A stretch of 57,512 bases of DNA from Nitrospirota bacterium (GCA_013388455.1 JACAFF010000041.1:1-57512); one strand, 5' to 3'; positions 1-57,512 are shown, counted from the stretch's first letter. Notes: generated from the letters alone by a model not told the origin. Made by a program: numbers and translations.

Positions 1-217
1 CGGGGTCTCTTGATCTCATAAAGAAACTTCTTTTTAAGCATAGTCCCATAATAGAATTTCAGGGCATTGATAGCTTGATTCAATGTAGAAGTAGCAAATT
101 GTTTTTCTTCTGCAAGATAGAGTAAGTAATCTCTGACCTTTGCAACAAGCTGAGGGTCATAAGGAAATGAAACTGTTATCCTGCCAGAATCATCTTTACC
201 GATTGTTACTACCCCAT
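1..217 (-). pseudogene. Tyrosine recombinase (integrase), N-terminal part, frameshifted, cut by window edge
   Basis: Reading leftward, the sequence encodes a stretch typical of the N-terminal SAM-like DNA-binding domain of XerC/D-type phage integrases, with motifs such as STLNQAINALKFYYG and ending at the window edge in EIKRPR. A good Shine-Dalgarno (AGGAG, 226-230) lies 8 nt before an ATG at 217, but that ATG runs into TAG after two codons (ATG GGG TAG). One extra G would join the ATG to the long frame (M-G-V-V-T-I-G-K-D-D). In the long frame itself I see no ATG, GTG or TTG near the 5' end. I infer a one-base deletion in a G run, or a sequencing error, at 210-214. The catalytic domain lies outside the window, so activity cannot be judged. 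Confidence 0.8.
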
Positions 218-299
218 AAATAAATCTCCTATTAGATGAGAGACTTAAAGGTTATTGCACTAAATTATTGTATAAAACCCTTGTCTTTTCCAGAACCGA

Positions 300-365
300 A
301 TTGCCTCACCAAAAATCTAAATGAAACTGATTCATTGCCTCATTTAAAATTTAAATGAAACAGAT
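300..365. repeat. Two 32-bp imperfect direct repeats, period 34
   Basis: Copies at 300-331 and 334-365 both begin ATTGCCTCA and both end ATGAAAC-N-GAT, with 27 of 32 positions identical by my reading. They lie about 80 bp upstream of the recombinase start. Such tandem sites next to an integrase could be recombinase-binding arms or part of an attachment site; that is inference. With only two copies and a 2-bp gap this is not a CRISPR array. Confidence 0.7.
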
Positions 366-424
366 AAACATTATAAGTATTTAAAAGTAAATTTTAGGGA
401 TACTGAGATATGGGTTGGTTATAG

Positions 425-694
425 GGAATCGATTGTAGGGCATTTAGCGAAGCCGTTGCAAAAACACCTTATCAGAGAGTCATTGAATCAAAGCACATAG
501 ATAGTGCTATTACAAGAAAACTCAAAAGACAGTACGAGGAACTTAATCCTGCAGAGCTTAAAAGAAACATTACTAAGTTACAAAATAAACTTATTAGATT
601 GGTTACATCAAAAAACAATGCAAAAAAGAAAGATAATTTCGTTTACAATTTTTATGAGGCAACCAAAAAAGATTTCGTTTATATTTTTACGTAA
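425..694 (+). pseudogene. Transposase/integrase-core C-terminal remnant
   Basis: The plus strand reads GIDCRAFSEAVAKTPYQRV followed by a charged segment with YEELNPAELKRNITKLQNK and a stop at 692-694. This tail (TPYQRV...LNPAELKR.I..LQ.KL) is typical of the C-terminus of DDE integrase-core transposases found in many anaerobes. Upstream the frame is closed by TAG at 422-424, but shifting by one base restores W-V-G-Y-R before G-I-D, as in the conserved LGYRG region, so another single-base loss in a G run (424-426) is likely. The catalytic DDE region is not present. It is a dead 3' fragment. Confidence 0.72.
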
Positions 695-719
695 GACAAT
701 GAGACAATATTGTTTTAAC

Positions 720-1691
720 TCATTCTTTTATAATTAGAATTTCTGCTCTTCTGTTTTCGGCTCTGCCTCTGGCTGTTTTGTTAGTTGCAATCGGCTTTGA
801 TTCACTATATCCTACAGCAGATATATTTACCTCTTTAAGAACACCAGCATTAATGAAATAGTTCTTTACAATCTCTGCCCTTCTTTCAGATAATCTTTGA
901 TTGTATCGTTCTGTTCCGATACTATCGGTATGTCCTTCGACCTTTACTTTTGAATTTGGATATTTTTTCAGAAATTCTAATGCCTTCTGGAGCTTCACTT
1001 CTTCATCTTTTTTGATTACATATTTATCAAAATCAAAATTTATAGTAAGTGACATTTTTTCGATTCCTTCTGGCTTTTCTTCAACTTTCAATTCAGGCTT
1101 GAGTTCTGACACAGGTGCTGGCGGCTGGGGTTGAGTAACTGCTGGCTCAGGAGATATTACTGTTACGGTTGCACTGGCTTCTTTTGTCCCTCCTACACCA
1201 GTAACCATACCTGTATAAGTAGTTGTAACTGTTGGACTGACTATTTTTGTGGCACCTGTAATCGGGACCTCTTTCCCATCAAGCATAGCAGATTTAACCG
1301 TTCCAGATGTTGTAAAAGTAAGCGTTGATGACTGTCCCTTCTCAATCTTTGGTGGTGAAGCAGTTAAAGAACAGTCAGCAGGTGGAGGGCAGAGTGCCTT
1401 TGCCTTTGCTGTTGCATCTTTTGCCATTTGTATCGCCTCTTGAGTCCTGCAAGCCCAGTATACACAATATGCTTCATCCATAAGTTCCTTTGCAGCATTA
1501 AATTCATCCGGGCATTCCTTATCCTTCCCTGCTTTCTGTGCATCTTCAACAGCCTTTGCTGCTTCTGGCAATTCAGGATGATAATACCAGATTGCACTTC
1601 CCTCTCTTGGTGCATATACCCTTCCTGAACATCCAATCAGAAAAATTATTGCTATAAAAATAGCAAGTGACAGTAAAAATATCTTTCTCAT
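720..1691 (-). CDS. OmpA/Pal-family outer-membrane lipoprotein
   Basis: 323 residues. A signal peptide ends in the lipobox FLIGC (Cys about residue 21), so the mature protein is lipid-anchored. Residues about 35-100 form a Cys-containing helical region with a repeated AKA pattern, resembling DUF4398-type segments. Residues about 105-180 look like an Ig-like beta domain, followed by a Pro-rich linker. The C-terminal 110 residues are an OmpA-like peptidoglycan-binding domain: FDFDKYVIK, then VEGHTDSIGTERYNQRLSERRA, split here by position rather than quoted further, and a final NRRAEI. It probably tethers the outer membrane to peptidoglycan. It stands alone, about 370 bp downstream of the tRNA-fMet terminator, so it probably has its own promoter within 1692-1856. 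Confidence 0.9.
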   Translation of the reverse strand: MRKIFLLSLAIFIAIIFLIGCSGRVYAPREGSAIWYYHPELPEAAKAVEDAQKAGKDKECPDEFNAAKELMDEAYCVYWACRTQEAIQMAKDATAKAKALCPPPADCSLTASPPKIEKGQSSTLTFTTSGTVKSAMLDGKEVPITGATKIVSPTVTTTYTGMVTGVGGTKEASATVTVISPEPAVTQPQPPAPVSELKPELKVEEKPEGIEKMSLTINFDFDKYVIKKDEEVKLQKALEFLKKYPNSKVKVEGHTDSIGTERYNQRLSERRAEIVKNYFINAGVLKEVNISAVGYSESKPIATNKTARGRAENRRAEILIIKE

Positions 1692-1856
1692 AATTTATTC
1701 TCCTCTCTGAATTTTATGAGATAAAAAAGTCTTTATAAAATCGAGTTCCGCATACTTTTTGATAATTTTGATAATAATATCAAATTTCCCACAATAAAGC
1801 AATTATTTTACTTTTTCTTAGCTCCAGTTTAGCTTATAATGTTCAGGTGGTGATAT

Positions 1857-2047
1857 TAACTCGAAAAATGCGATTAAAATAATGCAGATGTTGTGAGAAA
1901 ATTTATTTTCCGATACCTTAGTGTGCGGTTATATTCGTTATCTGTTAATAGTTATTTGTTATCCGTACAAAAAATCTTCATACGGACACAGACAACGAAC
2001 ACATAAAACGAGTTTATTTCGAGCAATGTTTGCATTATTCGGGTTAA
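1857..2047. repeat. Palindromic MITE/REP-like element, copy A (long form)
   Basis: About 190 bp with inverted ends: the left arm has AATAATGCAGATGTTGTGAG and the reverse complement of the right arm has AATAATGCAAACATTGCTCG. The borders contain TTAA (1857-1860 and 2043-2046). The interior is itself an imperfect palindrome around TCCGTA...TACGGA. The same arms recur at 15794, 33934, 52298 and 54873. It fills most of the gap between the tRNA terminator and the OmpA-type gene. No open frame encodes a transposase. Confidence 0.75.
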
Positions 2048-2058
2048 AGAATTTCTTC

Positions 2059-2093
2059 AGAAATTAAATAGGGCTTGCATTTCTGCAAACCCT
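2059..2093 (-). terminator. Rho-independent terminator after tRNA-fMet
   Basis: On the minus strand a 10-bp stem AGGGTTTGCA / TGCAAGCCCT (one G-T wobble) closes a GAAA tetraloop at 2070-2093, followed by ATTTAATTTCT. It lies 10 bp after the CCA end of the tRNA and probably ends the hyp-pdxJ-tRNA transcript. Confidence 0.8.
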
Positions 2094-2103
2094 TGATATT
2101 CAT

Positions 2104-2180
<77 letters not shown>

Positions 2181-2240
2181 ATAGTTATTTATAAACAATA
2201 ACTTATATTGAAATTCTTTGTCAAACCACTGCATTCTTCC

Positions 2241-2975
2241 TTAGTCTTTAGAGACTCTCCTCTCAGCTTCTTTTATAATATCTTTCATTTCTCTTACAGC
2301 CCTTTCTAAACCCACAAATACTGACCTGGATATAATGCTATGCCCAATGTAAAGCCCTCGCAGTCCATGAATAGAGGCAATTCGTGAAACATTGAAATAA
2401 TTTAAACCGTGGCCAGCATTAACCAGAAGACTCAAATCTAAACCTGACTGAATTGCTCTAATGACACGGGATAATTCTTTTTGCTGTCTTTTCCCTTTTG
2501 CATTTGCATACATCCCGGTATGAATCTCTACCATATCTGCTCCAACTTCCTTAGAAACTTTCACATCTTCAACATCAGGATTTATAAAAAGACTCACTGA
2601 AATACCTGCTTCCTTTATTTTTTTTATTGTTTCTTGAAGATGTTTTCTTTGTGTTTTTATATTCAGACCACCTTCTGTTGTTAGCTCCTGTCTCTTCTCA
2701 GGGACAAGTGTAACCAGCTCAGGTTTTGTTTTTACAGCAATACTTATCATTTCTCCTGTTGCAGCCATCTCAAGATTTAATTCAACCGGGACAAATTCTT
2801 TCAGTAGTCTCAAATCTCTATCTTGAATATGTCGTCTATCCTCCCGTAAATGAACTGTAATTCCATCTGCACCTCCTAAGATAGCAAGAGTAGCTGCCAT
2901 AACAGGACCAGGTTCAATTCCCATCCTTGCCTGTCGTATTGTCGCTATATGATCAATATTTACACCAAGAATCAT
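2241..2975 (-). CDS. pdxJ: Pyridoxine 5'-phosphate synthase PdxJ
   Basis: PdxJ condenses 3-amino-2-oxopropyl phosphate with 1-deoxy-D-xylulose 5-phosphate to give pyridoxine 5'-phosphate (DXP-dependent vitamin B6 synthesis). The 244-residue protein begins with the family's typical LGVNIDHIATIRQAR and has ADGITVHLREDRRHI and LVNAGHGLNYFNV, covering the TIM barrel and its active-site His/Glu residues. I chose the ATG at 2975 because it matches the family start and sits one base after the hypE stop (TGA-G-ATG), implying translational coupling. A longer in-frame start at 3035 would overlap hypE and add 20 atypical residues. Fusion of a B6 gene to a hyp operon is unusual. Confidence 0.95.
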   Translation of the reverse strand: MILGVNIDHIATIRQARMGIEPGPVMAATLAILGGADGITVHLREDRRHIQDRDLRLLKEFVPVELNLEMAATGEMISIAVKTKPELVTLVPEKRQELTTEGGLNIKTQRKHLQETIKKIKEAGISVSLFINPDVEDVKVSKEVGADMVEIHTGMYANAKGKRQQKELSRVIRAIQSGLDLSLLVNAGHGLNYFNVSRIASIHGLRGLYIGHSIISRSVFVGLERAVREMKDIIKEAERRVSKD

Positions 2976-2976
2976 C

Positions 2977-3975
2977 TCAGCATATCCTCGGCAGCTGATC
3001 TCCTGAAAGCATCTCAACAATCCTTGTGCCACCAATAGACGTCTTCAACAAGACCATGCTTTGTGGTGATTCCTTCACTTCGCCGATGATTTTAGATTCT
3101 TTTCCAAGCGGATGTTTTCTCATTATTTTTAAAAGAGCCTCTGCAACTGAAGGATCAACAATAGCAACGAGTATACCCTCATTTGCAATATAAAGAGGAT
3201 CAAGACCGAGTAGTTCAGAAGCTCCTTTAACACCTGAAGGCACCGAGATTAAATCCTCATAAATCATTATGCATAAACCAGAATCAATAGCTATCTCTTT
3301 AAGCGTCGTTGCCAGTCCTCCTCTTGTAGGGTCCCTCATAGCGTGAATCTTCTTTGTTTTTTTAAGCATCTCCTGAACAAGACCATTTAAAGGTGCTGTA
3401 TCACTTACTACTGGGGGATCAAAACTCAGACCGTTTCTCTCTGCAATGATTGATATGCCATGATTTCCAATAGGACCACTCAAGATGACTTTATCAGACG
3501 GCTTGACCTGTGATGGTGAAATCTCAATACCTTTTTTTATAATTCCAACTCCAGAAGTATTGATGAATATTCCGTCTCCTTTACCCTTATTTACGACCTT
3601 AGTATCGCCGGCAACTATCTTTACTCCTGCTTTTTGAGCGGCTTCAGACATTGATATAAGAATCTTCTTTAAATCATCAAGAGGAAATCCTTCCTCAAGA
3701 ATAAGTCCTGCTGTAATATATAGCGGTATTGCACCCACCATTGAAAGGTCATTAACCGTGCCATATACGGCAAGCTCTCCGATATTTCCACCGGGAAAGA
3801 ATACTGGTGATACAACATAAGAATCTGTAGTTAATGCGACTCTGCCTTTATTAAGGCCATCAAGGACTGCAGAATCGTTGAGTGTTTTCATTTCGAACCT
3901 GGGGACAAAATGTTCTCTTATCAGCTGATACATAAGCCTACCACCACTGCCATGCCCGAGGAGAATTCGATCCAT
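2977..3975 (-). CDS. hypE: Hydrogenase maturation protein HypE
   Basis: HypE dehydrates the carbamoyl group placed on its C-terminal cysteine to a thiocyanate, the source of the CN ligands of the [NiFe] hydrogenase iron. The 332-residue protein starts with the PurM-like LGHGSGG and ends in the required PRIC, so the acceptor cysteine is present. ATP-binding elements such as AGDTKVV and MRDPTRGGLATTL are visible. It lies 65 bp downstream of the CdhE-like gene and one base before pdxJ. Confidence 0.97.
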   Translation of the reverse strand: MDRILLGHGSGGRLMYQLIREHFVPRFEMKTLNDSAVLDGLNKGRVALTTDSYVVSPVFFPGGNIGELAVYGTVNDLSMVGAIPLYITAGLILEEGFPLDDLKKILISMSEAAQKAGVKIVAGDTKVVNKGKGDGIFINTSGVGIIKKGIEISPSQVKPSDKVILSGPIGNHGISIIAERNGLSFDPPVVSDTAPLNGLVQEMLKKTKKIHAMRDPTRGGLATTLKEIAIDSGLCIMIYEDLISVPSGVKGASELLGLDPLYIANEGILVAIVDPSVAEALLKIMRKHPLGKESKIIGEVKESPQSMVLLKTSIGGTRIVEMLSGDQLPRIC

Positions 3976-4040
3976 AATGAAACCTCCTGATTTATTCGCA
4001 ATATTTTAGCATACTAATAATTATAATAGATAGTGTTCGA

Positions 4041-4664
4041 TTATTCTGGTGGAATCCATATGCCTGAAAGAAAAAGTGGCAGTTCAGCAGCACATTTTGG
4101 TCCAACAATAACCCTCCAACCACTTAATTTTTCTATTCTTTCTTTCAGTGAAGCAACAAGTCCCGGGATAATAATTTCTCTTTTGTTTACCTTTTCTTCA
4201 ATCCTTGTTTCTTCTAATGCCTTTAGTATTCTCTCTGCTGTCATTGTCTGATAGATCATTGCCATATCAACTGTATTACCTTCTGTATTTACAAAAATAA
4301 CAAAGAATGGACAGATTGTTGTTCCTAAAACACTCAGAAGAACTTGCTCAGTGTATTCATTATTTCCTGTTATAAGAACTATTGAATCTGCTCTTGGATT
4401 ATTCAATTCTATAAGTCCTGTTAAACCAGGTCTTGGATGAACAAGAAGAGGGACTTCAGGCCATATTTCTCTGATATTTTGAACAGTCTTTATGGCATAG
4501 GCCTTATTTTTGCTTATGGATGGACATTCTTCAGGTCTTTTTGTATTGGAAATAATTGCTTCTATAAATTCCTCACATGAGGAAAATCCACATTGAACAC
4601 AATCTGTTTTATTGAAATATCTTAAAAAATTGATTTCGTCAAAATATAAATCTGCTGATTTCAA
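4041..4664 (-). CDS. CdhE/AcsC-like Fe-S protein (acetyl-CoA synthase corrinoid protein gamma-subunit relative)
   Basis: 207 residues. The N-terminus has a four-cysteine motif C22-x2-C25-x4-C30-x16-C47 (DCVQCGFSSC...CPS) like the 4Fe-4S domain that opens the gamma subunit of CO dehydrogenase/acetyl-CoA synthase (CdhE/AcsC). The C-terminal half (ILITGNNEYTEQVLLSVLG-like region, then VIVGPKCAAELPLFL) resembles the CdhE C-terminal domain, while the large TIM-barrel middle is missing. The gene sits inside the hyp operon between hypD (25 bp) and hypE (65 bp). A function in Fe-S or ligand handling is inference; the fold assignment is from motif recall. Confidence 0.65.
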   Translation of the reverse strand: MKSADLYFDEINFLRYFNKTDCVQCGFSSCEEFIEAIISNTKRPEECPSISKNKAYAIKTVQNIREIWPEVPLLVHPRPGLTGLIELNNPRADSIVLITGNNEYTEQVLLSVLGTTICPFFVIFVNTEGNTVDMAMIYQTMTAERILKALEETRIEEKVNKREIIIPGLVASLKERIEKLSGWRVIVGPKCAAELPLFLSGIWIPPE

Positions 4665-4689
4665 AAATCACACCAGATATAATCTCAAA

Positions 4690-5754
4690 TCATTTTATAA
4701 TTCCTGAATATTTATAATAGGCTGCGCAGCTTCCTTCAGTGCTAACCATACAGGCACCAACAGGATGTTCAGGGGTGCAAACCTTCCCGAAAAGTTTACA
4801 TTCTGTCGGTATCTTCACTCCTCTCAAAACAGAGCCACATTGACAGCCTTTTGGTTCCTCAGACTCAGGAATATCTAAATTAAATACCTCATTGATATCA
4901 CGGTGCTTCATCTTTTCCTTCAATTTAAACCCGCTTGCTGGTATTACTCCTATACCTCTCCAGTTAGCATCACAAAGCTCAAAATATTCTTCTAAGAGAG
5001 ATACAGCTTTACGATTTCCTTCTCTTCTGACAACTCTTGTATACTGGATTTCGACGGCTGCCCTTCCTGATGAAATTTGTTCAAGCAACATCATAATAGC
5101 TTGTAATATGTCTTCAGCTTCAAATCCCGTTATTACAGATGGAATTTTGTAATCAGCAGCAATAAATTCATATGGTTCACTTCCAATAATAGTACTTACA
5201 TGTCCTGGAAGAATAAAACCATCAATGTGCAAATCAGGTGAATCCAGAAGCGCTTTTAAAGCTGGAGGCACTACTTTATGTGCAGAATAAATATAAAAAT
5301 TCTTTATGCCTAATCTCTCTGCTTCCAAAATAGTTCCTGCTACAGACGGAGATGTGGTCTCAAATCCTGTTGCAAAGAAAACAATATTTTTATCTTGATT
5401 TTCTGAAGCGAGTTTTAATGCGTCCATCGGTGAATAGACTATGCTGACATGCGCTCCCTCGGCCTGTGCATGAAAGAGCGACTGCTTGTTACCAGGCACT
5501 CGCATCATGTCACCAAATGTGGTAAGAATACTTCCATTGAGTCTCGATATTGCAATTGCAGCATCAACATCACGTATTGGAGTTACACAAACAGGACAAC
5601 CAGGCCCGCTAAGGAGTTTAATGTTTTTGGGTATTATATCTCTAATCCCATGCCTGAAGATCGCCACAGTATGGGTTCCGCAAACTTCCATCAGTTTTAT
5701 AGACTTACCAATAGTGTCACTAAGGTTTTTTATCTTTTCAATTACTTTCTTCAT
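4690..5754 (-). CDS. hypD: Hydrogenase maturation protein HypD
   Basis: HypD is the 4Fe-4S scaffold, working with HypC, on which the Fe(CN)2CO group is built. The 354-residue protein shows the signature MEVCGTHT near the N-terminus, GPGCPVCVTP around residue 70, and the C-terminal cysteine cluster (CQCG ... C ... C ... C) that holds the Fe-S centre. It follows hypF by 16 nt. Its usual partner gene hypC is not found between them or elsewhere in the window. Confidence 0.97.
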   Translation of the reverse strand: MKKVIEKIKNLSDTIGKSIKLMEVCGTHTVAIFRHGIRDIIPKNIKLLSGPGCPVCVTPIRDVDAAIAISRLNGSILTTFGDMMRVPGNKQSLFHAQAEGAHVSIVYSPMDALKLASENQDKNIVFFATGFETTSPSVAGTILEAERLGIKNFYIYSAHKVVPPALKALLDSPDLHIDGFILPGHVSTIIGSEPYEFIAADYKIPSVITGFEAEDILQAIMMLLEQISSGRAAVEIQYTRVVRREGNRKAVSLLEEYFELCDANWRGIGVIPASGFKLKEKMKHRDINEVFNLDIPESEEPKGCQCGSVLRGVKIPTECKLFGKVCTPEHPVGACMVSTEGSCAAYYKYSGIIK

Positions 5755-5770
5755 TAGTTACTCCTTACAT

Positions 5771-8131
5771 TTACTTTTCTATTGATTCTATTCCTGCCTT
5801 TATTCTCTCTCTTATAATATAAGCCTGACCAAGGGATATTCCAGCATCATTTGTTGGCACCTTATCATGTATTAGTACTTCCATACCATCTGATTCAAGA
5901 TCTGGAATCACTCGCTCGAGTAAATACATGTTTTGAAATACTCCCCCACATAATGCAACACGATTTATCATCGTGAGTGAAGCAAGTTTCTTCACAACTT
6001 TTGTAATTACCTTGATAATGCTATTGTGAAATTTAGATGAAATAATTGCTTTTTCTGTTCCTCTTTTTAAGTCCTCTATTATCCTTAAAATAGTTTGAGA
6101 AAAATCGATCTCAATTGTATCTCTGAATTTTATATTTACCGGATAATCATCAATAACATAAGGATTTGTTATTGCCTCAAGGGCAATTGCTGCCTCTCCT
6201 TCAAAAGTATTATAATCACATAGACCTATGATTGCAGAAACTGCATCAAAAAGCCTTCCCGCACCCGATGTCAGAGGTGAGAACTGTCTTCTATCAAGAA
6301 TCTGTATGATATCCTTTATCTTTTTCTCACCATATTTATCGATAAAGCTGATTAAACGAAGGTATTGAATAACATCTTCTCCGGCAAAATCTTTTACGTA
6401 ACTAACTGCTATTCTCCATGGTTCTCTTACTGCAATTTCTCCGCCAGGAAGGGGGACATATTTAAAATGACCTGCCCTCTTGAATCCTTCTATGTCTGCT
6501 ATTAGAAACTCCCCTCCCCAGAGATTTCCATCCGTCCCGTATCCAGTACCGTCAAAGGATACACCAATTACCTGTTCCTTAATACCCTTTTCTGCCATAA
6601 CAGAAGCAACATGTGCATAGTGATGTTGTATGCCGATCTTCTTTATGTTATCCTGCCTTAAAGCCCATTGGGTTGATAGATATTGTGGATGAAGATCATA
6701 AGCCAGAGCTACAGGATTAACCCTATAAACATCTTTCAAGTTCTTAAGACTCTCTTCATAAAACATTAGTGTTTCATAGTTCTCCATGTCTCCGATATGC
6801 TGACTGGGTATTGCATAACTCCCTTTTGTTAGTGTAAAAATATTCTTTATATCAGCCCCACAACCAAGGACATCGGGGCCGTCTTCATGAAAGGCAATTG
6901 GGTCAGGAACATATCCTCGTGAACGTCTTATGAAAGAAATTGATGACCCATCTTTCATAACTTTAAGTACTGAATCATCTACTCTCATAAATATATCCCT
7001 GTTATGAACAAGAAACGCATCAGCAATATCTGCAAGCTTGGAAATTGCCTCTTCATTATCAATAACAATAGGTTCTTCTGCAATATTTCCACTTGTCATA
7101 ACGAGAGCTTTGAAATTAGTCTTAAGTTGAAATTCATTAGAAAATGTAGTCATTGGGTCTAAACTGCGTGAATTTTCATCTAAAGGATAATAGAAAAGCA
7201 AATAATGCAACGGCGTGTAAGGAAGCATGAAACCAATATAAGGATTCTTTGGAGAAATAGCTTCTGGCAATGAGTTTTTTATTTTTTTTAAAAGTACTAT
7301 GGGTCTTTTGTTCGAAATAAGAACAGATTCCTCCTGAGGTGACACTTCACAAAATTGTTTTATAGTCATCACATCTGGCGCCATAAGTGCAAAAGGTTTA
7401 TTGCTTTTTCTTTTCTTCAACCGCAATCTGTTTACTGCATCCCCATTTGTAGCGTCACAGGCAAGGTGGAAACCACCAAGACCCTTAATCGCCACTATAT
7501 CCCCTTTTTTAAGTAAGTCTATAGTCTTTTCTATTGCTTTTTGACCGATGAGTGTCGACTGGTTACTTTCTACTAAACTTACATGTGGACCACAGACATG
7601 GCATGCATTTGGCTGTGCATGAAATCTTCTGTTTCCTGGATCATTGTATTCATTATTACAATCATTGCACATTTTGAATATAGACATCGTAGTATTTGGC
7701 CTATCATAAGGAACAGATTTTGTAATAGTATATCTTGGCCCACAATTTGTGCAATTTATAAATGGATAAAGATATCGTCTGTCATTCTCATCAAGGAGTT
7801 CTTTGAGACAATCCGCACAAATAGATACATCCGGAGAGATGAGGGTAAAACTCCCCTCATCCTTACTCTTTAAAATGCTGAAATCCGTATAACCAAAATA
7901 AGGTAGATTAATAATATCAGTGTTCATTATTTTCGAAAGAGGTGGGGCTTCTTTATGAAGTCTTTCAATGAAAGCAGAACTTTTATCCCCCTCTATCTCT
8001 ATAATGACACCTTCGGATGAATTTAAAACAAAACCTTTAAGATTGAGTGACTTTGCAAGGCTGTATACAAAAGGCCTAAAACCAACTCCCTGAACAATTC
8101 CTTTGACTACTATCTTTAATCTGGAATTCAT
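5771..8131 (-). CDS. hypF: Carbamoyltransferase HypF
   Basis: HypF uses carbamoyl phosphate and ATP to carbamoylate HypE. The 786-residue protein has the expected order: acylphosphatase domain (residues 1-90, GIVQGVGFRPFVYSLA), two zinc fingers (CADC...CTNC and CNDC...CHVC, about 110-185), a YrdC-like domain (about 200-385) and a Kae1-like domain with HHYAHVASVMAEK and GVSFDGTGYGTDG. Length fits the family. It sits 21 nt after hypB. Confidence 0.97.
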   Translation of the reverse strand: MNSRLKIVVKGIVQGVGFRPFVYSLAKSLNLKGFVLNSSEGVIIEIEGDKSSAFIERLHKEAPPLSKIMNTDIINLPYFGYTDFSILKSKDEGSFTLISPDVSICADCLKELLDENDRRYLYPFINCTNCGPRYTITKSVPYDRPNTTMSIFKMCNDCNNEYNDPGNRRFHAQPNACHVCGPHVSLVESNQSTLIGQKAIEKTIDLLKKGDIVAIKGLGGFHLACDATNGDAVNRLRLKKRKSNKPFALMAPDVMTIKQFCEVSPQEESVLISNKRPIVLLKKIKNSLPEAISPKNPYIGFMLPYTPLHYLLFYYPLDENSRSLDPMTTFSNEFQLKTNFKALVMTSGNIAEEPIVIDNEEAISKLADIADAFLVHNRDIFMRVDDSVLKVMKDGSSISFIRRSRGYVPDPIAFHEDGPDVLGCGADIKNIFTLTKGSYAIPSQHIGDMENYETLMFYEESLKNLKDVYRVNPVALAYDLHPQYLSTQWALRQDNIKKIGIQHHYAHVASVMAEKGIKEQVIGVSFDGTGYGTDGNLWGGEFLIADIEGFKRAGHFKYVPLPGGEIAVREPWRIAVSYVKDFAGEDVIQYLRLISFIDKYGEKKIKDIIQILDRRQFSPLTSGAGRLFDAVSAIIGLCDYNTFEGEAAIALEAITNPYVIDDYPVNIKFRDTIEIDFSQTILRIIEDLKRGTEKAIISSKFHNSIIKVITKVVKKLASLTMINRVALCGGVFQNMYLLERVIPDLESDGMEVLIHDKVPTNDAGISLGQAYIIRERIKAGIESIEK

Positions 8132-8152
8132 TAGTCTTTTCTGAATATTTTC

Positions 8153-8797
8153 TTACTTTACCTTTGATCTTATCCATTCTGTCCATTTATTTATTCCTTC
8201 CCCTGTTTTGCAGGAAACTTCAAATATCTTCAATTTAGGGTTAAGGGATAATGAATCCTTCTTGATCTTTCCTAAATCTGCATTGGTATAAGGTAATAAA
8301 TCAATCTTATTCAAAATAAGAGCGGATGATTCCTGGAACATTAATGGATACTTAAGTGGTTTATCATCTCCTTCTGCTATGCTTAAAAGCATTACTTTTA
8401 TATCCTCACCAAGAACGAATTCTGCAGGACATACAAGGTTGCCAACATTCTCGATAATAAGGAGATCAAGTTTTTTCAATGGCAGGTCTTTCATAACTAC
8501 ATTAATCATGTTTGCATCAAGATGGCAGCCGCCTCCAGTATTTATCTGGACAACAGGTATCCCAAGACTATCAATACGTCTTGCATCATCACTACCTGCG
8601 ATATCTCCTTCTATCACTCCAATTTTAATTTTACTTTTAAGATCTTTTATCGTCCTTTCAATAAGAGACGTTTTTCCTGCACCCGGAGCGCTCATGATGT
8701 TTATAACAAATACTTTAGCTTCCTTAAATATTTTCCTGTTTTCATCAGCAATTCTCTCATTCGCTTCAAGGATATTCTTTACAACTCTTAATTTCAT
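8153..8797 (-). CDS. hypB: Hydrogenase nickel incorporation GTPase HypB
   Basis: HypB is the GTPase that, with HypA, inserts nickel into the hydrogenase large subunit. 214 residues: P-loop SAPGAGKTSLIERT (about 36-49), the metal-site region GGGCHLDANM, NVGNLVCPAEF, and the G4 motif NKIDLL. It lacks the N-terminal CxxCGC motif and the His-rich stretch of E. coli and rhizobial HypB, so it has only the low-affinity metal site. Two bases separate it from hypA. Confidence 0.97.
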   Translation of the reverse strand: MKLRVVKNILEANERIADENRKIFKEAKVFVINIMSAPGAGKTSLIERTIKDLKSKIKIGVIEGDIAGSDDARRIDSLGIPVVQINTGGGCHLDANMINVVMKDLPLKKLDLLIIENVGNLVCPAEFVLGEDIKVMLLSIAEGDDKPLKYPLMFQESSALILNKIDLLPYTNADLGKIKKDSLSLNPKLKIFEVSCKTGEGINKWTEWIRSKVK

Positions 8798-8799
8798 TA

Positions 8800-9144
8800 C
8801 TAAAAAACCTCCATCTCGTCAATATTCAATTCCCTGCCCGTTTCGATCACCAGTTGTGTGCTTCCGCATTTCTGACACTCCAACACATATGCTTCTTCAA
8901 CAGAAAATCTACATTCGCAATTTTTGCAGTATCCGCTTACCTTGATTTCATTGATGGTTAAAGATGCCTTCTCAGCTATAGTTCCAATCTTTAAAGTTTC
9001 GAAGGCAAAAAGAAGAGAGTCAGGCACCACACCTGAAGCCTTACCAATCTTCACACTTATGGATTCTATTCTTTGATAACCACCCTTTTTACAATGTTCT
9101 ATTGCTATATCGAGCAAGCCCTGGGCTATTGAAACCTCATGCAT
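8800..9144 (-). CDS. hypA: Nickel metallochaperone HypA
   Basis: 114 residues. HypA binds Ni at the N-terminal MHE motif (present: MHEVSIAQGLL) and zinc at two CxxC pairs (CKNC and CQKC, about residues 73-93). It delivers nickel with HypB. Its ATG overlaps the stop of the upstream YtxH-type gene (ATGCATGA), so the two are translationally coupled. Confidence 0.96.
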   Translation of the reverse strand: MHEVSIAQGLLDIAIEHCKKGGYQRIESISVKIGKASGVVPDSLLFAFETLKIGTIAEKASLTINEIKVSGYCKNCECRFSVEEAYVLECQKCGSTQLVIETGRELNIDEMEVF

Positions 9145-9457
9145 TAGATTCTTTTGTCAATCTCTCTTTCTCTTTTTCATATGCTTCTTTACCTGCCTCT
9201 ATAGCAGTTGATATCATGGATTTCTTGTCATGTATGAAATCTTTGCCTTTATCGATTGATGATGTTACCTTCTCTTTTATGCTTCCTGCGTAATCCACTG
9301 CTTTCTCTCTTATATCGTCGGTAAAATCTTTAATCTTCTGCCTCGTTTCTCGACCTGATTGCGGTGCTAAAAGCAGTGCAATCCCTGCGCCAACTAAACC
9401 ACCAAGCAAAAACGAAAGAAGTATACTGCCATGGCCATATCCACCTTCTTCTCTCAT
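9137..9457 (-). CDS. YtxH-domain membrane protein
   Basis: 106 residues. A single glycine-rich membrane helix (LLSFLLGGLVGAGIALLLAP, residues about 12-31) is followed by the family's SGRETRQKIKD and a long charged, amphipathic helical tail. YtxH/gas-vesicle-protein-like families have this layout; their role is linked to envelope stress but is poorly defined. It overlaps the DUF948 gene upstream by 4 nt and hypA downstream by 8 nt. DUF948 and YtxH proteins are commonly neighbours. Confidence 0.85.
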   Translation of the reverse strand: MREEGGYGHGSILLSFLLGGLVGAGIALLLAPQSGRETRQKIKDFTDDIREKAVDYAGSIKEKVTSSIDKGKDFIHDKKSMISTAIEAGKEAYEKEKERLTKESNA

Positions 9458-9849
9458 TTTCCATCTCCTTTCTTTGATAAAAGATTATTCATTAAGACTC
9501 CGAGACCCGCTTTTATTCCAGCTTTTACACCTGAAGCTTTAATTGATGCTATCCCAGTAATATGACCAATGATATTGCCTACCTGTTGCAATTGCATTGC
9601 AACATCCCTCAACACCCCAGAAAGGCTTTTAACATCCGAAGTTATTGCATTTACATCTTGTGAAACATCTCTTAAATTACGTAAAGTAAATTGTAATTCT
9701 TCAAGCACTGGTTTAAGAGAGGTCTCGGTCGTCTTTAGAAAATCATTTAATGAGCGAACTGTTCTTCTTAAATCTATTATTAGCAAAATGATAAAAAATG
9801 AAGTTATAACACACGTTAATACTAAAAGTATTATCCAGAATTTGTCCAT
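9454..9849 (-). CDS. DUF948-family membrane protein
   Basis: 131 residues: one N-terminal transmembrane helix (about residues 5-27), then heptad-like helices (NDFLKTTETSLKPVLEEL, DVNAITSDVKSLSGVLRDV) typical of DUF948 proteins with a methyl-accepting-like coiled coil. The function is unknown. It is the first gene of the operon running through hypA to pdxJ, and its stop overlaps the YtxH start (ATGA). Confidence 0.8.
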   Translation of the reverse strand: MDKFWIILLVLTCVITSFFIILLIIDLRRTVRSLNDFLKTTETSLKPVLEELQFTLRNLRDVSQDVNAITSDVKSLSGVLRDVAMQLQQVGNIIGHITGIASIKASGVKAGIKAGLGVLMNNLLSKKGDGK

Positions 9850-9982
9850 AAAATATTATAACAGATTAAATGCCATGTGAGAAACAAGTTTTCACATTAT
9901 TAAATAAAATATTATCAATCAATCTATCAATACATCTATGGTATGATAATTTTTATTAAATTTTTTACAATTCTATAAAATC
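9850..9982. promoter_or_regulatory. Divergent promoter region between the hyp operon and ribD
   Basis: 133 bp, very AT-rich, separating two divergently read transcription units. It includes an imperfect palindrome at 9875-9897 (ATGTGAGAAAC ... TTTCACAT) that could be an operator. Several TATAAT-like hexamers occur but none has a convincing -35 partner, so I do not assign exact promoter elements. No FMN riboswitch fits in the 133 bp before ribD. Confidence 0.4.
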
Positions 9983-11068
9983 ATGAATGATGAATTTTAT
10001 ATAAAACGTGCTCTGAGACTCGCAGCAAAAGCGAAGGGGTTAACAAGTCCAAACCCTATGGTTGGAGCTGTTCTCGTTAAAAATGGGAAAATCATCTCTG
10101 AAGCATATCATGAAAAACCAGGGTCGCCCCATGCAGAAGTGCTCGCATTATCGAAAGCTACTGAAAAAGCAAAAGATTCTACACTTTATGTAAATCTTGA
10201 ACCATGCTGTCATACAGACAAAAGGACACCACCCTGTACTAAGGTAATAATACAATCCGGTATAAAAAAAGTTGTAGTTAGTATGCTTGATCCTAATCCA
10301 AAGGTTTCTGGAAAAGGTTTATTCGAGCTTCAAAATGCAGGGATAGATATTGTAACAGGCGTTCTTGAGAATGAAGCAAAAAGGTTGAATGAATTTTATA
10401 TAAAGCACATTACAACAGGAAAACCATTTGTGATATTAAAGGTTGCAATGACACTTGATGGTAAGATTGCTACACCTGAAGGACAATCTAAATGGATCAC
10501 TGGAGAAAAGTCTCGAAAATTTGTTCATCAGCTAAGAAGTTCAGTAGATGCAGTTATGACAGCGATTGGGACTGTTAAGGCAGATGACCCACAGCTTACT
10601 GCCCGCATAAAAGTCGGGAAAAATCCTATAAGGATAGTTATTGACCCAAATCTTGAGATACCGATAAATGCAAAAATTCTTCAGACACCACCTGATACAA
10701 TCATAGTCACAAAGACCAAGTCATCAAAGACAGATTATTTAATAAATTCAGGTATTAAAATTATATTTTATAAAGTAAAACTTGAACTTAACTGGTTAAT
10801 GAAACTCCTTGGAGAAATGGGAATTATATCAGTACTTGTTGAGGGTGGCTCATCAATAAATTCGCATTGTCTAAATGAAAATATTATAGATAAAGTTATT
10901 TTTTTCATTGCACCAAAAATTATTGGTGGCAAGGAGTCTTTTCCCGCTGTTGGAGGAAAAACGTTTAAAAAACTTGAAGAAGCTTATAAAATTAAAAATA
11001 CTAAAATTAGAAAAATTGGTGAGGATTTCCTCATTCAAGGATATATTGATTACGACAGAATTAATTAA
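9983..11068 (+). CDS. ribD: Riboflavin biosynthesis bifunctional deaminase/reductase RibD
   Basis: RibD deaminates 2,5-diamino-6-ribosylamino-pyrimidinone phosphate and then reduces the ribosyl side chain. 361 residues: an N-terminal cytidine-deaminase-like domain with the zinc site H50-A-E52 and PCCH (C75) ... PPC (C85), and a C-terminal RibD_C reductase domain (from about residue 145, with KVAMTLDGKIAT and LVEGGSSI). No other rib genes are adjacent. The end faces the Zn-ribbon regulator gene convergently, 35 bp away. Confidence 0.96.
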   Translation: MNDEFYIKRALRLAAKAKGLTSPNPMVGAVLVKNGKIISEAYHEKPGSPHAEVLALSKATEKAKDSTLYVNLEPCCHTDKRTPPCTKVIIQSGIKKVVVSMLDPNPKVSGKGLFELQNAGIDIVTGVLENEAKRLNEFYIKHITTGKPFVILKVAMTLDGKIATPEGQSKWITGEKSRKFVHQLRSSVDAVMTAIGTVKADDPQLTARIKVGKNPIRIVIDPNLEIPINAKILQTPPDTIIVTKTKSSKTDYLINSGIKIIFYKVKLELNWLMKLLGEMGIISVLVEGGSSINSHCLNENIIDKVIFFIAPKIIGGKESFPAVGGKTFKKLEEAYKIKNTKIRKIGEDFLIQGYIDYDRIN

Positions 11069-11103
11069 CCTATATAAACTAATAGACAGACTTAAACCGT
11101 CTT

Positions 11104-11436
11104 TTATTTGTCTTCAATAGAAAAAAGAGAATCCTTTATAAAAGAACCTTTACAAACAGGGCATTTGCCCGGTTTTTTTAATCTGTCTCTTTTTCTGAAT
11201 TCAAATCCACATTTTCTGCATGAAGCCGGAATAACAACAAGTGGTTGGTTTTTCGTATTCATACTTTTCTGAATATGTTCAAGGTGATCATAAACTTCCT
11301 TTTCAGAAATCATAACTTCTTTAGAGATGTCTTTTGCAGTCAGAATGTTTCCCCTCAGAACAGAGACTATTTTTTGGCGGACGGTCTCTAAACGCTCGTA
11401 TGGTACGAATGGTTTTTTAGATTTCTTTTCTATCAT
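11104..11436 (-). CDS. Small winged-helix protein with C-terminal zinc ribbon, putative regulator
   Basis: 110 residues. The N-terminal half (RQKIVSVLRGNILTAKDIS, SEKEVYDHLEHIQKS) reads as a winged helix-turn-helix. The C-terminal half is a zinc ribbon with CRKCGFEF and GKCPVCKG. Proteins of this two-part type are annotated as predicted transcriptional regulators in archaea and anaerobic bacteria; the targets are not known. It is the last gene of the obgE operon, 25 bp after the HD-GYP gene. Confidence 0.75.
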   Translation of the reverse strand: MIEKKSKKPFVPYERLETVRQKIVSVLRGNILTAKDISKEVMISEKEVYDHLEHIQKSMNTKNQPLVVIPASCRKCGFEFRKRDRLKKPGKCPVCKGSFIKDSLFSIEDK

Positions 11437-11461
11437 GGTATCGTCTTCTTCAATTACTAAA

Positions 11462-12580
11462 CTATTCTGAAAGAGCTATATTGATCGTTCTTATAAAATT
11501 ATCCAATAATACAGGATTGAATACTCCTCCAGCTTCTTTTTTCATAATTGCAATTACTTCTTTTATTTCTAATTCCCTTCTGTAAGGTCTTCGGCTTCTT
11601 AATGCATCAAAATAATCTGAAATTGCAACACACTGGCTACATATGTGTTGTTTTTTACCATTTACTTTCAATTTTGGATATCCCTTTCCATCATATCTTA
11701 GATGATGTTCGAATGCTACGATCGAAGCAAGTCGGGGAAGGCTATCGAGTTTTGCAAGATATCGTGCTCCATATAAAGGATGAAGTTTAATTTCTTCCCA
11801 CTCCTCTTCGTTAAGGGAATCCTTTTTTTCCAGTACTTCTTTTGAAATAAATAATTTTCCAACGTCATGAAGCAATGCAGAAATACCTATATCGCGAAGA
11901 ACGCTGTCCTGCATTCCAAGAGATTCTGCTTGAAACATCGTTAGAACTGCAACATTTGTAGCATGTGTGTAAGTATATTCGCTGTAAGATTTAACAGGAC
12001 TTATTAGTTTAAGGATACCAACTTCTTTTCTAAAAGTTAGTATAAAATTTACCACTATTTCTTCAAGTCCTGCTACATTCAATTTCTTGAATGGAGAAAT
12101 TCCTTTGTATACTTCTTTTACCATTTCAACTTGCTTAGAAGAAAAACTTGGCAGATTATCCAGATTAATGTCGATACTCGAATCAATCTTGAAACCTCCA
12201 ATTTTGACATCTATAACACCTGTCCTGATATGCGTAAATGTTTTTAAATTTTCATCACTATCTGATATATAAGCAATCAACTGTTTTATCTCAGGAAAAG
12301 TTATTCCTCTTAAAAAATCGATTCTTGAGATACCTTTTCTTTTTAATCGCTTCATCAGATTTATTCCTTGAACTCCTACATCCCTTAAGGGTAATTTATT
12401 GGCAATTAAATCACCCTCCACAATCATAATCTCAAGACACTCCACTCCTTCTAAAATTTCATTCAATATCGATATAGCCTTTTGAGAGAGGGCTTCAACA
12501 GATGCATGATCTCTGGAATAAAGTGAACAATTCGAAACAGCTGACATTAATGTTGATATAAAAACATTTATTAAATCCAT
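11462..12580 (-). CDS. HD-GYP domain protein (probable c-di-GMP phosphodiesterase)
   Basis: 372 residues. The C-terminal half is an HD-GYP domain: LLHDVGKL (metal-binding HD), HPLYGARYL, HHLRYDGKGYP and DYFDALRSRRPYR. In the canonical HHExxDGxGYP motif the Glu is Leu here, so activity may be altered. The first ~130 residues form a separate module (SRDHASVEALSQKA...) that is also found at the start of the neighbouring HEAT protein. The start codon abuts the stop of that gene. HD-GYP enzymes linearise c-di-GMP to pGpG/GMP; the link to obgE is contextual. Confidence 0.88.
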   Translation of the reverse strand: MDLINVFISTLMSAVSNCSLYSRDHASVEALSQKAISILNEILEGVECLEIMIVEGDLIANKLPLRDVGVQGINLMKRLKRKGISRIDFLRGITFPEIKQLIAYISDSDENLKTFTHIRTGVIDVKIGGFKIDSSIDINLDNLPSFSSKQVEMVKEVYKGISPFKKLNVAGLEEIVVNFILTFRKEVGILKLISPVKSYSEYTYTHATNVAVLTMFQAESLGMQDSVLRDIGISALLHDVGKLFISKEVLEKKDSLNEEEWEEIKLHPLYGARYLAKLDSLPRLASIVAFEHHLRYDGKGYPKLKVNGKKQHICSQCVAISDYFDALRSRRPYRRELEIKEVIAIMKKEAGGVFNPVLLDNFIRTINIALSE

Positions 12581-14722
12581 TTAATTCTTTTGTTCCTTTT
12601 TTAAACGTAAAGATATTTCCTGTATATATTCATTTTTTGATTTCAATCCGATTTTGATAAAATCTTGAATATTTTCATAGGGATAATTTTTTAGTGTTCT
12701 GTATATTTCTTCTTTAAGTTTTTCAGATGCACCTTTAAAGATAATGCTCTTTTCTGATAGTAAAGACTTAAAAACATCGAGCGCACGCAGATCTCCAATT
12801 TCGCCAAGAGCCTTAACAATAGGTATTTTATAATACAGGTCTACGCCGCTTATACCCCTCTTTTTCAGCATCTGTATTAGTTCCGGAACTACTTCACGAA
12901 TTCTAAATGCACCTGCAAGATATATCGCCTGATCTACAATTTCTCTGGAAGAAGACCTCAGAGAATCTCTAATTGCTTCAATCCCATAATTATCACCTGC
13001 GATTAGAAGACATTTAATTGCTTCTATACTAACTCTTAAGTTTTCATGACGACAGTAAAGCTTAATATAGGGAAGAACATCATTTCTTTTAGTCTCACAA
13101 AGAAGGTAAATCATGTTTCTTTTAACAAACCATCTGTTGTCATTAAGTCGTTTAATCGCTTCTGGAATCATTTTGTCTTTGAATCTTATCAGAAGACCTA
13201 TCAAAAACTTTCTGACTATCTGTGAATTTTCATCAATGAGAGCATCAAACAATACAGGGATTATTTTTTCATCATAATATTCACATAGAAGCGCAGCATC
13301 ATCTCTCATCAGTCTCCCTACAGTTCTCAATGAATCGATTATTTTTGAGATAAATTCAGATGAATGATAGTATTGTATTAATTCACAGGTAATTTCAGGA
13401 AACTTTTTTTCATTATTATTCTCCTCCAGTACCTTTAATGCTTGAAGAACACGTAGATACTGACCTGTCCACAGCAACGTATCAATTTGTTCTTTAAGAA
13501 TACCTGTAAAGATTTTGTATTCCTCTTCATTGAGAAATTGAGAAAATAATAATTCAAGAATTGCATAATTGAAATCTTGCTCAATATAATCATCATCATA
13601 TGCTCTTTTAATTTCTGATAGCTCCGAAGCAATAATTTTAGATGCATCGAAGTTCATCAATTTCTGAATTTCTTTCTGATAAGTGTCAGTTACAAATTTT
13701 TTAAAACTACCTTCACCCAAAAGATTGGTAATATCTGTTGAAATAAATATATCGTCTATGAGAAGTCCATTTTCCAAGGCAACATCTTCAATAGCACCCT
13801 GAGGAAGTTTTGAGAGTTTGTCCATTAGATTCTTCAGTTCTTCAGGTATAGCTACTTTCTGCTCATTAATGGCATTCAAAAGTTCTATTAGTTCTTCAAT
13901 TGGTGTTTCTTTCAATATTTTATAGGCAGAATCTATATCTTTTGAAACAGTTCTTACAGCAGAATTCAGGAACTGTTTTTTAAGCTCTGGCCTAAGGCTA
14001 TTAATAAAGTCCATGAGTCTCTTTAAATCTTTACTTGAGAAAGCTGTATCAGATGTCCTTCTGATATAAGTGGTTATAACTTTATCATAAGTTTCTTCTT
14101 TTAAATTATCATGAGAAGTTCTATTTAAAAGGCGGGCAAGTATTTCAGGCGGAATATCCTTCATATCATCAGAAAAATCCTCCGTCTGTAATGTTCCCTC
14201 AAGCAATCCATAAACATACCGCTCCCATAAAGGAGTCCCCGTGTCTTTTGTAGTTTTCCCTTCATCAAAAAAGAATGCTCCATAATCTATAAATCCTGCC
14301 TTAATATGTATAAGATTCAATTCATTAAATCGTTTCTGAAACTCTTCTGAAGTCATTTCACTAACTTTTTCTGAAACTAATTTATGAAATACATATAGCT
14401 CATCTTTTGTTAATCCTGTTATAAATGAAATATATGCAATGTTCATTTTATTAAGATGTAGAGCAAAATCCCTGTAAACCGGATTTTTTCTATCTAAATA
14501 AAAGTCATCAATAATCAATGTATCTTTTGCAACAGCGAGGGTAATCTCTGCTCTTAATTCAAAAAGTTTTTGTAAAAATTCAAAAGCCCTATTCAGTGAT
14601 TTATCAACCGAAGGATGATCTTTTGGATAAATTGCGACATTACGGCGTGAAATATTAAGCTCGATGATTGCATCACTCAGCAACCTGGCATCAAGAGGAA
14701 TTTGTTCCGATTCTTCCGGCAT
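12581..14722 (-). CDS. HEAT-repeat protein with the same N-terminal module as the HD-GYP neighbour
   Basis: 713 residues, mostly alpha-helical. Residues about 15-130 (VAIYPKDHPSVDKSLNRAF, then LAVAKDTLIIDD) match the N-terminal module of the adjacent HD-GYP protein in pattern: YxxDHxSV, a hydrophobic strand ending in D-x-L, and F-x-x-G-x-T/F-x-x-E. The C-terminal half (from about residue 480) contains HEAT-like repeats (IPVLFDALIDENSQIVRKFLI, VPELIQMLKKR). No catalytic motif is visible, so a scaffold role is likely. It ends exactly where the HD-GYP gene begins and lies 36 bp after obgE. Confidence 0.7.
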   Translation of the reverse strand: MPEESEQIPLDARLLSDAIIELNISRRNVAIYPKDHPSVDKSLNRAFEFLQKLFELRAEITLAVAKDTLIIDDFYLDRKNPVYRDFALHLNKMNIAYISFITGLTKDELYVFHKLVSEKVSEMTSEEFQKRFNELNLIHIKAGFIDYGAFFFDEGKTTKDTGTPLWERYVYGLLEGTLQTEDFSDDMKDIPPEILARLLNRTSHDNLKEETYDKVITTYIRRTSDTAFSSKDLKRLMDFINSLRPELKKQFLNSAVRTVSKDIDSAYKILKETPIEELIELLNAINEQKVAIPEELKNLMDKLSKLPQGAIEDVALENGLLIDDIFISTDITNLLGEGSFKKFVTDTYQKEIQKLMNFDASKIIASELSEIKRAYDDDYIEQDFNYAILELLFSQFLNEEEYKIFTGILKEQIDTLLWTGQYLRVLQALKVLEENNNEKKFPEITCELIQYYHSSEFISKIIDSLRTVGRLMRDDAALLCEYYDEKIIPVLFDALIDENSQIVRKFLIGLLIRFKDKMIPEAIKRLNDNRWFVKRNMIYLLCETKRNDVLPYIKLYCRHENLRVSIEAIKCLLIAGDNYGIEAIRDSLRSSSREIVDQAIYLAGAFRIREVVPELIQMLKKRGISGVDLYYKIPIVKALGEIGDLRALDVFKSLLSEKSIIFKGASEKLKEEIYRTLKNYPYENIQDFIKIGLKSKNEYIQEISLRLKKEQKN

Positions 14723-14758
14723 AGTATTATTTTATAAATGGAAGAGCCGGACTTATTC

Positions 14759-15911
<1,153 letters not shown>

Positions 15912-16090
15912 CCAGGCCTGATAGATTTTTTAATTGTATTTTTCGTGTTAAAAAATACCAAGTTCTAACGATAAGCTGACAGGAACCCTGTAGATTTTAT
16001 AATTGCACATATCCCTGATGCTTTTGGGATGAGGACATTATTTTGATAGCATTTTTGGGTTTAATAAATTGCATTTTTGGTTAGTAAGAG
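15912..16090. other. Intergenic stretch between repeat B and rpmA terminator
   Basis: About 180 bp without a gene. It contains a degenerate stretch GCATTTTTGGGTTTAATAAA-TTGCATTTTTGGTTAG near 16046-16083 that resembles the arms of the repeat family in reverse orientation. The obgE promoter must lie here or in copy B. I cannot assign its hexamers. Confidence 0.4.
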
Positions 16091-16120
16091 AAATAAAAAA
16101 GCGGACATAAAGTCCGCCTT
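16091..16120 (-). terminator. Rho-independent terminator of rplU-rpmA
   Basis: On the minus strand the stem GCGGAC-TTTAT-GTCCGC (16101-16117) is followed by TTTTTTATTT. It lies about 25 bp past the rpmA stop. It separates the ribosomal protein unit from obgE. Confidence 0.92.
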
Positions 16121-16141
16121 TTACCTGAATTGTATTCTCTC

Positions 16142-16402
16142 TTATTTAGTTAAAGGATATACGCTAAGCTGCAAACGTGTTCTGTCTTTACGTTCGAAGG
16201 TTACAATTCCATCAATTTTTGCAAAGAGGGTATCATCAGATCCCTTACCAACATTTAATCCTGGATGGAATTTTGTTCCCCTTTGTCTTACAAGGATATT
16301 TCCAGCCCTGACAAACTGGCCTCCAAATCGTTTTATTCCCAGACGTTTTGATTCGCTGTCACGTCCATTTCTTGAACTTCCTACTCCTTTTTTATGTGCC
16401 AT
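16142..16402 (-). CDS. rpmA: 50S ribosomal protein L27
   Basis: 86 residues beginning [16 protein letters not shown], the typical bacterial L27 start without a Firmicutes-type cleaved extension, and containing [21 protein letters not shown]27 reaches the peptidyl-transferase centre through its N-terminus. It follows rplU by 2 nt. Confidence 0.98.
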
Positions 16403-16404
16403 AA

Positions 16405-16722
16405 TTATCCTCCGATAACAATCTGATTGATTTCAAGAGATGTATAAGGTTGTCTGTGACCTCTCATTTTCCTATGATTTTTCCTCGGTTTCTTTTTGAA
16501 TATAAGAACCTTGTCTGCTTTTCCATGACTTATAATTTTTGCAATTACTTTTGCACCAGTTATATATGGTGAACCATAGAGAATTTTTCCATCTTCTTTC
16601 ACCATCATTACTTTCTCAAGTGTTACAAGCTCCTCAGGCTCATTCGAAATTTTTTCTATTCGTATCGTTTTACCAGGAGAGACTTTATATTGTTTTCCAT
16701 TGTTTTCTATAATTGCATACAT
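16405..16722 (-). CDS. rplU: 50S ribosomal protein L21
   Basis: 105 residues starting [17 protein letters not shown], the family start, with [18 protein letters not shown] near the C-terminus. I chose the ATG at 16722 because a strong GGAGGT lies 4 nt upstream; an in-frame TTG at 16734 would place the Shine-Dalgarno inside the gene. The 144-bp leader up to 16866 is AT-rich and must hold the promoter. First gene of the rplU-rpmA unit. Confidence 0.98.
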
Positions 16723-16866
16723 ATTGACCTCCAATTTATTAAAATAACATAAAAATATTTTTCAAAACAAGTCTTTGTATAAGTTAGAGACATTTGCGAC
16801 ATTTCTCCTTTTTCGATTAAATACTGAATAGGGCTTTTTAATCCCGGAAACTTATTCTGATAGAAA

Positions 16867-19221
16867 TCATTCGTGTCGCCTTTGTCTTTCAGCAAGGGGT
16901 TGCATCTGGAATTTTAATCTCTGACTTAAGTTATTATTCTTCAATTGATATTCATGTGTTAAATTATCAACACTCATTGTATAGGTTGTCTGAACCCCAC
17001 TCATGCAGTTTCTTAAAATCCCCTGATAACAGGAGCACTCGGAGTTTTGAGGATATGCATTATTTATATACATTATCGCGCTACCCCACCAGATATTCGC
17101 TCCCCTGTATTCAATAAATGTAGGATACCACCAGATATGACATGGTGCTTCCATCGGTGCACAAACATCAGGGTCTTCTTCATACTCTACCTGGTTCTTT
17201 ATTGCTACACCTGTATAAATCGCAGTTGTTGGATGTTGTATAATCCACAGGTCATCTGGATCAGTATTCACCCAGCTTTCATATGAACTATATATAAAAT
17301 TGTAGTCTGCCAAAATATAAAATGCCCTTTTAAATTCCCCTGCACTAAGATATGGAATTATAAAATCGTATTCAGCAGGTGAAGCATATCCTGGATTATT
17401 TATAGGAGAGACTCTTAAGTAAATATCTTTTAGGTCATGTGGATATATATCCCACTCAGGTATTCCATCGCCGTTCGTATCTACCTGCTGTATTGCCTCT
17501 ACACTGCCTGCTTCATACATTCTTCCATTTAGACATATCTGATCCATATCGTTAAACAAGTCAATAGGTGTTGGTTCACTTATATCTTTGAATCCTACTG
17601 CAACAGCTCCGTCTTCAAGTCCAAGCTGTCCATGATATATAAGACGTATAAAAACATTTATTGCAAATAAAGGAATAGGCTTACTACTCAAATCAAATGT
17701 GAGCTCTACATAACTATCATTTGGGATTGAACGAATGCCATTTGCTTCTGGTACAACTATGTATGTTATCTCGTTTTCTGCCTGAAAGGGATAATCTTCA
17801 GGATAGTTAAGAAAAGGGTCATCAATTGCACGCCTATAACCTACAATAAGCTCTATCGTCCCATTATTCATTTGTTCGTTGTTTGGTGTTGTATTCCTTG
17901 CAAGAAGTTTTATCTGTGTGAACCCTATAGATGGATTATCTGTCTGAGCATATGCCCCAGAAGAGGGAAGACTTATTTCTATATTGCCTCTGAAGAAGTA
18001 ATCCAAAAGCCCTGCTGAGTAACCTACAGCTCGGGGGATAAGAAGAGAGGCATATTCTTTGTAGCATTCAAGATCAAGAGACAATGGCATCTTCTGATCA
18101 TACTGAGGGAAATATTTTCTTCTATAATCAAATAACCAGCTTTTTACTGCTAAATGCTCTACAACATCGCCATTAACCGCTTTTTTAATATAAGTTCTCT
18201 TATTAGTGTCTTTCCATAAAACTGTGTCAATAATTCGTGGAAAAGGGAAATTATGCAAAGTACTACTTTCAAACATCGTGTCCTTACTTAAAAAATTGAC
18301 ATTTGTATATTCTGCTATACCTACAGATTGCAGAGCAGGCTGATGATCAACAAGTATTGTCTTTGTAATGTCAGGATTACCACCTGTGTATCTATCCGTA
18401 TCAATTATTCGAGAAATGGGTACAGTAGCAGATGGATTTGTTGATGGGATAGTTAAAATTGATTTATCAAAAATTATAGGATTTGCAAGTAAACTGTCCC
18501 ATATGAAATCATACTTGGCTTTGCGTGTTCTGAATTTTTCTACTTGTGCTTCATATGCTGGTAAAATATGAATGTCATTCCTGACATGCTCAGGCACCGA
18601 TGCATCCTGCACAAGATGCATCAATTGGCCGATGGCTCTAAAAGTATTCGCAAAATATTTCTCTTTGTCTATTTTTGTAGTTGCTATTGTATTCCCATCA
18701 AAGTCCTTTCCTGTTAAAGCAATATAAAAATACTTCCTTGCATCTTGCCATGACCATTTACCTCCGATATTTTGATCTGGATTTTGTGCCCATAACACCT
18801 GTGACTGACCTGTGTATGATATGTCAATAACTACATCGTTTAAACCTGCATAATCCCAATCTTCCGCTGGTTTAAGTGGATTATGGAAATGATTGATTGA
18901 ACGTGTTGGTTTGCGTAAAACATAATCATACCAAGCCCCCGGACGATCTTCCAGAACACCACCTTCCCCAAGCCAATTTTCTATTCTTTGTGTTACGTAT
19001 TGATTATATATACCAGAATAACCATATAAAGGTTCTTTTACACCGGCATTCAAACCTAAATTTTTTATTAAAAAATCATTTAACGAAAAAATATTAATCG
19101 TTCTGTTTGCAATGTTTTCATTTATTGCCTTATGAGTATCTTCATTTAAAGCATGGCCATAAGATGTCCATATCAAAAATACTAAAATTATAATCGTTAA
19201 TGTCTGAGTTTTCTGTATCAT
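16867..19221 (-). CDS. Secreted zinc phospholipase C-like protein
   Basis: 784 residues with a signal peptide (TQTLTIIILVFLIWTSYG, cleaved near HA-LNEDTH). The N-terminal ~300 residues carry a histidine pattern like zinc-dependent phospholipase C / S1-P1 nuclease folds: DTHKAI (H30), NHFHNP (H111, H113), and MHLVQDASVPEHV (H202, D206, H212), the last being the most diagnostic. The remaining ~480 residues contain beta-rich segments, a D-x-N-x-D-G loop (DTNGDGIPEWD) and many aromatic residues; I do not recognise them. I chose the ATG at 19221, which follows AAGGAG by 6 nt and the previous gene's stop by 1 nt. Substrate unknown. Confidence 0.6.
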   Translation of the reverse strand: MIQKTQTLTIIILVFLIWTSYGHALNEDTHKAINENIANRTINIFSLNDFLIKNLGLNAGVKEPLYGYSGIYNQYVTQRIENWLGEGGVLEDRPGAWYDYVLRKPTRSINHFHNPLKPAEDWDYAGLNDVVIDISYTGQSQVLWAQNPDQNIGGKWSWQDARKYFYIALTGKDFDGNTIATTKIDKEKYFANTFRAIGQLMHLVQDASVPEHVRNDIHILPAYEAQVEKFRTRKAKYDFIWDSLLANPIIFDKSILTIPSTNPSATVPISRIIDTDRYTGGNPDITKTILVDHQPALQSVGIAEYTNVNFLSKDTMFESSTLHNFPFPRIIDTVLWKDTNKRTYIKKAVNGDVVEHLAVKSWLFDYRRKYFPQYDQKMPLSLDLECYKEYASLLIPRAVGYSAGLLDYFFRGNIEISLPSSGAYAQTDNPSIGFTQIKLLARNTTPNNEQMNNGTIELIVGYRRAIDDPFLNYPEDYPFQAENEITYIVVPEANGIRSIPNDSYVELTFDLSSKPIPLFAINVFIRLIYHGQLGLEDGAVAVGFKDISEPTPIDLFNDMDQICLNGRMYEAGSVEAIQQVDTNGDGIPEWDIYPHDLKDIYLRVSPINNPGYASPAEYDFIIPYLSAGEFKRAFYILADYNFIYSSYESWVNTDPDDLWIIQHPTTAIYTGVAIKNQVEYEEDPDVCAPMEAPCHIWWYPTFIEYRGANIWWGSAIMYINNAYPQNSECSCYQGILRNCMSGVQTTYTMSVDNLTHEYQLKNNNLSQRLKFQMQPLAERQRRHE

Positions 19222-19222
19222 T

Positions 19223-19813
19223 TTAATCTCCTTCATAATAGGCTTTTGGTATTCCTAAATGCTTACTTTCTTCGTTTATTAATCTAATGAATTGTCCCTG
19301 TTTCTTAAGAGAATTTTCACCTGCCACTGGGCTTGGTAAAACTTTTAGCCTATCCTCTCTAATAGTCAACTTCCGCAGCTCAACAATTTCGCCGATGTTT
19401 TCACTCTTAGTAAAATTATATGTTTTCATTTTCTCTTTACATGTCTCAATTCCAAATCCTGCTGGATATGAACAATACCCAGGCTTGAAGACAATGAATT
19501 CAGGTGGGAGCGTATAATATGTACCGGTAAGGAAAGTAAAAATGGCTGTTATATTTCCACCATCCCGCCCTTTTGGCCCTTTTATAACCCATTCACCGTT
19601 TTTGTCAGTAAGTGTCTCCTTTACATCTTTTAGTCGTGAGGTTGGTCCTGCCGGAGTTGCTCTTTCTTCAAGCCATGATGCAACTACTACTGCACCTTCG
19701 ATAGGTTCTTTCGTATCAGCATCTATAACCTTTCCACGAAATGTTTCCCCACATGCAGTTGTGCTGAAAAAAATAAATGCAAAAAGTAAACAGAATGTTA
19801 TTTTGTATTTCAT
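19223..19813 (-). CDS. Secreted protein with carboxypeptidase-regulatory-like beta domain
   Basis: 196 residues. A signal peptide ends near STTACGETF; the cysteine could be lipidated, but the preceding TTA is a poor lipobox. Residues 22-100 (FRGKVIDADTKEPIEGAVVV ... TDKNGEWVIKG) match the carboxypeptidase regulatory-like/CnaB-type beta sandwich. The C-terminal 60 residues are charged. It sits 59 bp after the giant protein gene and 1 bp before the phospholipase C-like gene, so the three are probably co-transcribed. Function unknown. Confidence 0.7.
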   Translation of the reverse strand: MKYKITFCLLFAFIFFSTTACGETFRGKVIDADTKEPIEGAVVVASWLEERATPAGPTSRLKDVKETLTDKNGEWVIKGPKGRDGGNITAIFTFLTGTYYTLPPEFIVFKPGYCSYPAGFGIETCKEKMKTYNFTKSENIGEIVELRKLTIREDRLKVLPSPVAGENSLKKQGQFIRLINEESKHLGIPKAYYEGD

Positions 19814-19872
19814 AGTTTTCTCCTGTTATTCCAAGGTATAACTATCGTCTATTCTTATAATCACGTTGCTGA

Positions 19873-22800
19873 TTAGAAAAAATTTATTTTCCATATTCCC
19901 ACGTGATCTCGAATAAATTCTATATAATAAGAATGTTCAACTTCATCCTGGGTAACAGTCATGTCGTATTCTGCAAGACTGTCTTCCAGATCCTTCATTG
20001 TGATTTCTCCCATATCTTGAACAATTATTGAAAGTATATCTCTCATCAATTCAAAGTTATATCTATACATTTCCTCTGAATGTTTACTAATGTTTTTTAA
20101 TCCTCCTTCTACATCCTGATTTGCCAAAGATCCTTTCATCCCTTCCCATTTCCCTCTGAGCAATCTATCCATCTGGGACTTATTCAATACGATTACCGCA
20201 ATTGTATCTTCATAGAGAATGTTATCAGGTCCTGTTACACTTGCTGTAATATAGTATATTCCCTCTGCTTTCATTCTTATCGTGTATTCATCAGGAGTTG
20301 AGGACATGATTTCAGGTATTATTGGCCCTGTTATATTGAGTGATGAGTTTTCTATACTGAATGAACCATCTATTCTTAAGATTACTTCCATTGGCAATAT
20401 TCCTGACTCGATATTTGAGGTTAACCTTATATAATTGACCGTTGTTAAAGCATTCACATTGATTGATGTGGTTGCGGTATTGCCATCTGTATCTATTGCG
20501 GTTATTGTGATAGTATTAACCCCGTCAACCAGTGGTACATGGTTAGCTACAAACTGATTGCCGTAAACATTTGCGACAATGCCGTTTACGGTTACTCCTG
20601 TCTCGTTCCCTGTGGAGTTGATTATAACACCTCTGACCATTACATCAGGTCTTGTTATCGTTTCCCCGTCTGAAGGTGAACTTATAGCTATCGTAATAGA
20701 TGGTGGAATATCTGCGATAGAGGCTTTCCCATCTGTAAGATTTCTGAATCTTCCTGCCCAGGCATTTATTATATTTTCTATTTTAGGAAGTTCATTCTCA
20801 TTGAATGTGCCTGGTTTTGTGATAAAGAGAAAGGCTGTCTTGAATATCTTCTGGGATTGAGAAGCATCCGGTATCCGCTCTCCTTCAGCAGCAATAATAT
20901 CATTTATGTTTATATATTTTGCTGTGCCTGAGATTGTTGCCCCGATTTCAGGCATTTTAGTTGGGTCAATAGAAGTATTATCAACTAAAAGCATTGGTGG
21001 AACGTGTGTCTTATCATAAATGCCTATGAGATAGAGATCGAGTGAACTGTAATATCTGTTCGCACCAGTTGATGTGAATGTGCCATCTCCATTCTCAATC
21101 CAGTCATTTCCATAAAGCACGGATGCATCTGAATCTAAAAGATAACTCCAGTGGACATTGTCTTTTCCGAGAAGGGCTGTGCTGATGTTTCCACTTTCAT
21201 CTTTAAACTTAACATTTGCTCCCCATCTGTGCATTTGTTCGTGTGCGAGAAGGTTAAGTGTTTCTTCAAATTTGGGATCAATGGGGTTTGTTGTTATGTT
21301 TGCAATATTGCCCATATCAATAGTTCCCTGGAGTTTGCTGTTGCTACCAAAGAGTGATGAATTATCAAAAATGGGTTTTCCTATCCCCTGTATGTCATTC
21401 TTTACCTCAAGATAAAATGCCTTTGCTTCTGAATCAGGCATGGAAAAATCAAAGTTAGTAAAAATAACAAAGAAATCATATTCGTCAGGATGAGTTTTAA
21501 AAAATTCCTTTGCTATTTCCTGCCTTGGTATTGAATTGATTGAGCCATCTGTGGTTCTTGCATTATAGTCTCCTATAAACTCCATCACCGTGATGTTCCT
21601 ATAATCTCCAATGGTTGTTGCCGAACATTTCTTAGTTGTGAAGGTATTATCCATTGAAGATGAAGCTAATCCATAAGTATTATTCGATATTATTCTGAAA
21701 TGATATGTTGTATCAGAAGTGAGGTCTGATAAAGTGATACTATGACTTATTATGAACTCCGAATTCGTTATTGTATTCTCATAGCTTGTTGTCGTGCCAT
21801 ATTCAAAAATTGTTGATGTTGGCTGGTCGGTTGTCCAGGTAATTGTTGCTGAATCAGTAGTTGTACTGCTTACTGCTATGTTGCTTATAATTGGAGCAGT
21901 ACTAAATGTTACTGTTATGCTTTGAGAAGCGGTCTGTCCATATTCATCTGAGGCAAATGCTGTTATTATGTTTTGTCCCTCAGTCAGAAAAATTGATGCA
22001 GAGAAATCACCATTGGTTACAGTTGCCTGTACATCATTAACCGTAACCTGTGCATTATTCGTCACAGTTCCTGCAACATTTACTGGAGAGGAGTTTATTA
22101 AAGCACCATCCTGTGGATATGTAATTGCTATAGTGAGAGGCGGCAGAGGCGTCAATTGTATATCAAGGGTTTTCGTTTCCCCGGAGATAACCGTTCCATT
22201 TGCTTCCTGTTTTAAATAACCTGATTTTTCGAATATTGCTATAAAATTACCAGGGGTAATATTTAATACTGTAAAGTTCCCATCTGAATCTGTGGTAGTT
22301 GAGTTTGAACCAATTGAATCATTTACTGTTACCATTACCCCGGATAAAGGAAAACCTGTAGAATAATCTGTAACTTTCCCTTTCAGAGTCGCTTTTGCTA
22401 AAGGGGTTAATTGGACATCAAGGGTTTGTGTCTGGCCTGATATTAATGTGCCGTTTACAGTTTTCTTCTCATAACCTTCCCTTTCAAAAACTGCGGTATA
22501 AGTGCCCTGATTCAGGTCTGAAATTTTATACATACCGTTTATATCCGTTTCGCTCTGCCACAAATTAAGAAATTCTAATTGAAAGAAGTCGGTAGCAAGA
22601 TATATTTCAAAATCATTTCGATCTTTTTTACTATATGTCCATACAGAAACCCATCCATTCTCATCATAGTAATTATTACTACTTGTATCTATAACTTTCT
22701 CGAAGGATCGGTCTTCTTCATTTTTAGTACCTATCCATTGCGAGGTCAGCGCTTCCCATGAGCCAGATATATCATTCCAGACACCTACAGTAATGGGTTT

Positions 22801-25800
22801 ATATTTGGTTCCTTTGATATGAATATAATCATTACTGAAAGTTTGCTCCTGATTTAATGCATTATCAATATATAACTTGAAGGGTAAGGAAAAATTGCAG
22901 GAAGTATTTCCCGAACGTGCTTCACTATTGTTTATACAACTTTTCCATATACCAAAACGCCTTAAAAATCCTTGTCCCCTTGTATAAGGATTGCTATTTT
23001 CAAATGGAATTGTTAGATAAGAAACATAATGATACTCTTCATAAGCATCATAATTATCTAAGTTAACTTTATTTATTAATAAATAATATGTCTGGTCTTT
23101 ATTTAGAATCACAGGATTCGAAAAGTAAAAATCTACCCATGAATTAGGTGTAACTCCAGCATTCATATAAATAGGGTCACTGTATGCCAATATCTCAAAT
23201 GGTTCGGTAAGAGATGATCGAACAGATATGGAAAAATTTTCATTCAAATTTTGTTCAGCGTACCAGCCAAGGAATAGGCTGATCTTCGTAAGTTTGCCAG
23301 TTTCCCCAGGTTTGAAACTCTGGGCAATTGATTCAATATTGCTATCACCTGATATTCCGTTCCATTCAATTCTAAACTGATCAAATTTATTAAGAGGATT
23401 TCTTATTTTAAAAAGCTGCAAGCAGTAATTATATTCATAATTGCTAATACTTGTATAAACTTTATTTCCATCATTGTACGCAAAAGCATTATACTGATCT
23501 AAAGAAAACGAATAACGTAAATCACTATTATCTAATGGGAGGTAATCTGAAAAGCCTGCATAGGAATATCTATAATCACCAGGACCCAATGTAATAGATC
23601 GAGGAATGTTAACTGACACCTTAACATTTGATAAAGGCAAACCAGTATATGCATCTGTAACCTGTCCTATAATTGAAGCTGCTGGCGGAGCACTGCCTGT
23701 CAAACTTACCGTTGTGTCATAATTATCCCAATCATTAGATGGTATTTTGATAGTACTATTAAAATCACCAGATAACGTCGGTCTAAAATCAACCTGAACT
23801 GAACATGATTCCGAAGTAGATAAAATTCTGCCCGAACACTCATCGGATATAATTCTAAAAGGCTCTGATGGAGTTGATATCATTCCTATTTTCAGATCAC
23901 CACTGCCAATATTTGATACTTTCAAATCTGCCCACGTATAGCCGCCGGCGTTAACAGAACCAAAATCAATTGATTGAGGTTCAACATTGATTTCCCAATC
24001 GTCCAGTCCTCTTGAGGATTGCACACTCACCCATGCCTCTGAAACATCAATCCAGTTCTGGGGAACTACTATTCTGAACTTTATAAATCCAAATCCGTCC
24101 ATAAGATGAAGAAGCTGTGTAAGATCAAGATCGTTCCATCCGCTAATAAGTTCAAAGCTTAATACGGATGATTGCAAAGAAAATCCATCAGCATTATAGG
24201 CATATACATTAACAACCTGTGGTGCACTCTCATAAAGATTGCTCACATAAACACTTAAAACATAGGAAGAAATATCTGTTGCATCAACATCTGTTCGGAG
24301 ATCCAAAATATCATATCTGTTTTTAAATTTCTGTATTCGTGTGCTCTGGTCCAAAAATCCATCTTTCATAATAGAAGTGACATCTACACTGTTTATTTCC
24401 GAACTTGTCGCCGATTTAAGACCTGTACTGTAAACAACATTACTTATCAGGTCTATATGCTCATCACAGACATCTCCAATACCATCTTTATCAAGATCAA
24501 CCTGAGTTGCATTATAGTCTAAAAGGCAGTTGTCTTTTGAGTCAAAAACTCCATCAACATCATTATCAGTGGTGACTTCTATATAATTAGTCACTGTTTT
24601 AGTGTCAGTATTACCAAGAGAATCTGTTACAGTCAGACTGACTGTATATTTGCCAATATTAGTGTATGTATGAAATGGATTCTGTATGGTGGAATCTATA
24701 ATTCCATCGTTATCAAAATCCCATGCCCATGATATTAGTGTCTGGCCTTCAGGCACACCAGATTTGTCAAGAAATTGGACTGTAAATGGTGCTAACCCCT
24801 CTGAAGAATCAACAGAAAATGCAGCCTCTGTCCCTGTATAGAAATTTACATACCAATAATAGTTAACACCCGCCGTATATATTCCATCTTTTACCCATGA
24901 AGTGGTTCCAATATCAATTATGTTTATATTCTGCTCAGGATAAAAACTCCATCTCGTTTTAATTGTTTCCCATATGTGGCCAAAAGGTTGTTGTGATACA
25001 AGGGCAGGCTCCTGAAACTCTCTCTGAGCCCAGATTGCACCATTTGATAATCGAACATGATATGGAAAATCATTCACCAAAATAAGTTTTCCTACCTGAT
25101 AGGGAAATACTGAATCGTATAAATTCCATCCTGAATCCCATGCTTGTGTATGGTCATGAACATAATTTGCATAAAAACCATTGTTCGACAATGAAACTCT
25201 CACATCTCCATTCTTATGAATAACAAATGATTCAATTCCATCAATGTTTTTCTCTTCAAAAAAGGATGCATTATTTGCATTACCTTTTAATATTTTCGTA
25301 CCCATGAGAATATAAGGAATATTATCAGGGCCTATGGCAATTTCAAAATTCGATGGAGCATTAATTTTGTTTTCTTTTGGCCAAATTGAAATCTTATTCC
25401 ATGCGCCCCCTATTCTATTTGCATAATGCAAGGTCATATAATTTCTCCCTTTATATCTCTCATAAAGCTGATAGATGATATGAGGGATATCATTTGAATC
25501 TATTGCTATTGAACACATGCCATTATAGGTATATTTATCAATTTCAAGCAATTCTGTGTTTCCCCATGAATTATCTCCTTTAAGACTATCAGAAGTGTTA
25601 AAAGTCTGATAATAAGGGCGTTTAAGCCGATCAAAAGCAATCATGTGAATCACATTTTGACTATCTACTGCAATCTCTGTCTGTGAGTATAGAAGCCATT
25701 CTTTTGTTGTATTGACTTGTCTCCAGTCATCTCCATTCTCTGAAGTATGGACTTCAAGAAAATGCTCATTATAACTTGTTGATTGGTCACTATTAGCAAA

Positions 25801-25992
25801 AAAATAATAAAGTCTATTTGAAGATGTTCTTATAATATTTCTGTTTCCATATAAAACATGATGAGTATTTCCTGTATCAACAATCACAGGTGTAAGATTA
25901 GCTGCCATGGTCGATAAGGACTCAAATAACAAGAAAAATACAAGATTGAATACGATGTATATTAGTTTGATGGTGTTAAATTTAAGATACAC
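19873..25992 (-). CDS. Giant secreted multidomain protein with HExxH metallopeptidase-like core
   Basis: 2039 residues, GTG start at 25992 after AGGAGG, signal peptide in the first 31 residues. Approximate order: a BNR/propeller-like N-terminus (32-385), a PKD domain (387-477, SWAWDFDNDGIIDS), thrombospondin type 3-like calcium repeats (477-507, DLDKDGIGDVCD), a choice-of-anchor D/ASPM-type domain (669-767), three carboxypeptidase regulatory-like domains (about 770-1284), a glucodextranase-type Ig domain (1284-1364), a fibronectin III domain (1367-1450), a metallopeptidase-like domain (1460-1750) with LLAHEQMHRWG near residue 1582, a second Ig-like domain (1764-1850) and a helical tail. HEQMH fits HExxH. 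I see no sortase or PEP-CTERM sorting signal. Confidence 0.75.
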   Translation of the reverse strand: MYLKFNTIKLIYIVFNLVFFLLFESLSTMAANLTPVIVDTGNTHHVLYGNRNIIRTSSNRLYYFFANSDQSTSYNEHFLEVHTSENGDDWRQVNTTKEWLLYSQTEIAVDSQNVIHMIAFDRLKRPYYQTFNTSDSLKGDNSWGNTELLEIDKYTYNGMCSIAIDSNDIPHIIYQLYERYKGRNYMTLHYANRIGGAWNKISIWPKENKINAPSNFEIAIGPDNIPYILMGTKILKGNANNASFFEEKNIDGIESFVIHKNGDVRVSLSNNGFYANYVHDHTQAWDSGWNLYDSVFPYQVGKLILVNDFPYHVRLSNGAIWAQREFQEPALVSQQPFGHIWETIKTRWSFYPEQNINIIDIGTTSWVKDGIYTAGVNYYWYVNFYTGTEAAFSVDSSEGLAPFTVQFLDKSGVPEGQTLISWAWDFDNDGIIDSTIQNPFHTYTNIGKYTVSLTVTDSLGNTDTKTVTNYIEVTTDNDVDGVFDSKDNCLLDYNATQVDLDKDGIGDVCDEHIDLISNVVYSTGLKSATSSEINSVDVTSIMKDGFLDQSTRIQKFKNRYDILDLRTDVDATDISSYVLSVYVSNLYESAPQVVNVYAYNADGFSLQSSVLSFELISGWNDLDLTQLLHLMDGFGFIKFRIVVPQNWIDVSEAWVSVQSSRGLDDWEINVEPQSIDFGSVNAGGYTWADLKVSNIGSGDLKIGMISTPSEPFRIISDECSGRILSTSESCSVQVDFRPTLSGDFNSTIKIPSNDWDNYDTTVSLTGSAPPAASIIGQVTDAYTGLPLSNVKVSVNIPRSITLGPGDYRYSYAGFSDYLPLDNSDLRYSFSLDQYNAFAYNDGNKVYTSISNYEYNYCLQLFKIRNPLNKFDQFRIEWNGISGDSNIESIAQSFKPGETGKLTKISLFLGWYAEQNLNENFSISVRSSLTEPFEILAYSDPIYMNAGVTPNSWVDFYFSNPVILNKDQTYYLLINKVNLDNYDAYEEYHYVSYLTIPFENSNPYTRGQGFLRRFGIWKSCINNSEARSGNTSCNFSLPFKLYIDNALNQEQTFSNDYIHIKGTKYKPITVGVWNDISGSWEALTSQWIGTKNEEDRSFEKVIDTSSNNYYDENGWVSVWTYSKKDRNDFEIYLATDFFQLEFLNLWQSETDINGMYKISDLNQGTYTAVFEREGYEKKTVNGTLISGQTQTLDVQLTPLAKATLKGKVTDYSTGFPLSGVMVTVNDSIGSNSTTTDSDGNFTVLNITPGNFIAIFEKSGYLKQEANGTVISGETKTLDIQLTPLPPLTIAITYPQDGALINSSPVNVAGTVTNNAQVTVNDVQATVTNGDFSASIFLTEGQNIITAFASDEYGQTASQSITVTFSTAPIISNIAVSSTTTDSATITWTTDQPTSTIFEYGTTTSYENTITNSEFIISHSITLSDLTSDTTYHFRIISNNTYGLASSSMDNTFTTKKCSATTIGDYRNITVMEFIGDYNARTTDGSINSIPRQEIAKEFFKTHPDEYDFFVIFTNFDFSMPDSEAKAFYLEVKNDIQGIGKPIFDNSSLFGSNSKLQGTIDMGNIANITTNPIDPKFEETLNLLAHEQMHRWGANVKFKDESGNISTALLGKDNVHWSYLLDSDASVLYGNDWIENGDGTFTSTGANRYYSSLDLYLIGIYDKTHVPPMLLVDNTSIDPTKMPEIGATISGTAKYININDIIAAEGERIPDASQSQKIFKTAFLFITKPGTFNENELPKIENIINAWAGRFRNLTDGKASIADIPPSITIAISSPSDGETITRPDVMVRGVIINSTGNETGVTVNGIVANVYGNQFVANHVPLVDGVNTITITAIDTDGNTATTSINVNALTTVNYIRLTSNIESGILPMEVILRIDGSFSIENSSLNITGPIIPEIMSSTPDEYTIRMKAEGIYYITASVTGPDNILYEDTIAVIVLNKSQMDRLLRGKWEGMKGSLANQDVEGGLKNISKHSEEMYRYNFELMRDILSIIVQDMGEITMKDLEDSLAEYDMTVTQDEVEHSYYIEFIRDHVGIWKINFF

Positions 25993-25998
25993 ATTTTC

Positions 25999-26033
25999 CT
26001 CCTGTTTTTTTAAAATTTACAATTAAACAGGAG
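25999..26033 (-). promoter_or_regulatory. 5' leader hairpin that can mask the ribosome binding site of the giant gene
   Basis: In the minus-strand leader CTCCTGTTT (26033-26025) pairs perfectly with AAACAGGAG (26007-25999) across a 17-nt AT-rich loop. The second arm contains most of the AGGAGG Shine-Dalgarno of the 2039-residue protein, and its start codon is GTG, 6 nt on. Both features would lower translation unless the hairpin is opened. No T run follows, so it is not a terminator. Confidence 0.6.
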
Positions 26034-26171
26034 AATATAATAAAGCAAATGCTAAATTTTAGCAAATGATATTTTACTGATTTGTTACATTTTAATTTAT
26101 CTGCATTACCTCGGCTAAAATGAAAATATTTTTACCCTCTCTCTGATATAATTGAGCGAGTTTAAATAAAA

Positions 26172-26762
26172 ATGGATATCATTTATCGAAGTGCTAAAAA
26201 AGATGACTGTTTACAGATAGCAGAATTAATCGATATTGCTTCTGGTGGGCTTCTAAATTTCCTCTTTTACAATTTGACCATGGAATTGAGTCCTGTTCAG
26301 ATTGTTGCTCAATATCTAAAGGAATACAATAGTCATTATACTTATAAAAATATATTTGTAGCTGAGTTTAATAATGAGATAGCAGGGATGATCTTAACCT
26401 ATCCATCTGAATATTACGGAATTACAGAAGAGATGAAATATGTTCTTCCAAGAGAACGTTTAGAGCACTTAAAGGATATGTATTATTCAAAACTTCCAGA
26501 TAGTTTTTTTATTGATACACTTAGTGTGCATGAAAGATATCATAAGCGCGGAATTGGTAGTACGTTACTCTCCATCGCCTTTGAGAAAGCAATAGAAAGC
26601 GGTTTCAAAACACTAAGCCTGATTGTATTTGCAGACAACTCAAATGCATTGAGGTTTTATGAAAAACGAGGTTTTCAAATTATGAAAAAAATTAAAATTG
26701 ATTACCATCCTTTAATACCACATCAAGGTGGTGCATATCTGATGAAATGCGAAATCAAATAA
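26172..26762 (+). CDS. GNAT-family N-acetyltransferase
   Basis: 196 residues. The acetyl-CoA pyrophosphate-binding motif is RYHKRGIGSTLLS (about 123-135), preceded by the beta-4 strand IDTLSVHE and followed by NALRFYEKRGFQ, typical of GNAT enzymes. The substrate cannot be deduced. A TATAAT (26147-26152) lies 20 bp upstream of the ATG, without a clear -35. It is divergent from the giant secreted protein gene and convergent with queE (6 bp). Confidence 0.9.
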   Translation: MDIIYRSAKKDDCLQIAELIDIASGGLLNFLFYNLTMELSPVQIVAQYLKEYNSHYTYKNIFVAEFNNEIAGMILTYPSEYYGITEEMKYVLPRERLEHLKDMYYSKLPDSFFIDTLSVHERYHKRGIGSTLLSIAFEKAIESGFKTLSLIVFADNSNALRFYEKRGFQIMKKIKIDYHPLIPHQGGAYLMKCEIK

Positions 26763-26768
26763 AATAAT

Positions 26769-27425
26769 TTATACTCTCCTTTTTTCAACACCAAAAATAT
26801 ATTTGTGAATCTGCAAATTCAATCGTGCATCGAGTTTGTCTTTGAGCATCCATTCAACAAGTCTTTCAGGAGGAAGTATTCCATATGCTGGAGACATGAG
26901 TAAATGAGATTTTTTTTGAAGATTATTAGAAACAATAACCTCTTTTGCCCATTCGTAATCTAACCTATCTGTAAGAACAAATTTTACTTCATCATTATTC
27001 TTCAATAGTTCAAAGTTTGAAAAATCCATCTTTTCACTCATTGCACTTCCAGGCGTCTTAATATCAAGTATGATGATAGCCCTTTTATCAACTTCTTTTA
27101 TAGATACCGAACCATTTGTTTCTATTAAAACAGTGTGATTATTATCAATGATATTTGATATCAGTTGATAAACACCTGCTTGAAGCAATGGTTCTCCACC
27201 TGTAATCTCAACAAGGTTAAACCCGTAACGTTCGACTTCTGTAAGGATTTGTTTTACACTCATTTCTTTTCCATCATTATATGCATATTTTGTATCACAA
27301 TAAGTGCACCTGAGATTACAACCCGTTAATCTGATAAAAGTACAAGGAATACCTGCAAAGCTTGACTCTCCCTGTATGCTAGTAAATATCTCACATACTT
27401 TTAAGATTTTTTTCACAATGAACAA
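26769..27425 (-). CDS. queE: 7-carboxy-7-deazaguanine synthase QueE
   Basis: Radical SAM enzyme converting 6-carboxytetrahydropterin to 7-carboxy-7-deazaguanine in queuosine/7-deazapurine synthesis. 218 residues: FTSIQGESSFAGIPC, the Cx3Cx2C cluster motif CNLRCTYCDTKYAY, and EITGGEPLLQ. The start used is TTG (27425), 9 nt after AGGAA; a GTG three codons in is the alternative. queC, queD and queF are not in the window. Confidence 0.94.
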   Translation of the reverse strand: MFIVKKILKVCEIFTSIQGESSFAGIPCTFIRLTGCNLRCTYCDTKYAYNDGKEMSVKQILTEVERYGFNLVEITGGEPLLQAGVYQLISNIIDNNHTVLIETNGSVSIKEVDKRAIIILDIKTPGSAMSEKMDFSNFELLKNNDEVKFVLTDRLDYEWAKEVIVSNNLQKKSHLLMSPAYGILPPERLVEWMLKDKLDARLNLQIHKYIFGVEKRRV

Positions 27426-27593
27426 TTATACATTTCCTGTAATAAATTAACCCTAAAAATATATTCAATAACCAGATTGTCACATCCCAAATGGTTTAAG
27501 GGCTTGCAATTAGAATTTTATAGGTATATCTGGGTCAAATATAATAGTTTTCCGTATAAAATATTATATTATATAATGAAAAAGGGATTTAAG

Positions 27594-30500
27594 ATGACAA
27601 CAAATATAGCTAAGGAATCACCATCTGAATATGAAATTCTACAGGATGTAGTAAAAGCCTATCCTGGCATAATGAGTGCTTCTGAAATATTATTTCGAGA
27701 ATTAAAAAGTTCTCCGAGAAAATGGGATACAATTGTTAAAGAATTAAAAAATCATGCTCTAAAAAACTTTTATCTTCACGACCATCATGAAAAAGGAAGT
27801 GAAGCAATCAAAGCAGTAATATCTATTTTTCTGGAGGCCATAGATTCTTCAACAGATCCATCCGTGCAACAGGCCGCAATAGATGGGCTTATCTTTTATA
27901 TTGAAAAAATTCTTATTGATGGCAGTAATAATCTGAATAAATATGGAGCAATTTTGAATTACTGTTTTCAAAGACTTTTTCAATTCGATAAAAACCATTT
28001 TTCCATGCTAATCACCAATCCACATCAATTGAAAAAATTGGGACAGATCATTTACGGCAAGATGCCGAATCAATTGGACATTGTTCAATTCAACAACCTG
28101 CTTTTCAGATTTTTTTCAGAGACTTATGAATTCTGGTTAAATGAGCCAGATCCTATAAAATGGTTTTGTGACGGAAATAATTATGACCTGAGTAAAAAAG
28201 AACTAAAAAATATAAAAGAATTATTATTTCCATTATCACATGAAAATTTAAAAAAAATCCTGTCACATCTTCAAACAATAAATGCTTCATCTGATCAAAT
28301 GCATCGTTTAAAAGAACTTCTACAGTTGCCAGGGTATCTTCAACTTGTTAAATATCACGAGGATCTAATAAGCAAATTAAATATAACAGGTAATTTATCA
28401 AGAGACCTCAATCTAAAAATATCCTATCTTTTTAAAATCATGGAAACAAAAGGGCTTTCGAGTATACACGAAAATACCCTGAGGGAAATAAATCGGACTG
28501 CTTCAAGCATTATAAAAATCGAACAGCATGAACAAATACAGAAAATTCTTGTAGACCTCTTCATTATCCTGAAAAAGTGCATGACCAATTTTCCAGAAAC
28601 GGTTTTATACCTGATTCAAAGTATTGGTAATGAAATATATGCAACTGGTAGCAGCAAACTTGTTGAATGGTATCATAACAAAATAATATCTCTCGGATTT
28701 CAATATCCTGAAATTCAGGGCACCACAGAAGAATGGCAGGTAAAATCAAACCGAACTCATTTGAAAAATATTCGCACATGGCTCGAGCTAATAGAGAACA
28801 GCCCTAAGTGGTCTAAATCACTCATATCTGCTCTGATAATCAATCTAAAACTTGCAGGTGTCCATATTGATGATACTGATATCTTTCAGAAGGATGTAAC
28901 TAAGCTTCTTAATAGTGATATTAAACCTGTTTATTTTTTGGTGAAAAAGCTGGCAAAATTATTCCCTGTCTATTTCAGCGAAGTTGGCGCAGAAGGTCCT
29001 TTAAGAGAAGTTTCTACAGAGATTGATGAAATAACTGGAAGAGCTGATCTGCTTGTTCATTTCCTGCGAAAACAGAGTCATGTTGAAAGCAGTTATAGAG
29101 TTGTTGATTTTATAGAGAGCGTTATCAACTTTTGGTTAACAAAAAACAAAAGCTATCTGAAAGAATTTATACCTTCTGAGCTCTATGAGCGAATAAAAAC
29201 AGATGGCCATTTTATCGATGAGTTACATATTATCTTTAATCACATTTTCAGAGAAAAAGGGTTCCATTCAATAACAGACCTTATCACATTATCTGATGAA
29301 GAAATAATTCACATAACAAATAGTATTCCTCATATATCTGCCAGGGAGAAAAAACGTTCTTTTCTCGCTATAAAGTTTTATCATCTGCTCAGAAAAAAAT
29401 ATAAACTCGATCCACAGCATATCAAAGATCATCTGAAGTCTGCTCAGAGTCTGGGGCTTCCCAGTCCAGAAACATTAATTACCAGCCTTGAGAATGGAAA
29501 TGTTTTTGACAAGCTTGACGAAGTATTGAATTATATGCAGATGCTGAAAGACATCATACTGTCTCCAGAAAAATTTGAACCTGTTGAAAATTTATTCCGC
29601 AAAAGACATATAGCAGTCGGGATAGCCTCGATATACGGTAAGTATAATGAGAGGAAATTTGATGCACTTGCATTAACATTCCGCCTTGAAAATCTGGCTA
29701 ATATACTTTTCGAAGAACTTATTTGTTCAATCAATCTAAAATTTATCACAAGGGCAACTTTATTTGATATTGAGAGGTTTGCAAAACTATTTTTCAAAGC
29801 AATGCAACTTGATGGAATTTCATCGAATAGATTCGAAAATACTCTTGAATTATTAAGTGTTGCTCTCGAAGTAAGAAGATTTTCTTTTTCGCAATATATT
29901 GACATTTTTAAGGGATTTTCAGAAGCAGTACAGGATATTCTTAATACCTATTACAACGATGTTTTTAAAAACAATCTTAAAAAGATCATTTTACAAATCG
30001 GCGAGAAAAATATACTACCGAAATATCTCGGAGTCGGCAAATCCAAGACTGAATTTGAATTCATTCATACAGTATCCGAACAATTCCTGAGGGAAATTGT
30101 TGCAAGCTCATTTGGCCTGCAACAGCTTGACACATTCATAAGTAATATTTTAAAAACTCTTTTTGAACAATCTGAAGAACTTGATATACAAAACCTCGAT
30201 CTGCTTATGAGTTATGATCCTAAAAAGTCACTCTCTAACATATATTCACCTAACAATACAACATACGACAGAATTCATCTGGGCAATAAGGGATATAATC
30301 TTGTCAAAATGGCTTCTCTGGGAATTCCTGTGCCACCTGGTTTTATTATAACTACAGAAGTTTTCCGTTGTGAAAAATCAATAAATAAATTTTTTTATGC
30401 CAGAGAGCATCTTGAAGAAGGAATTACTGAAGAGATTAAAAAACTCGAAAAATTAACAGGAAAATTTTTTGGTAATCCAGAAAATCCACTTCTAGTTTCT

Positions 30501-31763
30501 GTGAGAAGTGGGGGAGCCATCTCTATGCCTGGCATGATGATTTCTTTTCTGAATGTTGGAATAAATGAATCAATTGTTGAGGGACTCATTAATCAAACTA
30601 AAAGACCATGGTTTGCATGGGACTGTTACAGAAGATTTCTACAATGCTGGGGAATGTCATACGGCATGGAGAGGGATAAATTTGATGACATTATGAATTC
30701 GTTCAAATTAAAGTATAAAGTTTCTAAGAAAATTCAATTTTCACCCACTCAGATGAAGGACATGGCCTTTGCTTACAGAGAAGCTATTCTGAGCAACGGT
30801 ATAGAAATCACTGATGACCCAAAAATGCAGTTGAAGATTGCAATAGCGCAGGTCTTTCAATCATGGTTTTCAAAAAAGGCGCAGACATATCGCGAACTGT
30901 TGTGTATTTCTGAAAACTGGGGAACAGCGGTGATAGTTCAAGCTATGGTTTATGGGAATCTCGGGACCGAAGCTGGAACCGGTGTTCTCTTCACCCGTAA
31001 CCCTTATGAATCATCTGACAAAGTTCTGTTATGGGGTGACTTTGCTACAGGTGCTCAGGGAGAAGACATTGTATTGGGACTTGTCAAAACTCTGCCTATT
31101 TCAAATGATCAAAAACCATTTGAAGACAGAATAACAGAACCATCATTCGAAGAAAGCTTTCCTGAAGTTTATGAAGAACTCCTTACGATAATTAAAGATT
31201 TGATTTATAAAGAAAGATGGGGAGCACAGGAGATAGAATTCACTTTCGAAGGTAAAAGTAGGGACAAGCTCTTTATACTTCAAACACGTGATATGACTAT
31301 TTCAAGAAAAGAGAAAATCATGGCTTTTATGCCTTCTAAAAAACTACTTTCTCACTATATTTCACGAGGAATCGGCGTAGGTGGAGGTGCAATGAGCGGC
31401 AGAATCGTCTTCGATTTAGATGAAATACAACATTTTAAGAAAGAAGATCCGTCTGCAAATGTAATTTTAGTAAGATCAGATACTGTGCCTGATGACATCA
31501 AGCATATATCAGCAGCAGATGGCCTTCTTACTGCGCGTGGAGGTTCAACTTCTCATGCTGCAATAATTGCAAACCGTCTCGGTAAAACATGTGTTGTAGG
31601 ATGCAACAATCTTATTGTTTGGGAACAAGAAAAGAAATGCAAAATAAACAACCGAATTTTAAAGACGGGAGATTTCTTAAGTATCGACGGAAGAAATGGT
31701 TCAGTATATACCGGTAAACATCTGATTGAAGAGATTAAGGCAGAAATCATATCAGATTTATAG
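27594..31763 (+). CDS. PPDK-like phosphotransferase: ATP-grasp and swivelling-His domains behind a large helical N-terminus, no PEP/pyruvate barrel
   Basis: 1389 residues from the ATG at 27594 (AGGG 8 nt upstream; an ATG at 27576 lacks one). Residues 1 to about 880 are alpha-helical with no family I recognise. About 885-1245 is a pyruvate phosphate dikinase N-terminal ATP-binding domain (LGNKGYNLVKMASLGIPVPP, SVRSGGAISMPGMM, GTGVLFTRNP, LQTRDM). About 1255-1385 is the phosphohistidine swivelling domain with GGSTSHAAI, the catalytic His near residue 1320. The protein ends there: the C-terminal PEP/pyruvate-binding TIM barrel of PPDK and PEP synthase is absent. It therefore may phosphorylate another acceptor or work with a separate partner. 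GAPDH follows 50 bp downstream. Confidence 0.82.
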   Translation: MTTNIAKESPSEYEILQDVVKAYPGIMSASEILFRELKSSPRKWDTIVKELKNHALKNFYLHDHHEKGSEAIKAVISIFLEAIDSSTDPSVQQAAIDGLIFYIEKILIDGSNNLNKYGAILNYCFQRLFQFDKNHFSMLITNPHQLKKLGQIIYGKMPNQLDIVQFNNLLFRFFSETYEFWLNEPDPIKWFCDGNNYDLSKKELKNIKELLFPLSHENLKKILSHLQTINASSDQMHRLKELLQLPGYLQLVKYHEDLISKLNITGNLSRDLNLKISYLFKIMETKGLSSIHENTLREINRTASSIIKIEQHEQIQKILVDLFIILKKCMTNFPETVLYLIQSIGNEIYATGSSKLVEWYHNKIISLGFQYPEIQGTTEEWQVKSNRTHLKNIRTWLELIENSPKWSKSLISALIINLKLAGVHIDDTDIFQKDVTKLLNSDIKPVYFLVKKLAKLFPVYFSEVGAEGPLREVSTEIDEITGRADLLVHFLRKQSHVESSYRVVDFIESVINFWLTKNKSYLKEFIPSELYERIKTDGHFIDELHIIFNHIFREKGFHSITDLITLSDEEIIHITNSIPHISAREKKRSFLAIKFYHLLRKKYKLDPQHIKDHLKSAQSLGLPSPETLITSLENGNVFDKLDEVLNYMQMLKDIILSPEKFEPVENLFRKRHIAVGIASIYGKYNERKFDALALTFRLENLANILFEELICSINLKFITRATLFDIERFAKLFFKAMQLDGISSNRFENTLELLSVALEVRRFSFSQYIDIFKGFSEAVQDILNTYYNDVFKNNLKKIILQIGEKNILPKYLGVGKSKTEFEFIHTVSEQFLREIVASSFGLQQLDTFISNILKTLFEQSEELDIQNLDLLMSYDPKKSLSNIYSPNNTTYDRIHLGNKGYNLVKMASLGIPVPPGFIITTEVFRCEKSINKFFYAREHLEEGITEEIKKLEKLTGKFFGNPENPLLVSVRSGGAISMPGMMISFLNVGINESIVEGLINQTKRPWFAWDCYRRFLQCWGMSYGMERDKFDDIMNSFKLKYKVSKKIQFSPTQMKDMAFAYREAILSNGIEITDDPKMQLKIAIAQVFQSWFSKKAQTYRELLCISENWGTAVIVQAMVYGNLGTEAGTGVLFTRNPYESSDKVLLWGDFATGAQGEDIVLGLVKTLPISNDQKPFEDRITEPSFEESFPEVYEELLTIIKDLIYKERWGAQEIEFTFEGKSRDKLFILQTRDMTISRKEKIMAFMPSKKLLSHYISRGIGVGGGAMSGRIVFDLDEIQHFKKEDPSANVILVRSDTVPDDIKHISAADGLLTARGGSTSHAAIIANRLGKTCVVGCNNLIVWEQEKKCKINNRILKTGDFLSIDGRNGSVYTGKHLIEEIKAEIISDL

Positions 31764-31813
31764 ACCATTAATTAAGTGGTATAATAATCAAAAATAAAAA
31801 TAAGGGGTTAACG

Positions 31814-33088
31814 ATGGAAAAGAAAAAAATGAAAATCATATCTGAGAAAAAGAAAATTCTTGGTATTAATGGTCTTGGAAGAATAGGTAAATTGACCCTC
31901 TGGAATCATATCGGAAGAAAATATTTTTCTGAAATAGTAGTAAATATTGGCAGAACAGCGGGGTCAAATCTTCATGATATAGCCCTCTATATAGAAAAAG
32001 ACTCAACATATGGTTTATTACAAAATTATCTTTACGGTTACAAAGCAAAAAGGATAATCGAACAGGTTGACGAAGAAAATGGCACTATGCTGATAGATGG
32101 TATACCTGTAACTATATTAAGAGAAACACGGAATCCCAAAAATATTCCATGGAAAGACTATGGTGTTAAAGTGGTTGTTGAGGCAACTGGCAAGTTCACA
32201 AATCCAGTTGCTGATGCAGATGTAAAGGAAGGATCGGTAAGAGGACATCTCGAAGGTGGAGCAGAAAAGGTTCTGGTATCAGCTCCCTTTAAAATAAAGG
32301 AAAAAAATATTCCTATGCCAGGCGATATTATAACCGTTGTCATGGGAATCAATGAGCAGGAGTATGATCATTCAAAACATCACATAATCTCCGGAGCATC
32401 ATGCACGACTACATGTCTTGCACATATGGTTAAGCCTTTGCTGGATTATTTTGGGTCAGAAAAGATAATAAGCGCTTCTATGGATACAATTCATGCTGCT
32501 ACAGGAACTCAAGCTGTTCTGGACAGATTGCCCAAGGCAGGTGCAACAGATCTCAGAAAAACCAGAAGTGTAATGAATAATATCATCCTTACTACTACAG
32601 GTGCTGCTAAAACCCTAGGCCTTGTTATACCAGAAATGAATAAAATAGGTTTTATGGCAGAGTCTGTACGCATCCCCACTTCAACAGGCTCACTTATAAT
32701 TCTTGTTATTACTCTCTATGATGATCCGGACAAAGCACCTGTTAGTAGAGATATTATCAATAATATATATCGCGAAGCTGAAAAACGTGAAAAAAGAGGA
32801 TACATAAAATATACTGATGAGCAAAATGTATCTTCTGATATAATCGGACTATATGGTCCTGCTGCAATTATTGAAGGACATGAAACGCATACAAGAACTG
32901 CGAACATCTCTCTTAATATAAAGAAACTTTATAAAATTACAGGAGACGTTGAAGCCTGTATCCCTGACAAGATTGAGATTCCTGTAACTAATGCAGTCAT
33001 ATACGGTTGGTATGATAACGAACTTGGAAGCTATACAAACATGCTCGGAGACTTAACAGTAAAGATAGCATCAATGGTATATCAATAA
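31814..33088 (+). CDS. gap: Glyceraldehyde-3-phosphate dehydrogenase, long divergent form
   Basis: 424 residues against about 335 for common GAPDH. Rossmann motif GINGLGRIGKLTLW, active-site ASCTTTCLAH (Cys near residue 196; the canonical ASCTTNCLAP has Asn and Pro) and TIHAATGTQ with the catalytic His. Extra segments lie at residues 40-110 and 330-370. NAD(P) preference cannot be read reliably. It is in the same direction as, and 50 bp behind, the PPDK-like gene, suggesting a shared role in lower glycolysis or gluconeogenesis. Distinct long GAPDH types exist in several anaerobes, so the divergence may be lineage-typical. Confidence 0.88.
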   Translation: MEKKKMKIISEKKKILGINGLGRIGKLTLWNHIGRKYFSEIVVNIGRTAGSNLHDIALYIEKDSTYGLLQNYLYGYKAKRIIEQVDEENGTMLIDGIPVTILRETRNPKNIPWKDYGVKVVVEATGKFTNPVADADVKEGSVRGHLEGGAEKVLVSAPFKIKEKNIPMPGDIITVVMGINEQEYDHSKHHIISGASCTTTCLAHMVKPLLDYFGSEKIISASMDTIHAATGTQAVLDRLPKAGATDLRKTRSVMNNIILTTTGAAKTLGLVIPEMNKIGFMAESVRIPTSTGSLIILVITLYDDPDKAPVSRDIINNIYREAEKREKRGYIKYTDEQNVSSDIIGLYGPAAIIEGHETHTRTANISLNIKKLYKITGDVEACIPDKIEIPVTNAVIYGWYDNELGSYTNMLGDLTVKIASMVYQ

Positions 33089-33200
33089 ATCAACTTTAAG
33101 GTATCACTTAAATCTTTCTATAACCACTATATGATTACACCATTGTGCCTGCATTTATATTCAATGAGCTACATTTTTAGGATAAAAATCACAGATTAAA

Positions 33201-33926
33201 ATGATAAAAATGACTATTGCATTCCTTACTCTCTTCGGTATTGCAATGGGCTATCTCGAAGCTGCTGTAGTTGTTTACCTGAGACAGATTTATTACCCTG
33301 AAGGATTTCAATTCCCTCTTAAAATAATTGCTCTGCACGGATTCTCTATTGAGTTCTTCCGTGAAATTTCAACCATAATCATCCTCATATCAATTGCCTT
33401 CATTGCCGGTAAGTCGTTTTATATGAGATTTGCATATTTTCTATTCTGTTTCGGTTTATGGGACATTTTTTATTACTTCTGGTTGAAAGTGCTATTAAAC
33501 TGGCCACCATCTTTACTGACATGGGATATTCTCTTCCTTATACCTGTAGTCTGGGCAGGACCTGTTATGGCGCCTCTTATCTGTGCCATAACAATGATTG
33601 TAATCTCAGTATTAATTTTTTCTTTTCAGATAAAAGGTCTGGAAGTAAGGATTAAACCATTAGAATGGTTTTTACTATTATGTGGCTCTTTAATTATCTT
33701 TACATCTTTTATCTGGAATTATGGAAAACTTATTATTGAAGGTGGTTTTATTACGAGACTGCACAGCCTTTCATCGGCCCCACGATTTCAAGAGATAATC
33801 TCAACATATATTCCTGAATTATTCAACTGGCCATTGTTTTTTTCAGGAGAACTGCTGATTATTTCTGCCATTATAATGTTTTATTTAAGACTAAGTAATC
33901 AAGAGCATACTTATCCAGAATATTAA
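33201..33926 (+). CDS. Integral membrane protein of unknown function
   Basis: 241 residues with about six to seven hydrophobic helices (first IAFLTLFGIAMGYLEAAVVV; last LLIISAIIMFYLRL) and conserved-looking polar spots GYLEAAVVVYLR and FGLWDIFYYFWLK. I do not recognise the family with certainty; similar uncharacterised membrane proteins occur in anaerobes. It follows gap by 112 bp, so it may or may not be co-transcribed. Repeat copy C begins 7 bp after its stop. Confidence 0.7.
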   Translation: MIKMTIAFLTLFGIAMGYLEAAVVVYLRQIYYPEGFQFPLKIIALHGFSIEFFREISTIIILISIAFIAGKSFYMRFAYFLFCFGLWDIFYYFWLKVLLNWPPSLLTWDILFLIPVVWAGPVMAPLICAITMIVISVLIFSFQIKGLEVRIKPLEWFLLLCGSLIIFTSFIWNYGKLIIEGGFITRLHSLSSAPRFQEIISTYIPELFNWPLFFSGELLIISAIIMFYLRLSNQEHTYPEY

Positions 33927-33933
33927 TTACTAA

Positions 33934-34089
33934 CAAGCTTTCAAGCTTAAAAATAATAAAAGGAAAGTGTATCGAGTTAACCAGAAAAATGCAATTAGAA
34001 TAATGCAGATGTTGTGAAAAAAGACAGGACATAGTATTTAAATGGAGTTAAAGAAATTTTTGAGCAATATTTGCATTATTTTGGTTAAG
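33934..34089. repeat. Palindromic MITE/REP-like element, copy C
   Basis: Starts with 28 bp (33934-33961) exactly complementary to 15884-15911 in copy B. The left arm AATAATGCAGATGTTGTGA (33993-34011) repeats copy A. The right arm GAGCAATATTTGCATTATT (34062-34080) is its approximate inverse. The core 34022-34041 (AGACAGGACATAGTATTTAA) is identical to the arm of the element at 54439. It fills the convergent gap between the membrane protein and DUF457 genes and ends exactly at the latter's stop. Confidence 0.8.
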
Positions 34090-34986
34090 TTAAAACTTAA
34101 AAAATGATCCCAGTTCATTCCCATCCATATCATATATTACCTTAGCAACAAAATTTTCTCCTGCCCTGAACGAAAACGAAAGCTCACGCCATATCACCGT
34201 AATTTTTTCAGAATCTTTTTTAACTTCAGCATATGGAAAGCGCGCAAAATATAAAAAATTCTTCACAACTCGCGTATTTTTTGAGTTTTCTATGAAAGGA
34301 TTGCTTTCATCTCTTATATATGTCTCCTGAATACATATCCTCTGTGTAAAAAGGTCAGCAAATCCAACCTGTATCTTGTCTCCTGACTTTACAATAAACC
34401 ACCATCTCAAAAAATCATTCGGCAGGGGACAGAGCTTGTAAATTTTAGCATCCACTTTTTCCCTAAGAAATTTTTCTGTTTCACCATGTAGATAATATCG
34501 AGCACCTGTATAACAAAAGAGAAGAATAAATGTTATGAATGCAATAACTGTTGCTTTTCTTTTCATCAATTTGAGCAAAATTAAAGAAAATAGGAAACCT
34601 AATGTAACATATGGGTCAATAATAAAAATCAGATCGAGCGAATATTGTTCCCAGTCAAAAGGAGATAGAATTCTCGTTCCATATTGGTTAGTAAGATCAA
34701 GGAAAAGATGTATTGCATATGCAAAAAAAGATATAATTGTATAATAAAAGAAACCTTTCCTGTAGCCAAATAGCAGTCCGATTATTACTGGCACAACAAT
34801 TAAAGCAAAAACCCCATGCGTTATACCCCTGTGATACCTTAGAAAAACATCTGCACCCCACAATCGTGTAATATAATCAAAATCAGGTGCAAGAGAAGAA
34901 ATGATAATAACCAATAAGGTAAATTTCCTTTTAAAGCCGAGATTGAAAAAAACTGTACCAGCAAGACTATGAGTAATTGGATCCAT
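34090..34986 (-). CDS. DUF457/YdjM-family membrane-bound metal-dependent hydrolase
   Basis: 298 residues. The N-terminus MDPITHSLAGTVF with APDFDYITR, HRGITHGVF and HLFLDLTNQYG matches the YdjM/DUF457 inner-membrane family, in which conserved His/Asp residues (H6, D56, H72, H76, H113, D117 by approximate count) form a metal site as in phospholipase C-like folds. Four to five membrane helices precede a soluble C-terminal half (about 180-298). The substrate is unknown; E. coli YdjM is LexA-regulated. Confidence 0.85.
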   Translation of the reverse strand: MDPITHSLAGTVFFNLGFKRKFTLLVIIISSLAPDFDYITRLWGADVFLRYHRGITHGVFALIVVPVIIGLLFGYRKGFFYYTIISFFAYAIHLFLDLTNQYGTRILSPFDWEQYSLDLIFIIDPYVTLGFLFSLILLKLMKRKATVIAFITFILLFCYTGARYYLHGETEKFLREKVDAKIYKLCPLPNDFLRWWFIVKSGDKIQVGFADLFTQRICIQETYIRDESNPFIENSKNTRVVKNFLYFARFPYAEVKKDSEKITVIWRELSFSFRAGENFVAKVIYDMDGNELGSFFKF

Positions 34987-35112
34987 GATGTTCTTATATC
35001 CTTATTATCTATATATTATCTTACACCTATTTCATATATCTTTTCTTTAAGTTTAAATTTAATTTAAGATATTTAAAAGGAAAGAATTTATTCGTGGGAG
35101 GAAAAATATCAG

Positions 35113-36390
35113 ATGGATTTTTCAAAAATAATTTTTTGGCCTGTCTTCTTGGTCTCAATTATCTGTTTATTATTCGTTCCTTCAATCTCAAATTCGCTGA
35201 CTCTTGAGGAAGCGTTATCACTGGCAAAGCAGAACCTTCCATCATATAAGGCATCTGAATTACAGATAAAATCTTCAGAAGCTATTTTTCATTCTTCATT
35301 TTCACCTTACCTGCCGAGTATTGATGCATCTACTACCCACCAACGTATTTTTACTTCACAGGAAGAATTAACCTCGAGAACATATGACCTCACATTAGCT
35401 TACACGCTTTTTGATGGAGGCTATAGAAAGGCAAAAAGGAATATTGCAAGACTAAATCTCGACATTAGTACAGAAGATTTCAAGAAGAATCTCCTCGATC
35501 TTGAATACAATGTAAAAGTCGCTTTTTACAATGCAATAGCAAAGAAAGAGATCGAGGAACAGAGAAAGATACAATTGAAGGATGCTGAAAAAGATTATGA
35601 GGTTGCTGAAGGAAGATATAAATTTGGCGTAGCAAAATTATCAGATACACTTCAAGCATCTGTGAGACTTGAGCAGGCAAGATTCAATTTGGTCCAGGCT
35701 GAAGGTGAATACAAGAAGGCACTTTCTGATTTAAATTCTCTTATAGGGAATCCACTTGATACTGAAGAAGTGCTCCAGGGGTCTCTTGATATTAAAGATG
35801 AATATCCAGATATAGACAAGCTTTTCTTTATAACTCTCCAAAGGCCTGAAATAAAACAGGCTGAAGATCTTTTAAAAATTTCTGAACAGAATAAATTAGT
35901 CTCACGAAGTTCTTTCTTCCCGAGTATTTATCTAAATGCATCGTATATAAAAACCGGAGGGGATTTATCAAGAACTTCTTTTTCAGAAGAAAAAACTGCT
36001 GGATTAACTGCCCGATGGAATATTTTTGATTTAGGCAAATTCTATACACTGAGATCTTCAGAGTTTGATAGAAGAATTACAGTAGAAAATTTAAATGACC
36101 TGAAAAGGCAATTATTGCTTAATATAAACAATACATATCAAGACTATATTACTGCCTCAAAAAATCTTCTCGTTGCAAAGGAACAATTAAAACAGGCAGA
36201 ACATAATTATTCACAAGCGCTGGGAGAGTATAAAGTTGGTAAAGCTGACATACTATCCCTTATACTGGCTGAGAGTCTTCTTTCAAATTCACGGGAACAA
36301 TTAGTAAACGCAAAATTGAGCCTTATATTATCTAAGACATTACTGGAAAGGACAGCAGGCATTCATAGTCTTGAATCTTTACAGGATTAA
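35113..36390 (+). CDS. TolC-family outer-membrane efflux protein
   Basis: 425 residues: signal peptide (IFWPVFLVSIICLLFVPSIS), LTLEEALSLAKQNLP, then two repeats of long coiled-coil helices and short beta segments, each with the family's Q-A-x-x-L-x-x-A/S patterns (residues about 40-210 and 240-420). It forms the trimeric outer-membrane channel of a tripartite pump. First of five same-strand genes with the periplasmic adaptor, ATPase and two permeases. The nearest Shine-Dalgarno, GGAGG, lies 11 nt before the ATG. Confidence 0.95.
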   Translation: MDFSKIIFWPVFLVSIICLLFVPSISNSLTLEEALSLAKQNLPSYKASELQIKSSEAIFHSSFSPYLPSIDASTTHQRIFTSQEELTSRTYDLTLAYTLFDGGYRKAKRNIARLNLDISTEDFKKNLLDLEYNVKVAFYNAIAKKEIEEQRKIQLKDAEKDYEVAEGRYKFGVAKLSDTLQASVRLEQARFNLVQAEGEYKKALSDLNSLIGNPLDTEEVLQGSLDIKDEYPDIDKLFFITLQRPEIKQAEDLLKISEQNKLVSRSSFFPSIYLNASYIKTGGDLSRTSFSEEKTAGLTARWNIFDLGKFYTLRSSEFDRRITVENLNDLKRQLLLNINNTYQDYITASKNLLVAKEQLKQAEHNYSQALGEYKVGKADILSLILAESLLSNSREQLVNAKLSLILSKTLLERTAGIHSLESLQD

Positions 36391-36405
36391 TATAGAAAGG
36401 AATAT

Positions 36406-37587
36406 ATGATGAAGAAAATTTTATTGCCAATAGTTTCAGCTATCATTATAGCAGTAATTATTTTTATATATAAAAGTCTCAACAAAACTACAATAGAGGT
36501 TCTGGAGACAGCAGAAGTCAAAAAAGGCAGTATACGTGGAGTTCTCGTTGAGACAGGTATCATAAAACCTCAGGTTGGAGCGGTTGTAAAGGTTGGAGCA
36601 CGTGCAACAGGTACTATCATAAAGATGAATGTAAAAATTGGAGATAGGGTAAGAAAAGGGCAACTTATTGCACTTATTGATGACAGAGAGATTCTGAAAG
36701 CAGTAGAACAGCAGGAAGCATCCCTCTTAGTTGCAGAGAACACCTTAATCCAGATAGAACAATCATATCCTGAGCGTATCAGAGAGGCAAAAGCCAATTA
36801 TGAATATGCGAAAATAAACTATGAGAGAGAAAAGGAATTATTAGAACATGAATATACTACGAAAGATGCTGTTGACAAAGCAAAAAGTCAATTCGATGCG
36901 GCAGACGCAATTTTGAAAAGATTACAGAGTGAATATGAAACACAGCGCAAAATTGCTAAATCTAATATCGATGATATCGCTGCACAGTTGAAACAACAGG
37001 AAACAAGATTAAGTTATACACGCATTTATGCCCCTATAGACGGTGTTGTCGCAGATATAACTGCTCAGGAAGGCGAAACAATCGTTGCAGGTCTTCAGGT
37101 TGCAAATCTTGTAACAGTGCTTGATCCAACACTGCTTGAGATGTGGACATATGTAGATGAAACCGATATTGGAAGAGTAATAAACGGACAGAAGGTTGAG
37201 TATTCTGTAGATACATTTCCTGATAAACAATTTTATGGGACTATTGAAAAAATTTATCCACAACCTATTGTTAAGGATAACATCGTTTATTATCTTGCTA
37301 TTGTAAAGGTATCAAAGGATGACGCAATATACCTCCGACCAGAAATGACAACTCATATAAAGATAATCTTCAATGAGAAGAATAACATCCTGATTGCTCC
37401 GAATGCAGCAATCAAATTTGAAGAAGGCAAGCAAGTTGCATATGTTGTAACAGGGCCTGATAAAACTCAAAAAGTTGAATTAAAAACTGGTTTGCGAGGA
37501 GAAGATTATACAGAAATTATTTCAGGCGTTAAAGAAGGTGATATTCTTGCCACCAAATTAATCATTCCAGTATCAACAAAATCTTAA
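36406..37587 (+). CDS. Periplasmic adaptor (MacA/HlyD-type membrane fusion protein)
   Basis: 393 residues: an N-terminal membrane anchor (LLPIVSAIIIAVIIFIYKSL), a biotinyl-lipoyl-like half domain (GARATGTIIKMNVKIGDRVRKG, residues about 64-85), an alpha-hairpin (95-200), the second lipoyl half (YAPIDGVVADITAQEGETI), and a beta-barrel with a C-terminal domain. It links the MacB-like transporter to the TolC-like channel. 15 bp after the tolC-like gene. Confidence 0.94.
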   Translation: MMKKILLPIVSAIIIAVIIFIYKSLNKTTIEVLETAEVKKGSIRGVLVETGIIKPQVGAVVKVGARATGTIIKMNVKIGDRVRKGQLIALIDDREILKAVEQQEASLLVAENTLIQIEQSYPERIREAKANYEYAKINYEREKELLEHEYTTKDAVDKAKSQFDAADAILKRLQSEYETQRKIAKSNIDDIAAQLKQQETRLSYTRIYAPIDGVVADITAQEGETIVAGLQVANLVTVLDPTLLEMWTYVDETDIGRVINGQKVEYSVDTFPDKQFYGTIEKIYPQPIVKDNIVYYLAIVKVSKDDAIYLRPEMTTHIKIIFNEKNNILIAPNAAIKFEEGKQVAYVVTGPDKTQKVELKTGLRGEDYTEIISGVKEGDILATKLIIPVSTKS

Positions 37588-37607
37588 AAATAAAGGAATC
37601 ATTTGCA

Positions 37608-38276
37608 ATGCCTCTTTGTTTAATGGAAGATGTCAGAAAGACTTATATGATCGGTAATGTCCCTGTAGAGATTCTTAAGGGATTAAATCTTAAGATAGAA
37701 AAGGGAGAGTTTGTAGCTATTATGGGAGCATCTGGATCAGGAAAAACAACACTCATGAATATCATTGGTTGTCTTGATGTTCCAACTTCAGGTCGATATG
37801 TTCTTGCGGATAAAGAGGTCTCTTCTCTTTCAGATGATGAATTATCGGTCATAAGAAATGAACATATTGGTTTCGTATTTCAGAATTTTTATTTACTACC
37901 ATATGCTACAGTCCTGGAAAATGTTTTATTGCCAACATTATATATTGAAACAAAGAAAGATTCGATAGAAAAATATGCTGTTGATCTTCTCAAAATGGTA
38001 GGACTTGGAGAAAGGATTAAATTCAGACCTAATCAGCTTTCTGGAGGAGAGCAGCAACGTGTTGCAATAGCCCGAGCATTAGTTAATGAACCTGATCTGC
38101 TCCTTGCAGATGAACCAACCGGTCAGCTCGATAGCAAAACAGCAGGCGAAATCATGCAGTTGCTCACTGATATGCATGCTAAAGGAAAAACACTAATTGT
38201 TATAACACATGACCCAAACATCGCAGGATATGCAAAGAGAATAATAAATATAAAGGATGGGATTATTATCGAATAA
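37608..38276 (+). CDS. MacB/LolD-type ABC transporter ATPase
   Basis: 222 residues with Walker A GASGSGKTT, the Q-loop in FVFQNFYLLP, ABC signature LSGGEQQRVAIARAL, Walker B LLLADEPTGQLD and the H-loop VITHD. It belongs to the mechanotransmission (MacB/FtsE/LolD) class that powers periplasmic export or lipoprotein release. It is followed by two FtsX-type permeases. Confidence 0.97.
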   Translation: MPLCLMEDVRKTYMIGNVPVEILKGLNLKIEKGEFVAIMGASGSGKTTLMNIIGCLDVPTSGRYVLADKEVSSLSDDELSVIRNEHIGFVFQNFYLLPYATVLENVLLPTLYIETKKDSIEKYAVDLLKMVGLGERIKFRPNQLSGGEQQRVAIARALVNEPDLLLADEPTGQLDSKTAGEIMQLLTDMHAKGKTLIVITHDPNIAGYAKRIINIKDGIIIE

Positions 38277-38345
38277 TGGACTCACCCTATGCTTTCGATT
38301 TGAGCAAGAAAGAATGATGTTATAGACGAAAGTATTTTAAATAAT

Positions 38346-39560
38346 ATGCAAAGGTTGATAAAAATTGTTTCACAATCAATAAAGGCTGTTAGAGCTTACA
38401 AATTGAGAACACTATTCTGTCTTATCAGTGTATCACTTGGCATAGCATCTATAACTATTATTGTTGCTGCCACCGAAGGTGCATATCAAAAAGCTTTTGA
38501 GATAGTAGATCGTTTTGGTCCCGATTCATTATTGGTTTTCGGCAGCGGGGAAGAAGCAAGAGCAACAGGGCAGAGACAAAAAACTATAACTCTTGATGAC
38601 ATAGAAGCAATAAAACAGGCATTCTATAGCGCTTATTTAGTCGTCCCGATGACATCCATGAGAGAAATAACAGTTTCATATAAAGAAAAAAAATATCAGA
38701 CTATGATTGTAGGCTCAACAAGTGATTATAGTCGTGTCTGGACATGGCCGGTTATTCAGGGTTCTGATTTTACTGAAGAGGATGTGAAAGGTTTACGCAA
38801 TGTCGGACTCGTAGGCCAATTTGTTGCTAAAGAACTCTTCGGTGAACAAGATCCGATAGGTAAATCCATTCTTATTGGAAGAATGCCAGTACAGATTGTG
38901 GGGGTTCTATCAGAACGAGGAACTACGCCTGCAGGAGACCGTCTTGATGACAGGATCATAATCCCGATAACTACTCTAATGAGAAAGTTACAGAATGAAA
39001 CAAAATACGTCTCTGCAATCAGAATACGTTTCATTGACCAGCAAAACCTTCAAAAGTATATTCAGGAACTCAAGTTATTTCTCAGAAAAAGACACCATCT
39101 GCCACCAGAAGAACCGGATGATTTTACAATTATCTCACCAAAGGATATTGTCAAATTCCTCGTCGCTTTGACAGGTTCACTCGTTGTATTTCTTGGGATA
39201 ACAGGTGTCATTTCATTAATTGTAGCTGGTTTTGTTCTTGCAAATCTATTCCTTCTATCAGTAAAAGAAAGAGCTGTTGAAATAGGGATAAGAAGAGCAA
39301 TTGGAGCAAAAAAGAAGGATATAATGTATCAGTTTCTCGGTGAATCAGTGTTAATAACTACCATTGGAGGCCTATGTGGCTTTATACTCGCACTATTGTC
39401 TTCGAATCTTCTCATGTATATAGCTCAGTTTCCAATACATTTCTCATGGAAGGCTTTTGTAGTAGGATTAGTTCTTTCATGGATTGTTGGTATAGTTTTC
39501 GGATTACAGCCTGCCAATAGAGCTTCAAATCTGCTTCCTGTAGAGGCAATTAAAGGATGA
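38346..39560 (+). CDS. MacB-type ABC permease (first of two)
   Basis: 404 residues: an N-terminal membrane helix (LRTLFCLISVSLGIASITIIV), a MacB periplasmic core domain (about 45-260), and three C-terminal helices of the FtsX domain with the motif VKERAVEIGIRRAIGAKKKDI. It overlaps the next permease gene by 4 nt (ATGA), indicating a heterodimer. 69 bp separate it from the ATPase gene. Confidence 0.93.
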   Translation: MQRLIKIVSQSIKAVRAYKLRTLFCLISVSLGIASITIIVAATEGAYQKAFEIVDRFGPDSLLVFGSGEEARATGQRQKTITLDDIEAIKQAFYSAYLVVPMTSMREITVSYKEKKYQTMIVGSTSDYSRVWTWPVIQGSDFTEEDVKGLRNVGLVGQFVAKELFGEQDPIGKSILIGRMPVQIVGVLSERGTTPAGDRLDDRIIIPITTLMRKLQNETKYVSAIRIRFIDQQNLQKYIQELKLFLRKRHHLPPEEPDDFTIISPKDIVKFLVALTGSLVVFLGITGVISLIVAGFVLANLFLLSVKERAVEIGIRRAIGAKKKDIMYQFLGESVLITTIGGLCGFILALLSSNLLMYIAQFPIHFSWKAFVVGLVLSWIVGIVFGLQPANRASNLLPVEAIKG

Positions 39561-40780
39561 ACAGGATTTTTCTAAATCTCAAAATAGCAGTTCGTTCATT
39601 ATTGAATTTTAAACTCAGGACTTCTCTGGCTGTTCTCGGTGTATTCCTTGGCACATTCTCTCTTATAGTGGTATCCAATCTTTCAGATTCACTGTCCAAG
39701 AAAACCGAACAGGAGGCAGAAAATTTTGGTGTGAATCTTCTGATAGTAAGGAGCGGCATTGTAAGAAAATTCGGCACGAGAACTCGATTGTTAAGTGAAG
39801 CCACCACACTTACAGTTGATGACGCTTCAGCAATCAAAAATGGTTCAAGACTAATCCATGATGTTTCTCCTTCAGGGAATGAAAATTTCCCTGTCAGATA
39901 TGGGAATAATGTCCTTAAATCAGTGCTTGTGATTGGGGTAACACCCAACTACACTAATATAAGAAACTTCCACGTAAAAGAAGGCAACTTTATTACAAAT
40001 GATGACAATAGAAATCTTAATAAAGTTGCTGTTCTGGGAAAGAAAGTAGCAGAAAGGTTATTTACAGATGAAGATCCGATAGGAAAATACATACTCATCT
40101 GGAGGGTTCCATGTCAGGTTATAGGTATCATGGAAGAGAAGGGAGTGGACATTTCAGGTGCTGATCAGGATAATCAGATATTTATTCCTCTCAATACATT
40201 CCTCCGAAGATTTGTAAATAAAGACTATGTCAATAATATTTCAGTACAGGTAATAGAGGAATCGCTGATTCCTGTAGCAAAAAAAGAGATAGAGTTTATT
40301 TTACGTAATCGCCATAAAATAAGAGATAACCAGAACGACGATTTTACAGTAATAGATTTAAAAGATGTTATGGAATTGAAAACACAGGCTATGACAATGA
40401 TTAAAATTCTTGGAAGAGTTTCCGCTGTAATATCTTTTCTTATCGGAGGAATAGGTATTCTATCTATAATGATACTTATCGTAAATGAAAGGCGTGTTGA
40501 AATCGGCATCAGGAGAGCAGTTGGATCAAGGAAAAGGGACATTATTCTTCAATTTTTAATAGAGGCTTCTTTTATCTCTTTTAGCGGAGGGACCGTGGGT
40601 GTTATATTGAGCTCTTTCGCTAGTATTATGATTTTTGTTTTTGCAGACTTACCTTTTAGTATTTCGCCAGCAGGGCATGTAATCTCTTTTGTATCGACTA
40701 TAGCTGTAGGCATTCTTGCAGGTATCTATCCATCACAGAAAGCAATCAAAATACAACCAGTGGATGTTATTAGATCTTAA
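39557..40780 (+). CDS. MacB-type ABC permease (second of two)
   Basis: 407 residues, same layout as its neighbour: N-terminal helix (LRTSLAVLGVFLGTFSLIVV), periplasmic core domain, and FtsX helices with NERRVEIGIRRAVGSRKRDI. A paralogue of the preceding permease, so the pump is probably a heterodimer with one shared ATPase. Last gene of the operon, followed by a 10-bp hairpin. Confidence 0.93.
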   Translation: MNRIFLNLKIAVRSLLNFKLRTSLAVLGVFLGTFSLIVVSNLSDSLSKKTEQEAENFGVNLLIVRSGIVRKFGTRTRLLSEATTLTVDDASAIKNGSRLIHDVSPSGNENFPVRYGNNVLKSVLVIGVTPNYTNIRNFHVKEGNFITNDDNRNLNKVAVLGKKVAERLFTDEDPIGKYILIWRVPCQVIGIMEEKGVDISGADQDNQIFIPLNTFLRRFVNKDYVNNISVQVIEESLIPVAKKEIEFILRNRHKIRDNQNDDFTVIDLKDVMELKTQAMTMIKILGRVSAVISFLIGGIGILSIMILIVNERRVEIGIRRAVGSRKRDIILQFLIEASFISFSGGTVGVILSSFASIMIFVFADLPFSISPAGHVISFVSTIAVGILAGIYPSQKAIKIQPVDVIRS

Positions 40781-40807
40781 GGTAACATTTAAGTGTTATA
40801 ATTTTAA

Positions 40808-40897
40808 CAGGGCAAGGGCTACCTTGCCCTGCGAGAGAGACCCCCTGAGGAATACATTAACTCCCTCAGCGTATATGAGGAGGCTGACCCACGCCTC
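40808..40897 (+). terminator. Three consecutive hairpins after the MacAB-TolC-like operon
   Basis: Hairpin 1 (40808-40831) is a perfect 10-bp stem CAGGGCAAGG/CCTTGCCCTG with a GCTA loop. Hairpin 2 (40845-40869) pairs CTGAGG with CCTCAG, and hairpin 3 (40880-40897) pairs GAGGC with GCCTC. The first probably ends or protects the pump mRNA, but no T run follows it, so rho-independent termination is uncertain. The region is more GC-rich than its surroundings and could alternatively be a small structured RNA. Confidence 0.5.
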
Positions 40898-40940
40898 TAA
40901 TATAATATATAGCATATGCTTAATTATTTGTCAAATATTT

Positions 40941-40986
40941 TTTACACCGAAAAATACAATTAGAATAACTTAGTCGAGTTGACTAA
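40941..40986. repeat. Partial copy D of the palindromic repeat family
   Basis: AAAAATACAATTAGAATAAC (40951-40970) matches the left arm of copy C (AAAAATGCAATTAGAATAAT) with two differences, followed by a short hairpin TTAGTC-GAGTT-GACTAA at 40970-40986. The right arm is missing. It lies just past the end of the EamA gene. Confidence 0.55.
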
Positions 40987-41000
40987 AAACCAATGAAAAT

Positions 41001-41819
41001 CTACCCCTTGAACGCAAGGTAACCAGAAAAAATAATAAGAACTCCTCCCATAATGGTATTTATTCCTGGCATTTCGAAGAGGAATATAACACTAAACATG
41101 ATTGCACAGACAGGCTCAAGATAACCAAGGACTGCTGCCTTGTTTGCTGTAACTTTTTGAAGGCCTTTGTAGTAAAGAATAGGTGCAATTGTTGAATGGA
41201 TTATTCCCATGACCAGAAAAATCCAGATAGCTTTTAAAGGAAAATCTTTAACAAATGGTAAAAGGAATATCCCAAGAAATAGATTTATAAAAAAAGTTAA
41301 CACTAAAGGATGAAACTGCTGTGAATATTTTCTGAGCAATATAATGACGATTGCATAGGCAAATCCTGATATAAGGCCTGCTATTATGCCTGCTGTCATA
41401 GTTTTTTCAAAAGCAAATCCGTCCAGCATAATCCAGAGACCTGAAGATGCCAGTAATATTATAATAATAATTCTTTTTGTTATGATTTCACGAAGTAAAA
41501 CAGGTGCTAAGATTGCAACAATTACAGGTGCAGTGTAATGGGTTAACACAGCATTAGCTATTGTGGTATTCTGGAAAGCATAAAAATAGGTGAAAGTATT
41601 TATAAGTGAAAATATTCCCAGTATCAAAGGATACTTTATATTCTTGATCTGAAACAACTGCTTGCGATAATTTTTATGGCATAAAATAATTGCCTGAATA
41701 ATCAGTGAAACTCCATTAACATAGAAAATAAGTATATGCACTGGAACATCTGATAATCTTACGAAAATTCCAAGTGAACTCCAGAGAAAAATGGCAATGA
41801 GAATGTAGATTGAAGGCAT
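41001..41819 (-). CDS. EamA-family (DMT) transporter
   Basis: 272 residues with ten predicted membrane helices in two EamA repeats (first SIYILIAIFLWSSLGIFVRL; repeat two from about residue 140). Such proteins usually export metabolites or amino acids; the substrate is unknown. Its ATG shares a base with the stop of the nicotinate phosphoribosyltransferase gene (TAATG), so the two are coupled and a link to NAD precursor traffic is possible. Confidence 0.9.
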   Translation of the reverse strand: MPSIYILIAIFLWSSLGIFVRLSDVPVHILIFYVNGVSLIIQAIILCHKNYRKQLFQIKNIKYPLILGIFSLINTFTYFYAFQNTTIANAVLTHYTAPVIVAILAPVLLREIITKRIIIIILLASSGLWIMLDGFAFEKTMTAGIIAGLISGFAYAIVIILLRKYSQQFHPLVLTFFINLFLGIFLLPFVKDFPLKAIWIFLVMGIIHSTIAPILYYKGLQKVTANKAAVLGYLEPVCAIMFSVIFLFEMPGINTIMGGVLIIFSGYLAFKG

Positions 41820-42976
41820 TATAGAGAGATATCTCTGATGTTATCGAGAACAAACTTTCTTATTTCAGAAGGCTGTTCTATCTTAATTAGTTGTTTGCCT
41901 TTATCAATTACTGGAATAAGTATATCTTCAAATTTCTTTCCACATAAGCATTTATATTTTTCTCTATTATTCGGTACAATCTTATCTGATTTACACTTCG
42001 GACATCTCAAAAGCCGTTTGCTCCCTGACCATTTGCCCCTTTTTGCCAGAGGTTTTCCTTCAATCTCCATAATATCCATAGCAAAATCCACAACAGGAGC
42101 ATTGCTTATTGAAGTGCCTATTCCATAACCGTCAACCAGTGGATTCAAAACTTGCATATCATCTTCTTTAATTCCACCGCTTACATAAAATCTTATATGC
42201 TTATATCCCCTCAGATTAAGTTCCCATCTACATTCCTCAAGAATCCTGTAGAAATCTCCCCTTCTTGAACCGGGGGTATCAAACCTGACAGCAAAAAGCC
42301 TTTTACCCAAAGCTTCAGCCACATTTAATACCTCAAACTTCTCATCAAGAAAAGTATCAATAAGTGCAACTCTCTTTATTTTGGGCTCAAGAATTTCATC
42401 GTATGCCTTTAAAGCATCTACTGTTGACTCAAAGCACAAAACAAGCGCATGTGGCATTGTGCCCATTGGATCTTCACCAATTAATTCACCTGATTTTATT
42501 ACTGCGACACCATCACATCCACCTATATAAGCGTTCCTTTCTATCATAGGAGCAAGTATAGGATGCATTCTACGCGCTCCAAAACTGATAACAAGTTTTT
42601 CGCCAGCAAGCTTTTTAAAACGTGCAGCCATTGTTGCAACACCTGAAGCCTGACAGATAAGACCAAGGATTGCTGTCTCATATAAACAGAAGTCCTGATA
42701 TCTGCCTTCTATCTCCATAATGGGTTCATAGGGATAAAAGACTGTTCCTTCTTTTAATGCTCTAACTTTAACCGGCAGATGTTTCATCAGATAGAGTGCC
42801 TCTTCAAGACCAGCAAATATAGCCCATTGCCATTTTTCAGGAAGACTTTTAGCAATAAATTCTGCTTTGACTACAGGATTTATTCCTTTTGTCTTGAGGA
42901 TTCTTAAAGACCTTTCAAAATAAACATCGGTAATTTTCCCCTTAATAATGTCCTCTGGACTTGCTATGTGAAACAT
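41819..42976 (-). CDS. pncB: Nicotinate phosphoribosyltransferase with C-terminal zinc ribbon
   Basis: Converts nicotinate and PRPP to nicotinate mononucleotide in NAD salvage. 385 residues: SFGARRMHP and RFDTPGSRRGDF (phosphoribosyl-binding), then YVSGGIKEDDM and GYGIGTSISNAPV. The C-terminal 60 residues carry RCPKCKSDKI and KCLCGKKF, a zinc ribbon typical of the archaeal-type short form of this enzyme. Separated from acuC by 240 bp that includes a G-rich palindromic stretch. Confidence 0.92.
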   Translation of the reverse strand: MFHIASPEDIIKGKITDVYFERSLRILKTKGINPVVKAEFIAKSLPEKWQWAIFAGLEEALYLMKHLPVKVRALKEGTVFYPYEPIMEIEGRYQDFCLYETAILGLICQASGVATMAARFKKLAGEKLVISFGARRMHPILAPMIERNAYIGGCDGVAVIKSGELIGEDPMGTMPHALVLCFESTVDALKAYDEILEPKIKRVALIDTFLDEKFEVLNVAEALGKRLFAVRFDTPGSRRGDFYRILEECRWELNLRGYKHIRFYVSGGIKEDDMQVLNPLVDGYGIGTSISNAPVVDFAMDIMEIEGKPLAKRGKWSGSKRLLRCPKCKSDKIVPNNREKYKCLCGKKFEDILIPVIDKGKQLIKIEQPSEIRKFVLDNIRDISL

Positions 42977-43021
42977 ATGAATTCTCCTTCAGGTTTTACT
43001 TTTAAAGATTGCAATAGTATA

Positions 43022-43115
43022 TCATTTAACCCTCTCCTTCATCCCCTCCCTTCAAAGAATGGGACTATTTATCAGCCATCGCCCACTGAGGGAAAGGGCA
43101 TTGTTGAAGGGGGTC
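43022..43115. repeat. G/C-rich partly palindromic stretch in the pncB-acuC gap
   Basis: AACCCTCTCC...CCCCTCCCTTCAAAG (43027-43057) can fold against CTGAGGGAAAGGG and TTGAAGGGGGTCG (43086-43115). It stands out from the AT-rich surroundings and resembles in composition the palindromic insert at 53360-53419. No gene is visible in the 240-bp gap. Origin as a degenerate mobile palindrome is inference. Confidence 0.45.
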
Positions 43116-43216
43116 GTAGTTTATATACAGCCTCTAATCAGTTTGAAACCTTTTATCAATCTTCCTTCAAGAGTTCTTTGATTAAATTTAGCGAAATCAT
43201 TCTCAGTGCTAAATCC

Positions 43217-44344
43217 TCATATGCCGTGATATCTGAAGATGTTATCTTTTACATAACGGACAACGCGTTCTACTTCTGTTTTGATTATCTCCCTTTTTAT
43301 TGATGATTCATCATATTCCTTATCATCAATCATTTTATTCTGAAAACCATATTGAGCATAGTTACTGAGAAATTCTTGTGGAATATAATCAGGTAACTCA
43401 ACACTATTCATTATCGCCCAGGCTAAAGTCCATGCCCTTGCAACATTAGACATATTATATCCTCCACCACCCAAAGCAACCCATTTTGGAGATATATCTT
43501 TTATCCTTCTGACAACCTCATAAAAACCCTTTATTGAATAACTCAGATGTGCAAGAGGGTCATTATAAAAAGAATCCACTCCGAGTTGACTGACAACAAT
43601 ATCTGGTTTAAATTTATCTATAATTGGCGGAACAACTTCATTGAAGGCGTAAAGAAAGAGCTCGTCATCTGAAGCTGGAGGCAAGGGAATATTTATTGAA
43701 AATCCCAAACCATCACCCTCTCCTGCTTCAGTTTCAAAACCTGTCCCCGGAAAGAGTGTATTACCGGTTTCGTGAATGGATATTGTTAATACCTTATTCG
43801 TTTTATAAAAAGCAGCCTGCACACCATCACCATGATGTGCATCTATATCGATATAAGCCACCCTGAATCCTTTCTTCTGAAGTGACATAATTGCGAGAAC
43901 GGGATCATTGATATAGCAAAAACCTGATGCATAATTTGACATTGCATGATGAAGACCTCCGGCAAAATTAAATGCAACATCAACCTCACCATTTGCCACC
44001 AGAGATGCTGCCTTCAATGACGCTCCTGCAACAAGGCTTGACCAGTCATATAGTCCTTTAAAAGCAGGGTTATCACCAATACCGATTCCATAAAATTCAG
44101 CCACAGGAATCATACGTCCATTATTTAAAATTTTCAAGATATCAATATAGCCCTCATCATGAAACATCAGCATATCTTCCTTACTCGCCATTATTGGCTC
44201 TACGAGTTTTGTGTCTGGCAAAGAAAGCAGTCCGCAGGCTTTAATAAGCTCATACGTAAGTTTAAGTCTAAAGGTTTTTAAAGGATGATCCGGCCCATAT
44301 TCAAATGCAACAAAATCATCTAAATATATAAGAGCAGTTTTCAT
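43217..44344 (-). CDS. acuC: AcuC/histone-deacetylase-family zinc deacetylase
   Basis: 375 residues with the class I HDAC fold: GLHHAMSNYASGFCYINDPV, the zinc ligands in YIDIDAHHGDG (D, H) and LGVDSFYNDPLAHL (second D), and a C-terminal GGGGYN. AcuC in Bacillus deacetylates and so activates acetyl-CoA synthetase. No acs gene is near, so the target here is unknown. It follows the AttFG-like permease by 20 bp on the same strand. Confidence 0.92.
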   Translation of the reverse strand: MKTALIYLDDFVAFEYGPDHPLKTFRLKLTYELIKACGLLSLPDTKLVEPIMASKEDMLMFHDEGYIDILKILNNGRMIPVAEFYGIGIGDNPAFKGLYDWSSLVAGASLKAASLVANGEVDVAFNFAGGLHHAMSNYASGFCYINDPVLAIMSLQKKGFRVAYIDIDAHHGDGVQAAFYKTNKVLTISIHETGNTLFPGTGFETEAGEGDGLGFSINIPLPPASDDELFLYAFNEVVPPIIDKFKPDIVVSQLGVDSFYNDPLAHLSYSIKGFYEVVRRIKDISPKWVALGGGGYNMSNVARAWTLAWAIMNSVELPDYIPQEFLSNYAQYGFQNKMIDDKEYDESSIKREIIKTEVERVVRYVKDNIFRYHGI

Positions 44345-44364
44345 TGTTTAATGTCTCTACCTTT

Positions 44365-46899
44365 TCACTCAAAACTTATAAATCTTTTCGGATCAATCTT
44401 TCTGGCAACTTTTGAAGGCAGAAAGCCAGCAAATAATGTTGTGAGAAAAAGGATAACTGTCACAATTGATAAATAGAAATATGGCAGACTGAAATTTATC
44501 TTCCATCCGAATGAAATCTTATTCACTACATGCATAAAGATTATGCTCATTAAAGGGCCGAGGAGCATCCCCAGTAATATCCCTGTAATACCTACTACAG
44601 CCGCTGAAAGGATCAGGGTCTGCTGTATCTGCTGCCATTTTCCCCCAAGATACCTGATTATGCTTATTTCCCTTTTTCTTTCGAATACAAGTGCAAGCAA
44701 GGTATTGATAACCCCTATAAGTGAGACAATGATAGATATGAATTCAATTGCATATGTTATAGCAAAACTTTTATTGAAAATATCCATGATTTTGTCACGA
44801 AGCCCCTGATTATTCCATATCTCAACAGCATAGTAAGGGGATAGTCTTTCTTTTAGCTTCTGGATAAAAGCATCAATATTAACACCCTCTTTCACATAAA
44901 CACTGAATTGTGTTGCATCATCAAGTCCCCAAAACTTTTTCAACCATTTCCTGTCAATATATACAAAGCCTGATGTTGTAGAATAACTTGAAGAAACATC
45001 ATTTATTCTGAATGATTGTCTACCTTCCGGCGTATCGAGTTCAATAAAATCTCCTTTTTTTAATCCATATTTTATGCTCAGATAATCAGAGATGCCAGCA
45101 ACTTTCTCCTCTCCCTCCATCTCTTTTAGAATAGCATCGTATTCCCTTTCAAAATACCTTTTTGCCGAGTATTTCCTTTTTACTTTTATATCAGCAAATC
45201 CTGCGATAACTTTTCTACCGTTCAATTCAATGTATAATGCGCGAAATTTGTCAACACCTGTAACTTCAGGAAAATTCCTCACAATATCAATTACTTCTTC
45301 TGAGATAGGATAGAAACAATAATTGGATTTACATGACGCCGGCTTTATGTAAACGTCTGCTGTAATATATTGATTTATCCATCCTCTCAGGGAGTTTCTG
45401 AATGAAAATATCAGCGTAAAAAGTGCGATAATCAGTGAACTGCTGATAGCTACACTCATTAAAGCAACTGAAAACCTGTATATATTTCCTTGCATATCAG
45501 CAAGTGTAATTCTTCCTATTGCCCTGAATATTTTTTCTGAGGGTCTTTTAATAAGACTTAACAGTAACGAAAGATATAAGGGCGATATAAATGTAAAGCC
45601 GGCAATTATAAAAAGGATTCCCAGATAAGCAAGAACAGGGAATTCAAAGGGAGTATATATATAATCGAGATAAGATATAATGATTCCACTTATAATGAAA
45701 ACAATCCCTGCTAATGAAAATATTTTTTTGTATTTTCTGAACTTATATTCAAATGACCCTTCTCTTATACTTTCATTCGGTCTTATTTTTGAAGCCTCAT
45801 AAGCAGGGATTGTTGATGCAATAAGTGATATAATCAATCCCAGAAGTAAAGCCATAATCACATCACGTCCTGTGATTATGTAATCGGAGATGGATATTGT
45901 GCTGTACATGGTAGAGATTGTTTTTTCTACAGCGACTACAGAAAAATATGCAGTTAATTGGCCAAATAATATCCCAAGCAATGAGCCTGATATGCCGAGG
46001 AAAATCCCCTGAACAGTGAAAAGAATAATAACGGTTTTCCTGTCAGCCCCGATCCCTCTCAAAATACCTATCTCTGTCCTTCTTTTCACAACAGAAATGA
46101 ATATCGTGTTATAAAGCAGGAATATCCCAACGAGTATGGCAACAAGACTTATAAACTGGAGATTGTATCGGAATGATGCAATAAGCGACTTCTGATTTCT
46201 GAATATATCTTCTTTTTTCTGAATCTTTAAATGAGATGGTAACTTGTTCTGTATCTTATCTGCAGTCTCATCGTCGGTATGGAGGTCAATCCGGGTGAGA
46301 TAGCCGTATCGTTTAAAATACTCCTGGAAGTCTCCAATATCCATTATCAGCGTGTTTTCATTAAGTGATTCTGTATCAATAATATCAAGTATTTTTAAAG
46401 GATACTGTCTGTCATAAACCAATGGCGTGATAATGTCATTTTTTTTCAACGAATACGTATCAGCAAATTTTCTGGTAATAAGTACCCCGTTGATTTCTTT
46501 ATAGAATTCTTCTCTATATGGAATTTTTTCAGGTGCAATATTTAAATAGCGAAGTGCTTTGACAGAATATAGACCATAAATGTCAATCGTTTCTTTTATT
46601 TCGGGGATGTAGCCAAATGTTTTCAGGACAGGGAAGCTTTCTTCTTCAATTATGCGGACATCCTTGTATATTGTTTCATCAAAATCTATGCCTCCGATAT
46701 CATAGATTTCGTAATTTTCATATGGACTCAATCCTTTGATACTCGATTCAAATGATGATATTGCCTGATCAGAAGCAACCTTTACCCCAACAAAAAGCCC
46801 AACACCAAGTGCAATACCGATAACAGACAGGAAGGTAAGAAATTTCTCTTCCTTCATATTTTTAATCACGAGAAGCTTTATTAGTTTCAATATTTGCAT
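44365..46899 (-). CDS. Large ABC transporter permease (AttF/G- or LolC-like, fused FtsX pair)
   Basis: 844 residues with eight membrane helices: an N-terminal anchor, a MacB-like periplasmic domain (about 45-225), FtsX helices with KRRTEIGILRGIGADRKTV (about 270), a second periplasmic domain (about 500-690) and a second FtsX set with FERKREISIIRYLGGKW. This double arrangement is typical of permeases paired with AttE-type ATPases and a CrtC/AttH protein. It lies between the ATPase (18 bp) and acuC. Confidence 0.92.
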   Translation of the reverse strand: MQILKLIKLLVIKNMKEEKFLTFLSVIGIALGVGLFVGVKVASDQAISSFESSIKGLSPYENYEIYDIGGIDFDETIYKDVRIIEEESFPVLKTFGYIPEIKETIDIYGLYSVKALRYLNIAPEKIPYREEFYKEINGVLITRKFADTYSLKKNDIITPLVYDRQYPLKILDIIDTESLNENTLIMDIGDFQEYFKRYGYLTRIDLHTDDETADKIQNKLPSHLKIQKKEDIFRNQKSLIASFRYNLQFISLVAILVGIFLLYNTIFISVVKRRTEIGILRGIGADRKTVIILFTVQGIFLGISGSLLGILFGQLTAYFSVVAVEKTISTMYSTISISDYIITGRDVIMALLLGLIISLIASTIPAYEASKIRPNESIREGSFEYKFRKYKKIFSLAGIVFIISGIIISYLDYIYTPFEFPVLAYLGILFIIAGFTFISPLYLSLLLSLIKRPSEKIFRAIGRITLADMQGNIYRFSVALMSVAISSSLIIALFTLIFSFRNSLRGWINQYITADVYIKPASCKSNYCFYPISEEVIDIVRNFPEVTGVDKFRALYIELNGRKVIAGFADIKVKRKYSAKRYFEREYDAILKEMEGEEKVAGISDYLSIKYGLKKGDFIELDTPEGRQSFRINDVSSSYSTTSGFVYIDRKWLKKFWGLDDATQFSVYVKEGVNIDAFIQKLKERLSPYYAVEIWNNQGLRDKIMDIFNKSFAITYAIEFISIIVSLIGVINTLLALVFERKREISIIRYLGGKWQQIQQTLILSAAVVGITGILLGMLLGPLMSIIFMHVVNKISFGWKINFSLPYFYLSIVTVILFLTTLFAGFLPSKVARKIDPKRFISFE

Positions 46900-46917
46900 G
46901 CTGTTATTAATTACTTC

Positions 46918-47562
46918 TTACTTTATTATGAATCCATCCTTTATCCTTATAATTCTTTTTGCATATTCAGCTATATAAGATTCATGTGTAACAAGTATTA
47001 TGGTTTTTCCTGTCTCCTTTGCCAGTTGTGTAATCAATTCCATAATCATTATCCCTGTCTCGCTGTCTAAACTTCCTGTCGGCTCATCAGCAAGTATGAT
47101 TTCAGGGTTATGTATTAATGCCCTTGCTATTGCAACTCTCTGTTGTTCTCCACCTGAAAGTTGATATGGATAAACGTTCTCCTTACCTTTAAGTCCAACA
47201 CGTTCAATAATTTCGTAGACCTTCTTTATGTTTTCATCTCCATTAAGAAGCAATGGCATTTGAATATTTTCAACAACTGAAATATTCGGCAAAAGATTAA
47301 AGAACTGAAAAATAAAGCCTACTTTCTTTCGTCTGTAAAGTGTAAGCTGTTCATCTGTATATGCCGATATCTCTGAACCATTAACAAAGATACTTCCTTT
47401 TTCTGGTTTGTCCATACCACCGATAAGATTAAGCAATGTGGATTTTCCAGAACCTGAACTACCCATAATCGAAATAAATTCGGCTTTTTCTACCTCAAGA
47501 TTTATACCCTTGAGAACTCTATTATTCCCGTAATATTTTTCTACACCTTCGAGTTTTATCAT
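46918..47562 (-). CDS. LolD/AttE-type ABC transporter ATPase
   Basis: 214 residues: Walker A GSSGSGKST, FIFQFFNLLP, signature LSGGEQQRVAIARAL, Walker B IILADEPTGSLD, and VTHES in the H-loop. It overlaps the AttH-like gene upstream by 4 nt and precedes the large permease, forming one transporter. Confidence 0.95.
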   Translation of the reverse strand: MIKLEGVEKYYGNNRVLKGINLEVEKAEFISIMGSSGSGKSTLLNLIGGMDKPEKGSIFVNGSEISAYTDEQLTLYRRKKVGFIFQFFNLLPNISVVENIQMPLLLNGDENIKKVYEIIERVGLKGKENVYPYQLSGGEQQRVAIARALIHNPEIILADEPTGSLDSETGIMIMELITQLAKETGKTIILVTHESYIAEYAKRIIRIKDGFIIK

Positions 47563-48608
47563 TCTCGGTACCCTGTCATCTCTACATATGCCCTTCCTTT
47601 TGAAGTCCCGTCAACCTCACATGTGCCTTCCCAGTAATAATTACCAGTTGTTCCATAAGCCAGAAATTCCTGATCTTTAATAAGGGGTGTAACGAAAAGG
47701 ATAAGATTTTCGGATTGAAGCCAGATTTCCCACTTAGAAGGATATCTTGCCTTTGTTTTTTTAGATTTATAGTGAGTTAAGACTTTTATATTAAAATCAT
47801 TTCTTGAAAGCTTTCGGTATTTACCACCGGGATATACGAGCGTTCCTGATGAATATTTATCTATAGAACCATCTTTATTTCTGATCATGTAGAGCATTAT
47901 TTCTCTTCCGTCGTCAAGCTGTATCGCAAACCAGTCCCATCCTTTCTGATTATCTGAAAGGCTTCTTGATGAGATTTCCCTGTCAAACCAGCTCTTCCCT
48001 TTTACATTAAACGAATGATTACCTATCTTTAATATCCCTTTGGTTTTCATATTTGTATAAGAAAAATATATCGAAGAAATCAAAGATGATTCTTCTGACT
48101 TTCTTGAATATCCATTCTCACCGTTAAGAACAACAGGCTTTGATGGAATCAACTCAAGATCGATCATATTACTGCTATCAAAAGCCTTTATGTGCATTTT
48201 ATTCATTTTACCTTTCAATGTATTCTCCTCAACCCAGACATTCAGTTCATCTTCTTTTGCACCTGCGAACCCATATGCCCCTGAATCTCCTTTGTCATAA
48301 AAATAAAATTTATTATTGTTTACATCAGAGATGGCAAAATGCGAAATATATATCTTGTTTACGCCGAATTGAGATTTGTAATTCCTTTTCTGAACATTCA
48401 CAACAAAGAATGTAAGCTCGTATCCAAATTCTCTGCCATTCATATCAAACAAATGTCCTGTAAAATACCACCACTGGACTCTATAGTCTTTTTTGAAATA
48501 AAAATCCTCTGGAAGTTTTACTCTGTAGTCAGGTGTAACATCAAGGTATTCCTGAGAAAAGGCAGAAGAGGATAAAAAAAGTAACAAAACCAGAATTAAT
48601 TTTTTCAT
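47559..48608 (-). CDS. AttH/CrtC-like secreted lipocalin-type protein
   Basis: 349 residues. Signal peptide (LILVLLLFLSSSAFS), then RVQWWYFTGHLFDMNGREFG, KGKSWFDREISSRSL and GWDWFAIQLDDGREIMLYM, the hallmarks of the CrtC/AttH family (hydroxyneurosporene synthase-like double lipocalin fold). With ATPase and permease genes downstream it reproduces the attEFGH operon known from Vibrio and other Gram-negatives, whose substrate is uncertain. First gene of the operon; rarA starts 75 bp away on the other strand. Confidence 0.88.
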   Translation of the reverse strand: MKKLILVLLLFLSSSAFSQEYLDVTPDYRVKLPEDFYFKKDYRVQWWYFTGHLFDMNGREFGYELTFFVVNVQKRNYKSQFGVNKIYISHFAISDVNNNKFYFYDKGDSGAYGFAGAKEDELNVWVEENTLKGKMNKMHIKAFDSSNMIDLELIPSKPVVLNGENGYSRKSEESSLISSIYFSYTNMKTKGILKIGNHSFNVKGKSWFDREISSRSLSDNQKGWDWFAIQLDDGREIMLYMIRNKDGSIDKYSSGTLVYPGGKYRKLSRNDFNIKVLTHYKSKKTKARYPSKWEIWLQSENLILFVTPLIKDQEFLAYGTTGNYYWEGTCEVDGTSKGRAYVEMTGYRE

Positions 48609-48683
48609 GCTATTAATATTTTACCAATGAGATGATGAATTAGATAGCTTGAAAATTTCTTTCCATTTAGGCAAACATAATTT

Positions 48684-49925
48684 ATGGAACTATTTAAAGA
48701 CAGGGCTATTTCATCCTCTTCTCCACCTCTCGCTTTTAGAATGTGTCCTCAAACCCTTGATGAATACATAGGTCAGGAGCATATACTCGGGGCTGGCAAA
48801 TTACTTAGAAGGGCGATAGAGGCAGATAGAATTTCATCAATCATACTTTATGGGCCCCCTGGAACAGGGAAGACCGCACTTGCGCGGGTGATTGCAGAAA
48901 AAACAAAATCCTATTTCGAATGGCTCAACGCGGCAACTATCGGACTCGATGAAATCAGAAAAGTTATAAAAGATGCAAGGAAAAGAAAAACAAATGGGAT
49001 AAACACTATCGTATTTCTTGACGAAATCCACCGCTTCAATAAGTTACAACAGGATGCTTTGCTTCCTGATGTTGAGGAAGGAAATATTGTACTTATTGCT
49101 GCAACAGTTGAAAATCCATTTTTTTACGTCAATTCAGCTTTACTCTCGAGAAGTCAGGTCTTCGAATTGAAGCCTCTTTCAGAAGAAAATATTTTAAAAA
49201 TTTTGAATCATGCACTGCTTGATAAAAAACGGGGGTTTGGCAATCAGGATGTTATCATTGATGAAGATGCACTTAAGCACATCGCTAAAATGTCTGATGG
49301 AGATGCAAGAAAGGCTTTATCTTCACTTGAGATTGCTGTTCTTACAACTGCGCCGGATAAACATGGGAAGATTTATATAAATTTGCAAACAGCAGAGGAG
49401 TCTATTCAGAAAAAAGTAGTTGTTTATGACAAGAAAGGTGATCAGCATTTTGATACAATCTCAGCATTTATAAAAAGTATGCGCGGCTCAGATCCTGATG
49501 CAGCTATTTATTATCTTGCGAAGATGATTTATGCTGGAGAAGACCCACGTTTTATAGCGAGACGTATCGTTATATGCGCATCAGAAGATGTTGGGAACGC
49601 AGACCCAATGGCACTGATTGTTGCAACCTCTGCTTTAAGAGCAGTTGAATTCATTGGAATGCCTGAGGCAAGAATTCCTCTTGCACAAGCTGTTATATAC
49701 ATTGCAAATGCACCTAAGAGTAATGCCTGTTATAAAGCAATTGAAGGTGCTTTGAAAGACATTTCTACTGAAGAAACTATTGAGGTGCCGAATCATCTGA
49801 AAAACAGCCACTATTTAGGAGCAAGAAAACTTGGTCATGGCAAAGATTATAAGTATCCTCACGATTACGGCGGATATGTTGAACAGGAATACTTGAAAAA
49901 GAAAAAGAAATACTATAATCCCTGA
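48684..49925 (+). CDS. rarA: Replication-associated recombination protein RarA (MgsA)
   Basis: 413 residues. AAA+ ATPase with RMCPQTLDEYIGQEHILG at the N-terminus, Walker A GPPGTGKTAL, Walker B FLDEIHRFNK, and the C-terminal tetramerisation region including GSDPDAAIYYLAKMI and LGHGKDYKYPHDYGG. RarA acts at stalled replication forks. It is followed one base later by mutS2, forming a genome-maintenance pair. Confidence 0.95.
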   Translation: MELFKDRAISSSSPPLAFRMCPQTLDEYIGQEHILGAGKLLRRAIEADRISSIILYGPPGTGKTALARVIAEKTKSYFEWLNAATIGLDEIRKVIKDARKRKTNGINTIVFLDEIHRFNKLQQDALLPDVEEGNIVLIAATVENPFFYVNSALLSRSQVFELKPLSEENILKILNHALLDKKRGFGNQDVIIDEDALKHIAKMSDGDARKALSSLEIAVLTTAPDKHGKIYINLQTAEESIQKKVVVYDKKGDQHFDTISAFIKSMRGSDPDAAIYYLAKMIYAGEDPRFIARRIVICASEDVGNADPMALIVATSALRAVEFIGMPEARIPLAQAVIYIANAPKSNACYKAIEGALKDISTEETIEVPNHLKNSHYLGARKLGHGKDYKYPHDYGGYVEQEYLKKKKKYYNP

Positions 49926-49926
49926 C

Positions 49927-52302
49927 ATGACAATCCCTTCGAATACTTTTAAACTCCTTGAATTCGATAAGCTTCTTAGCTTTATTGCTGATTATTCAAA
50001 TAGTGAGGCATCAAGGAATTCTGTGCTTAAGATTCATCCCATGCATGATAAAGATAATATTGAGAACAGATTCAGACAAATCGCTGAGATCCGCAAGTTA
50101 TCTAATGAAGGCAATCCTTTGAAGTTATCCCCTTTTACGGATATATCCGATCTTATCTCAAAAATAAGACCTGAAGGTTCTGTCCTCGATGCCAGTGAAC
50201 TTTCTGAATTCATTCCCGTATTAAGCATTTCTTATCACATATCAGAACAGATGAAAAACAGATTTGATCTACCCTTTTTAAAAAAGCTTACAGACCATCT
50301 AACAGGATTTCCTGATATTCTTGAAATACTTGAAAAATCGATAGACAGCGAAGGGAATATTCTTGACAGCGCTTCATATCTAATTGCTGAACTGCGTGGA
50401 AAGATAAGGACACTCGAGGGAAGGATAAGGAAGAATCTTGAAGAGATAATCAGGGATAGTCGAATCTCTGTTTTTTTGCAGGATAATTTTATTACAACAA
50501 GATCAGGCAGATGGGTCATACCAGTAAGGATGGACTCGAAAGGAATGGTTCAGGGGGTGGTTCACGATGTCTCAAAGTCAGGAGAAACTGCATTTATAGA
50601 ACCGCTCGGCATTATTAATCTTACAAATGAACTTGAAAATCTCAGGGCTGAACATAAAGCTGAGGAGATTCGTATTCTCAGGAATCTCTGTTCAATCATA
50701 AGAAACGTGATACATGAATTACAGGCTGAATTTAAAACTATTGTTTATCTCGATGTTCTAAATTGTATCGCAAAGTTTTCAGACCTTTTAGAGATGGAAA
50801 ATCCACAAATCAATACTTCTGATTCGATTCATCTCATACAGGCGAGACATCCTCTCCTCCAGCTAACATTGCAGAGGATGGGAAATAATACACAAAAAAT
50901 AGTTCCTCTCGACGTTCGATTAGGTACTGAGAACACGGTAATGGTTATAACTGGTGCGAATGCAGGGGGTAAAACCATAGCTATCAAGACAATAGGACTT
51001 CTACTTCTCATGGCCTTATCTGGTATGCCTGTCCCTGCCAAATCATCTACTGCATTTCCGATAGTTCAGAACGTCCTCGTCGACATCGGTGATGAGCAAT
51101 CAATAGAAACAAACCTCTCAACATTCTCTGCACATATATCTAATATCTCAGACATTCTTAAAAAAACAACCTCTAAAACTGTTATCCTTATTGATGAACT
51201 TGGCACAGGTACTGATCCTGAAGAGGGGGCAGCTTTATCATGTGCAATTTTACAGGAAATGAGGAAGAAGGGAGCTCTTGTTTTTGCCACTACTCATTTG
51301 TCAGAAATTAAGGGATTTGTTCATAAAACAGAAGGCATGATAAATGCCTCTATGGAATTTGATCAAAAAATGCTTACTCCACTATACAGATTACGTATTG
51401 GTGAACCTGGACAGTCTCATGCTCTTGAAATAGCCACAAGATACGGTTTGCCGAAAATTATAATCGAAACAGCAAAAAAAATGCTGGGAACACAAAAAAT
51501 CGATTTTGACAGAATGATAGTAGATCTGCATGAAAAAAGGATGCAGTATGAAAAATTACTTGAGGACCTCAGAAAACAGCATTCAGAGTTGGACAAAAAA
51601 AGTAGCACATTGATACAGAAAACACACGATTTCGAAAAAAACAAAAAGGAGATTCTTGCAAATGCATATAAGGAAGCTTTAGATATAATATCTGCTACCA
51701 AAAGACAAATGAATACTCTTCTTGATGAATTAAAGAAAAAGGGAAGAGCCGAAAGTCGTAAAATTATTAAACAGATTGATTCAACAATGGATTCTGTTTT
51801 AGAAAATCTAAAAAAACATGATAAAGAAAATAATCAAATTCTTACAATAAATGAAATCAACAAGGGTGACATTGTCTTTGTCCGATCCCTTGGTCATGAT
51901 GCAATGATCACTGACATAAATTCTAAGCAAAATCGTGTAAAGGTAATTACTGGCAATTTAGAAATTGAAATCCCGTTATCTGATTTAAGTAAAAAAAGAG
52001 GAGATATTTTACCTCTTGAAAAGACATACACATTATTTACAGAAAAATTTGACAAAACTGTCTCCTCAAGGCTTAACCTTGTCGGACTGCGGGTTGACGA
52101 AGCAATATCAAAACTCGAACATTTCATCAACCATGCCTCCTTATCAGATTTACGTGAAATAACAATAATTCACGGTATCGGTAAAGGCCTGTTAATGAAA
52201 GCAATACACGAACATCTCTCGAACCATCCGCTGATCGTTTCTTTCAGAAGTGGAACACCTGAAGAAGGAGGAATCGGCGTAACTATTATAAAACTGTCTT
52301 AA
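49927..52302 (+). CDS. mutS2: Endonuclease/ATPase MutS2
   Basis: 791 residues. Clamp/lever helices (1-300), the MutS ATPase domain with Walker A GANAGGKTIAIKT (about 338), Walker B LIDELGTGTDPEEGAALS and a coiled-coil insert (520-630), then a KOW-like segment and a C-terminal Smr domain with LVGLRVDEAI and IIHGIGKGLL. MutS2 limits recombination or rescues collided ribosomes, depending on species. Its stop codon lies in the TTAA border of repeat copy E. Confidence 0.96.
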   Translation: MTIPSNTFKLLEFDKLLSFIADYSNSEASRNSVLKIHPMHDKDNIENRFRQIAEIRKLSNEGNPLKLSPFTDISDLISKIRPEGSVLDASELSEFIPVLSISYHISEQMKNRFDLPFLKKLTDHLTGFPDILEILEKSIDSEGNILDSASYLIAELRGKIRTLEGRIRKNLEEIIRDSRISVFLQDNFITTRSGRWVIPVRMDSKGMVQGVVHDVSKSGETAFIEPLGIINLTNELENLRAEHKAEEIRILRNLCSIIRNVIHELQAEFKTIVYLDVLNCIAKFSDLLEMENPQINTSDSIHLIQARHPLLQLTLQRMGNNTQKIVPLDVRLGTENTVMVITGANAGGKTIAIKTIGLLLLMALSGMPVPAKSSTAFPIVQNVLVDIGDEQSIETNLSTFSAHISNISDILKKTTSKTVILIDELGTGTDPEEGAALSCAILQEMRKKGALVFATTHLSEIKGFVHKTEGMINASMEFDQKMLTPLYRLRIGEPGQSHALEIATRYGLPKIIIETAKKMLGTQKIDFDRMIVDLHEKRMQYEKLLEDLRKQHSELDKKSSTLIQKTHDFEKNKKEILANAYKEALDIISATKRQMNTLLDELKKKGRAESRKIIKQIDSTMDSVLENLKKHDKENNQILTINEINKGDIVFVRSLGHDAMITDINSKQNRVKVITGNLEIEIPLSDLSKKRGDILPLEKTYTLFTEKFDKTVSSRLNLVGLRVDEAISKLEHFINHASLSDLREITIIHGIGKGLLMKAIHEHLSNHPLIVSFRSGTPEEGGIGVTIIKLS

Positions 52303-52342
52303 CCCGAATAATGCAATTAAAATAATGCCCATGTCTTGAACG
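52298..52342. repeat. Partial copy E of the palindromic repeat family, touching the mutS2 stop
   Basis: CTTAACCCGAATAATGCAAT (52298-52317) followed by TAAAATAATGCCCATGTCTTG repeats the AATAATGC arm twice in direct orientation, as in the left arm of copies A and C. The mutS2 TAA is formed by the border TTAA. Next to it, 52344-52370 carries another imperfect palindrome, ATTCC...GGAAT. The stretch 52371-52531 shows nothing I can identify. Confidence 0.55.
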
Positions 52343-52531
52343 ACGAGATTCCTCACCCCGCTCGGAATGCAGGTTTTTATCGCTGGATTTGGCTATATAT
52401 AAATACAGACTTGTCCAAAACAAGAAAATTGATATGGCTGAATAACTCATAAACACATAAATCGACAAGTTATTTATATGGCTAACGCGGGTGGAATTTT
52501 AAAATCAGAGATCTAAAGCAATTCTTAATGC

Positions 52532-52643
52532 TTCATTCGTTTGAATTAATAAGTACCTGACTGCTTACTATAACGAATACACGAAATTTTTCGGGGGCAT
52601 GAGGGGCTCCTTTATATACACGGTATAGGTCACCGCGTTTCAT
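52532..52643 (-). pseudogene. MazF/PemK-type toxin, truncated N-terminal remnant
   Basis: Reads MKRGDLYRVYKGAPHAPEKF then RVFVIVS, the conserved start of MazF/PemK mRNA interferases (RGDLYxVxxG...RxxVIVS), followed by QVLINSN and a stop at 52532-52534. A full MazF has ~110 residues, so two thirds are gone. By the coordinate count the segment after VIVS appears shifted by one base as well. Its ATG (52643) overlaps the end of the antitoxin frame by 14 nt, as in intact mazEF-type operons. Inactive. Confidence 0.8.
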
Positions 52644-52867
52644 AATCCACCTGATAAGAAAGGACATCTTCAGCTTCCTCGTTGAGTTTATCAGCCTTCT
52701 TATTAAGAATAATAAGGTCCTTCATTCCTTTCTAATTTAACCTGCCTTTCAATATAGTCCCTTACTGCCTTCTCAATAAATTCCGATTTATTCTGCTGCC
52801 TTCCGGCCAGATTTTCAATATTTCTAATAAGTTCTTCCGGAAGAGTGATTGATGTCTTAATTTTCAC
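52630..52867 (-). pseudogene. Ribbon-helix-helix antitoxin of the same module, frameshifted
   Basis: A GTG at 52867 opens VKIKTSITLPEELIRNIENL followed by an RHH-type helix pair (SEFIEKAVRDYIERQ); this frame stops after 54 codons at 52703. One base over, the reading continues DLIILNKKADKLNEEAEDVL SYQVDYETR to a TGA at 52630-52632, the usual tail of these antitoxins. I infer a single-base insertion near 52720. The N-terminal DNA-binding part could still be made. With the truncated toxin this is a dead TA pair. Confidence 0.8.
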
Positions 52868-52978
52868 ACCACCAATATACTACTAATATCTTACTAACAT
52901 CAATACTTAATCGATAAATGCATCCTTCAGTAGTTTGCTCTGTCTTTCGAATGCCTGTCTTGGATTCCGAGGGTAAAT

Positions 52979-54064
52979 TCATGGGATGATTGCATATTTT
53001 ATTCCTTTACCTTTTGATAAATTATCAAATGCCTTTTGTATATTTTTTAATGAATATCTTCCTGAAATAAGTTTCGAAAACTCAAGTTTTCCTGAACACA
53101 GAAGATTATATGCATTTCTCACATCAGTTGGGGTATAGTGAAAAACTCCTTTCAATGTTATCTCATCATAATGAATTCTTTCTGTATCGTAAGTAACCCT
53201 TGTACTTGACGGACAGCCGCCAAAGAGGATAACTGTTCCACCTCTTCTCAGATAGTTGACAGAGGACTCCCAGACTTCTGGTATCCCCGTGCATTCAAAG
53301 AGATAATCAAAGCCAATATTATTGGTAATTTTATTTAAATTAATATTCTTCTTACCTGCAAGGGTAGAGGAAATATCTTCCCTCTTGAGAGGGGTACAGG
53401 GGTGTGATTCCTCTCCCTTGATGGGAAGGGATGATATAAAATCTGCGCCCACCTTTTTTGCTACTCTCAGTTTATAAAAATGTTTATCTATTATAGTTAC
53501 TAATACCCCCTTTTCTTTCAAGAGCAATGAATGCAGAAGCCCTATAGGCCCAGCTCCTATAATAAGTCCATTGTCACCTTTATTAATAGTAAGAGATTCT
53601 ATACCATGAACTACACAAGATAAAGGCTCAAGCAAAGCAGATTCTTCAAAGGTTATATTTTCTGGTTTATGATAAACATTTTGTTTAACAATATGAGATG
53701 GTAAGACTATATATTCTGCAAAAGCACCTAAAACTTTTGTGTCCATTATCTTTTCGCATAGATTATAGAGCCTTTTTTTACAGTAGATACAATTAAGACA
53801 TGGAGCGCTGTGAACTGCCATTATTCCATCACCTTCTTTAAATCTTCTTACTCCCCTACCAACAGCAGCGACAATTCCAGAAAATTCATGGCCAAATACT
53901 CCAGGCATAGGTATCATCGGATGGCCACGTTTATAAGCTTTGAGGTCAGTCCCGCATGTAAGCGCTGCTCTAATCTTTACAAGTATTTCTCCACGAGATG
54001 GTGACGGAGTTTTTACTTCCCGAAGTTCGATTATACCAGGTTTTACAAGAATAGTTGTAAGCAA
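52979..54064 (-). CDS. Zinc-dependent medium-chain alcohol/polyol dehydrogenase
   Basis: 361 residues using a TTG start at 54064, just after the preceding gene's TAA; longer readings to 54205 overlap that gene and add non-family sequence. GroES-like catalytic domain: CGTDLKAY (catalytic Cys), GHEFSGIVAAVGRGV and the structural zinc motif C-x2-C-x2-C-x7-C (CLNCIYC...C). Rossmann domain: IIGAGPIGLLH. Between GADFI and GFDYLFECTG there are about 20 more residues than usual (PIKGEESHPCTPLKREDISS), matching a 60-bp palindromic insert at 53360-53419. Substrate unknown (threonine/sorbitol-type family). Confidence 0.88.
   Translation of the reverse strand: MLTTILVKPGIIELREVKTPSPSRGEILVKIRAALTCGTDLKAYKRGHPMIPMPGVFGHEFSGIVAAVGRGVRRFKEGDGIMAVHSAPCLNCIYCKKRLYNLCEKIMDTKVLGAFAEYIVLPSHIVKQNVYHKPENITFEESALLEPLSCVVHGIESLTINKGDNGLIIGAGPIGLLHSLLLKEKGVLVTIIDKHFYKLRVAKKVGADFISSLPIKGEESHPCTPLKREDISSTLAGKKNINLNKITNNIGFDYLFECTGIPEVWESSVNYLRRGGTVILFGGCPSSTRVTYDTERIHYDEITLKGVFHYTPTDVRNAYNLLCSGKLEFSKLISGRYSLKNIQKAFDNLSKGKGIKYAIIP
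53360..53419. repeat. Palindromic insert inside the dehydrogenase coding sequence
   Basis: Arms AAGGGTAGAGGAAAT (53360-53374) and ATTCCTCTCCCTT (53407-53419) are imperfect inverted copies; the middle contains a second hairpin CCCTCTTGAGAGGG (53380-53393). The stretch is more GC-rich than the flanks, keeps the reading frame, and corresponds to extra residues between beta strands of the NAD domain. It resembles in behaviour the protein-coding palindromic elements known from Rickettsia (RPE); relation to them is not claimed. Confidence 0.6.
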
Positions 54065-54066
54065 GT

Positions 54067-54315
54067 TTAAATTTCCATTCTGCCACCAAGTAATTGACCT
54101 GCAATAGCGGCAAATGCAAAAATTGGTATGTATTTTATATCGATATGAGAGATAATCCTTGCAATAAATATAAGTGGTATGGGTATATGTATATATAAGA
54201 ACCATCTTAGTGAATATCTTTTTGCCCTTGCTCTTGCATATCCGAAAGGAAGATTGATTAAGAGCGTAAAGACAAAAATGGCGGCAATTATATTGAATTT
54301 GCTCAAAAAATCCAT
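54067..54315 (-). CDS. Small membrane protein, unknown family
   Basis: 82 residues with three hydrophobic helices (AAIFVFTLLINLPFG; WFLYIHIPIPLIFIARII; YIPIFAFAAIAGQLLGG) separated by a basic loop (RARAKRYS). The ending AAIAGQLLGGR is seen in small uncharacterised inner-membrane proteins. It is immediately upstream of the dehydrogenase, 2 bp apart, and probably co-transcribed with it. Confidence 0.7.
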   Translation of the reverse strand: MDFLSKFNIIAAIFVFTLLINLPFGYARARAKRYSLRWFLYIHIPIPLIFIARIISHIDIKYIPIFAFAAIAGQLLGGRMEI

Positions 54316-54438
54316 AATGGAAAATAACTTAAAGATATGATATAAGTCAATTCTGTGGTAAATGCAGAAAATTTTTACATGTTTATAATATAATTTATAG
54401 AATACTTACTTATTTTATTCATAAAATTTTTCGGGTAT

Positions 54439-54565
54439 AGACAGGACATAGTATTTAAGCGGATTTATTTTGCCGATATTCATACAGTATGTATATTAAT
54501 GATTAAGAGGCAAAATCCCTCGGAGGTCAAAGACCGAGAATGAGCGAAAATACTATGTCCTGTCT
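54439..54565. repeat. 127-bp MITE-like element F with perfect 18-bp inverted ends
   Basis: AGACAGGACATAGTATTT (54439-54456) is perfectly inverted at 54548-54565. Inside are nested stems: ATTTTGCC/GGCAAAAT (54467-54474 with 54509-54516), CATAC/GTATG, and CTCGG/CCGAG (54519-54538). The terminal 18 bp plus two more recur once in repeat copy C (34022-34041). No coding frame. It lies in the 309-bp gap before the NifU-like gene; the rest of that gap (54316-54438, 54566-54624) shows no gene. Confidence 0.8.
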
Positions 54566-54624
54566 TAACGAATAATCTGGACTAATTATAAAATTATAAA
54601 GTAAGAGGGATCGAAGACAAAACA

Positions 54625-54831
54625 TTGGAAAATACTGAAGAGAAGATCAGGGAAATTCTTGAGAGTCTGCAATGTATTTTAACTGCTCATGAGAGTTGTG
54701 CAGAATTGTTAGAATTTAAAGATAACAAGGCGGTTATATATTGTGGAGGTCCGTGTAAACAATGTGACAACAGGTGTATCGAAGAAGCGATTAAAGGACA
54801 ATTACCGAACGTTGAAATAATTATTCAGTAA
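54625..54831 (+). CDS. NifU C-terminal-like mini protein
   Basis: 68 residues, TTG start. The layout (EEKIREILESLQ, ELLEFKDNKAVIYCGGPCKQ, CDNRCIEEAIKGQLPNVE) follows the alpha-beta-CxxC-helix pattern of the NifU C-terminal Fe-S scaffold domain, but with four cysteines in CGGPCKQCDNRC instead of two. It could bind an Fe-S cluster or zinc. No good Shine-Dalgarno is seen close to the TTG, so the start is uncertain. It stands alone on the plus strand. Confidence 0.65.
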   Translation: MENTEEKIREILESLQCILTAHESCAELLEFKDNKAVIYCGGPCKQCDNRCIEEAIKGQLPNVEIIIQ

Positions 54832-54872
54832 ATAAGTAATAAGAAACAAATCCAAAAAGGCAAATAAATTCA

Positions 54873-54927
54873 ATTTAATCCAAATAATGCTGCCATTGCT
54901 CGAAAATTTATTTAACTCAATGTAATT
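54873..54927. repeat. Single-arm copy G of the palindromic repeat family
   Basis: AATAATGCTGCCATTGCTCG AAAATTTATTTAACTC (54884-54919) matches copy B 15805-15840 with only a few changes. It has a TTAA near its left border and ends at the stop codon of the DUF2950 gene. Confidence 0.7.
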
Positions 54928-55888
54928 ATAAAACTGATTTTTCAACCTTTGTCCATGTTTTATCAGGATTGAATATCTTGATCGCCTCTGCTTTACGCTT
55001 TGTATTTTTGCCAAGATTTTTCTGGTATATTATACCCTGCTGATTTACCATAAAAGTCATAATGCCAGAATTTCCGTATTCTGCAGGAAAGGCTATAATA
55101 GCAAATCCAAGAATCATTTTCCCTTTTACTATATAATCATATGCTCCTCCGTAAGCATATTTCCCCTGTCCTTTCAGAATCTTGAAATAATAACCGTGGA
55201 ACGGCTGGAGATTTGGATTTGCATAGCCTTCTTCAGCAGCCTGAGCAACCAATGGTCCCAGAGGACTTTCTTCACCTTCTTTTGCATCCCAATATAGACC
55301 ATCATGTTTTCCTTCAGTGCTTATAATCTTTTGAGCAAATTCTACCTTTCCACTTCCTGCACAATCCTTAGTTGCATATTCATGTTGTGCATCGACAAAA
55401 GCATGAAGCACATCAATAACGCTCAATTCATTTCTGCCTATCCTTCTGTTCAGGATCTCCTGTCTTCCTTTTTGCGTATCAAAATACCATCTTGAACCCT
55501 TTTTCACAAGTGGGATAGGCATTGGCCAGTTATCAATGCCTATAGAAAGAATCATTGTATCAGCAGATTTTTGTGTAAGTGTATTCATTTCTTTATACGC
55601 TTCGAGGAATTTTTCACGATCAGTCCTATCGGATGCTTCATCTCCAGAAGAGATTAAATCTCTGCTCGCCGGACCCAACACCAAAAGAATCCTCTTCAGA
55701 TTATGCATCCTTACTGCTTCAACAAGAGATTTGACTGCTTCTTCAGACGAATCAAAACCCTGCTGATCAAGGCTATCTGCCTTAATAGACGGAGCTACTG
55801 AAAACATAAATACCAGTAATACGATGAGGTAAAATATCACAGAAAACCAGTTCATCTTTTCCTTCTCATGGTATATCTTGTTATTCAT
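54926..55888 (-). CDS. DUF2950-family secreted protein
   Basis: 320 residues. A hydrophobic segment (FSVIFYLIVLLVFMFSVAPS) follows a short charged N-terminus; the start at 55888 has GGAGG 7 nt upstream. Features of DUF2950: QQGFDSSEEAVKSLVEAVR, GRNELSVIDVLHAFVDAQHEY, LYWDAKEGEESPLGPLVAQA and FHGYYFKILKGQG. Function unknown. It follows the DUF3300 gene by 59 bp, a pairing common in proteobacteria and relatives. Confidence 0.9.
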   Translation of the reverse strand: MNNKIYHEKEKMNWFSVIFYLIVLLVFMFSVAPSIKADSLDQQGFDSSEEAVKSLVEAVRMHNLKRILLVLGPASRDLISSGDEASDRTDREKFLEAYKEMNTLTQKSADTMILSIGIDNWPMPIPLVKKGSRWYFDTQKGRQEILNRRIGRNELSVIDVLHAFVDAQHEYATKDCAGSGKVEFAQKIISTEGKHDGLYWDAKEGEESPLGPLVAQAAEEGYANPNLQPFHGYYFKILKGQGKYAYGGAYDYIVKGKMILGFAIIAFPAEYGNSGIMTFMVNQQGIIYQKNLGKNTKRKAEAIKIFNPDKTWTKVEKSVL

Positions 55889-55947
55889 TTATTTTCCTCC
55901 ATCATGCATCTATAGTCATGGAAAAATTATTGTTTATTCTCATTTGG

Positions 55948-57153
55948 CTATCTACTGAATTTCAATCCGCTACCGCTATCAGGGAACATACCACCCGGTT
56001 GTATAATTACTTTGCTCGGACTTATTATTTGCTTACTCTTGCGGCTTTCACTTCCCCTTTCACTTGCCTTCCTCTCAAAGCTTCCATTTCCGATTCCCCT
56101 GAAAGGGGTATCCAGAACTGGCTTCTGTTTAATTTTTTTTGGTTCGGTTTTAGCTCCTGGGACAATTATTCCTTTCTGAACCTCAACAGGTTGTTCTTTT
56201 GTTTTAAATATCTTTTTCTCAGAACCTTCTTTTGGCGGATATCCACGTATTTCAGGGCTTGAAGGTGACAACCATAAAGATCCTGGTTTTGTTATGAAAC
56301 GTTCTTTTGTTTTACTATCCCTGTAAGCAACTCCTTTCCTGTGATAAGGGTCATGACGCCAGTAAACCTTACCAGAAACTTGCTTTTTGTGTTCTTTGTG
56401 GAATCGCTTGGTTTTATGGACTTCTATATAAATATGATGCACATGCCAATCAAACCATACCCAAGACCACAAACCTATTCCAATAAAAAAAGGAGGTGAA
56501 TAACTTATATATCCGCCGGTGATTACATACCCATAAGGATAATACCAATAATATGGAGGATAGGCTGGATACCACCATGGCCCATATACATAAATAGGGT
56601 CGTAGACTGGAATATAAATCACCTGAGTATTGGCAGGTTCAATCCTGATAATTTCTTTCTCCACGATGACTTCTTGTTCTGATGTCGTCTTGAGATTTCC
56701 CTGTTCCTGAGCTTTCCTGCGCAGTTCCTGTATAACCTCCATGACTTCATCTTCCTGAGCAAGAAATGCATCTCCTAATTTTCTGGTCTGGTCAAGTTTA
56801 TCACTCATAGCAAAAAGTACGTCTGGAAAATGACATAGCGATTTTATGCTTGTATCCCATGGCTTCAGTTTCAGAGCATTGTCCAGTTCATCACCCTTCA
56901 AGCCCTTGTTCTGACGCAACCATCGCTCAGCTTCTACTACTTCGAGCGGATATGTCGATGCTATAAGTATCTGAGCTATTAGCGAATCCGGATAAAGGGC
57001 AATTGAAGCAAGCATTTGAGTGAGTTCTTCCTTTTTAAATCTTTCAGATTGTTCCGACTCACCGTAATCTTGCGCTGCTATTTCATGCGGTAACATAAGC
57101 ATGGGAAATAATATCCATGCAAGAGTTATCTTAATAATTTTTATATTTCGCAT
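55948..57153 (-). CDS. DUF3300-family secreted protein
   Basis: 401 residues from the ATG at 57153 (GGAG 5 nt upstream; an ATG at 57168 has none). Signal peptide (LAWILFPMLMLPHEIAAQ), then the DUF3300 core LTQMLASIALYPDSLIAQIL, STYPLEVVEAERWL and YIPVYDPIYVYGPWW. A strongly aromatic Tyr/Trp/Pro stretch (residues about 195-245) precedes a basic, Lys/His-rich C-terminus. Likely periplasmic or surface-associated; the function is not known. Co-transcribed with the DUF2950 gene. Confidence 0.9.
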   Translation of the reverse strand: MRNIKIIKITLAWILFPMLMLPHEIAAQDYGESEQSERFKKEELTQMLASIALYPDSLIAQILIASTYPLEVVEAERWLRQNKGLKGDELDNALKLKPWDTSIKSLCHFPDVLFAMSDKLDQTRKLGDAFLAQEDEVMEVIQELRRKAQEQGNLKTTSEQEVIVEKEIIRIEPANTQVIYIPVYDPIYVYGPWWYPAYPPYYWYYPYGYVITGGYISYSPPFFIGIGLWSWVWFDWHVHHIYIEVHKTKRFHKEHKKQVSGKVYWRHDPYHRKGVAYRDSKTKERFITKPGSLWLSPSSPEIRGYPPKEGSEKKIFKTKEQPVEVQKGIIVPGAKTEPKKIKQKPVLDTPFRGIGNGSFERKASERGSESRKSKQIISPSKVIIQPGGMFPDSGSGLKFSR

Positions 57154-57272
57154 AATGTCTCCTTTCAATGGTTTTCTACTAACTAATTAAACCCGAAAAA
57201 TACAACCCTTTAGCAATAGAGACAGGCATATAAGTATCAAAAATATAAATATTTTTTCCGGTTTTCCCAATC

Positions 57273-57512
57273 TTATGTTTTTTGGCTTGGCAACGAAAAA
57301 TTAAATGTTGCACCTTTATCAACTTCCCCTTCAGACCATACTTCTCCACCATGCCGGGTTACTATCCGATGCACAATGGCAAGTCCCACCCCGGTCCCGG
57401 GAAAATCCTTCTCACTATGTAAACGCTGAAATACCTTAAAAAGCTTATCTGCATATCTCATGTTAAACCCTGCCCCATTATCCTCAACACTATACACTAC
57501 CTTCCCATTCTC
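57273..57512 (-). CDS. Histidine kinase, C-terminal ATPase domain (partial, cut by window edge)
   Basis: The visible 79 residues contain the N/G1 box [26 protein letters not shown], and the G2 box [15 protein letters not shown], ending in GATFNFSLP, the standard end of a HATPase_c domain. The FQRLH...GTGVGLAIV form is typical of phytochrome-like and hybrid sensor kinases. The input and dimerisation domains lie beyond 57512. No response regulator follows within the window; the DUF3300 gene starts 120 bp downstream. Confidence 0.92.

Follow-up and report, generated by a model that had tools for sequence, protein, structure and literature searches.

What does an enzyme built like pyruvate, phosphate dikinase (PPDK) phosphorylate when the domain that binds PEP and pyruvate is absent from it? 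This question is raised by a gene in a stretch of 57,512 nucleotides from a Nitrospirota bacterium, analysed as a whole and referred to here as the window. The gene encodes a very large, well-conserved enzyme without a family name, and it adjoins a GAPDH gene in many bacteria that reduce sulfate or disproportionate sulfur and in their relatives, for all of which an ordinary glycolysis is assumed. The evidence assembled below indicates that the enzyme probably performs or controls a step by which sulfur-cycling bacteria make sugars.

Domain organisation and the PPDK-like catalytic half

The dikinase is encoded on the plus strand, as is the neighbouring GAPDH described below, by a single open frame of 1389 amino acids that runs from an ATG at 27594 to a stop at 31763. 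An RBS-like AAAGGGA lies upstream of this ATG; a TTG at 27477 would extend the frame, but homologs nonetheless align from 27594. Because homologs of the same layout, 1357–1513 residues long, recur across the whole order and beyond, the frame is a real gene, neither a chance frame nor a truncation. Its domain order is N-terminal region, nucleotide-binding domain (NBD) and His domain, the last two being adjacent. The PPDK-type ATP-grasp NBD occupies residues 893–1234 (30270–31295; Pfam, TIGR and 1kbl/1dik matches) and the swivelling phosphohistidine domain residues 1257–1376 (31362–31721; PF00391, with a match to 2fm4). Both Pfam matches above the cut-off, PPDK_N (1.6e-32) and PEP-utilizers (3.7e-20), fall within the last 500 residues. 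The GGxTSHAA signature of the swivelling domain is present as GGSTSHAAI (residues 1316–1324), in which the predicted phospho-carrier His1321 (codon 31554–31556) is invariant and aligns with PPDK His455. The initial annotation had described these two domains as complete and the PEP/pyruvate acceptor domain as missing. Both statements hold: the catalytic domains span residues 893–1376, and a Pfam search of the 1389-residue protein returned no match to PEP-utilizers_C (PF02896), the PEP/pyruvate barrel.

Judged by alignment and by predicted structure, the catalytic half is specifically PPDK-like, far nearer PPDK than PEP synthase or rifampin kinase. Residues 893–1376 align with residues 15–509 of Clostridium symbiosum PPDK (1kbl) at E 4.3e-84, with about 35% identity across the NBD and swivelling domain. 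AF2 modelled residues 345–1389 with a pLDDT of 88, and the predicted structure superposes on 1dik with a Z of 42 (3.0 Å over 479 residues), far above the values for rifampin phosphotransferase (Z 24) and PEP synthase (Z 22). Profile scores follow the same order, with 420 bits for the PPDK equivalog TIGR01828 against 36 bits for rifamycin phosphotransferase NF041857, both under the equivalog cut-offs of 843 and 999 bits, respectively. Sequence alignments with PPDK and homologs match the retained catalytic positions K899, R971, E1215, Q1230 and R1232 to PPDK K22, R92, E323, Q335 and R337; the position of R1232 is Lys or Arg in the more distant subfamily described below.

A PPDK that had degenerated or been split would also have its barrel missing, and a separate gene for that barrel had been named beforehand as the mark of an ordinary split enzyme. 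The host genome (G000, 99.4% complete) encodes just two PEP/pyruvate barrels, one in an 897-residue frame that also holds PPDK_N and one in a 798-residue PEP synthase-like frame. Neither barrel is free-standing: the first belongs to a complete PPDK and the second to PEP synthase, both encoded elsewhere in the genome. A split PPDK was therefore rejected. The catalytic residues are moreover invariant and the architecture is kept across phyla, making any form of degenerate or split PPDK very improbable.

The barrel-less architecture is a conserved family in Nitrospirota and Desulfobacterota. Among 61 relatives of the order, 24 genomes hold a full or broken copy of the window's type of dikinase (subfamily A). 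The more distant subfamily B (L059–L064), found in six of the 61, comprises proteins of about 1450–1510 residues that are about 25% identical and are extended at the N-terminus by about 100 residues or more; both types occur together in one genome (G055). A relative is carried by 30 of 198 sampled Nitrospirota genomes, and a GTDB scan gave at least 514 related stretches, the best 80 of which belong to Nitrospirota and to genomes named Desulfobacterota, Thermodesulfobacteria or unclassified deltaproteobacteria. Since nearly all intact copies are about 1360–1510 residues long, the N-terminal half is not seen alone.

A candidate acceptor site in the N-terminal region

The N-terminal region of some 880 residues had been noted as unknown, and it keeps that standing here: residues 1–890 match no Pfam or PDB family, with nothing above the Pfam cut-off and chance-level matches only when a 70-sequence profile of the N-terminal half was compared with PDB sequences. 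A weak, sub-cut-off match to mTOR_dom (E 0.05) was read as a further sign of a helical solenoid. Structure prediction, which the initial annotation had proposed for this region, yielded a confident AF2 model (pLDDT 87, pTM 0.81) that is all-helical except for one beta hairpin at residues 664–685 (29583–29648), the sole hairpin called, whose loop at 671–676 is flexible. A fold search with this model found HEAT-like solenoids only, at a TM of about 0.15 and a Z of about 9 or less. For a helical repeat model, matches at this level reflect a common arrangement at most and carry no homology signal, and a related fold may have been missed.

Conservation divides the region in two. Residues 1–340 (27594–28613) form a variable, all-helical and HEAT-like solenoid in the AF2 model, with low conservation and no residue in common with subfamily B. 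Residues from about 376 to 890 (28719–30263) constitute the proposed acceptor domain, in which 37 positions are conserved across 99 subfamily-A and 5 subfamily-B proteins. Twenty-five of the 37 are polar or aromatic-polar: the basic residues R471, R492, K493, H496, K602, K670, R671, H672, K688 and R833, together with H389, D427, T475, D478, D485, Q494, W514, Y603, E665, S679, Y684, E686, E707, D770 and D846. This set persists although overall identity is under 30%. The hairpin carries the motif K670-R671-H672 ... S679 ... G682-x-Y684, which is conserved in A1 and A3, and its K-R-H element is also present in subfamily B. The conserved polar and basic set looks like an active or anion-binding site, and the conservation suggests an acceptor role for residues 376–890. 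The earlier idea that the N-terminal region is the acceptor part thus becomes probable; the analogies with rifampin kinase and glucan dikinases offered alongside it are less apt, given the PPDK-like catalytic half and the different domain order.

Association with GAPDH and the proposed reaction

Downstream of the dikinase by 51 bp and on the same strand begins GAPDH2 (31814–33088), a second, divergent GAPDH of 424 residues (TIGR01534, 323 bits) with its own RBS-like AAGGGG; no terminator was found in the sequence between the two genes. The catalytic motifs SCTTTC, HAAT, TGAAK and VRIP are all retained in GAPDH2. The NAD-type Asp (N-D-L in the canonical partner) is not, its place being taken by V-N-I-G-R. 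This replacement predicts NADPH use in GAPDHs, and therefore a reductive, gluconeogenic role. GAPDH2 occurs in 22 of the 61 genomes of the order, all of them among the 24 dikinase carriers, where it adjoins the dikinase, and none among the 37 non-carriers; in the two carriers without it, the dikinase is broken over contigs or frames. ATP sulfurylase, glycogen synthase and pyruvate kinase do not distinguish carriers from non-carriers.

The association extends well beyond the order. Of 97 distinct loci, 19 were set aside because their sequence ends too early for a verdict and another 4 because they belong to subfamily B, leaving 74 informative subfamily-A loci. In 65 of these a GAPDH with the orientation of the dikinase lies no more than 4 kb away, although the loci are phylogenetically related and the 65 linkages are not independent events; gap, glgA or pgk is near in 68. 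The partner GAPDH is either of two types that are about 33% identical, and pgk, tpiA or glgA is often also present. The gene orders gap2-dik, gap1-dik-gap2-pgk-tpiA and glgA-gap1-dik are spread over the tree: gap2-dik is found in Nitrospirota and several desulfobacterial clades, gap1-dik-gap2 in Thermodesulfobacteria, with pgk added in some, and gap1-dik in Desulfobulbaceae, often behind glgA, with the link lost in some. The switch between two GAPDH types speaks for a tie by way of the reaction that GAPDH catalyses, and against one that depends on a single protein surface. The linkage to GAPDH, which the initial annotation had missed, is the strongest clue to function and the main new evidence.

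Thermosulfurimonas dismutans presents the arrangement in compact form, its dikinase being placed between two GAPDHs and next to PGK. These neighbours match TDIS_2022, TDIS_2024 and TDIS_2021 (PGK) of PMC4911364, by which the dikinase would be TDIS_2023; the genome paper lists both flanking GAPDHs but not this gene, and no literature on the dikinase gene was found. T. dismutans is an autotroph that is unable to ferment sugars and whose pathway is thought to run towards gluconeogenesis (PMC4911364), a physiology that fits a reductive, gluconeogenic role.

Replacement of an absent PGK by the dikinase was rejected, as PGK is present in 60 of the 61 relatives. One genome rated 100% complete (G009; L058, L069) has the dikinase and GAPDH2, with PGK and canonical GAPDH missing; canonical gap neighbours pgk in relatives, so that a single assembly gap probably explains both absences. 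Many genomes of the order also encode an additional PGK that is divergent (PF00162, E about 1e-80; for example G059:C30, G037:C114 and G002:C22); its frame spans about 440–510 residues, and its occurrence is unlinked to the presence of the dikinase. Elsewhere in the window, 19873–25992 encodes a secreted-looking protein of 2039 residues in which PKD-like and repeated carboxypeptidase-regulatory-like stretches were judged by eye.

The best explanation, to which a probability of roughly 0.4 is assigned, is a phosphohistidine-relay dikinase in which a new N-terminal helical acceptor domain replaces the PPDK barrel and the acceptor is a C3 intermediate of gluconeogenesis shared with GAPDH, in the section between triose phosphates and 3-phosphoglycerate. 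ATP and Pi would load His1321 with release of AMP and PPi, as in PPDK-type chemistry; the swivelling domain would carry the phosphate from the NBD to the N-terminal domain, where it would pass to a C3 intermediate that GAPDH uses or makes. As the most specific guess, at about one chance in four, this acceptor is 3-phosphoglycerate, converted to 1,3-bisphosphoglycerate that the neighbouring GAPDH then reduces. Such a route would offer a way around PGK that pulls harder towards gluconeogenesis, and in reverse would capture PPi and AMP as ATP. By textbook free energies, ATP to AMP and PPi pulls the 3-phosphoglycerate step harder than PGK does, and PPi and AMP are products of sulfate activation and reduction, PPi being made in quantity by activation. 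That a C3 dikinase, for 3-phosphoglycerate or another acceptor, and a dedicated NADPH-type GAPDH together form a second, AMP/pyrophosphate-coupled route from 3-phosphoglycerate to glyceraldehyde 3-phosphate in sulfur-cycling autotrophs is a speculative extension.

In favour of the best explanation stand the PPDK-specific NBD and His domains, the lack of a free-standing barrel, the conserved polar N-terminal site and the persistent tie to GAPDH and gluconeogenic genes. Against it, canonical gap and pgk are encoded separately in nearly all carriers, so that the pathway lacks no step; gap, glgA and pgk are all absent from the surroundings of six informative subfamily-A loci, among them those of Electrothrix and Desulfobulbus elongatus, and neither GAPDH nor another conserved neighbour was seen at the subfamily-B loci (L059–L064). 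Relatives in sequence or structure give no hint of the acceptor, and HEAT-like helices can equally bind protein. The enzyme may instead be a regulator whose helical N-terminal half binds GAPDH or another gluconeogenic enzyme and whose PPDK half phosphorylates this target or switches it in response to ATP, AMP, Pi and PPi. HEAT-like solenoids usually bind proteins, GAPDH is a constant neighbour and carriers already have those ordinary glycolytic enzymes that were tested; yet a partner GAPDH that is of two types and sometimes absent fits a pathway link better than a fixed binding partner, and the invariant residues are polar, many of them basic, as in an active site. Regulation is a possible but doubtful reading.

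The same linkage would suit a dikinase whose acceptor is some other small molecule that is formed or consumed close to GAPDH, for example glycerate, glyceraldehyde, dihydroxyacetone or a sugar phosphate, and related barrel-less dikinases take rifampin (PMC4844700) or hydroxyphenylethanones and phenol (PMC12167813). Since no kinase gap that such an activity would fill was identified in the pathway, this is unlikely. Decidedly less likely is a glucan dikinase whose acceptor would be glycogen or some oligoglucan, much as starch is for glucan water dikinase. In its support, 13 of the 74 informative loci have glgA upstream of the dikinase and in the same orientation, two of them without GAPDH, and alpha-glucan phosphorylase is near six loci, mostly on the opposite strand. 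The glgA linkage is mainly one of Desulfobulbaceae and relatives, whereas GAPDH takes that place beside the window's dikinase and at most loci; glgA is equally common in carriers and non-carriers, the NBD is the PPDK type that uses Pi, and neither this protein nor three subfamily-B proteins have a carbohydrate-binding Pfam match. At L113, L133, L104, L120 and L129, which are loci of Desulfobulbaceae type, glgA precedes either the dikinase itself or a gap-dikinase pair.

Action on a C3 phosphate would constitute a new reaction in the best-known biochemical pathway, and this reaction might consume or produce pyrophosphate. A regulator would show how energy-limited cells steer gluconeogenesis.

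Comparison with other dikinases

PPDK (TIGR01828; 1kbl, 1dik) and the dikinase share the NBD, the swivelling His domain and all main catalytic positions. They differ in that the dikinase has no PEP/pyruvate barrel and has an N-terminal addition of 890 residues, and the host encodes a true PPDK separately. Glucan, water dikinase and phosphoglucan, water dikinase likewise combine a large N-terminal region with an NBD and a His domain, but in these enzymes the His domain precedes a C-terminal NBD, an order that differs from that of the dikinase, in which no starch-binding (CBM45-type) domain was found by Pfam.

Rifampin phosphotransferase (RPH; PMC4844700), HpeHI and phenylphosphate synthase (PMC12167813) are barrel-swapped dikinases. 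RPH (5hv1), HpeHI (9goj) and PpsAB follow the same logic, with an ATP-grasp domain and a swivelling His domain joined to another acceptor domain in place of the barrel. Their NBDs are only distantly similar to that of the dikinase (Z 24 or less), and their acceptor part accompanies the swivelling His domain and in RPH follows the NBD, whereas the extra region of the dikinase precedes the NBD. The dikinase scores 36 bits against the NF041857 cut-off of 999 and has no acceptor domain between NBD and His domain, and so failed as a rifampin phosphotransferase; its loci, unlike theirs, have no aromatic-catabolism or resistance context.

Another uncharacterised, PPDK-derived protein that looks barrel-less is Desulfovibrio DVU0246/Dde_0604, from a related bacterial group. 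It belongs to a nitrate cluster, and its mutation gives nitrate resistance (PMC4001038). Compared by description only, it is annotated with a PPDK NBD and a mobile domain, the barrel being unmentioned, and it differs from the dikinase in its length of about 744 residues and its signalling and transport cluster.

On sequence and modelled structure, the dikinase appears to belong with the PEP-utilising dikinase superfamily and not with its rifampin-kinase or glucan-dikinase members, and its role probably lies in central metabolism. The order acceptor-NBD-His and an acceptor half without a recognised relative seem to be new, and through them the superfamily would gain both a domain order and an acceptor domain.
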